A stretch of DNA of 48,688 nucleotides from a virus, in the IMG/VR virus record IMGVR_UViG_3300027911_000020, positions 1-48,688 of that record. One strand, given 5' to 3'. Below, piece by piece: positions 1-48,688 of the stretch; position 1 is the stretch's first letter, and every line of letters begins with the position of its first letter. The translations under genes and the position numbers were made by a program. The notes under the pieces were generated by a model, which saw only the letters and a program-made list of their open reading frames with translations, did no database searches and had not been told where the DNA came from.

Positions 1-21
1 CGCACATCCAACCATTCCCAA

Positions 22-97
22 GGGCCGGTAGCTCAGTTGGTAGAGCATGTGACTTTTAATCACAGGGTCGCGGGTTCGAGTCCCGCCCGGCTCACCA
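22..97 (+). tRNA. tRNA-Lys (anticodon UUU), integration target
   Basis: The segment folds as a full cloverleaf. A 7-bp acceptor stem (GGGCCGG with CCGGCUC, one G-U) is followed by a D arm with AGCUCAGUUGGUAGAGC, an anticodon stem UGUGA/UCACA with loop CUUUUAA, a T arm with GGUUCGAGUCC, discriminator A and an encoded CCA. The anticodon UUU (55-57) decodes lysine. The gene is intact because its 3' end is supplied by the prophage attachment sequence. Confidence 0.97.
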
Positions 98-99
98 GT
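73..99 (+). repeat. attL core (27-bp direct repeat)
   Basis: The bases from GGTTCGAG through CTCACCAGT are identical to 48590-48616. The copy lies within the 3' part of the tRNA-Lys gene plus two bases beyond the CCA. Sequence flanking the two copies differs at once, so 27 bp is the full identity segment within which crossover occurred. Confidence 0.93.
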
Positions 100-198
100 T
101 TTTTCTTATTAAAATCAATAACTTACATGATAACAGGATCTCGGTTGTAGTCCAGTTGTGCTTCATCGCGCTACAATGCGGCTTCGGGAGGAATACCG

Positions 199-1461
199 AT
201 GCTGAACATCTACCGCCTGCACACTGAGAAATGCGTTGCCAACCGCAAGCTCCCCAAAGAGGCCCGCTACGACCGTGAATACCGCCGTTGCCAGTGCCCC
301 ATCCACGTCGAAGGGATGATCGGTGGCGAGATGATCCGCCGCAGCTTGAAGACCTCGAACTGGCAGCGCGCCTCCCAGACGATCAGCGAAGCCGAAGCTC
401 GCGGAACGTGGGAAGTGCCGGCCGCCCCCCAACAGTCGCAAGGCCCCACCGTCGCGGAGGCTATCGAGAAGTTCCTGCTCGATGCCCGGACCCGCCTCCG
501 GCCTCCCACCGTCAAGAAATACGAAGTCCTGCTCAAGCGCGAGCGCGTCACCGGACCCGGCCGCTTCGATCCCACCCGACACTCCCCCACGCTTTCGGAG
601 TTCACCGCCTCGCGAGCCGTCCAACTCCTCAGTGAGATCAACGTGGAGACGATGCGCGAGTTCCGCCAATACTGGAAGGATGGCCACCTTGCGGCAACCA
701 AGAAGCTGGAACGTCTACGCTCATTTTTGGGATATTGCGTGGATAACGAATGGATCGCGAAGAATCCGGCGTCCGCGGTGAAGGTGCCCGAGCCCACCCA
801 GGAGGAGCAGTGTCCGACCCTACCCTTTGAGGACGATGAACTCCGGCGCATCTACGACGGTCTACCGAAGTACGCCGCCGCGCGCCACGAAGCCAGCCGC
901 GGCAAAGCCATCGACTCCGACCACCTGGTACGCTTCGAAGCGCTGATCCGCCTCATGGAGCATAGCGGACTCGCCATCGGCGACGCTACCCGGCTCGACA
1001 CCAGCCGCATCAACGGAGACCGCCTATTCCTCCGCCGCATGAAAACCGGGACGCGCGTGTACCTTCCGCTGCCCCCGTTCGTGATGGAATCGCTCAACGC
1101 CCTCACCCCGTACCAGGGCAAATACTACTTCTGGACAGGCGATGGACTCGCGGACACGCAAGCCGGAAACTACCGCCGGACGCTCCGCAAGCTCTGCGAT
1201 CAGGCTAAGGTGCCGGACGCGCACCCCCACCGTTTCCGCGATACCTTCGCCGTCCGCCTGCTTCGCGAAGGCGTACCCCTGGAGCGCGTGTCGAAGCTCC
1301 TCGGACACAAGTCAATCAAGATCACCGAACAGCACTACTGGCCATGGGTGCAGTCCCTGCAAACGCAACTCGAAGACGACGTGCGCCGCGCCTGGACCGC
1401 CGCCCCATCTAAACCAAAGAAGCTCGCCGTGATCGAAGGCGGAAAGACCAAGGTAGGTTAA
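199..1461 (+). CDS. tyrosine recombinase / phage integrase, first catalytic Arg replaced
   Basis: A 420-residue tyrosine recombinase next to attL, as expected for the enzyme that joins phage and tRNA attachment sites. The start is supported by GGGAGG (186-191) seven bases upstream. The N-terminal part has a Cys pair (CQCP) and a SAM-like core-binding domain. The C-terminal catalytic domain shows the beta-strand Lys (RRMKTG), the HxxR box HRFR (His344, Arg347), His370 in LLGHKS and nucleophile Tyr380 in EQHYW. The first catalytic Arg, normally in SGLRxxDA, is Ala259 here (SGLAIGDA). The gene converges on the excisionase-like gene and overlaps it by 4 bases. The integrase assignment is firm; full activity is less certain because of the substitution. 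Confidence 0.94.
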   Translation: MLNIYRLHTEKCVANRKLPKEARYDREYRRCQCPIHVEGMIGGEMIRRSLKTSNWQRASQTISEAEARGTWEVPAAPQQSQGPTVAEAIEKFLLDARTRLRPPTVKKYEVLLKRERVTGPGRFDPTRHSPTLSEFTASRAVQLLSEINVETMREFRQYWKDGHLAATKKLERLRSFLGYCVDNEWIAKNPASAVKVPEPTQEEQCPTLPFEDDELRRIYDGLPKYAAARHEASRGKAIDSDHLVRFEALIRLMEHSGLAIGDATRLDTSRINGDRLFLRRMKTGTRVYLPLPPFVMESLNALTPYQGKYYFWTGDGLADTQAGNYRRTLRKLCDQAKVPDAHPHRFRDTFAVRLLREGVPLERVSKLLGHKSIKITEQHYWPWVQSLQTQLEDDVRRAWTAAPSKPKKLAVIEGGKTKVG

Positions 1462-1709
1462 GCCGGCCTGCACATCATGCGCGCGTGGACTCGATGCAAG
1501 ACGGTTTCCGGTACCCGGATCGTGGTGTACCCGCGCTTGAATCGAGTCCGCGGCCGTTCCGCCCTCAGTACACCAGGCTCCTCCCTGAAGAGATCCCGCA
1601 CCATCGTCTCCGACAGCTTCCACAGTTCGGCGATATCCTGAATCGTGTAATGCTTCTCCGTGGACATCCCGTCATTCATCAGCCAATCCGCCGGAGTCTT
1701 TACGTTCAT
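1458..1709 (-). CDS. excisionase-like helix-turn-helix protein
   Basis: An 83-residue protein with a predicted DNA-binding helix-turn-helix near residues 20-45 (YTIQDIAELWKLSETMVRDL), followed by a short basic wing region and a conserved-looking tail (TTIRVPETVLHRVH). Its size, fold and position, tail to tail with the integrase, suit a recombination directionality factor, but this is inference from context. It is the last gene of the leftward operon and its ATG overlaps the TGA of the preceding gene (ATGA). An alternative role is a small transcription regulator of integration genes. Confidence 0.6.
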   Translation of the reverse strand: MNVKTPADWLMNDGMSTEKHYTIQDIAELWKLSETMVRDLFREEPGVLRAERPRTRFKRGYTTIRVPETVLHRVHARMMCRPA

Positions 1710-2116
1710 CGCTTCGCCTCCGTCACGTGATCCCGCAGTTCGTCAATCGTGTACATCCCCAAAGCCGACAGCACGCCCTGAACGAATCCAAGCCAGCGAT
1801 TCACCTTGCCATCGTCCGGTAGGCCCGGAATGCACTCCAGCATCCATCGCAGATGGCGCACCTTCTCCCCCACGAACACATCCATGCGCGACGTGTCCGC
1901 CTTCTGCGCAGTACCGGCGCCGCCCTGCGTGATTCGCTGATCGTACATCCGGCACAGATCCCGCAATCGCTCCTCGGTGAACTCTCCGCGCCGCGGAGCC
2001 TCCAATAGCGGACGCACCGCGCCCCACCATCGCCGCACCACCTCCCGCTCCGCCGAATCGTTCATCAGTCCGATCCCCCCGGATATCCTCTGGAGAATCT
2101 CCGCCCGCTCCGTCAT
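1706..2116 (-). CDS. hypothetical phage protein, 136 aa
   Basis: I do not recognise this protein. The start at 2116 was chosen because its ATG overlaps the stop of the upstream gene (ATGA at 2113-2116), as at most junctions in this operon; a longer in-frame version lacks such support. It is charged, largely helical in appearance (RWWGAVRPLLE, EERLRDLCRMYDQ) and has a repeated Met/Leu helix near the end. It contains no cysteine cluster, signal peptide or membrane segment. It is co-transcribed with the excisionase-like gene. Confidence 0.6.
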   Translation of the reverse strand: MTERAEILQRISGGIGLMNDSAEREVVRRWWGAVRPLLEAPRRGEFTEERLRDLCRMYDQRITQGGAGTAQKADTSRMDVFVGEKVRHLRWMLECIPGLPDDGKVNRWLGFVQGVLSALGMYTIDELRDHVTEAKR

Positions 2117-2343
2117 ATCGACACCGAACCTTCCCCGCCGATCCGGACCCACCCCGAGCCGTGACACAGCGCGCACTTCGCCTTCGGCGAGCGTCCGAGG
2201 TTCGAACACTCACACTCCGTGATGGACGCGACGCATGAGCGACACGAACGGACGCCGCCGCGCATCACTCCAGGCCTGTGCCAGCGGCAATCTCCGCCGG
2301 CAGTCGCCACCGCATCCCGCTCCTGATCCGTCGCTCCCGTCAT
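2113..2343 (-). CDS. small zinc-finger-like protein, 76 aa
   Basis: The reading frame carries CRSC, then CEC, then CALCHGSGWVRI near the C-terminus. This CxxC/CxxC pattern, ending in a CxxCxGSGW motif, resembles DnaJ-type or rubredoxin-type zinc knuckles. The ATG at 2343 overlaps the TGA of the upstream gene, and the stop overlaps the next ATG, both as ATGA, which fixes the limits. A partner or nucleic-acid target cannot be assigned. Zinc binding is predicted from cysteine spacing alone. Confidence 0.55.
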   Translation of the reverse strand: MTGATDQERDAVATAGGDCRWHRPGVMRGGVRSCRSCVASITECECSNLGRSPKAKCALCHGSGWVRIGGEGSVSI

Positions 2344-2606
2344 CCCGCCACGTCCTCCATAAATAGCCTCATCTGCTCCACCGCCACGCCCAACTCGAAG
2401 CCGGCCAACTTCACACCCGTGCGGACCTGAAACTCTCGAACCCACCGCTCCGCGTGCGCCACGGTGTTCGCCACCGCCAACCTCTCGCCACGCCCGTGAT
2501 TGCTTCCGCCACACACGCAATCGCAAGCCAGGTGGCGCGCCCCATAACATCGCGCGTCGCACGTCCCCACGCATCCCGCCGAGTTGTAGACGCTAATCAA
2601 CGTCAC
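2340..2606 (-). CDS. Cys-rich conserved protein (CDARCY...CDCVCGG motif)
   Basis: An 88-residue protein whose first half contains eight closely spaced cysteines, including GCVGTCDARCY and CDCVCGGSNHGRG, a pattern I have seen in uncharacterised bacterial and phage proteins. The second half is helical (VAHAERWVREFQ, AVEQMRLFMED). I chose a GTG start at 2606, which overlaps the end of dnaB by 14 bases and has GAGG about eight bases upstream; a TTG two codons later is also possible. It probably binds metal; the role is unknown. Confidence 0.55.
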   Translation of the reverse strand: MTLISVYNSAGCVGTCDARCYGARHLACDCVCGGSNHGRGERLAVANTVAHAERWVREFQVRTGVKLAGFELGVAVEQMRLFMEDVAG

Positions 2607-3948
2607 CGCGCGTCGCCTCTTCGAACCGCACAATCTCGCCGAACCACGCCAGCGGAATCCGGCCAATCGGTCCGCCGCGTTGCTTGAGGAGCTCCAGGTC
2701 CGCCAGCCCGTTCAACTCCGGCTTGTCCTTCATGTACGTCTCCATCCTTACGATGGCCGCCACTACGTCTGCGTCTTGCTCCACGCTGCCGGACTCACGT
2801 AGATCCGACAGCACCGGCCGCCATCCGTCCGGATTCGACGCACTGCCCCGCGTCTCCACTGCTCGACTCAACTGCGACAACACCAGCATTGGAACCTTGC
2901 AGTCCTTCGCAATCAGCTTCATGTTCCGACTCAGCCGCGACATCGCCGCCACCCGTTCCGAGTCCTTGCACTGCAACATGAGCTGTATGTAATCCACAAT
3001 CACCAACCCAACCGGTCCGCGCGCCTGCTGCTTGCGTATCTTGGCGTGGATCTCCTGCTCCGAAGTGTTTGCCTTATCGTCGATGTAGATCCGGTCATCG
3101 ACCGCGATCTCGGAAGTAGCCTTCCACGCGCGCCCCTCCTCCTCCTTCGACATATACCCGCCGCCGAAGCGCTGGGTGTTGATCCGTGCCCGCGAACAGA
3201 TCAGCCTGTCCAATAACTCCTCTTTGGCCATCTCCAGCGAGAAGATTGCCGTGATATGTGCCGCGCGCTCCTCATTCACCGGCACTGACACCCGTTCCGC
3301 GATATTCAACGCGAGTGCCGTCTTCCCTTGCGCCGGACGCGCCGCCAGGATATACAACTTCCCCGGCTGCAATCCGCCGGTCATCACATCGAGCGACGGG
3401 TAGCCGGTCGATATTCCCTTGACCTTATTCCTCCGGTCGATATACGCACCGATCCCGCCCGCCTCCTCGATCATCTGCGCCGGAGTCACCAGAGAGGTCT
3501 GAGTACACCCCTCCGCCAACTGAAGCAACGTGGCGTTCGCCCCGGACAGGATCTCCGCCGGTTGCTCCTCTCCAGACATCGCCCGTCCCGATAGGTGCTG
3601 GCACGCTAACACGATGCTTCGCAGTGTGGACTTGTCCTTGACGATCCGGATGTACTCATCGATATTCGGGATCTGAGGTAGACCGTCATCCAGCGACACC
3701 AGGTAGCTCAAGCCGTCGCACGACTCCAACTCACCGAACTTCATCAGTTCATTAGCCACCGTGATCCGGTCTATCTTGTCGCCGCGCTCGGATAGTCCGG
3801 CCATGCGCTTGAAGATGCGCCGATGTTTCTCCAGGCTGAAATCGTTCGACTCCAGCGCGCCGGTAGCCAGTGCCCAGAAGCTGTCATCCAGTAGGATTGA
3901 CCCGAGCACAAACCGTTCCGCGTCTACGTTGCTCGGTAATCCACTCAT
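2593..3948 (-). CDS. dnaB: replicative DNA helicase, DnaB family
   Basis: A 451-residue hexameric helicase, close to full bacterial DnaB length. Residues 8-110 form the N-terminal DnaB domain (AERFVLGSILLDD). Residues 170-445 form the RecA-type motor, with Walker A ARPAQGKT at 203-210, Walker B LVIVDY at 315-320 and the DnaB-type DLRESGSVEQDAD segment. It would unwind phage DNA at the fork, loaded probably with the upstream DUF1376 protein. Its ATG overlaps the stop of that gene. No separate primase is seen in the window, so host primase is probably recruited. Confidence 0.96.
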   Translation of the reverse strand: MSGLPSNVDAERFVLGSILLDDSFWALATGALESNDFSLEKHRRIFKRMAGLSERGDKIDRITVANELMKFGELESCDGLSYLVSLDDGLPQIPNIDEYIRIVKDKSTLRSIVLACQHLSGRAMSGEEQPAEILSGANATLLQLAEGCTQTSLVTPAQMIEEAGGIGAYIDRRNKVKGISTGYPSLDVMTGGLQPGKLYILAARPAQGKTALALNIAERVSVPVNEERAAHITAIFSLEMAKEELLDRLICSRARINTQRFGGGYMSKEEEGRAWKATSEIAVDDRIYIDDKANTSEQEIHAKIRKQQARGPVGLVIVDYIQLMLQCKDSERVAAMSRLSRNMKLIAKDCKVPMLVLSQLSRAVETRGSASNPDGWRPVLSDLRESGSVEQDADVVAAIVRMETYMKDKPELNGLADLELLKQRGGPIGRIPLAWFGEIVRFEEATRGDVD

Positions 3949-4664
3949 CCAGTAATGCTCCGTGGATTGAAGTACGGAACCGGTTTCTTCGGCGCCGGAG
4001 CCGCGCGCAAGTGGTCTTTATACTGCCCCGCCGAGATGAAGTTCGAAGCCTTCGGTACGAACTTCCCGTTATCCTTCTGCCAGGCTTCGCACCCGACGGC
4101 CACCTTGAGCCCCGCCACGATGTCCGCCGCCTCCTCCTCTCGCGACAGGATCGCTCGGCACGCAATCTCCTCATCCAGGCGATGCGCCGGATAGATCCGT
4201 TTAAACTCCTCCCACCGCTCCATGATCCCCGTGTCGCGTACCCGCGCCGGTTCCGCGTGCGGAGTCTCCGCCGGCACCTCCGGAGCAACCGGAGCCGGAC
4301 CGTAGGTCTTTGTGCGACGCCGCGACGCCGATACCACTCCGCCCTTGACGTTGCCCGCCAGGCGCGCCATGGCCGCATCCCGCTCACCTTCCACGCGCCC
4401 CTGGATCAACTCTCCCGGCCGCTCCGGATGCTCCCTGTAGCATGGCGCCAGAGCCACCCAGATCCGCTCCATCTTCTCCACGTCGCAGTGGAGCAACCGC
4501 GCCAGCGCCCGCCGATCCGCCGGCACGCTCCCATTCACCCACTGCGTAAGGATGAGTCTGAAGTACGCGCCGAGTTCATCCAACTCCATCGCCTGGACAT
4601 CCCGGTCCGCGATGAACTCATAGACGTACAGCGGCATCCACTCCGGAACGTTCTGTTGGCTCAC
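3945..4664 (-). CDS. DUF1376 (YdaU-like) protein, probable replication initiation/helicase partner
   Basis: The N-terminal 75 residues (MPLYVYEFIADRD, LDELGAYFRLILTQWVNGSVP) match the DUF1376/YdaU pattern found in phage replication proteins beside helicase genes. A charged linker follows, then a C-terminal region (WEEFKRIYPAHRLDEE, VPKASNFISAGQYKDH) like the C-terminal parts of phage replication proteins. The start was set at GTG 4664, which overlaps the upstream TGA as GTGA; a longer in-frame ATG version lacks this coupling. Lying directly before dnaB with a 4-base overlap supports a role as origin-binding or helicase-loading factor, which is inference. Confidence 0.75.
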   Translation of the reverse strand: MSQQNVPEWMPLYVYEFIADRDVQAMELDELGAYFRLILTQWVNGSVPADRRALARLLHCDVEKMERIWVALAPCYREHPERPGELIQGRVEGERDAAMARLAGNVKGGVVSASRRRTKTYGPAPVAPEVPAETPHAEPARVRDTGIMERWEEFKRIYPAHRLDEEIACRAILSREEEAADIVAGLKVAVGCEAWQKDNGKFVPKASNFISAGQYKDHLRAAPAPKKPVPYFNPRSITG

Positions 4665-4939
4665 CTCGATACCCCCAAGAGATCCTTCACGGTCCGCAAC
4701 TTCCACCCATCCTGCACCAGTCCCGCGATTCCATCCAGGACGCACAGCGCCATCAACGCATCGACGTGCTTGAACCGCTCGCCGCGGAAGTCGTGCCAGT
4801 GGGCATGGCTCTCCTTATGCTTTCCGCAAGCCGCCAGGACGAAGTGATCTCCGCCGCCGCGCTGAATATCCAGCCCCGCACACCCGCACGACCATTGGAC
4901 GATGGACCCTTCTAGCGAGACGCCACAGTCACCGGCCAT
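4661..4939 (-). CDS. hypothetical protein with C-x-C...C-x-x-H cluster
   Basis: A 92-residue protein I do not recognise. It has SCGC, then AACGKHKESHAHWH, a Cys/His-rich stretch that could bind one metal ion, followed by an amphipathic C-terminal half (FKHVDALMALCVLDGIAGLV). The chosen ATG at 4939 overlaps the end of the DUF5131 gene by 11 bases, and the gene ends with a GTGA overlap onto the DUF1376 gene. It belongs to the helicase operon. Confidence 0.5.
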   Translation of the reverse strand: MAGDCGVSLEGSIVQWSCGCAGLDIQRGGGDHFVLAACGKHKESHAHWHDFRGERFKHVDALMALCVLDGIAGLVQDGWKLRTVKDLLGVSR

Positions 4940-5831
4940 TGGCCACCTTCGGCATCTCGTGCCACTCGCGACCATCGAGCAACGCGCCAGCGGATTTCTT
5001 GCCGATACGGTCCGACGCTACACCGCCGCCCCACTCGATCAGTTTCATCGAGCCGGATTGCCCGCCATCCGGACCGCACTGAGGATAGAACCATCCGTTC
5101 CGGTCACAACTTCCGCCCACGTATTCTCCCCACTGCTTAAAGAAGTACGCGACGTTCGCCGCCTGGCACTGATCGCGCAACGACCGCGCCCATCCCGGAT
5201 TCATCGCCCGCGCGTTCGATCCGGACTCGCCACCCACAATCACCCAGTCCAGGCCCGGACCGTCAAGGCAGAGATCCAACGGACCAAGCAACGGTTCCGC
5301 CGAGATGAACCGCACCGCCGCCCCCGGCACCTGCAAGAGATACTCCGCGCGCTTGAGCGTCTGCGGACCCGTCACCGTCACACCCGGCCAGACGTTCCGC
5401 GGTATCGGGTGACGTTGCCAGTAATCGAGCATTCGCCGTCCGCGCTTCGTCAACAAGATGTAGACGTGCGGAGAGTCCGCCATCGCTGGCAACTTCGGAG
5501 TGAGCCACGTCTCCGGGTCAATGCTCTCCGTAAACGGGTCCGACAGGTCGCACGTGAAGATGATACGCGGATAACCATTGAGCCACGGCTTATCCGGCCG
5601 GTCTTTCCCCGTCAGGTCCGGCCACGCGATAGCCTTCGCCAGGCGCCCCGGCATCAACGTAGGGGTATCGAACGATGGACCCCAACCCGGCAGGCCCGCA
5701 TAGCGCCCCACAAGCCCCGCCGCATAGCAATGACTCTCCGGGTTGCCCTTGCGATGCAGTTCGCATCCGTCGCATCCCACCAACTCATTCACCGTTGAGT
5801 CGCACCAGCCGATGTCAGTCTTGATTCCCAT
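4929..5831 (-). CDS. phage Gp37/Gp68-like DUF5131 family protein
   Basis: A 300-residue protein with the features of DUF5131: start MGIKTDIGWCDSTVN, the cysteine set GCDGCELH...HCYA, the IIFTCDLSDPF motif, ILLTKRGRRM and the strongly conserved FISAEPLLGP...WVIVGGESG. The family is common in phages and mobile elements; the fold is thought to relate to radical-SAM enzymes, but no reaction is established. The three N-terminal cysteines could hold an Fe-S cluster. It ends inside the next gene, within the replication operon. Confidence 0.88.
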   Translation of the reverse strand: MGIKTDIGWCDSTVNELVGCDGCELHRKGNPESHCYAAGLVGRYAGLPGWGPSFDTPTLMPGRLAKAIAWPDLTGKDRPDKPWLNGYPRIIFTCDLSDPFTESIDPETWLTPKLPAMADSPHVYILLTKRGRRMLDYWQRHPIPRNVWPGVTVTGPQTLKRAEYLLQVPGAAVRFISAEPLLGPLDLCLDGPGLDWVIVGGESGSNARAMNPGWARSLRDQCQAANVAYFFKQWGEYVGGSCDRNGWFYPQCGPDGGQSGSMKLIEWGGGVASDRIGKKSAGALLDGREWHEMPKVANGR

Positions 5832-5841
5832 AGATCTCCCC

Positions 5842-6126
5842 TTACAGCGCCTTCACATCCGGATCAGCCTGTCCCGGCCGCCACCGATGAATCAACCGCC
5901 GAACCCCATCCGGACACTCGAACGTTCGCAGTCTCCGCATCTCGGCAGACTTCGGCCATCTCCGTGTCTTTACCTGGACAAGCACCACGTCACTCCGCCG
6001 GACGCCGATCAGATCCCACACACCCCGCGATCCCGCCGAGCGCGTGCAAACGTATCCGTCCCGCTCAAGCACCGCAATAGACCGCTTCTCAGCGCGCGTG
6101 CCCTGATGGACGTTGCTCACAATCAC
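5842..6126 (-). CDS. Holliday-junction-resolvase-like PD-(D/E)XK nuclease
   Basis: A 94-residue protein resembling archaeal Hjc/VRR-type nucleases: N-terminal Glu in RAEKRSIAVLERDGYVC, then SAGSRGVWDLIGVRRSDVVLVQVKTRR, which gives the E...D...(Q/E)xK arrangement with Gln in the QVK position. It would cut branched DNA during phage replication or recombination. I chose the GTG at 6126 because it overlaps the upstream TGA (GTGA); an ATG at 6144 is an alternative. The neighbouring winged-helix gene is translationally coupled. Confidence 0.72.
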   Translation of the reverse strand: MIVSNVHQGTRAEKRSIAVLERDGYVCTRSAGSRGVWDLIGVRRSDVVLVQVKTRRWPKSAEMRRLRTFECPDGVRRLIHRWRPGQADPDVKAL

Positions 6127-6437
6127 GCGGGGATTACCTCCCACACCGTAGCCGCCCGCCCACTCTTCGTCTTGCGCGTCCGGCCGGAGTCCCGCACCTT
6201 TCCCGCCTGCACCAACTCGATCCGCCGCGGCCGTTGCGTGCTCGGGTTGAGCTTCAACATGCGCTGTATCTCCTCATCGGTCCGTCCGTGAGTCGATTGC
6301 TGAATCACCATCAGCACCGCCGCTCGATCCGTGACAGCCGGCGAACGCATCCCCTCCGCCGCCGCCCGCGACGTGCCGGAGTGTGCCTGAAACGGCAACG
6401 TCTCCGGCGTCTCAAACATCGACAGTTGATCGCTCAT
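6123..6437 (-). CDS. winged-helix-type phage protein (GRTDEEIQ motif)
   Basis: A 104-residue protein. A helical segment (AAVLMVIQQS) precedes THGRTDEEIQRMLKLNPSTQRPRRIELVQAGKV and a basic turn RDSGRTRKTKSGR, ending TVWEVIP. This reads as a compact winged helix, with recognition helix TQRPRRIELV, of the type seen in phage replication regions near resolvases. ATGA overlaps occur at the start (6434-6437) and GTGA at the end, so it is part of one polycistronic unit. DNA binding is inferred. Confidence 0.62.
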   Translation of the reverse strand: MSDQLSMFETPETLPFQAHSGTSRAAAEGMRSPAVTDRAAVLMVIQQSTHGRTDEEIQRMLKLNPSTQRPRRIELVQAGKVRDSGRTRKTKSGRAATVWEVIPA

Positions 6438-6688
6438 AAGCCACGCACCGTCCTGTTATGAACCTCCGCTTCCATCGTCTCCGCCAGTTCGTACGCTGGA
6501 CCCGGACCGAGGTCTCCCCGGTACGGAGTGCTAAACGCGCGCAACGCATCGGCACGCGCCGCCAGGAGTGCCGTCGTGATCTGCTCTGTCATCGAGCCAA
6601 CCAGACTCGGAGCCAACACTCCGACCAGCCGCTTGACGGACTTCTCCGCCGCTACCTTGCACTTCGCCAACTCTCCCGCCACGTCCAT
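6434..6688 (-). CDS. hypothetical protein, 84 aa
   Basis: Not recognised. The ATG at 6688 was preferred to an earlier GTG because GAAGGGGG lies five to ten bases upstream. The protein is mostly helical, with a Val/Leu-rich middle (VKRLVGVLAPSLVGSMTEQITTALLAARADALRAF) and a final acidic helix. There are no cysteines after the first 12 residues and no membrane helix of convincing length. It is coupled by ATGA to the winged-helix gene. Confidence 0.5.
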   Translation of the reverse strand: MDVAGELAKCKVAAEKSVKRLVGVLAPSLVGSMTEQITTALLAARADALRAFSTPYRGDLGPGPAYELAETMEAEVHNRTVRGL

Positions 6689-6817
6689 ACCGACCCCCTT
6701 CAGTTCCAGCACACCCGAACGCCGACGTATTCATCCGGCGCGATCTGGTAGCATTAGCGCCACACCACCGAGATCTCCGCGCACCGCTGCATCTTGATGT
6801 ACCGCCAGTAGAAAGCG

Positions 6818-6961
6818 TCAATCACGTAACGCATCCCGAACCACGCCGAATCCGATCTGAAGAATGAGGTATCCAGCCAGGTACCGCCACTCTCCGTTGA
6901 ACGCCGCCCACGCCATCCCGAACCAGCAGAAGATGATCCCGACACCCATCAACAGAGTCAT
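6818..6961 (-). CDS. small membrane protein, 47 aa
   Basis: An open frame starting three bases after the dnaN stop. It encodes MTLLMGVGIIFCWFGMAWAAF, a charged turn NGEWR, then YLAGYLILQIGFGVV and a charged end. This is two predicted membrane-spanning hairpin helices with a short polar turn. The gene lies in the tight dnaN operon, in the only gap that would otherwise be empty there. The function is unknown; small two-helix proteins of phages include holins and superinfection-exclusion factors, and neither can be chosen. Confidence 0.5.
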   Translation of the reverse strand: MTLLMGVGIIFCWFGMAWAAFNGEWRYLAGYLILQIGFGVVRDALRD

Positions 6962-6964
6962 CGT

Positions 6965-8053
6965 TCAGATCCTCATCGGCATGACCACGTACCGGTAGTC
7001 CGCCGCGCCCGCCGGCCGGAACTCGCCAGCCGACTTCGCATCGTTCAGCCGCAACTCCACAGCCTCCGTGTCCACCACTCCCAGGAATTCCGACAGGTAC
7101 TGAGCGTTGAATCCCATCTCCATCGGAGATCCGGAGTAGTCGCACTGCACCGCTTCCGTGCTCTCGCCGGCTTCCACTGTTGCCGCGAACACCTCCAGCG
7201 CTCCATCCTTCAGCGACAACTTCACCGACCGCGACCGCTCATCCGCGAACTGCGCCACGCGCGAAAGCGCTCCGGCCAACTCCGCCCGATTGAGCGTCAC
7301 TACCACCTTCGATTCCTTGGGCAGCACACGCAGATAGTCCGGGAAGTTGCCCGTAACCTTGCGCGCCACAAGTAGCGTTTCGCCCGTTCGGAAGTACAGG
7401 TGATTGTCATCCTGCGATAGCGCGACCGTCTCCGCCCCGCTCGACAATTGCGGCAGGTTCTTGATGGCGGAAAGCGGGAGAATGAACTTCGTGGTCTGAT
7501 CTCCGGGCAACTCCGCCGAAGTGAACGCCAGGCGATGTCCGTCTGTCGCCACCAATTGCAAGCGCCCGCCGGAGTGCTCGAACAGCGCGCCGTTCAACGT
7601 GAACCGAGATTCCACCGTGGTGATAGCCAACTGCGTCCGCTTAATGAGCGCCAACAGTGGCCCAACCGGTACCGCCAGACTGGACTCCGGCGCCGCCGGC
7701 ATCTCGGGAAAGGACTCCGCCGACATCCCGGAGATACGGGTCCGAGCGCGTCCGGCCGTGATCGTGGCCCACGCCTTATCGTCAACCTTGAACTTGACCT
7801 CTCCCTCCGCCAGCAATCGGCTGTACTCCGACAGCTTCTTGCTCGGCAGAGTCGCGACGCCAGGCTCGGCGACCGTCGCCGCGATGCGCACGCTCAGCGC
7901 GATATTCAGATCCGTTCCCGTGATAGTCAGCGAATCCGCATCGGCGTGCAGTTTCACGTTACTGAGGACCGGAATCGTGGAGCGCTTTTCGACCACACGT
8001 CCAACCAGTGCCAGCGCTTGACACAGGGCGGACTTCGCCACCGTAAACTGCAT
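6965..8053 (-). CDS. dnaN: DNA polymerase III sliding clamp (beta subunit)
   Basis: A 362-residue, full-length beta clamp (E. coli DnaN is 366) with the three repeated clamp domains. The N-terminus MQFTVAKSALCQALALVGRVVEKRSTIPVLSN, the central ATDGHRLAFTS motif and the C-terminus YRYVVMPMRI are all characteristic, and the last forms part of the hydrophobic cleft that binds polymerase and other clamp partners. The phage carries no polymerase in this window, so the clamp would act with host polymerase III or clamp-dependent repair enzymes. It lies with DnaB in one leftward operon. Confidence 0.97.
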   Translation of the reverse strand: MQFTVAKSALCQALALVGRVVEKRSTIPVLSNVKLHADADSLTITGTDLNIALSVRIAATVAEPGVATLPSKKLSEYSRLLAEGEVKFKVDDKAWATITAGRARTRISGMSAESFPEMPAAPESSLAVPVGPLLALIKRTQLAITTVESRFTLNGALFEHSGGRLQLVATDGHRLAFTSAELPGDQTTKFILPLSAIKNLPQLSSGAETVALSQDDNHLYFRTGETLLVARKVTGNFPDYLRVLPKESKVVVTLNRAELAGALSRVAQFADERSRSVKLSLKDGALEVFAATVEAGESTEAVQCDYSGSPMEMGFNAQYLSEFLGVVDTEAVELRLNDAKSAGEFRPAGAADYRYVVMPMRI

Positions 8054-8096
8054 AATTCTCCTGATTCGCTAATTGGATTGCCCGCGCTACGGCAGG

Positions 8097-8444
8097 CTAT
8101 TTGAAGATCGGCACACGTCCGGCGTTCTCACGGAAGTACCGATCCAGGGCAATGCAGAGTTGCTGCATTTCTTCGGCTGACAGATGGCGCGGTGCAGGTT
8201 CCGGCGCCGCAATCGGCTTCGGTTGTTGCGCGATCTGGTATTCGATCCGCGCCGCGACCGCCCGCTCGTGAGCTTCGCGCTCCTGAACCAGCCGGATCGT
8301 GTCCGCGCTCGGCAGGTCCTGCCCGAACATCGCCTTCCCCACTAACAGCGCCAGGACCGTCAAGCCAATCCATGACCATGCGGAAACGGAGAGGGTCTTG
8401 ACGATGCGCCCGTTACGGGTTACCCGCCTGCGATACTCGATCAT
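8097..8444 (-). CDS. membrane-anchored small protein, 115 aa
   Basis: Residues 1-17 are basic (MIEYRRRVTRNGRIVK). They are followed by a membrane helix (SWIGLTVLALLVGKAMF) and a Pro/Glu/Gln-rich outer part containing coiled-coil-like RLVQEREAHERAVAARIEYQIAQQ and a C-terminal helix. Topology is probably N-in, C-out. The start at 8444 makes an ATGA overlap with the exported protein gene upstream. A role as spanin, anchor or envelope modifier is possible, but nothing decides. Confidence 0.55.
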   Translation of the reverse strand: MIEYRRRVTRNGRIVKTLSVSAWSWIGLTVLALLVGKAMFGQDLPSADTIRLVQEREAHERAVAARIEYQIAQQPKPIAAPEPAPRHLSAEEMQQLCIALDRYFRENAGRVPIFK

Positions 8445-8758
8445 TGCGGAGCCTTCCAGTACATCACCTGGATAATCGGATCGGCGCCCACCTGTTGTCC
8501 AGTGAACGTCAATGCGTTCCCTGTCAAAGTATAATCCACCCCCTGAAGCATGAGAAGCCCGTTGAGAAACACCATAACGCTGGTATTCATCGCCGGAGTC
8601 CCGGTCAACGCGAAACCCTGACCTGCCGTCCGGAACACATCCAACTTCGGAGTCAGTGTGACCGTCTGCGTCACCGTGATCGGAGACTGCGCTCCCAGTC
8701 GGACAAGCGCCACCGCAACCAGCGCCGCCCCTGCAAACCATAACCGAAAGTTCTTCAT
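8441..8758 (-). CDS. exported protein with tail-fibre-like beta domain
   Basis: A 105-residue protein with a classical Sec signal (MKNFRLWFAGAALVAVALVRLGAQS). The mature part ends in VFLNGLLMLQGVDYTLTGNALTFTG and ADPIIQVMYW, a beta-rich unit (NGxxxxxGxDYxxxGNxxTFT) that is frequent in phage tail fibres and neck appendages. A signal peptide on such a module is unusual, since virion proteins assemble in the cytoplasm. It lies between another exported fibre-like gene and a membrane protein, suggesting a small surface-exposed complex made by the infected or lysogenic cell. Confidence 0.6.
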   Translation of the reverse strand: MKNFRLWFAGAALVAVALVRLGAQSPITVTQTVTLTPKLDVFRTAGQGFALTGTPAMNTSVMVFLNGLLMLQGVDYTLTGNALTFTGQQVGADPIIQVMYWKAPQ

Positions 8759-8782
8759 ATCCTCACTCCTGAACCGAATCGC

Positions 8783-9901
8783 CTACCGAAGCACGCACCG
8801 GCCGTCTTGCGCCACCGCGTGCGTGATTGTCACATCGAAAGTCGTCGGGGCGATGGTCAACGTGTCGAACCCGTAGCGCCGTCCGCTCGCATCGAAACAG
8901 GTCACCGTCAGATCCGCCGTCCCGAGATTATGCTCCGTGCCCGGAATCACCAGCGTCGTAACCCCAGTGAAGGTCTTCGTGTACCGCACCGCGACGGGTT
9001 GCCACTGCCCCGCGCTCGCGCTCCACCGCATCATCTGGCCATCCGCCGGAGCCGCACTCGCAACCGGACTCCCCTGTATCCCCGTCACCGTGACACCCGA
9101 AGCTCCGGCCGCCTTCGCCACGTCGCCATTGAGCGCGGCCGTGTTCGCCGCCGGCAGGTGAGCGCTGGAATCCAGCGGTGCGTACCCGCTCGCAGTCCCC
9201 CGGTTCGCCACGTTCTCCGCGGTGAACCCGAGTGTCCCTTGCTTCCCGTTCAACGCCGTCTGCAACCCCGTAACGTCCGCGATCAGGTGTACGTGCGCCA
9301 GCGGAGTCCGCGCATCGCTCAGCCGCGCATCCGAAGTCCCCACCTTGCCAGCAAGCGCGGTACACAGGTCACTCTGATTACAGAGCGTGCCCGTGAGCGC
9401 TCCCCACGCCGCGCCCGATCCCGTCACGTAACCCGGCGACCAGCTCGATCCGTTCCACACCGGAGCCTGCCCCGTGGCCGCTCCGCCTTGCGCGATCTGT
9501 GGCCACTGAATCAGCCAGGTCGGAGTCGGAGTCGTCGTAATCACCACCGAATCTATGGACACGGCCGTCCCGCTCGTTGGTACCAACCACGTCTCCGTCC
9601 ATGCCCGTCCGCCCGTCAAGGTCCACGAGACGGAATAGCTCGTACCAGCCGGCACGCAAGCATCATTCGGGACCAGAGCGACGCTGAAGTTATTCGCCTG
9701 CCCCTGCGGAGTCGCCGCAGTGAACTTCACCGCGATGGTCCGGTCACCTACGTAGATCGTTCCGGACTTGCACGCCGCCGAGATCCGGATCAGCGCTTGC
9801 CCCGCCGCCGGCTGCCCGTCCGGCCCTACAACGCTCTGCGTCACCGTGGTAGATGCCCCGAACAGCGGCGCCGAAATCAAGAATAAGAGTAATCGCTTCA
9901 A
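8783..9901 (-). CDS. exported tail-fibre-like protein, 372 aa
   Basis: The predicted start is TTG at 9901, overlapping the stop of the upstream gene (TTGA). The N-terminus MKRLLLFLISAPLFGAS looks like a Sec signal. The body contains a beta-sandwich-like half, then phage fibre motifs: DARLSDARTPLAHVH followed by VTGLQTALNGKQGTLGFTAENVANRG and GYAPLDSSAHLPAANT, typical of fibre shafts and linkers. The C-terminus ITHAVAQDGRCVLR is compact and Cys-ended. It is probably a receptor- or surface-binding protein; the signal peptide argues for export rather than virion assembly. It forms a pair with the following exported protein. Confidence 0.6.
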   Translation of the reverse strand: MKRLLLFLISAPLFGASTTVTQSVVGPDGQPAAGQALIRISAACKSGTIYVGDRTIAVKFTAATPQGQANNFSVALVPNDACVPAGTSYSVSWTLTGGRAWTETWLVPTSGTAVSIDSVVITTTPTPTWLIQWPQIAQGGAATGQAPVWNGSSWSPGYVTGSGAAWGALTGTLCNQSDLCTALAGKVGTSDARLSDARTPLAHVHLIADVTGLQTALNGKQGTLGFTAENVANRGTASGYAPLDSSAHLPAANTAALNGDVAKAAGASGVTVTGIQGSPVASAAPADGQMMRWSASAGQWQPVAVRYTKTFTGVTTLVIPGTEHNLGTADLTVTCFDASGRRYGFDTLTIAPTTFDVTITHAVAQDGRCVLR

Positions 9902-10614
9902 GCCACCGCCCCCTTAAGACTCGTTATATGTCGATACTTGCCCATCACCGTCAACCTGAAATTCGGACTGTTGTAGTTGGTGTTCACCGGCTTAGCAATC
10001 TGATCCGGGTCCACGTCTTCCACCAGGTAGCGACCAGCCGGAAAGATTCCCGCGAGGTATACCGCTTTCCCCAACTTGCGCTCCACGGAATACACGGCGT
10101 GAAAGAAATTTCCCCGGTCCATGCCGAGCTTCCGCGCGCATTGATCCCACGCAAAGCCTCCCACCGAATAGAGTTCGTAGACCTTCCGCTCCTCAGCACT
10201 CAGCACCCGGCGCGCCGCCAGGTCAACATCCGCCAGGAATTCGACTTCCTTGAACCCCCGCATCAATCCGCCGCCCTCGGACCGCTGGATGCTGCACTTC
10301 CCCCACGGCCCGGACGTTCGGATGATGCGGTACCGATCCATGCACTTACGGGCGATGCCACGATAGGCGCATACGCACACCCGCGTAGCCTTGTACGCCT
10401 TCACCCGGCCGGTCCCCTGACAGTACGTGCAACGCTCGTTCGCGTTCGACAGAGCCACCCCGGCAAGGTCCACACGATGCGGATTCTGTTCGACCTTCTG
10501 GCCGCCGTGAATCCCGCTCAAAACATCCGTACCCGTAGGCTTTTTCCGAAGCCGTTCGTAGCGCGCCCTTAACGTCTCACTCCGCTCCAAAGTTGCTTTC
10601 GCCGTTGCAAACAT
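9898..10614 (-). CDS. zinc-knuckle plus sigma-70 region-4-like regulator
   Basis: A 238-residue protein that starts MFATAKATLERSETLRARYERL, with GAGGAGG upstream. The middle has CTYCQGTGRVK...CVC...C, a DnaJ-type zinc knuckle. The C-terminal region SAEERKVYELYSVGGFAWDQCARKLGMDRGNFFHAVYSVERKLGKAV reads as a sigma-70 region 4-like helix-turn-helix. Comparable phage proteins act as late-gene regulators (Q-type antiterminators or sigma-like factors), so a role in switching transcription is plausible. Neither partner nor target is visible. Confidence 0.65.
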   Translation of the reverse strand: MFATAKATLERSETLRARYERLRKKPTGTDVLSGIHGGQKVEQNPHRVDLAGVALSNANERCTYCQGTGRVKAYKATRVCVCAYRGIARKCMDRYRIIRTSGPWGKCSIQRSEGGGLMRGFKEVEFLADVDLAARRVLSAEERKVYELYSVGGFAWDQCARKLGMDRGNFFHAVYSVERKLGKAVYLAGIFPAGRYLVEDVDPDQIAKPVNTNYNSPNFRLTVMGKYRHITSLKGAVA

Positions 10615-10630
10615 AACAAGCCTCCTCGCC

Positions 10631-11383
10631 CTACAGAGACAGCGACAGCGGATAATCCCGCTGCAACGGAGCCTGTCCGGCAGTCTCGTTCTGCCAGATC
10701 TGCCGAGCCGCCAGAAACAACCCGAACTTGTCCGGCACCTCGGTGAACTTGAACTTCTGTTTCTTGTTGAGCCGGTAGCCAACCTGGAGAATCGCCACCT
10801 TCTCAACTTCCGGATCAGCGTGCTTGTACGCCGAAAGCTGAAGCTCGTACGCCGGCCAGATCGCCGCCGAGGTCTTGAAGTCGATGGCCCACACCGCGCC
10901 CTCCATCCGGCACTTCAGGTCCACCGTCCCGGCATAGCCGTATTCGTCATTCCAGATCGCGTATTCGCTCCGCAGCACCTCCGGCCTGTTGCGCCCGAAC
11001 CAATCCACGAAGGACATCAGAGCTTCCCACTCAACTACCGAAAGCTCCTCCTGTTGCCCCGTCCCCGGATTCAGAAACTTCGCGTCCATCGCGATCTTGT
11101 CGCCGGCCACCAGCGCGCCAATCGCGAAGTGGACCTTCGACCCTTTATTGCCGGCCGCCTGCTTGATCTCCTCCGCCTCATCCCATCCGTGGTTCGCGAG
11201 CCACTTGTAGAACCCGATACCCTTCGGATAGTGCCCCGCGATCCAGGTCACCGACGGCACGAACTCGAACGTCGGAACACCGGTCTCCGGGTCCGTCACC
11301 GGACGCGCATACCATCGCTCATCGAACGTGGTGATCTGCATAATCCCCCGTCCGGCATCCATGGTTCTGATCTCTTTCGTCAT
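10631..11383 (-). CDS. RecB/Cas4-like PD-(D/E)XK exonuclease
   Basis: A 250-residue protein with the RecB-family nuclease signature: conserved early His in GSKVHFAIG, then EYGYAGTVDLKCRMEGAVWAIDFKTSAAIWPAYELQLSAY, giving the Asp, Asp-x-Lys and Gln-Leu-x-x-Tyr residues of motifs II, III and the QxxxY box. It would degrade DNA ends, perhaps for recombination. No annealing protein of the Beta/RecT type is encoded next to it. No four-cysteine iron-sulfur cluster is seen, so Cas4 itself is unlikely. Confidence 0.85.
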   Translation of the reverse strand: MTKEIRTMDAGRGIMQITTFDERWYARPVTDPETGVPTFEFVPSVTWIAGHYPKGIGFYKWLANHGWDEAEEIKQAAGNKGSKVHFAIGALVAGDKIAMDAKFLNPGTGQQEELSVVEWEALMSFVDWFGRNRPEVLRSEYAIWNDEYGYAGTVDLKCRMEGAVWAIDFKTSAAIWPAYELQLSAYKHADPEVEKVAILQVGYRLNKKQKFKFTEVPDKFGLFLAARQIWQNETAGQAPLQRDYPLSLSL

Positions 11384-11417
11384 CGTCTTTGTCCTCTTGT
11401 CGCCCGGTAACCTTTAA

Positions 11418-11699
11418 TCACTCGCTGTGCTCCTCAAAAAGCGGGGCAGATGGTTCGCAGTCCACCTGCCCCATGGAGAAGGTGAAAGGACCCTCAACCG
11501 CAAGGAGCGCATCCCACACCGTGCCCGCTACGCCTTCGTGCCAGCGGCGGGATACGCACACCCTCCAGCACACGCCGTGAGCCCGGTCAATTCTGATCTC
11601 TACGCGATGTCCCCCAATCGAACCGGCCCACCGCTTCTCCGGGTCCGCATGGACCTCTCGGATAATCCGGCTCCGCTTCTTGGGAGAGACCTCAGGCAC
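11418..11699 (-). CDS. hypothetical protein, 93 aa
   Basis: Not recognised. It is a basic, beta-looking protein (GHRVEIRIDRAHGVCWRVCVSRR) followed by a helix (GVAGTVWDALLAVEG). I chose GTG 11699, which overlaps the upstream stop; an ATG at 11726 would extend it by nine residues with a longer overlap. It is one of a run of very small coupled genes downstream of the 12.4 kb regulatory region. Confidence 0.5.
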   Translation of the reverse strand: MPEVSPKKRSRIIREVHADPEKRWAGSIGGHRVEIRIDRAHGVCWRVCVSRRWHEGVAGTVWDALLAVEGPFTFSMGQVDCEPSAPLFEEHSE

Positions 11700-11865
11700 G
11701 TCCGCCAACCTCGGACAGGCGCGCATTCGTGTGCCCCGCCGCCCTGCACTCGCGCAACTTGTCCGCCAGCACGCCGGAGCGATTGTCCGATGGCCAGTAG
11801 ATCGACCGTCCGTGGTTCAGGTCGTAGTACACGACCTCGTACCGGACATCCAGAATCTCTTTCAT
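11692..11865 (-). CDS. hypothetical protein, 57 aa
   Basis: The ATG at 11865 overlaps the stop of the upstream gene (ATGA, 11862-11865), which sets the start. The short protein begins MKEILDVRYEVVYYDLNHG and ends with helix SGVLADKLRECRAAGHTNARL. No family is recognised. It is small, soluble and probably a single alpha/beta unit. Confidence 0.5.
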   Translation of the reverse strand: MKEILDVRYEVVYYDLNHGRSIYWPSDNRSGVLADKLRECRAAGHTNARLSEVGGRA

Positions 11866-12023
11866 CGCGCTCGCTCCATCACGCCGAACTGGCCGCCACT
11901 CACCACCATCGGGAGTAGGCGCCAACCCTCTTCGGCCCATGCGTTGAGCTTCTGTTCGACCGCGGCGATTCCGTCCGGCGAATTCAGGCTGACGAAGCGA
12001 TACTCGAAGCCAGGCTTATGCAC
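11862..12023 (-). CDS. DUF4177-like small protein, 53 aa
   Basis: The sequence FEYRFVSLNSPDG, AAVEQKLNAWAEEGWRLLPMV, GGQFGVMERAR follows the DUF4177 pattern: a beta strand, a helix with L-N-x-x-x-x-E-G-W-x-L, and a returning strand. The start at GTG 12023 overlaps the end of the zinc protein gene; an upstream in-frame extension is rich in unlikely residues and was dropped. The function of the family is unknown. Confidence 0.6.
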   Translation of the reverse strand: MHKPGFEYRFVSLNSPDGIAAVEQKLNAWAEEGWRLLPMVVSGGQFGVMERAR

Positions 12024-12288
12024 GGTAGAGAACCTCCATCTGTGAGGCGAACGCGCCGAACGAAGACTGAAGAGTGGACATCGCCGGCCGCCGGTAGTAG
12101 GTAGGGTCAACGAACTTCTGGAACGTCCGCTCCCACCGTTCGTTCTCCGCCGCGATCTGCTCCACGGTCAGTCCGCGATTCTCTTTCGCTTCGGCGTGAC
12201 AGCCTTCGCAAAGCCGCTCCCGGCGCTTCCCGCCGGCCCAAAACACCTGCAATTCCGCCGCTTTACCGCATCGCCCGCATGTCGCCAT
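12016..12288 (-). CDS. zinc-finger protein, first gene after promoter region
   Basis: A 90-residue protein starting MATCGRCGKAAELQVFWAGGKRRERLCEGCHAEAKE, with two CxxC pairs spaced like a treble-clef zinc finger, then a helical tail. The ATG at 12288 was preferred to GTG 12300. AGAGG lies 11-15 bases upstream, so the ribosome site is weak. It is the first gene of the leftward unit controlled by the 12.3-12.5 kb region. Confidence 0.6.
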   Translation of the reverse strand: MATCGRCGKAAELQVFWAGGKRRERLCEGCHAEAKENRGLTVEQIAAENERWERTFQKFVDPTYYRRPAMSTLQSSFGAFASQMEVLYRA

Positions 12289-12347
12289 GTGAAGACACAC
12301 CTCTCCCCGCAGGGTTGGATTGGAACTTGACGCTGGGGTGGCGATAG

Positions 12348-12430
12348 CCTTACGATGGAATTGGCACTGGGGAATTCACCGTAAGGTATCCCTACTCACG
12401 AGCGATCCGTTGACAGCGGGTTGCTCGTGA
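12348..12430 (-). promoter_or_regulatory. leader RNA with two stem-loops
   Basis: Two inverted repeats lie between the proposed leftward promoter and the first gene: TCACGAGC/GCTCGTGA (12396-12403 with 12423-12430, 8 bp, 19-base loop) and CCTTACG/CGTAAGG (12348-12354 with 12380-12386, 7 bp). Neither is followed by a U-tract in the leftward direction, so simple termination is unlikely. They may control translation, RNA stability or antitermination, or act as protein sites in DNA. Confidence 0.45.
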
Positions 12431-12446
12431 TTCCCTTAACACATCC

Positions 12447-12485
12447 ACTATAGAAATCTGATCTGGACTCCGCCCGCGAAAACAC
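12447..12485 (-). promoter_or_regulatory. shared promoter-like element, copy P3
   Basis: On the minus strand, GTGTTTTCGCGGG (12485-12473) begins a 26-base segment (12485-12460) that matches 21 of 26 bases at 43466-43441; all five differences are transitions. Eight bases further on is TATAGT (12452-12447), a good -10 box. No standard TTGACA box is present, so the upstream block probably replaces the -35 element. Transcription would start near 12440 and run into the zinc-protein operon. Confidence 0.55.
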
Positions 12486-12588
12486 CGACCTTCAAATCTT
12501 TTTTCGGATTAAATAGAAAAGGGTCCGTTTTGCTTGAAACGGTCCGGAGATTGAGATCACAAATCATTTGAGCTATTCGTGTCCGAAA

Positions 12589-12640
12589 GTACTAAGAAGT
12601 ACTACAGGCATGACGGTATCATCGTGCGTATGACGCGTCA
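12589..12640. promoter_or_regulatory. candidate operator cluster (GTACTA repeats and TGACGCGTCA palindrome)
   Basis: GTACTA occurs at 12589-12594 and 12599-12604, exactly ten bases apart, within the near-palindrome AGTACTAAGAAGTACT. The perfect 10-base palindrome TGACGCGTCA follows at 12631-12640. A GTACTA within TACTAGTA also occurs at the right end (48224-48232). The spacing of one helical turn suggests a dimeric regulator, possibly the adjacent ribbon-helix-helix protein. No binding evidence exists. Confidence 0.35.
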
Positions 12641-12682
12641 AGGAATTTTGTCATACACGTAAAAAATAAAAATTTGAGAGTT

Positions 12683-12688
12683 TATAAT
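12683..12688 (+). promoter_or_regulatory. -10 box for the rightward two-gene operon
   Basis: TATAAT lies 18 bases before the ATG at 12706, in AT-rich DNA. No convincing -35 hexamer is found 16-18 bases upstream, and no Shine-Dalgarno sequence precedes the ATG, so the message may have a very short leader. Activation by a bound regulator is possible. Confidence 0.4.
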
Positions 12689-12705
12689 CGAATTTCACAC
12701 TGATT

Positions 12706-12993
12706 ATGAATAAACAGGCAATCAGCCTGCGGCTGCCACCCGCAGTCCTGGAAAAGCTGGAGCAAGAGAGCGCCACCGCGAACGTGTCGAAGACCGATTG
12801 GATCACCGAAGCAATCTTGGAGAAGCTCGCCCGCATCACGGGTGGCTCGGATAAGCTCGTCGGGCTGTCGAAGCACGACTGCGAACTCGTCTGGCTTCTA
12901 GTCGCGTGCCTGTCGAAGGCTCCACGCGCAAACGGATTCCGCAAAGCTGTCAGAGCCAACTTTGAATGGCTCATCGAGACGATCAACGAATGA
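12706..12993 (+). CDS. ribbon-helix-helix DNA-binding protein
   Basis: A 95-residue protein whose first half, NKQAISLRLPPAVLEKLEQESATANVSKTDWITEAILEKL, has the CopG/Arc pattern: a basic beta strand (ISLRLP), helix, turn and second helix (SKTDWITEAILEKL). The second half is a helical extension. It is one of only four rightward genes and is read from the regulatory region between the two leftward blocks. It is the best candidate in the window for a transcriptional repressor of the prophage; this is inferred from fold and position. Its stop overlaps the next ATG. Confidence 0.7.
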   Translation: MNKQAISLRLPPAVLEKLEQESATANVSKTDWITEAILEKLARITGGSDKLVGLSKHDCELVWLLVACLSKAPRANGFRKAVRANFEWLIETINE

Positions 12994-13202
12994 CACCAAC
13001 AGACGCCACTTTCGCAGTGGGATCAGCCCTGTACGTAGTTCTCTGGGTTATGGGATTCCTGTTAGCCGTCGCGCTAATCCTCGCGCCATTGAAACTCTAC
13101 GGCATCCACAAGGAACTCCGCTGGCAAAGCGAGGAGATGCGCACCCAGACGCGTCTCCTCGCCGAGATGGCGAATGCACCGGCCGTCAAGCCTGCGCCCT
13201 AA
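12990..13202 (+). CDS. single-span membrane protein, 70 aa
   Basis: The ATG at 12990 overlaps the stop of the ribbon-helix-helix gene (ATGA). Residues about 8-36 form one long or two short membrane helices (FAVGSALYVVLWVMGFLLAVALILAPLKLYGI), followed by a charged helix (HKELRWQSEEMRTQTRLLAEM) and a short Pro/Ala end. The gene converges on the HD hydrolase gene; if both are full length their 3' ends overlap by 129 bp. A lysogen membrane function such as superinfection exclusion is conceivable but unsupported. Confidence 0.6.
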   Translation: MTPTDATFAVGSALYVVLWVMGFLLAVALILAPLKLYGIHKELRWQSEEMRTQTRLLAEMANAPAVKPAP

Positions 13203-13790
13203 GCCGTTCCCGTGTACTGCTCTGACGTATACCGGCGAGTAATGAACCCTCGTGATCGCGCTCTGAAGCCTTCGCTCGAACAGCTTCGGCCACCGGCCAT
13301 CCGGAGTGATCGCATCGATAGGAGAGTACGTTTCCAGGTAGCGCTTCGTCGCCAGCAGCGCCGCTTCGTCAACCTGGTAGTTCGGCTGAACGTACACGTA
13401 CCCCCGCGGAGAGCACTCCGTGGCGCCCTCCGCGTTCACCGCCTGCATATCCGCCCGATGAATCAACTCCTCCTCCCCTTGCGTCGGAAGCGGTACCCCC
13501 AGGTGAACGTAGATCCGCTCCATCACGGCCCGCTCCAATTTGCGAGCCGCGTCCGTCTTGAAAGGCCTGCATACATCCCCCACCGCGGACTCCGCCGCGT
13601 CATGCAATAGCCCGTGATGCTCCAGTTCCTCCGGCAGGAGGTCCGCGACTACCAGCGAGTGCATCCCCACCGGCCACCACAACTGGCAACCGCCGCCGAA
13701 GCGACACAGCCTCATAAGCTGTACCGCCAGGTCGTAGACCGATGGCGCGCCGAATTCCCGTGTAACGTGCGTACCTGTAAACGTAATCAT
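13074..13790 (-). CDS. HD-domain phosphohydrolase (YfbR-like)
   Basis: A 238-residue protein with HD motifs: His44 in GMHSLVVAD, His63-Asp64 in GLLHDAAESAVGD and a later Asp, typical of metal-dependent nucleotidases such as 5'-deoxynucleotidase YfbR. It could trim deoxynucleotide pools during infection. The first 185 residues hold the recognisable domain. The last 50 residues are encoded opposite the small membrane-protein gene and look low in conservation-type sequence, so the tail may simply be read-through in the absence of an earlier stop. Confidence 0.8.
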   Translation of the reverse strand: MITFTGTHVTREFGAPSVYDLAVQLMRLCRFGGGCQLWWPVGMHSLVVADLLPEELEHHGLLHDAAESAVGDVCRPFKTDAARKLERAVMERIYVHLGVPLPTQGEEELIHRADMQAVNAEGATECSPRGYVYVQPNYQVDEAALLATKRYLETYSPIDAITPDGRWPKLFERRLQSAITRVHYSPVYVRAVHGNGLGRRLDGRCIRHLGEETRLGAHLLALPAEFLVDAVEFQWRED

Positions 13791-13803
13791 CAGCGCACCC
13801 TCC

Positions 13804-14400
13804 TTAGTAGTTGCGCACTTCCCAAAACAGCGTGTTCCAGCCGAGCACGCCTACCGACTTCTCGTAGCAGCAAAACTCCACCACGCTATCCGGGTATCGG
13901 TCCAACAGGTCCATCGTGAAGTCGTAGCTCGGCGGGTCCATGTAGAGCTTCAACAACCCCAGCGCCCGCAATCCGGACACGTGCAGGGCATCGCTGATAC
14001 AGTCCCTCATCCGCTTGTGGCTGAACAGCGTGTACCGCAAGTACAGGTAGTCTTCCGTGCGCATCAGTTCGGCCTGAAGCGTGTTGATATGATCGGCCGC
14101 CAGTTCCGCCAACTGGTACGCTCCAGGCGCGATTCCCTGTGCCTTGCAGGTTTCCCGGACCCAACTCAGCGCATCCTGTGGCCGCAAGTCATAGCGCATC
14201 GGCGCGCCGGCCGTGCTGGTACAGCGCGCCGCAATGACATCCACCGGATACTCCCCCGAGCGGTCGAACGCTGCCCATTCCGCCAACGTCCAATTGCGCA
14301 GCATATTGCCAAGCGCCAGCCGATTGTACAGACGATAAAACTCCCCCTTTGTCTTGATTTGGCCGCCGCCGATCCCGTCCCCTATGTTCGAGTGCCCCAT
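13804..14400 (-). CDS. hypothetical protein, tandem paralogue B
   Basis: A 198-residue protein of unknown family starting at the ATG that overlaps the stop of the previous gene (TGATG). It shares its outline with the gene just upstream: FYRLYNRLALGNMLRNW near the start, a GLRALGLLKLYM helix, RYPDSVVEFCCYEKSVGVLGWN and the C-terminus FWEVRNY. It lacks the four-cysteine segment found in the paralogue. The shared ends and separate middles suggest duplication followed by divergence. It is soluble, mixed alpha/beta. Confidence 0.6.
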   Translation of the reverse strand: MGHSNIGDGIGGGQIKTKGEFYRLYNRLALGNMLRNWTLAEWAAFDRSGEYPVDVIAARCTSTAGAPMRYDLRPQDALSWVRETCKAQGIAPGAYQLAELAADHINTLQAELMRTEDYLYLRYTLFSHKRMRDCISDALHVSGLRALGLLKLYMDPPSYDFTMDLLDRYPDSVVEFCCYEKSVGVLGWNTLFWEVRNY

Positions 14401-14963
14401 CAGTAGTCCCTCACCTCCCACACCACAAGCCGACTATCCAGCACGCCCACCGGAACACTAAACCGGCTCGCCTCGATCACCGCATCCGGGTAGGAGTCCC
14501 AGATCTCCTGCAATACATCGAAGTCCTCGTGCAGGTAACGGCGGAGCAACAACACCGCCTCCAATCCCTGAACCTCCCGGCCGTTCTCGATCAGATCGCG
14601 CCGAAGGTTCAGCGTCGGATGGTGTGCATGACGAAGGCAGATCCCGCATTCCCCGCGCATCGCCTCCAGGTTGATAGTCCGGCCGCATCCATGACAGCCC
14701 GCGCCAGGGCAGTCCGGCTGATGCGCGATCTCGCGCCAGTACACCCCGCCAATACCGCGCGAACGTTCCAGCACTTCAGCGACGCTGATGTTCGGGATAA
14801 AGAGTTCCGTGCTCGATAGGCCCGGTAACATCGCCTGTTGAGTCACGGAGCCTCGATACCCGCTCGCTTCCAGATCCGCCAGGCTATCCCACGCGCGGAA
14901 GTGGTTGCCCAACCGAAGCCCAGCGGACAACCGTTTAAACGTCTCTTTGTCGGGAATCTTCAT
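14400..14963 (-). CDS. hypothetical protein with zinc knuckle, tandem paralogue A
   Basis: A 187-residue protein whose ATG (14963) overlaps the TGA of the SPFH gene. Matching points with paralogue B are FKRLSAGLRLGNHFRAW, GLEAVLLLRRYL, SYPDAVIEASRFSVPVGVLDS and the C-terminus VWEVRDY. It also carries CPGAGCHGCGRTI and CGICLRH, a zinc-ribbon-like set absent from B. The translation coupling SPFH-A-B implies related functions. The family is not one I recognise. Confidence 0.6.
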   Translation of the reverse strand: MKIPDKETFKRLSAGLRLGNHFRAWDSLADLEASGYRGSVTQQAMLPGLSSTELFIPNISVAEVLERSRGIGGVYWREIAHQPDCPGAGCHGCGRTINLEAMRGECGICLRHAHHPTLNLRRDLIENGREVQGLEAVLLLRRYLHEDFDVLQEIWDSYPDAVIEASRFSVPVGVLDSRLVVWEVRDY

Positions 14964-15502
14964 TTCTCCGCTCCGTGTGAGTGATGGCTGAACTGCTGCA
15001 TTAATCGAAGTGACCGACTCAGCGTAAAGTCGCAGATCTGAACGTTCAGGATCTCGACTCCGTACCGCTTCGCCTGGCGCCGTACAACCTTCGCCAGTTC
15101 GTTGCTCACTTCCGCACCGCGGAGTTGCTCCCACGTTCTCTCCAGAAAGAACGTGGAAACCGATCCGTAGGTGCTGTCCTCGATAACCTGGTGCGCGCCC
15201 TCAACTTCAAGTAGGAACTTCTGCACCTCGCTTACCGAGAACGTCACGACGGTGGATACAATCACAGACTGCCCATCGTGTGTTGTCAGCGACTGTGGTC
15301 CGACGATCATCGTCTCCGGCACCACGCTCACCGCCAGGTACTTCTCTGCGCTGAACGGCCACAACCAATGGAAGCCAGGTTCGGCCAACCTGTGAAGGTG
15401 GCCGAACCTCAATACGACTCCCCGCTGGTAGCAGTCGATCACAAAGAAGAACTGGAACAGGTGAATGAAAGAGATGAACAGGTCGATCAGTTTGTCGAAC
15501 AT
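14960..15502 (-). CDS. SPFH/band-7 domain membrane protein
   Basis: A 180-residue protein with an N-terminal membrane hairpin (LIDLFISFIHLFQFFFVI), then the stomatin-like sequence YQRGVVLRFGHLHRLAEPGFHWLWPF, and SLTTHDGQSVIVSTVVTFSVSEVQKFLLEVE, all characteristic of the band-7 domain. Unlike host slipins it ends soon after the domain (VEILNVQICDFTLSRSLR) and lacks a long coiled-coil tail. It would assemble as a ring at the inner membrane. Phage SPFH proteins have been proposed to protect FtsH substrates or organise membrane proteases; that link is inference here. Confidence 0.85.
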   Translation of the reverse strand: MFDKLIDLFISFIHLFQFFFVIDCYQRGVVLRFGHLHRLAEPGFHWLWPFSAEKYLAVSVVPETMIVGPQSLTTHDGQSVIVSTVVTFSVSEVQKFLLEVEGAHQVIEDSTYGSVSTFFLERTWEQLRGAEVSNELAKVVRRQAKRYGVEILNVQICDFTLSRSLRLMQQFSHHSHGAEK

Positions 15503-15517
15503 CGACTAATCTCCCGT

Positions 15518-16657
15518 TCAGAACCTCCGCTTTTTGCCGGCGTAGAAGCCGCGGTCGTAGAACGGCAACCACTCCACCTTGAACCGGTTGATCGTGCCAT
15601 CCGGAGCCTGATTGAACTCCACGATAGAGCCGCCCACGTGCGCCTGGATCTTCTGCTTACGCATGAAGATCGACTGATCGCAAGTGCATCCGGTCTGCAC
15701 CGTGAACACCTCGCGGTAGTAGTTGAAGTCGAACTTGTGGTAGTGTCCAGCCAGGATAATGCACGGCTTCTCGCCGCCCTGGAAGCTCTCGACCATCTTC
15801 TGCATCGAGTAACTCAGCGCGTAAGCCGATCCGCCGCCCGGATGCATCACGCGCATGATCCGCGATCCGCCCTCCGCCTTCAGTTCGATGTCCGCTTCCA
15901 CGTACCCGAGGTACACCAGATCTTCCCGGCCCGCCGCCCGCGCCCGGAGTTCCGCATACTTCCCGATCTCCACCTGTTCCCGCTGCTGGTACCAGCCTTC
16001 GTGATCGTCGCCGGCCACGTAGCGCGTCGTGATTCCCTTCCGTTGCGGATAGTTCTTAATCCAGTAATCGACCTGCCGGTCCATCCCGTACACGTGGATA
16101 TCGAACTTGTTGAACCGTGCCTCACCCTCGATCCAGTTGCCCGCGTTGTAGACCTCGGTAATACCCTCCGCTTCATACAGATCGTACAGCGCGTTCAGCA
16201 CGTCCAACCTCTCGTGCTTGCTCCCCAGGTGATTGTCCGAGGTAACCCCGAACCGACGCACCCGCGAGTGGTAATCCGAGATGTCATGGACGATCCGGAC
16301 CGCATTCCCCGGTTTCACATCCCCGCCGATGTCGCACACCCCGTCCGTCCGGATGGCGACATTATGCCCCGCGTCGCGCAATCCCGCGATGGCATCCTGA
16401 ATCGCTCGCTCGCTTTTGTTCAGCGCCTCTGAGATCAGGCGCACTGTCGCGCGTCCCCGCGACTTCTTGAGCACCGTGAGCAGTTCCGCGCCGAGGTCCT
16501 CATCCGCAATCTGCGGAGGCGCCGGCTGTCTCCGTTCGGCTTCCAACTTCCGCCCGCACTCAAACGAGCACGTCTCATTGCGCGCCGGGTAGGTCTTTTT
16601 CTTTTTGCAGACTGGACACTTCCGCGTCTCCAGTCGGTGCTGACTTGTGTGCGCCAT
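15518..16657 (-). CDS. metallophosphoesterase with N-terminal zinc finger and helix-turn-helix
   Basis: A 379-residue, three-part protein. Residues 14-34 carry a zinc finger (Cys14, Cys17, Cys30, Cys34), residues 55-100 look like a winged helix (AELLTVLKKSRGRATVRLISEALN), and residues 135-330 are a calcineurin-type phosphoesterase. That domain has Asp141/His143 in TSDNHLG, Asn174 in AGNWIEGE, GDDHE at 216-220, HPGGGSAYALSY and the final LAGHYHKFDF. The usual first GD motif appears altered (AGNW). A DNA-directed nuclease or repair role fits the DNA-binding N-terminus; the substrate is unknown. It is followed by the SPFH gene. Confidence 0.85.
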   Translation of the reverse strand: MAHTSQHRLETRKCPVCKKKKTYPARNETCSFECGRKLEAERRQPAPPQIADEDLGAELLTVLKKSRGRATVRLISEALNKSERAIQDAIAGLRDAGHNVAIRTDGVCDIGGDVKPGNAVRIVHDISDYHSRVRRFGVTSDNHLGSKHERLDVLNALYDLYEAEGITEVYNAGNWIEGEARFNKFDIHVYGMDRQVDYWIKNYPQRKGITTRYVAGDDHEGWYQQREQVEIGKYAELRARAAGREDLVYLGYVEADIELKAEGGSRIMRVMHPGGGSAYALSYSMQKMVESFQGGEKPCIILAGHYHKFDFNYYREVFTVQTGCTCDQSIFMRKQKIQAHVGGSIVEFNQAPDGTINRFKVEWLPFYDRGFYAGKKRRF

Positions 16658-16960
16658 TTAATCCATCCCCTCCACCGATTCCTCGATCTTGACCAGCCGG
16701 TTCTCCACCGCCGCGTGGATCGTCTTGCAGACCTCTTTCTTTACGTAGTTCCCGTTGACCCTGACGTAGAAGTCGTTCACCGCCTCCGCGATGGACGCGC
16801 GCACCTCAACCCGCACCGTATCCAACTTGGAGTTACCGAGCGCCATCTCCGCGCGTAGCGTGGCGACTTCCGCTTTCGCGCCCCACGCCACCAGCCCAAC
16901 CACCAGGCTCCCGATCAGCGACACGACGGCCGCAATCGCTGCCAACCATTCCGCCGTCAC
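16658..16960 (-). CDS. membrane protein with coiled coil, holin/XhlA-like
   Basis: A 100-residue protein started by GTG 16960, which overlaps the endolysin stop (GTGA). Residues 4-26 are a membrane helix (WLAAIAAVVSLIGSLVVGLVAWG), and the remainder forms a heptad-rich coil (AEVATLRAEMALGNSKLDTVRVEVRASI...VENRLVKIEESVEGMD). This resembles XhlA-type lysis accessory proteins, in reversed order. It is coupled to the endolysin gene, so a lysis or membrane-anchoring role is likely. Confidence 0.6.
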   Translation of the reverse strand: MTAEWLAAIAAVVSLIGSLVVGLVAWGAKAEVATLRAEMALGNSKLDTVRVEVRASIAEAVNDFYVRVNGNYVKKEVCKTIHAAVENRLVKIEESVEGMD

Positions 16961-17430
16961 GAGCGCGCCGCCTGAATCGCCTGCTGTACGTTCCCCTGCT
17001 GTGCGTTCTGCGTTGCCAACTGCGTGTAGTTCGGGTCGGTAGCATACGTGTGGGCAATCCCCGCGATCAGCGCCACCGCGTCCCGGCCGGTCTGGTAACC
17101 CTGCCACGCCTTCTGGTACGGAGTGCCGTGCGAGATCAGCCAGGCGTAGTCCCGGCAGGATTCTTCGAGCGAAGCGTAATCCGCAAACTCCAGGTCCTGC
17201 ATGACCGACTTGCCCTTGATCACCTCCCGCGTCGTCACCGTGCAGCATTGCGCGTGCCGTGCGGCTTTCTTGATCCCGAAGTAGTTCGCGTGCCCCGCCG
17301 GCTTCGCTCCCCATTGGGATTCGAGCGCCCATTGCGCCACGATGGCCGTAGCCGGAACGCCCGTTTCCGTCTCGATGCGCACCGCCACGGCCGCTACTTC
17401 GTTAAGTCTCTTTTGTCGCTCCAGGTCCAT
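16957..17430 (-). CDS. endolysin, glucosaminidase family (FlgJ/LytG-like)
   Basis: A 157-residue single-domain enzyme matching the N-acetylglucosaminidase (GH73-type) fold: IVAQWALESQWGAKPAGHANYFGIK, with catalytic Glu37 in ALES, then DYASLEESCRDYAWLI, a GTPYQKAW repeat region and AHTYATDPNYTQ. It has no signal peptide, so it needs a holin. The start at ATG 17430 was chosen for the GAGGGGGAG just upstream; a longer version has an implausible N-terminus. It is flanked by two small membrane proteins, one on each side. Confidence 0.88.
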   Translation of the reverse strand: MDLERQKRLNEVAAVAVRIETETGVPATAIVAQWALESQWGAKPAGHANYFGIKKAARHAQCCTVTTREVIKGKSVMQDLEFADYASLEESCRDYAWLISHGTPYQKAWQGYQTGRDAVALIAGIAHTYATDPNYTQLATQNAQQGNVQQAIQAARS

Positions 17431-17593
17431 CTCCCCCTCCTCGATACATGAGATATCCGATGATGGCGAGCATGAATGCCACGCCAACCTTGACGCATTC
17501 GCCGTACGGGATGGCGTCCCATCGAACTGTGAGCAGGAGGGCGACGCCAGCGCCGCCCCCTGCAATAGAACTCGCAGTATCTTTCCGGCCCAT
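17402..17593 (-). CDS. holin-like small membrane protein, 63 aa
   Basis: Two membrane segments are evident (SIAGGGAGVALLLTVRW and CVKVGVAFMLAIIGYLMY), joined by a short polar turn, with a charged Gly-rich C-terminus. Size, topology and a 29-base overlap with the endolysin start fit a class II holin. Proteins of this kind cannot be proven by sequence because holins are highly varied. Confidence 0.65.
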   Translation of the reverse strand: MGRKDTASSIAGGGAGVALLLTVRWDAIPYGECVKVGVAFMLAIIGYLMYRGGGDGPGATKET

Positions 17594-17603
17594 CGCCGCA
17601 CCC

Positions 17604-18119
17604 TCAGTTTTTGTTCAGCTTCAGAATCACTCCGAAGCTGATCGCGGTCTGCACGGTGGCATCGGTGGCCGCCATCTGCGGACCCTTATTCGCCCGATAG
17701 GCGCCGTAGAAGCCGAGGTTCGGCAGTTTCGCGGGGCTATACACCAGCGTTCCTCCCGTGGACGCATTGAATCCCACGATGCTATTCCCGGCGCTGGCCC
17801 CCGCATCGGCGCTGATCGCCAGAGCCAGACTCCCGGACTTGCCGAGGTCCGCCGTCGCCACGACTTGCTGAATCCCAGTGCGGATCGTGGTGAATAACAC
17901 CCGCTGCTTCGTCACCGGGTCGATCTTCGCCGCGAAGTCTGCGGAGGTCACCGAATAGGTTCCCGTTCCAACTACAGGCACGCCGATGCTGGCCGTCATC
18001 CCGACCTTATCGGAGTACCCTCCGCCAACCGAAAGAAACAGTGGAGAGGTTTGCGCCACCGCCGGCAGGCAGAGACACGCGAGCACAACAGCAATTACAG
18101 AGATCGTTTTGAACGTCAT
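17604..18119 (-). CDS. exported outer-membrane-barrel-like protein, 171 aa
   Basis: A clear Sec signal peptide (MTFKTISVIAVVLACLCLPAVAQT) is followed by alternating strands rich in Gly, Ser, Thr and aromatics (LFLSVGGGYSDKVGMTASIGVPVVG, LVYSPAKLPNLGFYGAYRA, QTAISFGVILKLN), suggesting a small beta-barrel. Its position beside the holin gene suggests release at the outer membrane or a surface change in the infected cell. Such genes in prophages can also be lysogenic conversion factors. No specific family was recognised. Confidence 0.55.
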   Translation of the reverse strand: MTFKTISVIAVVLACLCLPAVAQTSPLFLSVGGGYSDKVGMTASIGVPVVGTGTYSVTSADFAAKIDPVTKQRVLFTTIRTGIQQVVATADLGKSGSLALAISADAGASAGNSIVGFNASTGGTLVYSPAKLPNLGFYGAYRANKGPQMAATDATVQTAISFGVILKLNKN

Positions 18120-18160
18120 TTTGTCCTTTTTATGCCCAGATCGGTAGGGCGATGGAATTA

Positions 18161-18874
18161 CTACAGGAACCGGGCGCCGATCTTCCCGGCCGTCTCAAGC
18201 CACCCCTTAAACTTTTGCCAGGTGGTCTTAGGTGCTACAAAATCGGAAGTCGCAGTGTGGACATCGGCCGCGATCCCTTCCACGCTCGCCCCGACGCCAA
18301 CCGCGGAAGCCGCCAGCTTCGGAGCCGCCGCGCTCACTGCTTCGGAGGCGACGGCAACGGAGTGCATCGTGACCGTCCCCGATTCGACGCTCGCCTTGAG
18401 ATCCCAGTACAGATCGTCCAGGGAGTCTTTCACGTCAGCCGTCAGCGCGGCTGTGTTCGACAGGGTAGGCTTCAGGTCATCCCGTATCCCGTCGATGGAA
18501 CCCAGCGCCTGCGATGAGCGGGAATCCACAATCCCGAGCGCGGTGTCTACCCGCGCCAGCGTGTCCCCGACGCGCCGATCCGCAGTTGTCAAGGATTCCT
18601 TGACAACTCCCATCGCGTCCGTTCGAAGTGCCGCGATCTGCCCCACCGCATCGCGCCGGATTCCGGACATCTGCCCATCGACTTCAGCGAGCAGAACCCG
18701 CCGCGTATCGCGGACCTCCACCAACAGAGCGGAGCGTGTGGCGTCGATCTCTCCAGGCAGCGCGCCCACCGTAGCAGTGACCGCCCGCATGAACAGGATT
18801 CCGTACACCACGGCCGCAATCAGCACGGCCAGCAGCGCACAGACAAGGATATTGCGTACACGTTGTATCTGCAT
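18161..18874 (-). CDS. membrane-anchored coiled-coil protein, 237 aa
   Basis: Residues 8-30 form a membrane helix (ILVCALLAVLIAAVVYGILFM) and nearly all the rest is a long amphipathic coil (EIDATRSALLVEVRDTRRVLLAEVDGQMSGIRRDAVGQIAALRTD...). It ends with an Ala/Val/Ser segment and a short basic amphipathic helix. The shape recalls MCP-like or DUF948-like envelope proteins. It lies between the tail tip gene and the lysis genes, so roles in tail assembly, lysis or spanin function are all possible. Confidence 0.55.
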   Translation of the reverse strand: MQIQRVRNILVCALLAVLIAAVVYGILFMRAVTATVGALPGEIDATRSALLVEVRDTRRVLLAEVDGQMSGIRRDAVGQIAALRTDAMGVVKESLTTADRRVGDTLARVDTALGIVDSRSSQALGSIDGIRDDLKPTLSNTAALTADVKDSLDDLYWDLKASVESGTVTMHSVAVASEAVSAAAPKLAASAVGVGASVEGIAADVHTATSDFVAPKTTWQKFKGWLETAGKIGARFL

Positions 18875-18901
18875 TTGACCTCGAAAGAATTGACCGCGCC
18901 G

Positions 18902-21900
18902 TTAGAACACTTGCGCGGAAGTTGAATTACTTGGCAGGGGAATAGGCCAACTCATCAGGCACAGATGATCGAAGGCCCACATATTCACCAGCGGAGAACC
19001 TTCGTTCACCGCCAGCAGGTACTCCATCGGCCACGGACAGCCGCCGTTGAACCATGGAAAGAGAAACGCCGTGTCCGCCTTGCTCCACGTCAGCGGAGAC
19101 GTGTACGGAAACCGAGCCGTCTCCCGCGCCTGCGTGAAGTTCCGCTCGCTCGCGCCGAACGCCAGTCCCTCCATCTTGATCCGGTCCAACCCGGACCCGG
19201 ACTTCGCCTGGAATTGCACCGGCAGGTTAACGTACCGATTCAGCCGGCCGCCCATCCCCGCGATAGCCGTTGGCGTCGGGTAGTTCACATCGTACGGCCA
19301 CAACAGTTCGAACTTTGCCGTCGGGTATGACGCCTTGACGTAAGCGCTGATCGCGTCCGTATGTGCTTTGATCCGCGCCGCCAGAAAGTTCGCATCCGCG
19401 TACCCGAACACAGCCGGATCGTCAGTTGGCCAGGTGAATGTCGCGAGTTGCCTCCCGAGCCCGGTCCCGGCCGCCGCCGCCGCGTTGGTGTCCACATCGT
19501 AGAACGCCATCCCCTTCGTATCGGTCGGAGTTTGCCCCGGAAAGAACCACCATAAGAACTCGCCGAACTGAAGCCACGGCGTAAGCCCCGCCGCCGCCAT
19601 CAACCCGGCCATCTCCTTGAACGCCACCTTCTGGTAATCGCGCACCGTCGCATTGAACGTGCATTGCGTCGATTGCAGTCCGCCGAACCCCGTATCCGTC
19701 AACACCGCCGTCCCGTCTCTATACCGCTGAGCGTAAACGTGGCCACTGATCGGTGCATCCGGCGGGTTGACCAACTCCATCGAGAAGGAAGCGACCGCGC
19801 CCCACCCCTTCGCATGGACTTCGCTCCATAGGTCCGCGTGCCAGTCCGTCGCCCCGCGGTTCAGTACCGGAGTGTGCGTGTCATCGATCAGCCACGTTCC
19901 CTCCGTCCCCGCGTGCAGGTCTCCAGTCTTTGCCATCGTGCCGAACGTCGCCGTCCCATCCGTACTGCTGGAGAATGCCCAGAAGTTGAAGTCATACACC
20001 GGAGAGCGCGCCGTGATCGTCAGAACCGCGCCGGCCACCGATGCCCATACGCCGATCAGCGTCTCATTGACGTAATCGGCGAAGGCCTGCGCCAGCGAAG
20101 CATCGGTATCCGTGGGCAGGTATTGCCGGATCAGATACGTTCCCGCGCTGTCCCCCTGCGTAGCCCCGCCGAACTGGAGTTTCAACTGTTGCGACTTCTC
20201 CGCCAACGAAGCCCATCCCGCGAACGTCACCGTAGCCGAATGGAAGCTCCCGCCGCTCCGCACCCGCTGATTCCACCAGAACACACCCAGGTAATGATCC
20301 AGCGCGCCCCGGAAGCCGAGCTTATCGAGCATCCACACCAGCCGTTGCGGCGACATCTTGTATCCGTGGTCGGTATCGAAGTCAGTCGCCGGCATCACGT
20401 TCGCGTACGTGGCCGCCGGGTCCGGCACGTCACTCAGCACCGCCGCCTCCAAGTAATCGAAGTAGAAGTAGGTCCCGAGCGATGCGTTATCCCAAGCCCC
20501 GGCCGCCGTATGCTTCGCCCCGGTCACCGTAATCGTCAACGTGTGATTCCCCGCCGCCACTCCCGACCGAACAATCCGCCGTGTCACCAGCGGAGGCTCC
20601 GTCCACAGAAAGCAATCGAGCGCAGTAGCCGAGCCGCCATCCAGCGACACTGATACGATCCCCCTGTCCTTATACAGTGAGGTCCCAATGTACAGATCGT
20701 GCGCGTGCTGGCACGAATACCGCACCGTCACCGTGTCCCCGGTCGCATTCGCGCGCTTAGCGAACCCGCCGCTAAACCACCCGGTACCGCCCGCCTGATT
20801 GCTCGCCTCCTCCACCCAACTGGAACCCGTAAACCTGCTCCAATCGTCGCGACTCTCCACCCGCACGCTACCAGGCCCCGCGATCTTCAACGCCCGATGC
20901 CCGCTCGGATCGGTGATACTCCAATTCGCGAATGCCGCCGTCCATTCCTGCGACGCGTACGCCGCCCCGTTGGTCAGTTGCGGCGCCAGCGTCAACCACA
21001 GTTGCCGGACCTTCGTCGCGTTCGCACCGAAAGCCGTGCTGAATGGAATCGACACATGGACCGTAGTCGGATCAACCCCTCCCGAGATCGCCGTCCGCCC
21101 CGATGGCGTGATCGTGGTAGTCGATGTCTTATGCTGCTCGAACATCGCGCACATATTGGCGTCCGCCGCGGCGCCGTAGTTCGCCGGCTGAACGGTCACC
21201 GTGAACTGGTTCCCCGTCGCTGTCGCCGAGAGCTTCACCGCCGTCCCGGCTTCCCAGGAGGTCCCGTTAATCGCCGCCGCCATCCACGTCGCAATCACCT
21301 GATCCGGATTCGCCGCGCGCCACAGCGTCCCATCGGCGTTGCCATCAGGCCCCGCGCTCACCGTGATCGTGTCACCGTCGTTCGTGATCGGCGTAAGCGC
21401 CAGTTCGTGTCCGAACTGATCGATATGGACGTTCAGGTCCGCGCCCGCGGCCGTTGCCAGTCCGGCCGCGATATCCGCGCTACCGTCCGTAGCCGTCTGG
21501 ATATAGGTGTACGTCGTCCCGTCGATGGTCAACGTGTGGTGAAACCCGGTTCCAAGCCAATTCCAGAACGCGAAGGTCACCGAAGGCGAACCTGGCACGA
21601 TGTAGTCCCAGGAGTAGCGCTCGAAGCTCATCGTTACCCGGTCATAACGAGTGCTGTGTGGCCATGTTGGATTGAATACGTCGATCAGGCTAGCATTCAC
21701 CGTGAACGTCTTCGTAGGGTTCACCCGCCCCGTTCGCGCCGTGATGTAGTCCCTCAGTTTGATCGTGCCGGAGTTACCGTCCGACGTGGCATAGTCCAGG
21801 TACGGCCAGTCGATGGAAGCGTATTTCAGCGACTCGATCCACTGAAGATTGGAGTAGGCCACGTCGAAATCGAGCGTCATGCCCGTAAAGTCGAAATCAG

Positions 21901-22108
21901 GCAGGTACTTCGTGGTCTGTCTGTGCCCGAAGTAGTCATCCGCATCCCACAACATCACCACCGCGAAGTCAGCCGGATCTCTGAACACGCCGGAGACGGT
22001 GAACCCCGTCCCCGACGTGTGATGCAGAGCCGCCGCCGCACCGCGCCGGTCGAAGCCGCGCAAGTGCATCGTGCGGTTCGGTTCCAGTTTGTAGATAGTC
22101 TCGGACAT
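18902..22108 (-). CDS. giant tail tip protein with possible glycosidase-like C-terminal half
   Basis: A 1068-residue protein whose ATG (22108) overlaps the stop of the tail hub gene (TAATG). The first half is beta-rich, with DFDFTGMTLDFDVAYSNLQW and repeated Ig/jelly-roll-like stretches. Residues after about 560 contain WVEEASNQAGGTGWFSGGFAKR and an aromatic-rich alpha/beta part (GFRGALDHYLGVFWWNQRV, LTPWLQFGEFLWWFFPGQ, FELLWPYDVNYP, FLFPWFNGG) resembling TIM-barrel glycoside hydrolases. It is probably the distal tail fibre or receptor-binding, capsule-degrading component. Catalytic acids were not assigned; the glycosidase idea is inference from sequence texture. Confidence 0.6.
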   Translation of the reverse strand: MSETIYKLEPNRTMHLRGFDRRGAAAALHHTSGTGFTVSGVFRDPADFAVVMLWDADDYFGHRQTTKYLPDFDFTGMTLDFDVAYSNLQWIESLKYASIDWPYLDYATSDGNSGTIKLRDYITARTGRVNPTKTFTVNASLIDVFNPTWPHSTRYDRVTMSFERYSWDYIVPGSPSVTFAFWNWLGTGFHHTLTIDGTTYTYIQTATDGSADIAAGLATAAGADLNVHIDQFGHELALTPITNDGDTITVSAGPDGNADGTLWRAANPDQVIATWMAAAINGTSWEAGTAVKLSATATGNQFTVTVQPANYGAAADANMCAMFEQHKTSTTTITPSGRTAISGGVDPTTVHVSIPFSTAFGANATKVRQLWLTLAPQLTNGAAYASQEWTAAFANWSITDPSGHRALKIAGPGSVRVESRDDWSRFTGSSWVEEASNQAGGTGWFSGGFAKRANATGDTVTVRYSCQHAHDLYIGTSLYKDRGIVSVSLDGGSATALDCFLWTEPPLVTRRIVRSGVAAGNHTLTITVTGAKHTAAGAWDNASLGTYFYFDYLEAAVLSDVPDPAATYANVMPATDFDTDHGYKMSPQRLVWMLDKLGFRGALDHYLGVFWWNQRVRSGGSFHSATVTFAGWASLAEKSQQLKLQFGGATQGDSAGTYLIRQYLPTDTDASLAQAFADYVNETLIGVWASVAGAVLTITARSPVYDFNFWAFSSSTDGTATFGTMAKTGDLHAGTEGTWLIDDTHTPVLNRGATDWHADLWSEVHAKGWGAVASFSMELVNPPDAPISGHVYAQRYRDGTAVLTDTGFGGLQSTQCTFNATVRDYQKVAFKEMAGLMAAAGLTPWLQFGEFLWWFFPGQTPTDTKGMAFYDVDTNAAAAAGTGLGRQLATFTWPTDDPAVFGYADANFLAARIKAHTDAISAYVKASYPTAKFELLWPYDVNYPTPTAIAGMGGRLNRYVNLPVQFQAKSGSGLDRIKMEGLAFGASERNFTQARETARFPYTSPLTWSKADTAFLFPWFNGGCPWPMEYLLAVNEGSPLVNMWAFDHLCLMSWPIPLPSNSTSAQVF

Positions 22109-25100
22109 TAGAAGTAGATGAACACCGAAAGATCGGACCCCGGAAACGTCGTCCCAGTGGCCGTAACATCCAATGTGATGAGTGAACCCGACGTTAACTG
22201 TCCCGCCGCGGAAAGCTGCCCGGACGTAGCCGAAACAGACGTAGCCCCCGCCGGCACGGTCAACGTCATCCACAGCGTCCCGCCGAGATTGATCTGACAC
22301 GTCAACGCCGCCCCGGTTGGAGCCGTCTTGAGATGCACAGATACGCTCTGCGGTTGCCGATCCGCGTTCAGCGCGACTACCGGCGCCAGATTGGAGCCAA
22401 TCGCCAGCGTCCCGCCCACCTGAAGCGTGACACCCGAGGACGCCGCCGGACTGCCCGTGAGAATCCCGTTATCCAGTCCGCCCGTCCAATTCGCCGTGTA
22501 GGTGTCCGAAGGCCCGTACGCATTCACCACGTACCCGTCAGCCGCCAGCACGCGCATATTGGAGAGTGCGATGTCCGCCTTCCAGTAGATCAACTGCGGA
22601 TTGACATCGCCAGTCCCGATACCGTAGAAGAATCCAGGCGGAAACGCCTCATTCCTCAGCACCGTCAATACCTTCTGAAGCGCAGCCCCGGACGAATGAG
22701 CCGACGCTCCGCCCGAAACGCCGCTAGTCTTCTGCGCTCGCGTCACCGCCGCCGACAGTCCGGTCTTCGTGCCGATCAGCAGTATCTCGCTATCGACAAT
22801 CACCATATCCCCGGTAGAGATCGACCCCCACCCATCCACCGAGATCGAAGTGGCGCCCGCCGTGATCCCCGCCGTCAGGTGTCCATCCGCCGTCAGCGAG
22901 TCATCCACGAAGTAGACCGCAAACGCCGCGGATGAGATCGTGTCCGTATTCGTCGGATCGCCGAAAGCCAACCCGATCAACTCCAGGTATCCAGGTGGCG
23001 CATAGCTCGATGAACTCGCCCCGAAGAACAGATCGTGCGGAACATCGGAGTCTCGAACCGACTCCGTCGGCACCGGCCCCGGCTGCACATCCGCCGGCTT
23101 CGGACCCACGGTCGCATCGTACATGCTCGCGGTCACCGTCTTACCCACCAGGTCAACCGACCAATCCCGGTTGATCCGCATGGATTGCACCCGGAAGTTC
23201 ATCGTCCCTCCCGGTATGTCTGGATCGGCAATGCTCACCACCGACCCGGCCTCAGTGTCCAGAGCTAGAACCGTGCTCCGCCAGGTGGCCACGCGCGCCG
23301 CATCCTGTTCCGCCTGATTGACGCCGCCCATCTCCTCCCTGGATCTCACGATGGCGATTCGAGCCGCCTGAGACTTCGTGGGACACCCGCTCACCGCAAA
23401 CTGCGACGCCAGCGGATTCTGTACCCGGTTGTTCCGCGCCGCCAGGTCCTGATCGACGTAATCGACCGTGTTGTTCTGAAACTGGTACTCCTGATCCGAG
23501 AATTGAACCGTCAACTTTTCGAACTTAGGACTCACCGGAATCAGCGAGAGCGACTGAAACAGGATGTTACCGGACGTGAACGAACTTACCGCCGATGCAT
23601 TCACCCGGCTCCCGATCTTCAGCTTTCCGAAGCTCCACGTGTAATAGCCGAGCGAACTGTTTAAGATGGCTTGTAACCAGTCGCGAGTCGGTTTCCGTGA
23701 GTCAATGACGCCCTTGAAGCGATACTGAGTCTCGGTTCCCGTGCCGATGATCTTCGCCACCGAGGTATCCGCGATTGTAGCCGCCGCCACGGCCGCCGCC
23801 ACGTCGAAGTAAGTCTCTTGAGTGCCCGCGCTGACTCCCAGGAGCCCCGTCGCGCTCAGGTAGGTATTGACTGCCACCCAAACCGGATTAACGCAACCAG
23901 CGACGCTGGAACGCGAACCCGGACCGCTCCACGTCAATCCCGCGAGTCCCTTCGAGATCATCGCCATCATGACGTGCTGCCCAGGCGCCGTCAGCGGGTC
24001 GGAGTTCGGCTTCGTCCGCCGGATCTCACAGAACGCCGTACCGGCCGAATAGACCTTGTTGTACGCGCTCCCTCCCCCGATCACTTCCAACATCAGACTT
24101 CCATCCGAAGCCTGCGTAAACCAGCCGGCCGCCGTCGTCGCCACCCTGCCGAGTGAGAAGTAGTCGGTAGCCGAAACCGGATCAGCCCCGGTCACCTGTC
24201 GCAAGCCGTACAACGGTTGCGCGCCGGACTTCAGAGCGCCGTTCGAGTCCACCTGGAACCCATGGTTGGGTTGCCCGTCCAAGGTCGAACCCAGGAACGT
24301 ATCCGGATGCGCCGCGCCGTAGCTTGTCCACATCTGCGGAGACGTGAACGCCCCAATCGGCCCGCGCCCCACGATCCCGAGCGCCGCGTAGAACTGATCC
24401 TCATCCCGCCCCGCCGCGATCCGGCACGCCACCGGCAATCCAAGTTGCGGCTGCCCATCGTCGTTATGCCAGACCTCCGGCAGTGTCCCGCCGAAGATAC
24501 TGTCCGCGATGCATGAGGTCCGCGGATACCAGGTGGACACCGAACCGAGGAACGTACCCAGAGGTCCACCAACCACCGGAAGAAACCCCGGAAACGCGAA
24601 CCCGATGCCACCCGAGCGCAACACCACCGACTGCGGAGAGCAGTAGGTAGCACCGTACGATTGCATCGCCTGATGCGCCATGCATCCATTCGGCGTGTTG
24701 TACCCGAGGTCGCACGTCAGCGGATCTCCGCTCGGGAAATGAGTCGTGTCGATGGAGCCCGTCGCCGGACATCCGTCTTTCTTGTACCGCCTCCAACAGG
24801 TGCGCGACACCGACCCCACCGGAGACGACAGCGTAAGCGCCGACAGAATGTCGCTCGCCTTCAGCGTGAACTCCGGCCCCGTGTCGGAGTGCCAGTCGAT
24901 CACGTACCCGGTCCACAGTTGCAGCACCGTGCCGTTCAACGCCGTCGCATCGTCTACATGGAAAAGCGACAGTTCGACGCGCGCCCACCGCAACTGCGTA
25001 TCGTTCGCCAGTTGCACCATGACGCGATCCGCATTCCCGAAAGTCAACGTCACGTCGTCAGTCGAACCGTCGATGCTCTGCGTAACAATCGCGTCGCTCC

Positions 25101-25710
25101 CCGGCTCATTCATCCTCAACAGCCGCGGCAGGTACAGTTGCGTCCCGATAGTCACGCGCCGGTCGGACAGGTAGATGTCCGGCACTGCGGAGTCCAGAAC
25201 CCGTATCTTCACCAGCGGGATAATCTCTTGCGCTTGCGCCTGTAATGCCGTCCCGAGCGTCGAACCTGGAAACCGCGTGACCGTCGCGTTCACGCTGTAC
25301 GTCGGACCTGTGGTCGGAATCTCCACGAACGTCAGGCCCACCGAACAGGTAGCGTTCGTCAGGTCCTCCACCGTCAACGGCGCATTGTCGAAGCACACCG
25401 TCTTGGTCGTAGTGGTTCCATCTTCGTTCGGCGCCGCATAGTAGAACGGCACGTTCGTGCCCTGTACGGAGTCAAAGAAGTCGCGCAACTGCTTCCGCGC
25501 CGCATTGCCCAGCGACTGCCGATGGAACTGATACCGAACCGCCGGATCGCCGTAGTGATACCGCTGCTCGATCTTCGCGTTTGCCGAGCCGAGCGTGTGC
25601 GTAATCACCTGGCGCTTGCGCGTCTTGCCGTGCGCGTAGTCAGTCACCAACGGAAAGGTGGCCGCCGGAGTGACGGATGGAACCGTGATGCGGCCGATAG
25701 TATCGCTCAT
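22108..25710 (-). CDS. fused tail hub protein (DUF2460-like + L/DUF2163-like + fibre domains)
   Basis: A 1200-residue fusion. Residues about 45-110 resemble the DUF2460 distal tail protein (YGDPAVRYQFHRQSLGNAARKQLRDFFDSVQG...VPFYY). Residues about 180-330 resemble DUF2163/lambda gpL (DIYLSDRRVTIGTQLYLP, VTLTFGNADRVM, RTCWRRYKKDGCPATG, several cysteines that may bind an Fe-S cluster). The middle (DWLQAILNSSLGYYTWSFGKLKIGSR) is gpJ/gp15-like, and the last 300 residues look like fibronectin-type or carbohydrate-binding beta domains. It would form the tail-tip hub between tape measure and tip fibre. Confidence 0.7.
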   Translation of the reverse strand: MSDTIGRITVPSVTPAATFPLVTDYAHGKTRKRQVITHTLGSANAKIEQRYHYGDPAVRYQFHRQSLGNAARKQLRDFFDSVQGTNVPFYYAAPNEDGTTTTKTVCFDNAPLTVEDLTNATCSVGLTFVEIPTTGPTYSVNATVTRFPGSTLGTALQAQAQEIIPLVKIRVLDSAVPDIYLSDRRVTIGTQLYLPRLLRMNEPGSDAIVTQSIDGSTDDVTLTFGNADRVMVQLANDTQLRWARVELSLFHVDDATALNGTVLQLWTGYVIDWHSDTGPEFTLKASDILSALTLSSPVGSVSRTCWRRYKKDGCPATGSIDTTHFPSGDPLTCDLGYNTPNGCMAHQAMQSYGATYCSPQSVVLRSGGIGFAFPGFLPVVGGPLGTFLGSVSTWYPRTSCIADSIFGGTLPEVWHNDDGQPQLGLPVACRIAAGRDEDQFYAALGIVGRGPIGAFTSPQMWTSYGAAHPDTFLGSTLDGQPNHGFQVDSNGALKSGAQPLYGLRQVTGADPVSATDYFSLGRVATTAAGWFTQASDGSLMLEVIGGGSAYNKVYSAGTAFCEIRRTKPNSDPLTAPGQHVMMAMISKGLAGLTWSGPGSRSSVAGCVNPVWVAVNTYLSATGLLGVSAGTQETYFDVAAAVAAATIADTSVAKIIGTGTETQYRFKGVIDSRKPTRDWLQAILNSSLGYYTWSFGKLKIGSRVNASAVSSFTSGNILFQSLSLIPVSPKFEKLTVQFSDQEYQFQNNTVDYVDQDLAARNNRVQNPLASQFAVSGCPTKSQAARIAIVRSREEMGGVNQAEQDAARVATWRSTVLALDTEAGSVVSIADPDIPGGTMNFRVQSMRINRDWSVDLVGKTVTASMYDATVGPKPADVQPGPVPTESVRDSDVPHDLFFGASSSSYAPPGYLELIGLAFGDPTNTDTISSAAFAVYFVDDSLTADGHLTAGITAGATSISVDGWGSISTGDMVIVDSEILLIGTKTGLSAAVTRAQKTSGVSGGASAHSSGAALQKVLTVLRNEAFPPGFFYGIGTGDVNPQLIYWKADIALSNMRVLAADGYVVNAYGPSDTYTANWTGGLDNGILTGSPAASSGVTLQVGGTLAIGSNLAPVVALNADRQPQSVSVHLKTAPTGAALTCQINLGGTLWMTLTVPAGATSVSATSGQLSAAGQLTSGSLITLDVTATGTTFPGSDLSVFIYF

Positions 25711-25713
25711 AAG

Positions 25714-26121
25714 TTACGCCACCTCGATCAATTCAACTGTGCAGTCCGCCCGCGGGATGTACGTAGACTGATTCCAGTCGCCGTTAAAGCGGACGGTATA
25801 CCTTCCCTGCGTCGAAGCTCCCGTTCCGTCGTAGTTGGAGCCGACGGCATACCCAGTCGCCGGCTCCTTGGGGCTGTAGAAGTAGAACGCCCCGTGCTGA
25901 TTCGCCTTCCAAAAGGTCCACAGCGTGGCGAGCACCGCCGGAGTCAGCCGCTTCCTCAGCGACCATGACCGCCGGCTGATACTCACCATCGCTGTGGATT
26001 GCCGCGCTCCGTCGTGATACTCATTCACCCGAGACGCCCATTCCCGCTTCTCCGTGAACGCCGTACACAGAGATTGCGGAAGCACCCCGACGGGCGCGGC
26101 ATTTAGCACACTACCTGGCAT
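25714..26121 (-). CDS. distal tail protein, DUF2460-like
   Basis: A 135-residue protein located directly after the tape measure gene, the usual place of the distal tail protein. Its central RRSWSLRKRLTPAVLATLWTFWKANQHGAFYFYSPKEP matches the R...L...L..FF...G..F.F pattern of DUF2460, and it resembles the N-terminal segment of the next gene, implying a duplicated module. It would form the ring joining the tail tube to the hub. Confidence 0.65.
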   Translation of the reverse strand: MPGSVLNAAPVGVLPQSLCTAFTEKREWASRVNEYHDGARQSTAMVSISRRSWSLRKRLTPAVLATLWTFWKANQHGAFYFYSPKEPATGYAVGSNYDGTGASTQGRYTVRFNGDWNQSTYIPRADCTVELIEVA

Positions 26122-26133
26122 GTGTTTTCCTCT

Positions 26134-29100
26134 TTAGAATGCGACCGTATCCGGAGAGAACGTCATGATCGCCCCGTTCACCCGCGCCGAGCTGGCCAGC
26201 CCGCCATTCACCGCGGCACTGGCCACCTGCCGCGGACTACCGGCGATGCCCGCCGCAACACCGGTAGCCCACAGGTTCGTCGTCTGCTCGGGAGACACCA
26301 TCACGGTCACTCCGCCCCCGAACGGATTACCCGTCGGAATCGTGGACCCCGCCGGACCCGACACCGGAAGGTTGGACGTGTACGTGTACGGCGTGCCGTT
26401 GTTGTACACCGCGCCCTGCCGGAGCCCGCTCGACTGCACCAGATTGACGCCGTGCGGATCGTTCAGAAACAAGTTACTCTTCTGCCCGGTATTCTCGGCA
26501 ACCAACTGAAGCAACTGCCGAACCTCCGGACTCCGCACCGCCGAACTTACATGACCGCCGTAACTCTGCTTCGCGATTGCCGCGATCTGCTTTGCCGTGG
26601 CGGTATCGATATTCAGGGAGTAGATCTGCTTAACGAGCCGCTTCGCCTCATTTTCAGGAGTCTCAACGCCCGCGAGCTTCTCTCCGATACCGATCAGCGC
26701 GCCCGCCGCGCCACCTATCAGCGCACCCAACGGACCGCCCATCTGGAATCCCATCATCGCCCCGCCGGCAGCGCCCATTCCGACGCCTCCCCACGTGCTA
26801 CGGCTGGAACCCATCAATCCCTGCATCGCCAACATCGACCCGGCCGCCCCGAAAGCGGGAGACCGCCCAATCGCGTTCGCGTACCCGCCCACCGAATCGA
26901 GCGAGATAGACTGATTACCGACCTGTGCCCACCGGCCGCCGTTCGAATCGGTACTGATGTTACCAAGCCCAATCGCAGACTTCAGACCCGACAGCATCCC
27001 ACCGAAACCGCCGCGGCCCATGCCCATGATTCCCGACAGCGGACTTCCGCCACCCCCGGCGCCTGCCACCGTACCGCTACCGAAGCCGCCGAAGCCGCCA
27101 GCCCCGCCGGCAGCCGAAGAGAACCCGCCGCCGCCCGATACAGCCGAAGCCGCAATCGAAGGTAACGAGATCCCACCGACACCCGCCGGCATCGCCACCG
27201 CCGGAGCCGCCATCCCCATCGCTCCCGCCAGGACGGCCGTCAACGTCGCCATCGCCGCCGAGTTCTGCGCCGTGACGGCCGTATTCATATCGGTGGCCAT
27301 CTTCATCGGGTCCGACTTCGCCCCGCCGCCGAACATCCCTTTGAAGAATCCAGCGACACCGCTCTGTCCATCGGCCCCGTAAATGATCGGCTTCAGAACG
27401 TTCGCCGTCATCCCCGCAAGCCCTTCCGTGATCGGCTTGAGCACCGCCGCGTGGATCGTGTCTTTCAACTGGCCGCCGAACTGCCCAGGCTTCGTCAAAA
27501 GCGTATTCCACAGACCTTCCGATTCGCGCTTGAGCATATCCATCTGCTGTTTCTGTAGCTCAAGTTGCTTCATCAGCGCTTCTTCTTGCGCCTCCGCGAT
27601 CTGCTTTTGCACGTCCTTTTGCGCTTGCGCGATCTCAACCGATTTCTTAGCCGCGTTCTCCTCTTTCGAGATCCGATCCGCTTCGACTACGGCCAGTTGC
27701 TTCGCCAGTTCCAGCCGGATCTGATACGTCGCCCGGATCGCATCCATCCCGGACAACCCGCTCAACCCGACCATCCGCTCCGCCCTGCTCGCGTTCCGGT
27801 TCAGCGTATCCCGCCGCCCCTGCATGTTGATGGATTCGATCTGATCTTTCGCCGCGAACCCTTCGCCCCACTCTTTCATCTGCTCTTTCGACGGTTCGAA
27901 CATCCCCATCCGGCGCTTCTGCCGATCAGCCTGTTCCTTACGGTCCTCCGCTTCGAACGCCGCCCAATCTTTCTTAAACACGGCGGACGCCTGCTCATCG
28001 GCAGCCTGGCGGATCTTCGCGATGTCGCCCTCGACACCCTTCAGCTTCTCCGCCTGTTTCAGCAGTAGATCCCGCTGATAGTAGATCTTGCCCGTTGCCG
28101 AGAGTTCCGCCTCATCGCCTTTCTTCTCGAACTCGCCCGCCGCGCGCCGGAATTCCTTCAACTGCTCAATCACATGCTTGCCGGCTTCGATCCGATCTTT
28201 CAGGCCCTGGACCTTTTTCTCCGCGGCGCCATACTCCGACACATCTTTTACCGAACTGACACCGACCTCCGGTTTGGACAACTTACCGAGCGCCGCTTCC
28301 GCCGCCTTCAGTTGTCCCGCCAGGCCTTCCGATGCCTGATACGACAGCACCGCGGCATCCGCCCGCTTGCGCTCCTCGATCTTGCCCGTGTAGGACACAG
28401 CGCTATCCATCGCCAGCGCGTCAGCCCATCCGCGCCTTCGGTCCACCGATGCGCCGAACCCCGCCGCCCGTGCAGCCTCTTCGTCCTGACGTTGCGTCCG
28501 CGGAGCCCACTGTCCGAGATTCACGCCCCGCTTTTGCAGATCGTCAATCGAGTACTCATGGCCGCCCTTATCCTTGAACGCAATCGTTACCAGAGCCGCC
28601 AGAGGTTCCTTGATCTTGCGCGTGAACCGTTCCCACAGCACCTCCGCCTCAGTGACGTTCTGGTGATATTTCTCCCACCGCGCCAGATCTTCCTCAGTCG
28701 CCCCCAGTCCCAACTCTTTCGCGCGCTTCACGTGCTCATTGAGCCCCGTGATTACCGGGATAGCTTCGATGCCCACTTTCTTGAACAGAGCCATCGCCGC
28801 GGCATCGCGCTCCACTCCCGCCGGCAGCTTACCGAGCCCTTCGGAGATCTCCAACAACAGGCTGGAAGTAGGCTTCATCTCGCCCGTCATCCCGCGGAGA
28901 TCGACCCCCATGTTCCGGAGAGTTACCCGCGCCTTCTCGCCCTTGCTCGATTGCTCATCCGCCGCTTCCGACAGGCCCTTCATCATGCGCTCGAAGATCG
29001 ATACGTCCTGTCCGGCCATGCGCGCCGCAAAGCCGAACTGTCCGACCTCCTTCGATCCCAACCCGGTCCGCAACTCCACGTTCTTAATCTGGAGTCCGTA

Positions 29101-29658
29101 CTCCGCCAGGCCCTTCGCCGCTTCAAACCCGGCCACCGCAACGGTACCGAGCGTCGCCGCCACCGCGGTTACCGCGATCCCCACCGGCCCCATAGCCTCC
29201 AGGACTCCCGCAGCCGCGCCCTTGATCGATTGCAACGGACTCTCAATCGAGCCCTTGACCCCCTCCGCGAATTTCTGCCACCGCGATCCACCGCCGCCCG
29301 ATTCCGCCGCGATCATCTTCTCGTACGCCTTCGTGATCGCCTGTACCGCGCGCTCCTCCTGCCCCCACTTACTGATGAGCTGATCCCGCTGGGTGATCAG
29401 CCGCTCAACGCCGGTCTTACCGGCCATCTCCGCCTGTTTCTGCATGGAACCGAGCAGACGGTCAAGCGAATTCTTACTCTTGTCCGTTACCCGGACAAGT
29501 CCCTCTCCGTAAACCTGCCACTCACGGCCCGAACGGTCCAACACCGTCTTGGTCTTTTTCTCGTGATCGTCAAGCCCGCTATTGGCGCGATTAATCGCAG
29601 CTATCGCCGGACGGTCATCCAGGCTGATTACGCCATCCGTCATCATGTTGCTGTCCAT
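26134..29658 (-). CDS. tail tape measure protein
   Basis: At 1174 residues this is among the longest genes and sits at the tape-measure position after the tail chaperones. The N-terminal two thirds are heptad-rich coils (AAEKKVQGLKDRIEAGKHVIEQLKEFRRAAGEFEKKG). There is an early hydrophobic segment (GPVGIAVTAVAATLGTVAVAGF) and, near residues 1000-1060, Gly/Ala/Met-rich membrane-like stretches (MQMGGPLGALIGGAAGALIGIG). By the usual 0.15 nm per residue, the tail would be roughly 170 nm. It determines tail length and enters the host membrane during DNA injection. Confidence 0.93.
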   Translation of the reverse strand: MDSNMMTDGVISLDDRPAIAAINRANSGLDDHEKKTKTVLDRSGREWQVYGEGLVRVTDKSKNSLDRLLGSMQKQAEMAGKTGVERLITQRDQLISKWGQEERAVQAITKAYEKMIAAESGGGGSRWQKFAEGVKGSIESPLQSIKGAAAGVLEAMGPVGIAVTAVAATLGTVAVAGFEAAKGLAEYGLQIKNVELRTGLGSKEVGQFGFAARMAGQDVSIFERMMKGLSEAADEQSSKGEKARVTLRNMGVDLRGMTGEMKPTSSLLLEISEGLGKLPAGVERDAAAMALFKKVGIEAIPVITGLNEHVKRAKELGLGATEEDLARWEKYHQNVTEAEVLWERFTRKIKEPLAALVTIAFKDKGGHEYSIDDLQKRGVNLGQWAPRTQRQDEEAARAAGFGASVDRRRGWADALAMDSAVSYTGKIEERKRADAAVLSYQASEGLAGQLKAAEAALGKLSKPEVGVSSVKDVSEYGAAEKKVQGLKDRIEAGKHVIEQLKEFRRAAGEFEKKGDEAELSATGKIYYQRDLLLKQAEKLKGVEGDIAKIRQAADEQASAVFKKDWAAFEAEDRKEQADRQKRRMGMFEPSKEQMKEWGEGFAAKDQIESINMQGRRDTLNRNASRAERMVGLSGLSGMDAIRATYQIRLELAKQLAVVEADRISKEENAAKKSVEIAQAQKDVQKQIAEAQEEALMKQLELQKQQMDMLKRESEGLWNTLLTKPGQFGGQLKDTIHAAVLKPITEGLAGMTANVLKPIIYGADGQSGVAGFFKGMFGGGAKSDPMKMATDMNTAVTAQNSAAMATLTAVLAGAMGMAAPAVAMPAGVGGISLPSIAASAVSGGGGFSSAAGGAGGFGGFGSGTVAGAGGGGSPLSGIMGMGRGGFGGMLSGLKSAIGLGNISTDSNGGRWAQVGNQSISLDSVGGYANAIGRSPAFGAAGSMLAMQGLMGSSRSTWGGVGMGAAGGAMMGFQMGGPLGALIGGAAGALIGIGEKLAGVETPENEAKRLVKQIYSLNIDTATAKQIAAIAKQSYGGHVSSAVRSPEVRQLLQLVAENTGQKSNLFLNDPHGVNLVQSSGLRQGAVYNNGTPYTYTSNLPVSGPAGSTIPTGNPFGGGVTVMVSPEQTTNLWATGVAAGIAGSPRQVASAAVNGGLASSARVNGAIMTFSPDTVAF

Positions 29659-30087
29659 CTATGCCACCTTTCCGACTCGCACCAGTTCAGCGGCTCGAAT
29701 CGCCTGCGAAACAAGTTCCTGAATCTGCTTCTTATTGCTCGGCGAGAACCAGAACACCGCTTCCCGGTTCTGATTCATCGCCGCGATCCGCGCCGCCTCA
29801 GGATTGTCGAAGCCGATCCGCACCTCATTCGGCTTCGAGCTGATCACGCGGATAGACCGCATCGTCAGACCGCGCCACACCAGGTCACGGATGCCCTGAA
29901 GCCCCTTAGCCGCCTTGCGGTCTGGATAGCCCCGCTTCCCGTTGCGCCCCGGCTTCAGCGGCTTGGACGCCGCATCCGAGACATTCTGGCCCTTGCGGAT
30001 GCGCGCCTGCACACCCGCAATCACCAGGCTTCCGATGGTGGCCATCTGCTCGCCCGACAGTGGCCGATAAACGAAGCGTTTGCTCAT
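29659..30087 (-). CDS. tail morphogenesis-type protein, 142 aa
   Basis: A basic protein (RKGQNVSDAASKPLKPGRNGKRGYPDRKAAKGLQGIRDLVWRG) with a compact alpha/beta C-terminal half (VRIGFDNPEAARIAAMNQNREAVFWFSP). It resembles small virion-morphogenesis proteins (gpG/HK97 gp10-like) in size, charge and location between tail chaperone and tape measure. The ATG overlaps the preceding stop (ATGA). Confidence 0.55.
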   Translation of the reverse strand: MSKRFVYRPLSGEQMATIGSLVIAGVQARIRKGQNVSDAASKPLKPGRNGKRGYPDRKAAKGLQGIRDLVWRGLTMRSIRVISSKPNEVRIGFDNPEAARIAAMNQNREAVFWFSPSNKKQIQELVSQAIRAAELVRVGKVA

Positions 30088-30482
30088 GGTGTTTGATCTC
30101 GCTTCTGCAATTCCCGCTGGTAGCGGTCCCGCTCATCCTTGAGCACCTGGAGTCCCTTCACCTCTTCCGCCGTGACCTCACTCCATGGCACAGCGAAGTT
30201 GGCAGTGTCGAACTCCAACTCCAACACCCGCTCGAACAAGCGGCCCGCGTTCGAGTGTGCGCGCACGTGTTCCAGTTCGAGCATCGGACAGCGGTCGCAC
30301 CGGTTCACCACGCACACCCGGCCGCCGCACTGTGGACACTCACCCGGCGCGCTGGTATCGTCCACCTCGCGCCGGGTTCCGCACTTCTGACACGTCACAT
30401 CGTTCGCATCCGGGCAGGCCCGCGGCCCATCTTCGCCGCCGTCGCATAGTTCGTGAGCCCGCACCGAACGGTAAATCAGCAA
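30084..30482 (-). CDS. T-like extension of tail assembly chaperone (zinc ribbon), reached by -1 frameshift
   Basis: This frame stays open up to the slippery site at 30524-30530, and its own possible start (TTG, 30482) lacks a clear ribosome site, so it is probably made mainly as a fusion to the upstream chaperone. The region encodes two zinc-ribbon pairs (CQKCGTRREVDD, CPQCGGRVC, CDRCP), then AHSNAGRLFERVLELEFDTANF and a charged coil. From the shift point it adds 146 residues, giving a G-T fusion of about 357 residues. The zinc ribbons would recruit the tape measure or tube protein. Confidence 0.7.
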   Translation of the reverse strand: MLIYRSVRAHELCDGGEDGPRACPDANDVTCQKCGTRREVDDTSAPGECPQCGGRVCVVNRCDRCPMLELEHVRAHSNAGRLFERVLELEFDTANFAVPWSEVTAEEVKGLQVLKDERDRYQRELQKRDQTP

Positions 30483-30517
30483 CCGGAGAGGAACCGGGTT
30501 CGGCCACTCATCCGGCG

Positions 30518-31156
30518 CTAGAAGTTTGGGTCAAGCGCCGGGTCCAGGTCATCGATAGCCTGCACCAGTTCCACCACGACGGCGGACTTGTGATGCGGAG
30601 GCGTATCCGTCGCCTTGAATGACGCCGCGTACCCCTCGATCTTGCCGGCCACCGAATCGTACAGCGCCACGGCCGGCTCGATGCGGTACCGAAGCTCCTC
30701 TTGACCGTGCGGCAGGTCCGTCGCCGATACCACCGTGCGGCGATACACCGTGATGTCCCGCTGCGTCGGAATCCGAAGCACATGGACCGTCTCGCCGAAC
30801 GGCGTCTTCAGCGTGATCCGGTATTCATCCCCGGCGCGCTGGCAATCCGTGACCTCGCAGTACGTGAGCTTCGACACCGCGTTAGCGGCTTCGTACTCAT
30901 CGAACTCCGCGCCCTTGTCCTGCCGGATCTTGTTGAACAGATCCAGGTCCGCTTTCAGGTTCGGAATGAACTCGGTCTGAGACTTACGCCTGCCGAGCGT
31001 CCGGCGGATCGACTTCTGCTGATCCAGACGTTCCAGCATCTGCGCATTCGTGGGCAATCCCAGGACAGCCGTCTTGGGCGGATTGGCGACCTTCACTGTG
31101 ACGCCTTTCAACTCGACACCTTCAATCGTGACTACCGGCAATTCTCCGTACAGCAT
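30518..31156 (-). CDS. tail assembly chaperone, G-like
   Basis: A 212-residue protein in the lambda G position (after the tail tube, before the tape measure). It is alpha/beta with a central NLKADLDLFNKIRQDKGAEFDEYEAANAVSKLTYCEV and a C-terminal HHKSAVVVELVQAIDDLDPALDPNF. The last codons contain the heptamer CCCAAAC followed one codon later by the TAG stop, exactly as in genes that use programmed -1 frameshifting to make the GT fusion. It binds the tape measure during tail assembly. Confidence 0.72.
   Translation of the reverse strand: MLYGELPVVTIEGVELKGVTVKVANPPKTAVLGLPTNAQMLERLDQQKSIRRTLGRRKSQTEFIPNLKADLDLFNKIRQDKGAEFDEYEAANAVSKLTYCEVTDCQRAGDEYRITLKTPFGETVHVLRIPTQRDITVYRRTVVSATDLPHGQEELRYRIEPAVALYDSVAGKIEGYAASFKATDTPPHHKSAVVVELVQAIDDLDPALDPNF
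30524..30530 (-). promoter_or_regulatory. slippery heptamer CCCAAAC for -1 frameshift
   Basis: Read on the minus strand the zero-frame codons are GAC CCA AAC TTC TAG. CCCAAAC fits X XXY YYZ, and both tRNAs can re-pair with CCC and AAA. After a -1 slip the frame continues CTT CTA GCG CCG without a stop to 30084. Downstream CCGG segments (30508-30515 and beyond) could form a stimulatory stem. Confidence 0.65.
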
Positions 31157-31190
31157 GTTCGTAATTTCCTCTCTTGTTTTAATGGGTTGT

Positions 31191-31244
31191 GAAACAAAAG
31201 CGCCGGACCTTCATCGGCACGGAGAATGCCTCAGGTCCGGCGCT
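31191..31244 (-). terminator. intrinsic terminator after the tail tube gene
   Basis: A perfect 12-bp stem (AGCGCCGGACCT at 31199-31210 with AGGTCCGGCGCT at 31233-31244) is followed on the minus strand by TTTTGTTT. It lies 29 bases after the tail tube stop. It would reduce transcription of the chaperone and tape measure genes relative to the abundant tube protein. Confidence 0.85.
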
Positions 31245-31272
31245 GGCTTATCAGCCAATCGTTGGGAGTGAA

Positions 31273-32286
31273 CTACTGAGCAATGGCGCCAATCGAGCAC
31301 TTGGAAGTGATCGTCAGAACGCCGTTCGTCGCATCGTACTGAGGCGCGCCCGTGATCGTCACCGCGACGATGCCGTCCGCCTCCGTGTTCTCCACCATCT
31401 GAAACGCCATCTTCTGGAAGGTGAACGTCACCGTGTTGTTGGCGTCATACTGCACCGTCAGGACAGCCGTCCCCGTGGTCTGTCCGGTCAGCGCGGCATA
31501 TTCGGTCGATCCCGACAGCAATCGCACCGTGATTTGGAAGCTCGGCACGCGCGCCCCGATCTCCATCCGGCCGCGGATCTGGCATCCGTTCTGAGTACCC
31601 GAGCCAGGGAAGAATCCGGCATTCAGGTTCAGGTTGTTTTTCCATCCGATGGACCCGGACAGAACGCGCTTCGTGCCGACGTAATCCACGCCGTTGACGG
31701 TCAACGCCATCGACGCCGCCAGCATGTTGGTTTCGGTTTGCAGCGCCGGCACAGTGATCGCGCTCGGCGTGGTGACCTTGCCGGAGCCCACCCAGTTGAC
31801 GGTCATCTTGGACGAAGAACGTCCCGGACCGTAATTGAACTGGTAGAGCCAATCCTCCACCGCGTTGCCGACGTACAGGTTATCGACCGCGCTTCCGCCG
31901 CCCTCCGACACCTGCTCGATCAAACTGAAGTACGGCAACTCCAGCGCCGTACCCGGATCGATAGGAGTTATCGTGTAATTGTACGGACCGCTGCCCGTCA
32001 CAACCACGTTGCCCAAACCGAACGCCGTCGCCCACGTCACGAACTCGGCGGACGCATACTTCTCCAACCGGTTCGCCACGTCGTAGTGAGACGGAAAGGT
32101 CTGAGTGATAAACTCGTGCCCCTTACCGATCTCCGTCGCGTCATTCTCGAACACCGGCCGCGGCGTGGTCAGATCCGCGTTGATCTTCTTGAACCGGAGA
32201 AACGAAGCGGCCAACGTCGCCGTGGCAATATTCGTCTGTTTCCCCTTGCCCAGACCCATGATTAACTGCTGTACTCTCGCTGGCAT
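31273..32286 (-). CDS. major tail tube protein
   Basis: A 337-residue, beta-rich protein with few cysteines located between the tail terminator-type genes and the chaperones, the position of lambda V. Features include an N-terminal MPARVQQLIMGLGKGKQTNIATATL, the segment EFITQTFPSHYDVANRLEKYASAEFVTWATAF, and VNGVDYVGTKRVLSGSIGWKNNL and TGTAVLTVQYDANNTVTF strands. It forms the stacked hexamer rings of a non-contractile tail. A terminator directly follows it, as expected for a gene needing high expression. Confidence 0.88.
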   Translation of the reverse strand: MPARVQQLIMGLGKGKQTNIATATLAASFLRFKKINADLTTPRPVFENDATEIGKGHEFITQTFPSHYDVANRLEKYASAEFVTWATAFGLGNVVVTGSGPYNYTITPIDPGTALELPYFSLIEQVSEGGGSAVDNLYVGNAVEDWLYQFNYGPGRSSSKMTVNWVGSGKVTTPSAITVPALQTETNMLAASMALTVNGVDYVGTKRVLSGSIGWKNNLNLNAGFFPGSGTQNGCQIRGRMEIGARVPSFQITVRLLSGSTEYAALTGQTTGTAVLTVQYDANNTVTFTFQKMAFQMVENTEADGIVAVTITGAPQYDATNGVLTITSKCSIGAIAQ

Positions 32287-32289
32287 CCG

Positions 32290-32433
32290 TTACTCCCCCT
32301 CTCCGGCCGGAGCATCCGGCTTGACTTGCTCATAACCTCGCACCATGTACGGCACCAGGTTCGCGGGAGTCGCCTCGACCTCTACCGTGTCCTTCGTGTG
32401 CGGGTGGCGAAGTGTTACCTTCTCTACTGCCAT
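32290..32433 (-). CDS. small head-tail/tail region protein, 47 aa
   Basis: The frame MAVEKVTLRHPHTKDTVEVEA...ANLVPYMVRGYEQVKPDAPAGEGE opens exactly at the stop of the previous gene (TGATG) and closes three bases before the tail tube ATG, so it fills the space with no gap. It has a short beta strand and acidic tail. A hub or neck accessory role is likely from position alone. Confidence 0.55.
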   Translation of the reverse strand: MAVEKVTLRHPHTKDTVEVEATPANLVPYMVRGYEQVKPDAPAGEGE

Positions 32434-32921
32434 CAGTTGTCCCCCATTTCGGGGAGAACAAACTCCCCGCGAAATATGTCGATCTGATCCTCATCGAGCA
32501 GATGAGCCACGCTCGGAGTATCCATAATGTCCAGCTCCGGAAGAATGTTGATGTTCCGGATATTCTGACTCGATCCCGCCGGCAGTCGATTGCAGATCAT
32601 CCACCACAGGTCTTCATACCCGACAGGATCGACATTGCCCGCCATGTTGCCCATCCGAAGATACACAGCGATGCGATGCTTCCAGACCTGGTAACCGTTG
32701 AAGTCACCTCCCTGAGTCCCCTCCCACGCCACCCGAATCGACGGAGCCGGCATCTTGTATATCGCCTCCGCCAGGCGATTCTCCGCACCGGCCCGGTAGT
32801 GGAACGCCGTAATTCTAAGATCCGCGTTGCCGCCGGTTGTCACCGTCATAGCCGTGGCCAGTTCAGGAATCTCACACAGCACTGCCACTACCGCATCGGT
32901 GATCAGCTTCGGATTCAGCAT
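32433..32921 (-). CDS. tail terminator / minor tail protein (U-like)
   Basis: A 162-residue protein of the neck region, starting one base inside the stop of the preceding gene. It shows KLITDAVVAVLCEIPELATAM, then GDFNGYQVWKHRIAVYLRMGN and GYEDLWWMICNRLPAGSSQNIRNINILPELDIMDTP, an alpha/beta layout found in tail-terminator (gpU/gp17-type) proteins that end tail tube growth. The assignment rests mainly on order in the lambda-type module. Confidence 0.6.
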   Translation of the reverse strand: MLNPKLITDAVVAVLCEIPELATAMTVTTGGNADLRITAFHYRAGAENRLAEAIYKMPAPSIRVAWEGTQGGDFNGYQVWKHRIAVYLRMGNMAGNVDPVGYEDLWWMICNRLPAGSSQNIRNINILPELDIMDTPSVAHLLDEDQIDIFRGEFVLPEMGDN

Positions 32922-33220
32922 TACGTAGCCCTCAACTTCAAAGTGATCCCGTTACCCGTGGTGTCCGCCTTCAGATCCTCCACGAAGTACTCGGTACCCT
33001 TGTACGTCACCCGATCCCCGCGCGCCGCCGGATCGGTGGCCCAAAACCACACCACGCTAGGGTCCGGACCGTTCCCGCCAGGCACGGTATCAACCCCAAC
33101 GATAGGCACCGGGTCAAGCCATCCGCCGGAGCCGTCCTGTGGGGTAAGTGTTGCCGTCGCGCCGAACGCGGATAACATCGCGACGTTGGCGTCAGCTTCG
33201 ATATCAAACCATCCCGACAT
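32921..33220 (-). CDS. head-tail joining protein (FII-like)
   Basis: A 99-residue beta-barrel-like protein with VTYKGTEYFVEDLKADTTGNGITLKLRAT at the C-terminus. The closing strands and size match head-tail stopper proteins (lambda FII, SPP1 gp16-like). It is the first gene after the major capsid gene and its hairpin, and overlaps the next start by one base. Confidence 0.7.
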   Translation of the reverse strand: MSGWFDIEADANVAMLSAFGATATLTPQDGSGGWLDPVPIVGVDTVPGGNGPDPSVVWFWATDPAARGDRVTYKGTEYFVEDLKADTTGNGITLKLRAT

Positions 33221-33242
33221 AAGGCGTTAACCCGGAAGCGAA

Positions 33243-33281
33243 GCCGGGAAGGTGTCACCCGCAAGGGCAAACCTTCCCGGC
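33243..33281 (-). terminator. strong hairpin after the major capsid gene
   Basis: An 11-bp perfect stem (GCCGGGAAGGT at 33243-33253 with ACCTTCCCGGC at 33271-33281) begins nine bases after the capsid stop. No U-tract follows, so it may be a partial terminator or an RNA-stabilising structure rather than a strict terminator. The neighbouring CCCGG...CCGGG could form an alternative fold. Confidence 0.5.
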
Positions 33282-33289
33282 ACGGCGCT

Positions 33290-34303
33290 TTAGGACTTGG
33301 TGATTCTCACCAGGACTTCGGGACGCGTGCAGATCGGCAGGGGATTGCTCTGAGTGTGCAGATCCCAACCGCGCTGCATGTCGCGCTCCTCCTGCTTGGC
33401 GTAGATCGGCAGACCGACCGTATTCGCCGCCTCGTTGAAGTCCGCCGGAGCATTGCGCAGCAAGAACGTCTGCGAAGTTCCGAGCGGGAAGGCGACAGCC
33501 TCATTCGCCGCGATGAACTTCCGGACGTTACCGGCAACGTCAGTCGCCTGACCGATGTATTCCTTCCAGATCACGCCGCCGTGACGGAATCCGGCGCGGA
33601 AGTCGCCGGACAGATTCTGCTGCTGCTGGAAGTACTTGTAGGCGTCCTTCACAGTCGCCTGCGTGGTGAAGGCGTCGTAGAACTCGGGCGAGCACAGGGC
33701 CATCACTTCGGTCATGGTGTCGCCCAACAGGTGGGTTTCGATCCAGCGCTTCACGGCCAGGGCGAGCGGCACAACCTCGGTGGTCGAAACGCTCAACTGG
33801 AGGTTCTGGGTGTGCTGGGTGATGCCGAACTCCGTGAAATAGTTATACAGGACCGAGGTTCCATCGGCATCGTAAACGATACCGTTGAGCGCGCCGGCTC
33901 GCAACCATTCCTTGGTGATGGCGTGCTTGTCTTTCATCGTCTGGAGTTTGCCGGCGATGAGGTTCGCCATCGTGTCGGTATCCGACTCGGAGCCGAACGC
34001 GCGCACACCCTGGACCTCGCCAGGCAGAACCACGTCATCATGCGGGATGTGCGGAATCACGAAGGATCGCACTTCGCGCTTTCCGATGTTACCCGCCGTA
34101 CCGAGAGAGCCCAGCGGTTTCGTGGGCAGGAGGTTCAGTACGTTGTTGCGCTGCTCGATAATGACGGAGCGCTGAGTCACGCCCTGCTCATCGAACAGGC
34201 CCATGTCGCCCAGCAAGGTGTACTTGTTGGGCAGTTTGTTGATGGCCAGCGTAAGCGCCGCCATCGAAAAGCCGGAACCGGCAAAAGGATTGATCATCGA
34301 CAC
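33290..34303 (-). CDS. major capsid protein, lambda gpE family
   Basis: A 337-residue protein close to the size of lambda gpE (341) and with its motifs: NPFAGSGFSMAALTLAINKLPN at the start, ITQRSVIIEQRNNVLNLLPT-type strand, HDDVVLPGEVQGVRAFG, KHAITKEWLRAGALNG, and the C-terminal GLPIYAKQEERDMQRGWDLHTQSNPLPICTRPEVLVRI. It forms the icosahedral shell with the decoration protein encoded next to it. The start is GTG 34303 with AGGAG ten bases upstream; ATG 34297 is possible. Confidence 0.95.
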   Translation of the reverse strand: MSMINPFAGSGFSMAALTLAINKLPNKYTLLGDMGLFDEQGVTQRSVIIEQRNNVLNLLPTKPLGSLGTAGNIGKREVRSFVIPHIPHDDVVLPGEVQGVRAFGSESDTDTMANLIAGKLQTMKDKHAITKEWLRAGALNGIVYDADGTSVLYNYFTEFGITQHTQNLQLSVSTTEVVPLALAVKRWIETHLLGDTMTEVMALCSPEFYDAFTTQATVKDAYKYFQQQQNLSGDFRAGFRHGGVIWKEYIGQATDVAGNVRKFIAANEAVAFPLGTSQTFLLRNAPADFNEAANTVGLPIYAKQEERDMQRGWDLHTQSNPLPICTRPEVLVRITKS

Positions 34304-34308
34304 GTTGA

Positions 34309-34683
34309 TTAGGCTCCTTCCTTGGCGACAATGCCGATGGCCAGAAGATCGGCCAGACCAGCGGTGATATCCCCGGCTGCATTGTTCGCGTGGTACATCA
34401 GATTGTTGGGGTTGACCTCAGCCAAGCGATTGACCATGACACCCGGCTTATCTCCGCCCGTGGCGTCAACCGCGTTCACCAGAACCCCTACCGCCGTCTG
34501 CGTTCCGTCAACTGCGGTGTTATCGTACAGCGTGAACTTACCGCTGGCGGTAATCTTGCCTAGAACGGCGCCGCTGACGTAGTTCGTGCCGGTCAACAGC
34601 GTCACGTTCGTACGGCTGTAGCGGTTTTCCCCTTCGTACTTGAGCCAGTCGCCCAAATACTTCGGTTGCGAGAGTGCGCTCAT
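34309..34683 (-). CDS. head decoration protein, lambda gpD family
   Basis: A 124-residue protein with the HDPD pattern: TLLTGTNYVSGAVLGKITASGKFTLYDN, GTQTAVGVLVNAVDAT, VNRLAEVNPNNLMY, AADLLAIGIVAKEG-like end. gpD trimers plug the capsid three-fold sites and stabilise it after packaging. It lies directly between protease/scaffold and capsid genes, as in lambda. Confidence 0.93.
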   Translation of the reverse strand: MSALSQPKYLGDWLKYEGENRYSRTNVTLLTGTNYVSGAVLGKITASGKFTLYDNTAVDGTQTAVGVLVNAVDATGGDKPGVMVNRLAEVNPNNLMYHANNAAGDITAGLADLLAIGIVAKEGA

Positions 34684-34686
34684 TGT

Positions 34687-35034
34687 TTACTTGCCTCCTT
34701 TGAATGCTGCGGCGCGCGCCTCACAGGCCTTCACGACCGCGCTCTGACTCGGTTTCACCTCGGTACCCGTGCCGGCGTCCGGCAGGATATGCGATGCGAT
34801 TTCGGTGCCGCCCTCCGCGGCCCGTTGGGCAATCAGTTCCTGATTGACCGATTCCACCGTTACCCCCGGCTTCGTCAAGTGAGCCAGCACGGCCCGTGCG
34901 GACAACCCCGCCACGGCGCACTGTTCCACAATCCGAACGGCGGTTTGATAATCCGGTCCCGCTGGCGCCACGTTCGGCGCGCCGGATTCCCCGGCAGGCG
35001 CGGCTTGAATGTCCGCCCCGTCTTTCGTCTTCAT
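34687..35034 (-). CDS. nested scaffold protein (Nu3-like), in-frame internal start
   Basis: Inside the protease gene, AGGAGG (35047-35042) is placed seven bases before an in-frame ATG (35034-35032), codon 295 of the protease. Starting there gives 115 residues (MKTKDGADIQAAPAGESG...AAAFKGGK), lacking the catalytic domain. Lambda makes scaffold Nu3 in this same way from the 3' part of gene C. Whether the product is made must be tested, but the ribosome site is strong. Confidence 0.65.
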   Translation of the reverse strand: MKTKDGADIQAAPAGESGAPNVAPAGPDYQTAVRIVEQCAVAGLSARAVLAHLTKPGVTVESVNQELIAQRAAEGGTEIASHILPDAGTGTEVKPSQSAVVKACEARAAAFKGGK

Positions 35035-35916
35035 GCTCTTGCCTCCTGAATTCGTGGCGGACATCGCCACGCCGTTAAACTTTTGAACGTCCCCGCACAT
35101 GCGATCCATGGCGTCCGAGAACGTTCCGATCTGATCCACGAATCCGACCGATACAGCACCGGCTCCGAAGAACAGCCCCGCCTCCGTGGTCCGCACATCA
35201 TCGGCCGCCATATTCCGATTCCGCGCCACGCAATCCACGAACATTCCGTAGATCCGGTCCACTTCTCCCTGGAAAGATGCCAACGCCTCCGGCGACAATG
35301 GGCCATCGGGATTGCCATCGATCTTATGCGCCCCGGCGAAGATGTACGTTGGCTTCAGGCCTTCATCGGCGTTCGCCGCGGATCGGTCCACGTGCAACAT
35401 CCACACGCCCACCGAACCGACACCACCGCTCTTGGTCAGAAACACCCAATCGCACGCGGAAGCCAGCGCGTAGCAAGCGCTAAAGGCGTCCCCGTCTACA
35501 GCGCACCCGATGGGCTTCTCTCCCCGCTTGGAGTAGATCAGGTCCGCAAGCTCGAAAGCCCCCGTTGACTCCCCACCGGGCGAGTCAGCCTCTATCAGAA
35601 TCCCCTTGATGCCCGGATCTTCCACCGCATCCAGGAATTCGGACTCGATCTGGGTGTAGGTGGTCGGACCTCCAGACAGGAACATCCCGCTCTGACGCTT
35701 CACCAGCGGACCAATCACGGAGATGATCGCGATCCCATCCGCCGTAACCGCGTACGGCTTCCGGCGACTGTCTCCAGTGACGGTCGCCGCGTGAGATTCC
35801 GGCATCTCGATCCCGAGCCGCGGACTCAGCGCCGTCAAGATCGCATCGAGTTTCCCGCGTTCTATCAGGAGCGGAGTGCCGAGCATTCGGCTTGCAAGAT
35901 AATTGTAATTTCGCAT
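34687..35916 (-). CDS. capsid maturation protease, S49/SppA family (lambda gpC-like)
   Basis: A 409-residue protein. The protease domain spans residues about 45-270, with DSPGGESTGAFELAD, nucleophile Ser146 in DAFSACYALAS, the GGVGSVGVW turn and a probable base Lys198 in FAGAHK. The C-terminal 115 residues are the scaffold-like part, also available by internal start. It trims scaffold and portal during prohead maturation. It sits between portal and decoration genes, the lambda order B-C-D-E. Confidence 0.93.
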   Translation of the reverse strand: MRNYNYLASRMLGTPLLIERGKLDAILTALSPRLGIEMPESHAATVTGDSRRKPYAVTADGIAIISVIGPLVKRQSGMFLSGGPTTYTQIESEFLDAVEDPGIKGILIEADSPGGESTGAFELADLIYSKRGEKPIGCAVDGDAFSACYALASACDWVFLTKSGGVGSVGVWMLHVDRSAANADEGLKPTYIFAGAHKIDGNPDGPLSPEALASFQGEVDRIYGMFVDCVARNRNMAADDVRTTEAGLFFGAGAVSVGFVDQIGTFSDAMDRMCGDVQKFNGVAMSATNSGGKSMKTKDGADIQAAPAGESGAPNVAPAGPDYQTAVRIVEQCAVAGLSARAVLAHLTKPGVTVESVNQELIAQRAAEGGTEIASHILPDAGTGTEVKPSQSAVVKACEARAAAFKGGK

Positions 35917-35930
35917 TCGTTATTCACCCT

Positions 35931-37463
35931 CTACCAAAAGAACGCTTTCACCTTTCCCCACCGCGACGCCTTCGCCGATTTCACCGGAGCGCCCTGTTGG
36001 TCCAGGTTCTCGTTAATCCGAACCGTCCCATACACCGGAGTAATGCCGTTCTTCTCGGCCAGCGCTTCGGCCTCACCGCACTCCCGGTAGACCTGCTCGA
36101 TGTCATCGCCCATCTCGTTGATGACCCGTTGCGGAGACTTGAACTTCGCCTCCACCATCGCGCGCTCAGCCGCGATATCATCCTTCGGAGATACCCAGTC
36201 CCAGCGCGGAGGATGCCAGTCAACCTTTCGATACGGCCGCGGGTTCTGCGCATACCCCGGCAACACCAGCGCACCGGAGATCACCGCCTGATCCAGCCAC
36301 GCCTCAAAGAACGGCTGACAGAACTGGAAGATCATCACCTGACGCTGATACTGTTCACACAGGCGCCGGAACTCCAACAGCGCTACGCGAGCGCTAGAGT
36401 AGTTCACGCCCGTCATGTCTCCGGTCAACTGCTCGAACGTGATTCCCAGTCCGGCCGCAATCGCGCGGAGTGCCACGCGGATGAACTTCTCCGAATCAGC
36501 CGCGTTCCCTCCCGGTTGCGAGAAGACGATATCCTCTCCAGGCAGTAGAACCTGAAACGCCGCCGGCTCTAATTGCAGATCGACCGTGGCCTCACGGTTG
36601 TCATCTGTGTTTTCGCCGAGCACGGAATCTTCCGGCCCGTTCTTCTTTACGAACGCCCCGAACAGATTCTGAATCTTCCGATTGACCAGCTCCGCATCCT
36701 CGCACTGATCGATCTCGTAGAGCCGAGCCAGCACCGGAGTGAGCCACGGAAGTCCGCGCATCTGTCCCGGCCGCAGCAGCGGGTAAACATGAAGCACATT
36801 CGCGACGCCGTTCACTGTCGCCTGAACCTGCATCGGCACCAGGTTGTCCGACAGGAACAGCGCTCGGTCGCCCGGATGTTCGCGATAGAGCCAGTACGCC
36901 TGGCGCCGCGCGATCTTGTCGAACTCGATCCCGGCCCGTACGACGTTGCCGTTCTCCAACTGAAGGTTGTAGGTCTCCGGTAGATGCTCGGCTTCCAGTA
37001 ATTGCAACTGAATCGGAACCGCGAGCCGATCTTCCGGAAACCGCGGCCGTGTCCTGCCCAGCACCTCACCGCCCTCAAGCACTGATCTCCAGGCCAGCGC
37101 CTCCAGTCCGTAGAAGTCGCACCGCCCCGCGGCGTCAAGCTCCGGGTAGGATTCGTTCCACAGGTCCTGGATCTTTTTCTTGTACTCTCCAGGCGCCTGA
37201 CTCTGCGGTTTGATCCCACTCCCCACGACGTTGGACACGCTCGAATTAATCGCGCTCACCGCCCATGGATTCTTGCGAATCATGTCCCGGCACCGCGCCC
37301 GCAACGTGTCCGCCGCGTAGATCAGCACCGAGTTCGGACCCGTCATACCGGGGTTCCATGCGCGCAACCGGCGCCCGCTCCCCGCCGCATCCCACGACGG
37401 AGGACTGCCGGAGGTATCGAACGCTCCGGCTCGGAGATTTCTACCGTATTGATCGACCAGCAT
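35931..37463 (-). CDS. portal protein, lambda gpB family
   Basis: A 510-residue protein close to lambda gpB (533). Motifs include RARCRDMIRKNPWAVSAINSSVSNVVGSGIKP at the start, GRCDFYGLEALAWRSVLEGGEVLGRTR, VYPLLRPGQMRGLPWLTPVLARLYEIDQCEDAELVNRKI and TGVNYSSARVALLEFRRLCEQYQRQVMIFQFCQPFFEAWLD. It forms the dodecameric vertex through which DNA is packaged. Its ATG overlaps the gpW stop (TGATG). Confidence 0.95.
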   Translation of the reverse strand: MLVDQYGRNLRAGAFDTSGSPPSWDAAGSGRRLRAWNPGMTGPNSVLIYAADTLRARCRDMIRKNPWAVSAINSSVSNVVGSGIKPQSQAPGEYKKKIQDLWNESYPELDAAGRCDFYGLEALAWRSVLEGGEVLGRTRPRFPEDRLAVPIQLQLLEAEHLPETYNLQLENGNVVRAGIEFDKIARRQAYWLYREHPGDRALFLSDNLVPMQVQATVNGVANVLHVYPLLRPGQMRGLPWLTPVLARLYEIDQCEDAELVNRKIQNLFGAFVKKNGPEDSVLGENTDDNREATVDLQLEPAAFQVLLPGEDIVFSQPGGNAADSEKFIRVALRAIAAGLGITFEQLTGDMTGVNYSSARVALLEFRRLCEQYQRQVMIFQFCQPFFEAWLDQAVISGALVLPGYAQNPRPYRKVDWHPPRWDWVSPKDDIAAERAMVEAKFKSPQRVINEMGDDIEQVYRECGEAEALAEKNGITPVYGTVRINENLDQQGAPVKSAKASRWGKVKAFFW

Positions 37464-37675
37464 CAGAACCCCTTATCCGTGAAAACGTGGATACGCCGAA
37501 CCGCTGGCCGCGTCGAAGATTGCTTGGCTAGATCCAACTCGATATCCGACTTGATCGCCATCAGGTCCTTCACCGGAGCCAACTGTTGCTCCCTGCCATC
37601 CGAGAAGCGCACACGCTGCACGCCGCCCGCGATCAGTCTCTCGATCTTTTGCAGATCGTCCGTCGTATACGCCAT
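37463..37675 (-). CDS. head-tail connector, gpW family
   Basis: A 70-residue protein, MAYTTDDLQKIERLIAGGVQRVRFSDGREQQLAP...DLMAIKSDIELDL, matching gpW of lambda (68 residues) in length and pattern: helix, beta hairpin with DGR, helix. It occupies the fixed place between the terminase large subunit and portal genes. Confidence 0.9.
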   Translation of the reverse strand: MAYTTDDLQKIERLIAGGVQRVRFSDGREQQLAPVKDLMAIKSDIELDLAKQSSTRPAVRRIHVFTDKGF

Positions 37676-39643
37676 TTACAGGTACCTCGATCTTGAAGTC
37701 CGGAACCGCGAAGGCTTACGCTCCGCTTCCACCGGCTTGTCATCCTGCACCTCAACCGCTGGCACTGTTTCCAGTTCCTGCACCTTCTGCCGAAGTGCAG
37801 CCCAATTGCGCGGCTTGAATCGACTGACACCCAAATCCCAAGCCGCCGCGTCGCAACCCGCCATCGTGTCCAGTGCTTCGTTGCGTGGCCGCGTCTTCTC
37901 GTATTCCGTGACCTGACGGCCGTTCCGCTTGCGCACCGTTACGATGCGCTCAGAGCACAACTGCTTACAGTGCTCATCTCCGAACACCTCATCATCGGCA
38001 GGTATGTGGATGTACCCATGCGGGTAACCCAGACCATCACGCAGTTCCTGTGGTGTCGGTGGCCGCTTTCCCAGATCAGCGAAGATTTGCGCCTTAAAGA
38101 AGTCAGTGTTGACGATCTTAAAGACCACGCCGTGCTTAATCTTCTTTCCGCCCGTCGTAGTCTCCACCGCTTTAGGCGGACCTACAGGCGTATCGCACCG
38201 CTTGTCACCCTTAACAGCCCACACTCTCGGCCGGTCTTGCCTCTTCACCCACTCGTAAACGGAGGCAGTCACGGCACCGTCGCCGGAATCCACGAACATC
38301 CGCTCTATCGGAAGCTCGGCGCCCGAAGCCGTAGCCCACGTTTCCGAGAGCATTAACTCCACGCCACGCCACGGAGACTTCGGACTGGTAGTGTCCGTCG
38401 GATCTCCAGGAAAGGTTCGGTGTTCGACAGCCCATCGCTGTCGGTTTTCGCCGTACGCGTTCACCCGAGCTTCAAGACGGCCGCCGTCTTCGCGCTGAAC
38501 GTCCACAAACGCTGTCAGGAATAGACCACCGCCAGGAATCGATCCCACCGCGTAATCTTCACGGCGTTCGACTAACGTCTGAAAGTCCAGTTGCTCGCCG
38601 GGTTCCGTCCACGTCTCCGCCAGAATCGTATTGACGAATACCTTGCGCTGTTCCTGATCCTCTTTGACCTTCAAGTACTTCGCTACATACTCACTTAGCC
38701 GCTTTTTCAGTGAGCACAGAGCAGAGATCCGAAATCCGGCCACGCCGTTGAATGGCGCCGTCGCTCGATACCTGCCCGCGTACACCGCCTTCCAGCGGTC
38801 CGAGTCAGTCCAGTGCGCTTTACAACTAACGCACTCGTAATAAGCGGAGTCCGCTTGCTTCTTTCGGCTCGGCAGAGTGGTGTCAAAGTGAACCTGATTG
38901 ATCCAGCAAGCCCATCCCCACAGTTCCTGCATCGCGCCACAGTACGGACACGGAATCTCATATACCCGTTGATCGCTCTCCAGGTACGCTTTCTCAATGC
39001 GCGACAAACCGGCCCGCGTCGGAGAGCACGTCAGGATCTCTTTCGATGAATGCGCGAACTCTTCCAGGCGACCCTCGGCAACAGTGATCGGATCACCTTC
39101 GCCGCCGGCCGAAGCCGGATACTTATCCACCTCATCGCAGAACAGGTACCGGATCGGCAACGCCGCCAGGTTTCCAGGCGATGCGCTGGCAGCGATTCGG
39201 ATGTGCCCGCCGGCGAAGGTCTTATCCGTGATCGTGTTGTTCGAGTCACGGCCACGGCTGTCCGCGACAAGCCCCTTCAGGATCGGCGTGTCCCGCAACA
39301 TCGGCGCCAGGCGCCGCTTCGAGAAGATCTCGCAATCCGTATCACGGAACTGCAACACCAACACCGGACCCTGATCCAGATGAATCACGTACCCGATGGC
39401 GTTCAGGATGAACTCAGTCTTCAGCATCTGCACCGCGGACTGAATCACAATCACCCGCACGTGCGGATCAGTGAAGGCGTCCATCGGTTCGACCTGGTAT
39501 GGTCGGGTAACCCACTCGCCGATCTCGCTACTTGCCTCCCCGCTAGTGTGGCGGTACTTGTCCGCCCACTGCGACAACGTGAGCCGCGGCGGAGGCTCCC
39601 ACATCTTCAGAACCGTCGATAGCACTAGCTCGGCAGTGTTCAT
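37676..39643 (-). CDS. terL: terminase large subunit, lambda gpA family
   Basis: A 655-residue packaging motor and nuclease of lambda gpA length (641). Residues 45-90 contain the adenine-binding and Walker A region VRVIVIQSAVQMLKTEF, where the usual Q-x-G-K-T appears as QMLKT. Walker B is LFCDEVD at 167-173. A zinc pair (CPYCGAMQELW, CVSCKAHW) follows, then the nuclease half with VDVQREDGGRLEARVNAYG and FVDSGDGAVTASVYEWV. The gene overlaps the small-subunit stop by four bases. Confidence 0.95.
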   Translation of the reverse strand: MNTAELVLSTVLKMWEPPPRLTLSQWADKYRHTSGEASSEIGEWVTRPYQVEPMDAFTDPHVRVIVIQSAVQMLKTEFILNAIGYVIHLDQGPVLVLQFRDTDCEIFSKRRLAPMLRDTPILKGLVADSRGRDSNNTITDKTFAGGHIRIAASASPGNLAALPIRYLFCDEVDKYPASAGGEGDPITVAEGRLEEFAHSSKEILTCSPTRAGLSRIEKAYLESDQRVYEIPCPYCGAMQELWGWACWINQVHFDTTLPSRKKQADSAYYECVSCKAHWTDSDRWKAVYAGRYRATAPFNGVAGFRISALCSLKKRLSEYVAKYLKVKEDQEQRKVFVNTILAETWTEPGEQLDFQTLVERREDYAVGSIPGGGLFLTAFVDVQREDGGRLEARVNAYGENRQRWAVEHRTFPGDPTDTTSPKSPWRGVELMLSETWATASGAELPIERMFVDSGDGAVTASVYEWVKRQDRPRVWAVKGDKRCDTPVGPPKAVETTTGGKKIKHGVVFKIVNTDFFKAQIFADLGKRPPTPQELRDGLGYPHGYIHIPADDEVFGDEHCKQLCSERIVTVRKRNGRQVTEYEKTRPRNEALDTMAGCDAAAWDLGVSRFKPRNWAALRQKVQELETVPAVEVQDDKPVEAERKPSRFRTSRSRYL

Positions 39644-40179
39644 TCGTTTGGCTGGTATTCACTCAACTCCGACAGGAGCCGGTAAATCGCGTCCTTCAGA
39701 ATCTGCTCAACGTTGATCGGGTCGGACTCCGCCGCCAGACGGTTCGCTAGTTGCGCCGGCAGGTACAGCGCCTTCGTCCTGGTGGCGACAACCATTCCGC
39801 CCCACGCCTTCTCCGCCGCTTCCCGGACGATCAGGTTCCCCTTTTCCCGTCCGGCCTTCAGCCGCGAGAGTTCCGACTCCCAGTACTCGCGAGCCGCCCG
39901 CGACTTCCAGTAATCGTCGGGACTCGCCTCCGGTTCGGCGCCGCCGCCGTCCTCCGCCGGAGTGCTCGGCACTTCAGGCTCGGCAGGCGGAGCAGGTGCA
40001 ACCTTCCGCTTTCGCTGTTGCTTGGCAGGATCAGTCCGTGATTTCCACTGGTTGTCAGCCTTATCCGGGTCAATCTTGCCGTCAGCGGTGGTTGTCACCC
40101 TTCCGGCCTTGATTGCCTTCTGTACCGCTGCCAGACTCACTCCGCGATGTTTGGCATAGGCCCGTAGACTCAGTGACAT
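39640..40179 (-). CDS. terS: terminase small subunit, Nu1-like
   Basis: A 179-residue protein with an N-terminal winged helix (SLRAYAKHRGVSLAAVQKAIKAGRVTTTADGKIDPDKADNQW) of the Nu1/MerR type, a Pro/Glu linker, and a C-terminal helical part (YWKSRAAREYWESELSRLKAGREKGNLIVREAAEKAWGGMVVATRTKALYLPAQLA) that is strongly typical of this family. It binds the cos region and recruits the large subunit. Confidence 0.93.
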   Translation of the reverse strand: MSLSLRAYAKHRGVSLAAVQKAIKAGRVTTTADGKIDPDKADNQWKSRTDPAKQQRKRKVAPAPPAEPEVPSTPAEDGGGAEPEASPDDYWKSRAAREYWESELSRLKAGREKGNLIVREAAEKAWGGMVVATRTKALYLPAQLANRLAAESDPINVEQILKDAIYRLLSELSEYQPNE

Positions 40180-40304
40180 AGACAGACAACCTTAAAGTGA
40201 CTACCCGACCACCCACCGGAATAGGCTGTCGCTGGAAAAACTGCGCGATTAATTAACCCGCACCTCTTGGGGTGTCCGGAAGGACCCACGCACCCCCCCA
40301 CCCC
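40180..40304. other. intergenic segment before terminase, candidate cos region
   Basis: A 125-base gene-free stretch upstream of the small terminase gene, where cos lies in lambda-type phages. It contains a GC-rich pyrimidine tract (40290-40308), TTAATTAA (40249-40256) next to TGCGCGA, and no clear promoter. No symmetrical nicking site was identified; cos placement is inferred from gene order only. Confidence 0.25.
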
Positions 40305-40442
40305 CTACCGTGGTTCCTCAGGCCATCCGTGCAACAACGGAGGAGCCTCTTCTCTCTTCACCCGCTTACGTCTCGGCTTCCTCTGAGGGTCAAGCCAATC
40401 AGCCAACCTGCGTAGCGTCCTTGCCAGTCTCTGTCTCACCAT
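40305..40442 (-). CDS. small basic protein, 45 aa
   Basis: A short frame (MVRQRLARTLRRLADWLDPQRKPRRKRVK...LLHGWPEEPR) overlapping the zinc-ribbon gene by 44 bases. It is highly basic with an amphipathic helix and would bind nucleic acid if made. An upstream in-frame ATG would add five residues. Evidence is limited to position and an open frame to the end of this gene cluster. Confidence 0.4.
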   Translation of the reverse strand: MVRQRLARTLRRLADWLDPQRKPRRKRVKREEAPPLLHGWPEEPR

Positions 40443-40590
40443 CGATCTCCTCAACATCCCCGCTCGCACCGCACGTTCTACAGCGCCACCGTTCGCCGGC
40501 ATCGTAGTATCCAGTCTGTGAGCATCGACCGAAGTCGTACGCCTCCACCGCCAGGTCACTACCGCCGCACTGTGGACATCTCCCGCTCAT
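40399..40590 (-). CDS. zinc-ribbon protein, 63 aa
   Basis: The protein begins MSGRCPQCGGSDLAVEAYDFG and continues WRCRTCGASGDVEEID, giving two CxxC pairs about 31 residues apart, a typical zinc ribbon. It overlaps the HNH gene end by 32 bases. Ribbons of this type occur in many small phage proteins of the nin-like region; the target is unknown. Confidence 0.65.
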   Translation of the reverse strand: MSGRCPQCGGSDLAVEAYDFGRCSQTGYYDAGERWRCRTCGASGDVEEIDGETETGKDATQVG

Positions 40591-40927
40591 AGCGCGCGTT
40601 GTACCTCAGGATCGAAGCCTCCAGGTCTACTCCGTACCGTGCCTCGAACTTCTCCTTACCCAGAGCTTCGATGGACGTTCGCGGTCCGTTCTGGATCATG
40701 TGGTACTCAGGAGCCAGGGGAAGCGTCCGCCTGTCATCCTTCTGTTCACCACACCGCCTGACGTGATGCACCGTGGCACGCTTGCCAGAGATCATGCACC
40801 CCTGCGCCGCGATCCATGCCAGGTAGTCTTTGTCTACCACCCGGCTTCGACGCGTACCGGTTCGCCGCGCCTTTACTCGCTTCATCCCAAACACCGCCAT
40901 AAGCGCATCCGCTGCCTCGATACTCAT
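40559..40927 (-). CDS. HNH-family nuclease (Ref/DUF968-like)
   Basis: A 122-residue protein with a basic N-terminus and the nuclease segment GCMISGKRATVHHVRRCGEQKDDRRTLPLAPEYHMIQNGPRTSIEALGKEKFEARYGVDL. This gives the HH...KDD...LPL..xxH layout of phage Ref/DUF968 HNH proteins that act in recombination. It lies just downstream of the NinB-like gene, in keeping with a recombination cluster. Confidence 0.78.
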   Translation of the reverse strand: MSIEAADALMAVFGMKRVKARRTGTRRSRVVDKDYLAWIAAQGCMISGKRATVHHVRRCGEQKDDRRTLPLAPEYHMIQNGPRTSIEALGKEKFEARYGVDLEASILRYNARYEREMSTVRR

Positions 40928-41103
40928 GACTTCCGGCAGCGCGCCCCAATCTTGCTTAACTTGCCGGCCATGCGGTCCAGTTCACGCCACGTCTTTTCGT
41001 CTACGCTCGGCGTTGCGTCCCTCATGTCGTAGACCGCTTGCGCCAACAGTTCTAGTTCATTCGCGCGCCTGCTCGAATCACATCCCCACCGTTTCACGCT
41101 CAT
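40924..41103 (-). CDS. hypothetical helical protein, 59 aa
   Basis: Both ends are fixed by ATGA overlaps, with the NinB-like gene upstream and the HNH gene downstream. The sequence (NELELLAQAVYDMRD, DEKTWRELDRMAGKLSKIGARC) predicts a helical hairpin. No family recognised. Confidence 0.55.
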   Translation of the reverse strand: MSVKRWGCDSSRRANELELLAQAVYDMRDATPSVDEKTWRELDRMAGKLSKIGARCRKS

Positions 41104-41522
41104 TCGCACCCTCCCGGCCCCGGTATCACCACACCCATCTCCGCCGCGAGCCGCCGCGCCTGCTCAATGAACTCCGTGAACTCCGCCGTGTCGAGGTCCG
41201 TCGTACTGCGGACCGTGGGCAGTGTCACCCAGCTCGCCCGCGTCTCGATCTCCTTGCCGTGTACCTGCAAGTAGCGCCACTTCAGCGCTTCGTGCATCTC
41301 TTCGTCTTCGTAACCGCAGTGCTCAGCGAGTATCGGGATCACCGTTGACCAGTAGTAGGCGTTCTGACTCAGCGACCGCGCCCTACGGTGCTTGCTCAAC
41401 CGGAGGTCAATGTCACTTCCACCTAGCCGTGCGATGAGAGCAGCGAAGTCTTCGCGGTGATCTAAACAGATCTTCCCGTTCTCGATTCGCCCGCGAAATA
41501 TTGGAGTAGGGTGGCGCGGCAT
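41100..41522 (-). CDS. NinB/Orf-like recombination protein
   Basis: A 140-residue protein with the NinB signature RSLSQNAYYWSTVIPILAEHCGYEDEEMHEALKWRYL, preceded by a basic stretch (LRLSKHRRARS), and an N-terminal GRIENGKICLDHREDFAALI. NinB (lambda Orf) binds single-stranded DNA and SSB and can replace RecFOR mediators. I chose ATG 41522 over a TTG three codons earlier. SSB is encoded about 3.5 kb upstream in the same direction. Confidence 0.85.
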   Translation of the reverse strand: MPRHPTPIFRGRIENGKICLDHREDFAALIARLGGSDIDLRLSKHRRARSLSQNAYYWSTVIPILAEHCGYEDEEMHEALKWRYLQVHGKEIETRASWVTLPTVRSTTDLDTAEFTEFIEQARRLAAEMGVVIPGPGGCE

Positions 41523-41676
41523 ATCCGACAATCACTTCCCCGGCGATTTGGTGTGCGTTCTGAACCCCGAAGTCCACCAAGAAGACGTATCCGCGCTCCT
41601 CAAGGAATCGGCAGGCATCAACCACATCCGGCGACGCCTCCAGTCCAATCGACTTGCACGTTGAATCGAAGCTCAT
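41413..41676 (-). CDS. hypothetical protein overlapping NinB-like gene
   Basis: An 87-residue frame whose first half (VVDACRFLEERGYVFLVDFGVQNAHQIAGEVIVGYA) looks like a genuine protein, while its last 30 residues are read out of frame over the NinB-like gene (110-base overlap) and are Arg-rich. Its ATG is 14 bases beyond the U-tract of the structured RNA region and lacks a good ribosome site. It may be real only in its first part or not at all. Confidence 0.35.
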   Translation of the reverse strand: MSFDSTCKSIGLEASPDVVDACRFLEERGYVFLVDFGVQNAHQIAGEVIVGYAAPPYSNISRANREREDLFRSPRRLRCSHRTARWK

Positions 41677-41693
41677 CCCGAATGCACCAAATG

Positions 41694-41737
41694 AAAAAGG
41701 GCAGGGAGTCGGTTAATACCTCACCGGCTACCTGCCC
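41694..41737 (-). terminator. intrinsic terminator ending the structured RNA region
   Basis: On the minus strand GGGCAGG (41737-41731) pairs with CCTGCCC (41705-41699), with an inner GCCGGT/ACCGAC helix. It is followed at once by TTTTT (41698-41694). It could end the structured RNA or act as an attenuator before the NinB-like operon. Confidence 0.7.
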
Positions 41738-41796
41738 TACCTGTTTGTTTGTTCAGCGGGGCTGGAATCGGTCGATACTTCAGCCTATCCAGCCCC
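41699..41796 (-). repeat. two tandem homologous hairpins
   Basis: The hairpins 41796-41758 and 41737-41699 share a consensus. From GTAT onward they read GTATCGACCGATTCC and GTATTAACCGACTCC (12 of 15 identical), both start GGGCnGG and end CnGCCC. The outer stems differ by a paired change (CTGG/CCAG against CAGG/CCTG), which keeps pairing. This suggests duplicated RNA elements or paired protein sites. Confidence 0.6.
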
Positions 41797-42182
41797 TTTC
41801 GTTGAATGTCCGGAGGATTTCGTATTGAAACCCTACCTCAAAGTCACCCCGGCTTTAATCGGACGGCCTATTTATACCCGTCCCGAAGGTTGCCAGATAC
41901 ACCTCCTGATTGGTCGCATTTGTGGGGTTGCTTAGAATCAGGTAAAGCCAGTTGTCCCCTCAGTGCCGGTCTATCCCGGCTGTCATGGCAAGTCCCGGCC
42001 GCCCTTACGCCTTTGCGCATATTGCGCGTTGCCGTGTTCAGTTACGCCACGGCCCAACGTTGCGGTTGCGAGTTTAAATCGTCGTAGCTACCGCCAATCC
42101 CCGACGCCCCGGCAGGGGAGATGCGCCCACACCTCAACCCTGCCGTCTTGCGTGGAGCCCGCCAGACTCCACGCAAAAGTCG

Positions 42183-42353
42183 TTACCCTTCGCGAATCAC
42201 CGAACTCAAGTCCGGCAGATGAAACCAATTCGCCAGGTCCTCACCGCCGTCGATCAGCTTGATGAGCCGATCCTCGATCTGATCCGCCCGCTCCACGAAG
42301 TGCGGATGGACCGTTCCGCCCTCACCCGATATCGCTCCCGTCGATCTCGCCAT
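42183..42353 (-). CDS. small phage protein, 56 aa
   Basis: The ATG directly follows the stop of the upstream gene (TAAATG). The protein MARSTGAISGEGGTVHPHFVERADQIEDRL, then IKLIDGGEDLANWFHLPDLSSVIREG, has an amphipathic helix (FVERADQIEDRLIKLI) and an acidic helix at the end. It looks like a genuine small conserved protein; the function is unknown. It is the last gene before the structured RNA region. Confidence 0.6.
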   Translation of the reverse strand: MARSTGAISGEGGTVHPHFVERADQIEDRLIKLIDGGEDLANWFHLPDLSSVIREG

Positions 42354-42671
42354 TTACGACACCTTCCGGGACAACAGTCGGTTGTCGGACTGACACTCTC
42401 GCGCGATTCGCTCTCGATTCTTCTGAGCGCTTTCGTTGTATCCGCCAACTCCCATCAATTGCAGGAACGGAGATGAACCGACGTGCCCGACATCGTTCCA
42501 GAAGTTATCGAGCACCTTGCGACTCACCTTCCGCGCCGCCCGGTCCCGTTCGTCCGAAGTGAGCGCAGTCGGTATATCTGCCGTCTCGCGCGCAATTAGC
42601 AGCGCCGGATACGTGTTCCCCGACGGGGAAGTGGATGGGGGGATTAACCGCTCTGGGAATTGGAAGCTCAT
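42354..42671 (-). CDS. hypothetical phage protein, 105 aa
   Basis: Starts MSFQFPERLIPPSTSPSGNTYPALL and continues with a charged helical section (LTSDERDRAARKVSRKVLDNFWNDVGHVG) and FLQLMGVGGYNESAQKNRERIARE. It lies eight bases after the sigma-like gene and directly before the small 56-residue gene. I do not recognise a family; nuclease or regulator roles are not supported. Confidence 0.5.
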   Translation of the reverse strand: MSFQFPERLIPPSTSPSGNTYPALLIARETADIPTALTSDERDRAARKVSRKVLDNFWNDVGHVGSSPFLQLMGVGGYNESAQKNRERIARECQSDNRLLSRKVS

Positions 42672-42679
42672 ATACTGGC

Positions 42680-43285
42680 CTACGCCACGTCCGTTCGGCC
42701 CGAAAGGACCGCCCGCAGAGTTTCTTTCCCCCTCACATTAGTAACCGTATGGGGTTTGCTGTTTTCTAGTGCGGAGTGAATATTTCTTTTTGCGTCCTGG
42801 ATGATCTGGGATACGCGCTGAAAGCTCACGCCCATCTCCGATGCGATATCCGCCAAGGTCTTCTGTCCCCAAAACAGGAGCGTGATCGCCTGATACTGAC
42901 GCGCCGGCAGAGCCTTCATGGCTTCCCAGAGATCCGGGTGAGTGTTCAGCGGCTGGAGATTCTGCTTTCCATGGACAGTCGCATCCCACTGATCTCCGTC
43001 CGATACCTCATCCGCGCTGTCGGCGCCGAATCCGGCCCGCACTTCCACCCTGCCACGTTCTTGACGCTCGCTCTTACGTACCGCGTCGATCATGGCATCC
43101 CGCGCGATCTTGACCGCCAGTGCAGCCGTATCCGGCTTCCGCGTGGACAGCGCCAGGCAACCCTCCGCGATCAGTTCCTCACGCTCGATCCACTCGCATA
43201 CGCCCCTGCGTTGCAACGTCCCGATGGCCCGCTTGCAGATCGCCAGATAGTCCGAACATAGCTCCGCCCCAACCGTCGCGTTCAT
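42680..43285 (-). CDS. sigma-70-like transcription factor
   Basis: A 201-residue protein with a region-2-like first half (YLAICKRAIGTLQ, EREELIAEGCLALSTRKPDTAALAVKIARDAMIDAVRKSER) and a clear region 4 in the second half (MKALPARQYQAITLLFWGQKTLADIASEMGVSFQRVSQIIQDAKRNIHSAL), with helix-turn-helix ADIASEMGVSFQRVSQII. The two regions are joined by an acidic linker. It is a plausible phage sigma factor directing RNA polymerase to the shared promoter element found at three places. It is the first gene after the P2 promoter and operator array. Confidence 0.75.
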   Translation of the reverse strand: MNATVGAELCSDYLAICKRAIGTLQRRGVCEWIEREELIAEGCLALSTRKPDTAALAVKIARDAMIDAVRKSERQERGRVEVRAGFGADSADEVSDGDQWDATVHGKQNLQPLNTHPDLWEAMKALPARQYQAITLLFWGQKTLADIASEMGVSFQRVSQIIQDAKRNIHSALENSKPHTVTNVRGKETLRAVLSGRTDVA

Positions 43286-43357
43286 GATTTTTCCCTGAAA
43301 GAAAGAATTAAAACCTAATACATAACACTACATAGGCTTAACCTGAAGTGGACCTGG

Positions 43358-43510
43358 ATTGACTTCCAGGTTGACCTTAGGTTGACTTCAAGTCGAGCGC
43401 TATGGAGTCTCGTAACTCACACATTCATCATTACAAACGAGATCCGAACCTCACCCGCGAAAACACACCAGGCCATCCAAGTTGACCTCAAGTCAACCTC
43501 AGGTCAACTT
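43358..43510. promoter_or_regulatory. operator array of TTGAC sites flanking promoter P2
   Basis: TTGAC(C/T)T half-sites occur at 43359-43365, 43371-43377 and 43382-43388 (11-12 bases apart, the last inside the palindrome GACTTCAAGTC), and again at 43482-43488 with inverse copies at 43492-43498 and 43503-43509, 11 bases apart. The second group forms a 10-bp inverted repeat AAGTTGACCT/AGGTCAACTT. One group lies downstream and one upstream of P2. Helical-turn spacing on both sides suggests cooperative binding and looping. Confidence 0.6.
43428..43466 (-). promoter_or_regulatory. shared promoter-like element, copy P2
   Basis: GTGTTTTCGCGGG (minus strand, 43466-43454) leads a 26-base segment matching P3 at 21 of 26 positions; TAATGA (43433-43428) lies eight bases beyond it. 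It is placed about 140 bases before the sigma-like gene, between two operator groups. Confidence 0.55.
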
Positions 43511-43864
43511 GCCATCGACTTCGAATAGACTTGGCTGTCGATCCGAGGTCGGATTCAGTTCAACCTCAGAGATTCCGTCACCGCCATCCACAATCGACGC
43601 GATCACATCCCCATGGCAGGACGCCGGCTTACACCAGCATCCGAGCACCTTCCCGGCAAGTTCCCGCTTCGCCCGTTCTACCAACTCAGGCTGTCCCTGG
43701 AACCACTCCCGGAACCGGGTAATCGCCTCATCCCTGCTCGCCACCCGGAATTGAGCCAGAGTCCCCGGAAGGTGGCTGAACGGGTTGCCAAACGGAGACG
43801 GCCGCCCAATGTACACGTCGAACGCCTCCCGCCTCCGGTTGACTACGCGCGTCACCGTCTCCAC
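43499..43864 (-). CDS. DUF4326 family protein
   Basis: A 121-residue protein with the family pattern VYIGRPSPFGNPFSH, then SRDEAITRFREWFQGQPELVERAKRELAGKVLGCWCKPASCHGDVIASIVDGG. The CWC...CHGD motif gives three cysteines and a His that may bind metal. DUF4326 genes are common in phages; activity is unknown. Its 3' end overlaps one group of operator half-sites. Confidence 0.9.
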   Translation of the reverse strand: METVTRVVNRRREAFDVYIGRPSPFGNPFSHLPGTLAQFRVASRDEAITRFREWFQGQPELVERAKRELAGKVLGCWCKPASCHGDVIASIVDGGDGISEVELNPTSDRQPSLFEVDGKLT

Positions 43865-44250
43865 CTCTTGCGCGCCAGAGCCCTACGCGCCCGGATGAAG
43901 CAATGCCGGTCGATCATCATCCGCACCGTCTGCTCCATGTTCCCGAAGATCGCCGGCAGCGCCTCCAGGCATCCGAGGTTCAGGTCATCGCAATTCGGGC
44001 AGGTCGGAAACGCCGTCACCGCCTTACCTGGAAACGCATCGAGCAGGGATTCACAGATCTGCAACTGGATGGAAGTCTTGTGCAGGCCGAAGCTCGCGAA
44101 GCACGCCCGCGCGCCACCCCGGATCATCCAAGCCGCAATGTCCCGAGCGTGCGGCTTGAGCGACGGATTCATCGTGATCGGCCCGTCATAGCCCCGCTCC
44201 GGAGCTATGACCGACTTCGATTCCAGAAATTTGCGATAGCGCGCCAGCAT
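43852..44250 (-). CDS. truncated superfamily II helicase/methylase-like protein
   Basis: A 132-residue protein whose first 65 residues match the N-terminus of phage DEAD-type helicases: YRKFLESKSVIAPERGYDG...SLKPHARDIAAWMIRGGARACFASFGLHKTSIQLQICE. The Walker A motif, normally GLGKT, is GLHKT, and the remainder of the motor is absent. The tail switches to an unrelated Cys-containing stretch (FPTCPNCDDLNLGCLEALPA). This may be an evolved fragment with a new function, or a decayed gene. Confidence 0.6.
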   Translation of the reverse strand: MLARYRKFLESKSVIAPERGYDGPITMNPSLKPHARDIAAWMIRGGARACFASFGLHKTSIQLQICESLLDAFPGKAVTAFPTCPNCDDLNLGCLEALPAIFGNMEQTVRMMIDRHCFIRARRALARKRWRR

Positions 44251-44254
44251 CCCG

Positions 44255-44602
44255 CTAACCCTCATCCAGCAGTGAGTCGGGACACTCCCACACGTCCATC
44301 TCAACCATCTTGCGGACCTTCTGACACACCTGCGATTTGCTGATCCGCACGTCCAACTGAACGGCGCCAAACTGTCGGATGGCGTGGTGGTTTGCCAGGA
44401 TATCTTTCGCGCTGTCGGTGCGCTTCTCAACCAATCCGCCATGGGCCATGGTCCGTATCGCCTTGACGAAATCCTCTTTCTTCCAGAGATCCACGGAAAC
44501 CGAGCGCCAACTCGGAACCGGCATCTCCGGATTCGCGGCGTAGAAGTCCGCCAGCGCCCGCAATCCGTTCACGTACTCTTCGCTCGTGACAACTTCAGGC
44601 AT
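44255..44602 (-). CDS. hypothetical phage protein, 115 aa
   Basis: A soluble protein beginning MPEVVTSEEYVNGLRALADFYAANPEMPVPSW, then a helical WKKEDFVKAIRTMAHGGLVEKRTD and a C-terminal VRISKSQVCQKVRKMVEMDVWECPDSLLDEG. Similar-looking proteins occur in diverse phages and actinobacteria without assigned function. Its start lies five bases inside the end of the short upstream gene. Confidence 0.6.
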   Translation of the reverse strand: MPEVVTSEEYVNGLRALADFYAANPEMPVPSWRSVSVDLWKKEDFVKAIRTMAHGGLVEKRTDSAKDILANHHAIRQFGAVQLDVRISKSQVCQKVRKMVEMDVWECPDSLLDEG

Positions 44603-44747
44603 CCTTACCCTCCACGGCCGCCGCCTGCTTTATCTCCAAATCTCTCGCCCGGATGAGGTTCAGCACCTTCCGCTCGCTGCCGAGCGTCAAAGGCTTCGAC
44701 AGGATTTGATCGATCCGTTTCTGTACTTCGCTTTTGGCCTCACGCAT
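44595..44747 (-). CDS. small helical protein, 50 aa
   Basis: The frame MREAKSEVQKRIDQILSKPLTLGSERKVLNLIRARDLEIKQAAAVEGKDA is open between the overlapping neighbours (8 bases each side). It predicts two helices. Unknown function. Confidence 0.5.
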   Translation of the reverse strand: MREAKSEVQKRIDQILSKPLTLGSERKVLNLIRARDLEIKQAAAVEGKDA

Positions 44748-45051
44748 CCTGCCCGTCCTCCGATCTCTGCGCACTGATCAACGGAGCCGCCGCCGCCCTA
44801 CTCATCTCTTCAAACAGCGCCGCCGGGTCCGGCTCGATGCGCTCCGGCTTGATAGCGGTGTGCAGTGTCGGAAAAGACTTCCCGTCGCTCCTCACCCACT
44901 CACGCCCGCGCCGGCAGATCGTCGCATCGCCGTTACGGTAAACACCGTCCGCCCCGCGAACCCATCCGGAGATGGCGTACGCGTGAGACGGCCGCGCCTG
45001 AACCGGCGCGCCGCCCCACCATGCCTTGATTCTTTGGAGTAATCGCTTCAT
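44740..45051 (-). CDS. hypothetical protein, 103 aa
   Basis: Starts MKRLLQRIKAWWGGAPVQARPSHAYAISGWVRGADGVYRNGDATICRRGREWVR, with GAGGA just upstream. The middle is a small beta sheet (WVRGADGVYRNGDATICRRG) and the end an acidic helix (PDPAALFEEMSRAAAAPLI). It lies seven bases after ssb. Not recognised. Confidence 0.5.
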   Translation of the reverse strand: MKRLLQRIKAWWGGAPVQARPSHAYAISGWVRGADGVYRNGDATICRRGREWVRSDGKSFPTLHTAIKPERIEPDPAALFEEMSRAAAAPLISAQRSEDGQDA

Positions 45052-45058
45052 CGCATCC

Positions 45059-45451
45059 TCAGAACGGCACATCGTCCGGATTACTGCTATGCGACGGAGG
45101 TTCCGCTTCACCCGGCTTCCGTTCGCCGCCGCCGAGCAGGATCAGCTCGTTCGCGATGATCTCCGTGACGTAGCGCTTCTCGCCCTCTTTCGTCTCGTAA
45201 GAACGCGTCTGCAACCGCCCCTCGATGTAGACCTGCTTACCCTTCAACAGGTATCCCGCCAGGTTCTCCGACTTCCACAAAACGACGTTGTGCCAGTCGG
45301 TCTCCTCTTTCCATTCGTTGGACTGCTTATCCTTCCAGCGCCTGGACGTGGCAACGCTGAACGTGGATCGCGAGACGCCATTCGGCGTGAACTTCGTCTC
45401 CGCATCCCGCCCAATGTTGCCCAGCAACGTCACCGTGTTTACGCTTCGCAT
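45059..45451 (-). CDS. ssb: single-stranded DNA-binding protein
   Basis: A 130-residue OB-fold protein: MRSVNTVTLLGNIGRDAETKFTPNGVSRSTFSVATSRRWKD, then TDWHNVVLWKSENLAGYLLKGKQVYIEGRLQTRSYETKEGEKRYVTEIIANELILLGG, matching bacterial SSB through residue 105, and a short acidic C-terminal tail ending DDVPF, the partner-binding tip. The ATG at 45451 has AAGGAGA upstream; an earlier GTG/ATG extension is not needed. It protects single strands and recruits replication proteins. Confidence 0.96.
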   Translation of the reverse strand: MRSVNTVTLLGNIGRDAETKFTPNGVSRSTFSVATSRRWKDKQSNEWKEETDWHNVVLWKSENLAGYLLKGKQVYIEGRLQTRSYETKEGEKRYVTEIIANELILLGGGERKPGEAEPPSHSSNPDDVPF

Positions 45452-45525
45452 TTCTCTCCTTTTGCGCGGAGCCGAGTTGTCCCGGCCCCGCATTTGTAAG
45501 GTGCATCCACTGCCACTGCGTTCAG

Positions 45526-45630
45526 TTAAAGCGGGCTTTTACCGTCAACCAACCGATAGGCTTTGCTGTGCCCTGTCGGATTCTCGACTGGACTCCCGTG
45601 TCCACCTGCCCTGCCGGTATCCCCGCGCAT
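45526..45630 (-). CDS. small peptide gene, 34 aa
   Basis: The ATG at 45630 is preceded by GGAGGTGA (45641-45634), a perfect ribosome-binding sequence lying directly at the SprT-like stop. The encoded peptide (MRGDTGRAGGHGSPVENPTGHSKAYRLVDGKSPL) is Gly-rich and unrelated to known families. Alternatively the site is a leader peptide for ssb, which starts 75 bases downstream. Confidence 0.4.
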   Translation of the reverse strand: MRGDTGRAGGHGSPVENPTGHSKAYRLVDGKSPL

Positions 45631-45641
45631 AGGTCACCTCC

Positions 45642-46223
45642 TCAAACTTGAGCCGCATCCGCCTCCATCGGCTTCGAGTTACATGGACAGATCGGCGCGC
45701 CGCGTTCATCGAGCCACTTGCGCGTAGTGCGCAACGTGTACCCGCATCCCGGACACAGCACCTTCACCAACCGAGTCGGTTGCTTTTTGATCCCCTCATT
45801 CAGGGAATTAAGCGAACCGTGCGGATAGTCTCCAGGTAGCAGCGCTTGGAGCCTCGCCTTCAGTTCCGGAGTTGCCGGCGTGCTTTTCCATGGAGCGATA
45901 AATCCCAACTTCTTAGCCGTCTCCACGAACGCTCCCTTGTGCCCGCACTCCGTCCCCACCGCCGCGTGGATCATCTCGTGGAGCAACGTCTCCGCGACCT
46001 CTCCGCCATCACCCAGGTACGGACTGATAAAGATCTCCGTCGCATGGTCCGCGCTACACTTCGGACTCCAGCACTGCCCGATAGTCCGCTTCTTGAGCGA
46101 CAACCCGCGTGCGCTCGGCCACCCTACGCTCACCCGTACCAAGTCCGGCACCGTGGCGCCCACGGCATCGAACAACGGCCGTAGATTATCCGCCAACGTG
46201 TTGAGCCACTCCTCTCGTGTCAC
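45642..46223 (-). CDS. SprT-like zinc metalloprotein
   Basis: A 193-residue protein with the SprT/Spartan active site HEMIHAAVG at 82-90, preceded by EIFISPYLGDGGEVAETLL, and a zinc-ribbon end (CPGCGYTLRTTRKWLDERGAPICPC). SprT-type proteases cleave proteins crosslinked to DNA. A GTG start overlaps the methyltransferase stop (GTGA). Confidence 0.85.
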   Translation of the reverse strand: MTREEWLNTLADNLRPLFDAVGATVPDLVRVSVGWPSARGLSLKKRTIGQCWSPKCSADHATEIFISPYLGDGGEVAETLLHEMIHAAVGTECGHKGAFVETAKKLGFIAPWKSTPATPELKARLQALLPGDYPHGSLNSLNEGIKKQPTRLVKVLCPGCGYTLRTTRKWLDERGAPICPCNSKPMEADAAQV

Positions 46224-48127
46224 GCCGCATCCCTCCGCTCCCCTGCTACCCCGAAGAATTGCGCGCGTACCAGCGCTTCGGCCGGCGGAGGAGAGACGGA
46301 GTTTCCGCACATGCGGACCTGTGCCGTCTTCGTGAGCTTCACTTCGGCGCCGGTCTGCGGATCGCGACCGCGCTCGATGACGTATCCATCCGGGAATCCT
46401 TGCGCGCGGAACAACTCGCGAAGAGAGAGCATCCTCATCCCGATATCCACGATTTGGTAGTCAATACCGTGAACCGTGACAATCCCCAAGCGATGCTTCG
46501 TGGTAAGCGTCGGGATTGGGTCGGTAAGCCGCGCGTCCTGATCGGTGCTGTAGTAGCTCAACAGGAACGCCCGGACCTCGGCGATATGCAGACCGCCCGC
46601 GCTCACCGTCGCCATCGGCTCATCCACCGGCTGTCCATCCCGGCAGGTTCCGCGGAGCTTCACCAGCGAACTCGCCATCAGCGCCGTCTTCCCGCCGCCT
46701 CCGGCAGTCGTAGTCCCCACCGGCTCGCCGGCTGAATTCCCCGCCGATCCCCCGAATTGCCTGTCCAGGAATGCAGCGCACAAGCCAAACCGCGGAGCGC
46801 CTGCAATCGCGGTATCGAGCGGTTCGTCCGCTCCGTGGCCGATGCCGTTCTGATTGAACCGGGTGATATGCGCCGCCACGAGAGCGTGCTTACCGCTCCC
46901 CACCACCGTCCCCAGCGGCTTCTCGACTCCCGGCACGCGCGGAGCCTGCCCCTCCCGCTCGCCGTAACCGGTTTGCACGAGCGTCGGGACTACCAGCGAC
47001 TTCTCTCCCCTGTGCGCCCCGGTAACTGTGCGGAATGGTTCCTCCAGATCCTCGCAACGGTCTCCGCCCTGGTGTGTAAGGCTCGCCAGAAACGGAGTCA
47101 CCAGAGCCGTATCCGCCTTCGCCGTGATCGTGTGGTACGGATCTTCTACCGAGCGCTCGGGAGACTGCCCCATCCGGCCGCCGAGCCCAGCGAGCAACGG
47201 AGAGATCAGAGCACTTCCCTGGTACCGGGTAGCCGTGGTGAACGGCTCATCGATCCCGTACTCTCTTCTCCCGCCACTGTCCCCGTGGTTGATGCTCACG
47301 ATGAACGGCTCCGCCGAATCGATCACGTAACGCTTCACGCCGCGGCCAATCCGCCGCATCGTCGCTTCCGCCAGTGGACGGTTAGCGCCGATAGCGCGCG
47401 CCTCTTCTTTCGTGAGGAAGATTGACGGGCAGGGAAGCGACCAGTCGATGCAATCCGCCGCCGTGCGGTACGGAGCCAAGAAGAGGTTCCCTGTCGGTCC
47501 GTGCGTCGCATCCGGCCACGGAATGACCTTCACGTCGCGCCTGGCGACAATGAACAGTCGCTTGCGGATAGTTGGCGCTCCGAACTCGCACGCCCGCATC
47601 TCGCGCCAATCGACCGTGTATCCCAGGCCCTGAAGTTGCTTCACCCAACGGCGGAACGTCTGCCCCTTGCGCCGCGGGCAAGGCTTACCACCTACCAGCG
47701 GTCCCCACGTCTGGAACTCCTCGACATTCTCCAGCATGATGACGCGTGGCTTGACGATCCCGGCCCAGCGGAGCGCTACCCAGGCAAGACCGCGTATCTT
47801 CTTTTCTACCGGCTTCCCGCCCTTCGCCTTACTGAAGTGTTTGCAGTCCGGAGAGAACCACGCGAGCCCAACCTTCCGGCCGGCGACTACAGCCGCGATA
47901 TCCACCTTCCAGACGTTCTCGCATAGGTGGAGCGTGTGCGGGTGATTCATCGCGTGCATGGCGATGGCTTCCGGATCGTGGTTGATCGCGATATCCACGG
48001 AACGGCCAAGGGCCAATTCAATCCCCGTGCTGGCGCCTCCGCCGCCGGCGAAGTTGTCTACGATCAGTTCATCGTCTTCGATGCCGCATACAGCGACACT
48101 TCGGGCTTTATGGTTTTCAGTGCTCAT
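46220..48127 (-). CDS. C5 cytosine DNA methyltransferase with repeat array
   Basis: A 635-residue enzyme. Motif I is DNFAGGGGAS (24-33), motif IV has the catalytic Cys95 in FSPDCKHFS, motif VI is ENV (133-135), motif VIII RKR (188-190), and motif X is CGNSVSPP near the C-terminus. Between VIII and IX, residues about 293-560 hold eight units of a pattern (E/D)P-x-x-T followed by a hydrophobic ALV/P strand. The ATG at 48127 was chosen; no strong ribosome site is seen. The enzyme would modify phage or host cytosines, with no partner restriction gene in the window, so it is a solitary methylase. Confidence 0.92.
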   Translation of the reverse strand: MSTENHKARSVAVCGIEDDELIVDNFAGGGGASTGIELALGRSVDIAINHDPEAIAMHAMNHPHTLHLCENVWKVDIAAVVAGRKVGLAWFSPDCKHFSKAKGGKPVEKKIRGLAWVALRWAGIVKPRVIMLENVEEFQTWGPLVGGKPCPRRKGQTFRRWVKQLQGLGYTVDWREMRACEFGAPTIRKRLFIVARRDVKVIPWPDATHGPTGNLFLAPYRTAADCIDWSLPCPSIFLTKEEARAIGANRPLAEATMRRIGRGVKRYVIDSAEPFIVSINHGDSGGRREYGIDEPFTTATRYQGSALISPLLAGLGGRMGQSPERSVEDPYHTITAKADTALVTPFLASLTHQGGDRCEDLEEPFRTVTGAHRGEKSLVVPTLVQTGYGEREGQAPRVPGVEKPLGTVVGSGKHALVAAHITRFNQNGIGHGADEPLDTAIAGAPRFGLCAAFLDRQFGGSAGNSAGEPVGTTTAGGGGKTALMASSLVKLRGTCRDGQPVDEPMATVSAGGLHIAEVRAFLLSYYSTDQDARLTDPIPTLTTKHRLGIVTVHGIDYQIVDIGMRMLSLRELFRAQGFPDGYVIERGRDPQTGAEVKLTKTAQVRMCGNSVSPPPAEALVRAQFFGVAGERRDAA

Positions 48128-48179
48128 TGGAGAGTGGCTTCCGTGCGCTGGAGTTTGGTTATTTCTCCGGCACGATTGA

Positions 48180-48219
48180 AGTATAGGCAGCGAGTCGGGA
48201 AGTTCGCCCCACAAAACAC
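48180..48219 (-). promoter_or_regulatory. shared promoter-like element, copy P1
   Basis: The minus-strand block GTGTTTTGTGGGGCG (48219-48205) matches P3 at 12 of 15 positions, and 16 of 26 overall. TATACT (48185-48180) lies nine bases past the 26-base window. It precedes the methyltransferase ATG by about 50 bases. Weaker than the P2-P3 match but consistent in layout. Confidence 0.45.
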
Positions 48220-48290
48220 ATGCGTACTAGTATTTTTCTGAAACCCCTCCGGCCGTGAGAATTGGTAGGCTTGTACCGGAGGATGTAACC

Positions 48291-48521
48291 GTGGAGAGCG
48301 TCAACCACCTCCAGGACGAACGCCTTGAGCGCTACTCGCTCGGGATGTCTTTGGAAGGCGAAACCCGCACCGTCGAAGAACATCTCTTGATCTGTCAAAC
48401 GTGCCGCGACCGCCTGGAGAGTCTCGACTCCTACCACCGCGCGATGCGTACGGCGTCATTGGCCATCCGACGCCACACAAATACCGCTGCCGATTGTAAT
48501 AGGGTTGTAGTGAAGGCATGA
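48291..48521 (+). CDS. zinc-binding anti-sigma-factor-like protein, 76 aa
   Basis: A 76-residue protein with the HxxxCxxC motif EEHLLICQTCRDRLESL typical of zinc anti-sigma (ZAS) domains, here with the N-terminal helix but without a membrane segment. A GTG start at 48291 has GGAGG (48278-48282) eight bases upstream. It is transcribed toward attR, divergently from the methyltransferase. A cytoplasmic ZAS protein could inhibit the phage or a host ECF sigma factor. It may be a lysogenic-conversion gene. Confidence 0.65.
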   Translation: MESVNHLQDERLERYSLGMSLEGETRTVEEHLLICQTCRDRLESLDSYHRAMRTASLAIRRHTNTAADCNRVVVKA

Positions 48522-48589
48522 ATTTATGTGTTTTACGGGTTTCACGCGAACCTGAAAACAACAACTTACGCCGATTCAGCCCCGTTCAA

Positions 48590-48616
48590 GGTTCGAGTCC
48601 CGCCCGGCTCACCAGT
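48590..48616 (+). repeat. attR core (27-bp direct repeat)
   Basis: Identical to 73-99 from GGTTCGAG to CACCAGT. Bases left of it (gttcaa) do not continue the tRNA gene, so this is the remnant copy left by integration. The 72 bases after it appear to be host DNA; no feature is recognised there. Confidence 0.93.
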
Positions 48617-48688
48617 GTTAAATCTAATTGGGTCAATAGTTTATCCTCCAGTCGAACCTCTACATGTAAGTGATTTTGTACGACAGGC

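Follow-up and report, generated by a model that had tools for sequence, protein, structure and literature searches.

A recurrent 22-nt RNA hairpin at the borders of tRNAs and genes, found within a conserved non-coding island of a phage operon

In the nut sites of phage lambda, boxB is a short hairpin with a purine-rich pentaloop, carried in untranslated phage RNA next to boxA. The put RNA of HK022, known from lambdoid phages, is composed of two hairpins in about 70 nt of untranslated early RNA and requires no phage protein (PMC9378689), and GOLLD and ROOL are large phage and prophage RNAs located near tRNA islands (PMC12286853). Here we describe a non-coding RNA island in the leftward operon of a viral stretch of 48,688 nt (IMG/VR record IMGVR_UViG_3300027911_000020, analysed as a whole and hereafter called the window), and a 22-nt hairpin inside it, H2. 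The island resembles GOLLD and ROOL in being an untranslated, structured phage RNA of unknown function, and in tRNA-rich surroundings; unlike them, it and its relatives match no Rfam family, it is a mosaic of short modules rather than one conserved large fold, and the part that is shared is the 22-nt hairpin. H2 is, like put, a phage RNA element of untranslated early RNA, but the two folds are unlike; the covariance model of H2, termed R1, had no match in HK022, and scans of part of HK022 for GACA sites and for a repeat shared between both strands uncovered no similar element, so that identity with put was rejected. As compared with boxB, H2 has a GARAGA hexaloop following a UGACA linker instead of a pentaloop.

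The 506-nt gap lies exactly between ORF 42183-42353(-) and ORF 41413-41676(-), and none of the small ORFs inside it is gene-like. Relatives were identified through the protein encoded upstream (42354-42671), which led to three contigs, L137, L139 and L138, the first two behaving as one sequence in this region; all of them have a non-coding region of variable length at the same place. Substitutions between the island and L139 are distributed over the three frames as 11/19/16, versus 19/15/42, with a third-position excess, in the flanking coding sequence, and the majority of alignment gaps in the island are not multiples of three. A coding gene in the gap was rejected on these grounds, as the comparison with L139 revealed neither a conserved frame nor a codon-position bias, and the lack of third-position excess together with the mostly non-triplet gaps reflects selection on RNA rather than on protein. 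From unit A onward (42112-41796), identity to L139 is 85%, as compared with 78% in the neighbouring coding sequence. The gap thus holds a real, conserved non-coding RNA island (Table 1). The original prediction had seen no plausible gene here, in agreement with these comparisons, and the conserved protein frame which it named as an argument against a structured RNA did not emerge.

Table 1. Features of the non-coding island, in window coordinates
Feature	Coordinates	Strand	Remarks
Non-coding RNA island	41687..42182	(-)	Separates two small genes in the leftward operon; no conserved reading frame
15-bp hairpin	42146..42178	(-)	Directly 3' of the stop codon of the upstream gene; absent from L139 and L138; z -4.68
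Second simple hairpin	42110..42145	(-)	Absent from L139 and L138; z -3.10
Unit A	41986..42109	(-)	Conserved in three phage contigs; 3' strand of its terminal helix abuts the H2 linker
Hairpin H2	41964..41985	(-)	Linker UGACA 41985-41981; stem 41980-41976 with 41969-41965; loop GAUAGA 41975-41970
Unit B	41901..41963	(-)	Together with H2, identical between window and L139 save one base over about 85 nt
Hairpin GGGACGGGUAUAAAUAGGCCGUCC	41861..41883	(-)	Conserved in L139
Hairpin GGGUUUCAAUACGAAAUCC	41815..41833	(-)	Conserved in L139 with G-U/G-C changes
Hairpin module GGGGCUGG...CCAGCCCC	41758..41796	(-)	50-nt surroundings 100% identical in L138, absent from L139; z -3.33
Intrinsic-terminator-like hairpin, then UUUUU	41692..41738	(-)	3' end of the island; z -3.36

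With Rfam 15 covariance models at the gathering score, the sole match in the window was a tRNA-Lys at 22-94; the island had none, and raising E up to 10 added two chance miRNA matches, far below threshold. The same search gave zero matches in the relatives. The 506 nt fold with -209.5 kcal/mol versus a shuffled mean of -183.05 (z -4.39), and none of 100 shuffles was equally good, so that the predicted excess of stability over shuffled sequence does exist; it comes, however, mainly from four simple hairpins rather than from the conserved cores, which are ordinary in folding energy (42104-41960, z -0.39; 41962-41840, z -1.55). The hairpin with a U5 tract that had been noticed at the end of the gap is indeed terminator-like (41738-41692), and a simple terminator scan did not list it, which presumably reflects the internal loops of the hairpin and its 9-nt loop.

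The units of the island are shared unequally. While unit A is common to the window, L139 and L138, H2 and unit B are common to the window and L139, the 50-nt hairpin module is found in the window and L138 only, and a further stretch of about 250 nt is common to L138 and L139 and missing from the window. The island of L138 opens at its 5' end with a 117-nt tRNA-like fold (3490-3606), in which a T-arm accompanies a 7-bp acceptor helix. Two simple hairpins occupy this place in the window; no fold combining an acceptor stem with a T-arm and a TTCRA loop was detected in the window island. Such unequal sharing makes the island a mosaic of RNA units, a string of modules gained, lost and swapped among relatives and ending in an intrinsic terminator. 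A single large GOLLD-like RNA, the possibility originally raised, was rejected, since modules are swapped among the window, L139 and L138 and no Rfam family is matched; what survives of that proposal is a structured non-coding region conserved in related phages, rather than one large molecule. Inside unit A, 6 of the 33 predicted pairs are changed on both sides and some are broken among the three sequences, which is suggestive of covariation; the unit A pattern was found in only three further contigs and that of unit B in two, too few for a proper covariation test. A stretch in unit A, GGCGGTAGC at 42095-42087(-), resembles the start of the ops element, but an ops/RfaH site was rejected because L139 carries TCCGGTAGC there, within a conserved helix, leaving chance or structure to account for the likeness. 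Upstream of the island, the gene at 42680-43285(-) has a sigma-70 region 4 domain (Pfam PF04545) and possibly codes for a phage sigma-like regulator.

The informative part of the island is H2, which the original prediction had not singled out. It consists of a UGACA linker, a 4-5 bp stem ending in G-C, and a GARAGA-type hexaloop, and the window copy, with its GAUAGA loop variant, has all the features of the family, namely the GACA linker, the 4-5 bp covarying stem and the GARAGA-type loop. At 41962-41988(-), it scores 38.5 bits (E 2.5e-8) against R1, although the window is itself among the 26 sequences of this model; H2 is kept in L139. In a distant BLAST search of the region against phage records, the sole match covered about 26 nt at 41988-41962, in 12 records from several families, with no annotated gene under any of the matches. 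The core TGACAGCCGGGANAGACCGGCA occurs exactly in at least 120 IMG/VR stretches. In GTDB genomes, the form with R in place of N occurs in at least 119 stretches, and the chance expectation for it in 257 Gb is about 0.06, assuming equal base frequencies. By similarity, H2 was found in 37 phage records, including Ayaqvirus, Kyungwonvirus, Pokkenvirus, mEp390, Dibbivirus and cyanophages, and clustering the flanking sequences of the viral, phage and window copies gave 87 groups. Carriers are unrelated phages and mobile elements of proteobacteria, cyanobacteria, Bacteroidetes, Clostridia, Chloroflexi and Planctomycetes. H2 is not a housekeeping element: among 99 Serratia-family genomes, 4 had a copy at E up to 1e-4. 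No Rfam match covered H2 in the window and the 38 loci scanned. A text search for the core, covering a library of PMC papers, returned none; further literature searches found no related description, and the text of the Weinberg 2010 motif set contained no phage motif of this kind that we could find. H2 is apparently undescribed so far.

Since loci were fetched by the exact motif, identical stems in them are no proof of structure, and unbiased evidence has to come from the further copies detected by R1, even if the 26 sequences of the model include some of these. Of the 55 R1 matches that deviate from the pattern, 54 share their locus with an exact copy. Every one of these 54 is on the strand of its exact copy, between 50 nt and 2.8 kb away and in most cases no farther than about 600 nt. 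Their stems vary (GCCCG/CGGGC, CCCCG/CGGGG, UGCGG/CCGCA, GCAG/CUGC, ACCGG/CCGGU), and despite these changes the loop is kept as GARAGA or close to it, and the linker differs little or not at all from GACA. In an alignment of copies (A3), 99% of stem cells pair and 21 cells are doubly changed versus 1.5 in shuffles, both figures being upper bounds because A3 was fitted to the model and relatives were counted more than once. Covariation and strand agreement establish H2 as a motif at the RNA level.

By its position, H2 is a boundary marker. In 16 loci, H2 is followed at 3-7 nt by the start of a tRNA recognized by ARAGORN, of various isotypes. Where a tRNA and H2 are no more than 1 kb apart, the two share the strand in 129 pairs and are on opposite strands in one. 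A fold search extended this to 48 of 317 copies (41 loci), in which a fold made of a T-arm and a 7-bp acceptor helix closing on it starts 3-7 nt downstream, as compared with 3-9 copies at each of seven shifted control positions; these folds, 59-229 nt long, are tRNAs or tRNA-like. A start codon led by a Shine-Dalgarno sequence and opening an ORF of at least 60 codons is found within 80 nt downstream of H2 in 32 of 166 copies; the opposite strand gives one such case and shifted positions give 2-10. In a prophage-type contig (L022), the gap of about 390 nt that follows the major head gene ends with H2. In the window and in L139, unit A closes onto H2, which is followed by unit B and not by a recognized tRNA or gene start; in Medea1 and mEp390, as in the window, H2 is inside a long non-coding stretch with no recognized unit start close behind. 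An upstream closing helix, H1, can be seen by eye in many loci, with a weak enrichment above the cut-off (69% versus 52% in shuffles), and intrinsic terminators just downstream of H2 are also weakly enriched (12 of 210 versus 6-7).

The arrangement recalls phage tRNA arrays and tRNA-like RNAs, in that H2 abuts tRNA 5' ends and is followed by folds with a 7-bp acceptor helix, a T-arm and TTCRA loops, but in many of the units after H2 the anticodon arm is missing or the length reaches 100-229 nt. The non-canonical folds include L028 (229 nt), L164 (210 nt), L121 (185 nt), L174 (140 nt) and L158 (132 nt), in all of which a large insert replaces the D and anticodon arms, as well as L041 (60 nt) and L157 (59 nt), which have no anticodon arm. 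All seven have a near-complete to complete 7-bp acceptor helix, a T-arm and a TTCRA loop, and some are followed by NCCA. In a phage-plasmid with a pacase A gene (L334; NZ_CP027309.1 14246-19279), an H2-like stretch, flanked by tRNA-Ile and a Tad2 anti-defence gene, lies close to a tRNA annotated as ‘tRNA-OTHER’.

H2 is also associated with HEARO RNA (RF02033; the omega RNA of IscB/IsrB). In L155 and L163, the only loci with an RF02033 match among those scanned, it is found a few tens of nt downstream of that match; the HEARO model stops before H2, and the window, like most scanned loci, has no HEARO match. Three Thiotrichales-related genomes (loci L266-L333) contain 28, 51 and 116 copies of H2, mostly in HEARO-type elements, and in the sample of element copies examined H2 is just inside a right-end-like palindrome, the element being inserted just before ATGA start codons. 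These elements supply the Shine-Dalgarno sequence to the adjoining ATGA, and some solo copies retain H2 and are devoid of HEARO.

The constant linker and loop, the variable stem and the position at unit ends lead us to read H2 as a 3'-boundary or processing hairpin at the border of untranslated RNA units, an interpretation to which we assign roughly even chances, its mechanism being inferred. Phages, prophages and some IS200/IS605-like HEARO elements would use H2 to mark the 3' border of such a unit, in the order unit-closing helix, H2, and then the next tRNA, tRNA-like RNA or gene start. Where a tRNA follows, RNase P, cutting at the 5' end of that tRNA, would leave 3-7 nt beyond H2 as the end of the upstream RNA, an end that H2 may then cap or protect; where none follows, another nuclease, or a host factor bound to the linker and loop, might separate the RNA from the downstream mRNA. 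The stem of 4-5 bp is short for RNase III; this counts against the reading, as do the copies of Medea1, mEp390 and the window that have no recognized unit start close behind, and the weak enrichment of H1 and of downstream terminators. The principal rival, which we consider unlikely, is that H2 serves as an antitermination or anti-polarity element of nascent RNA: Rho threatens untranslated stretches, and H2, binding RNA polymerase or Nus factors in the manner of HK022 put RNA, would allow transcription to continue across tRNA arrays, non-coding RNAs and HEARO insertions. The presence of H2 in untranslated parts of operons, often as several same-strand copies with a common spacing of about 200-260 nt, and in early leaders of the temperate phages mEp390, BUCT708 and P7641 is consistent with such a role, as is a host range over many phyla, which needs a universal partner; but a distance to tRNA 5' ends as tightly kept as 3-7 nt is not something that antitermination calls for, H2 usually closes an untranslated stretch instead of opening it, and it has neither a sequence match to put nor an R1 match in HK022.

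Somewhat less probable still is that phage RNAs carry H2 as a decoy or binding site, aimed at a protein of host or phage such as a tRNA-directed defence nuclease, with counter-defence as its role and an arms race behind the swapping of modules. A near-invariant loop and linker on a variable stem do resemble protein recognition, and both the turnover of modules between close relatives and the tRNAs and tRNA-like RNAs in the neighbourhood would fit, yet there is no known partner gene, the boundary position is left unexplained, and HEARO elements in bacterial operons require no counter-defence. We give the least credence to H2 being a DNA hairpin, the end of an IS200/IS605-like element recognized by Y1 transposase, of which phage copies would be relics. 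The multiple copies in the HEARO-type elements of the Thiotrichales-related genomes, near a right-end-like hairpin and ATGA start codons, speak for it; but these elements have a separate right-end palindrome after H2, most scanned loci lack HEARO, and neither the fixed spacing to tRNA 5' ends nor the strand agreement (129 to 1 with tRNAs, 32 to 1 with gene starts) would be expected of a transposon end.

Taken further, the boundary reading would imply one RNA grammar, common to phages and mobile elements across bacterial phyla, in which untranslated units are separated by a universal UGACA-stem-GARAGA hairpin that sets each 3' end and is recognized by a host factor which most bacteria possess; we put this forward tentatively, with the chances rather against it. 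If true, the units of this grammar would be tRNAs, anticodon-less or giant tRNA-like RNAs, omega RNAs, and orphan RNAs such as unit A. A 22-nt motif preserved almost letter for letter across phyla implies a common partner or a common step of RNA metabolism that phage annotation has overlooked, and H2 offers a handle for non-coding RNAs in phage dark matter, non-canonical tRNA-like RNAs among them, if both of its flanks are read.

Two other RNA elements were observed in early phage regions. A second conserved early-leader RNA, GGCACATG...AGCGGTCCG...CAGCGGGTAGCCGGAATGTGCAAG, followed by an H2 variant, is present in mEp390 from E. coli (L128 2660-2740) and in BUCT708 from Stenotrophomonas (L131 2520-2600). 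A long hairpin, ACAACATG(A)AAGCGCAYTYC...GGAGTGCGCTTCCAGTTGT, is repeated in the early regions of three temperate phages (L128 3022-3105, L130 2580-2655 and L131 2668-2748).
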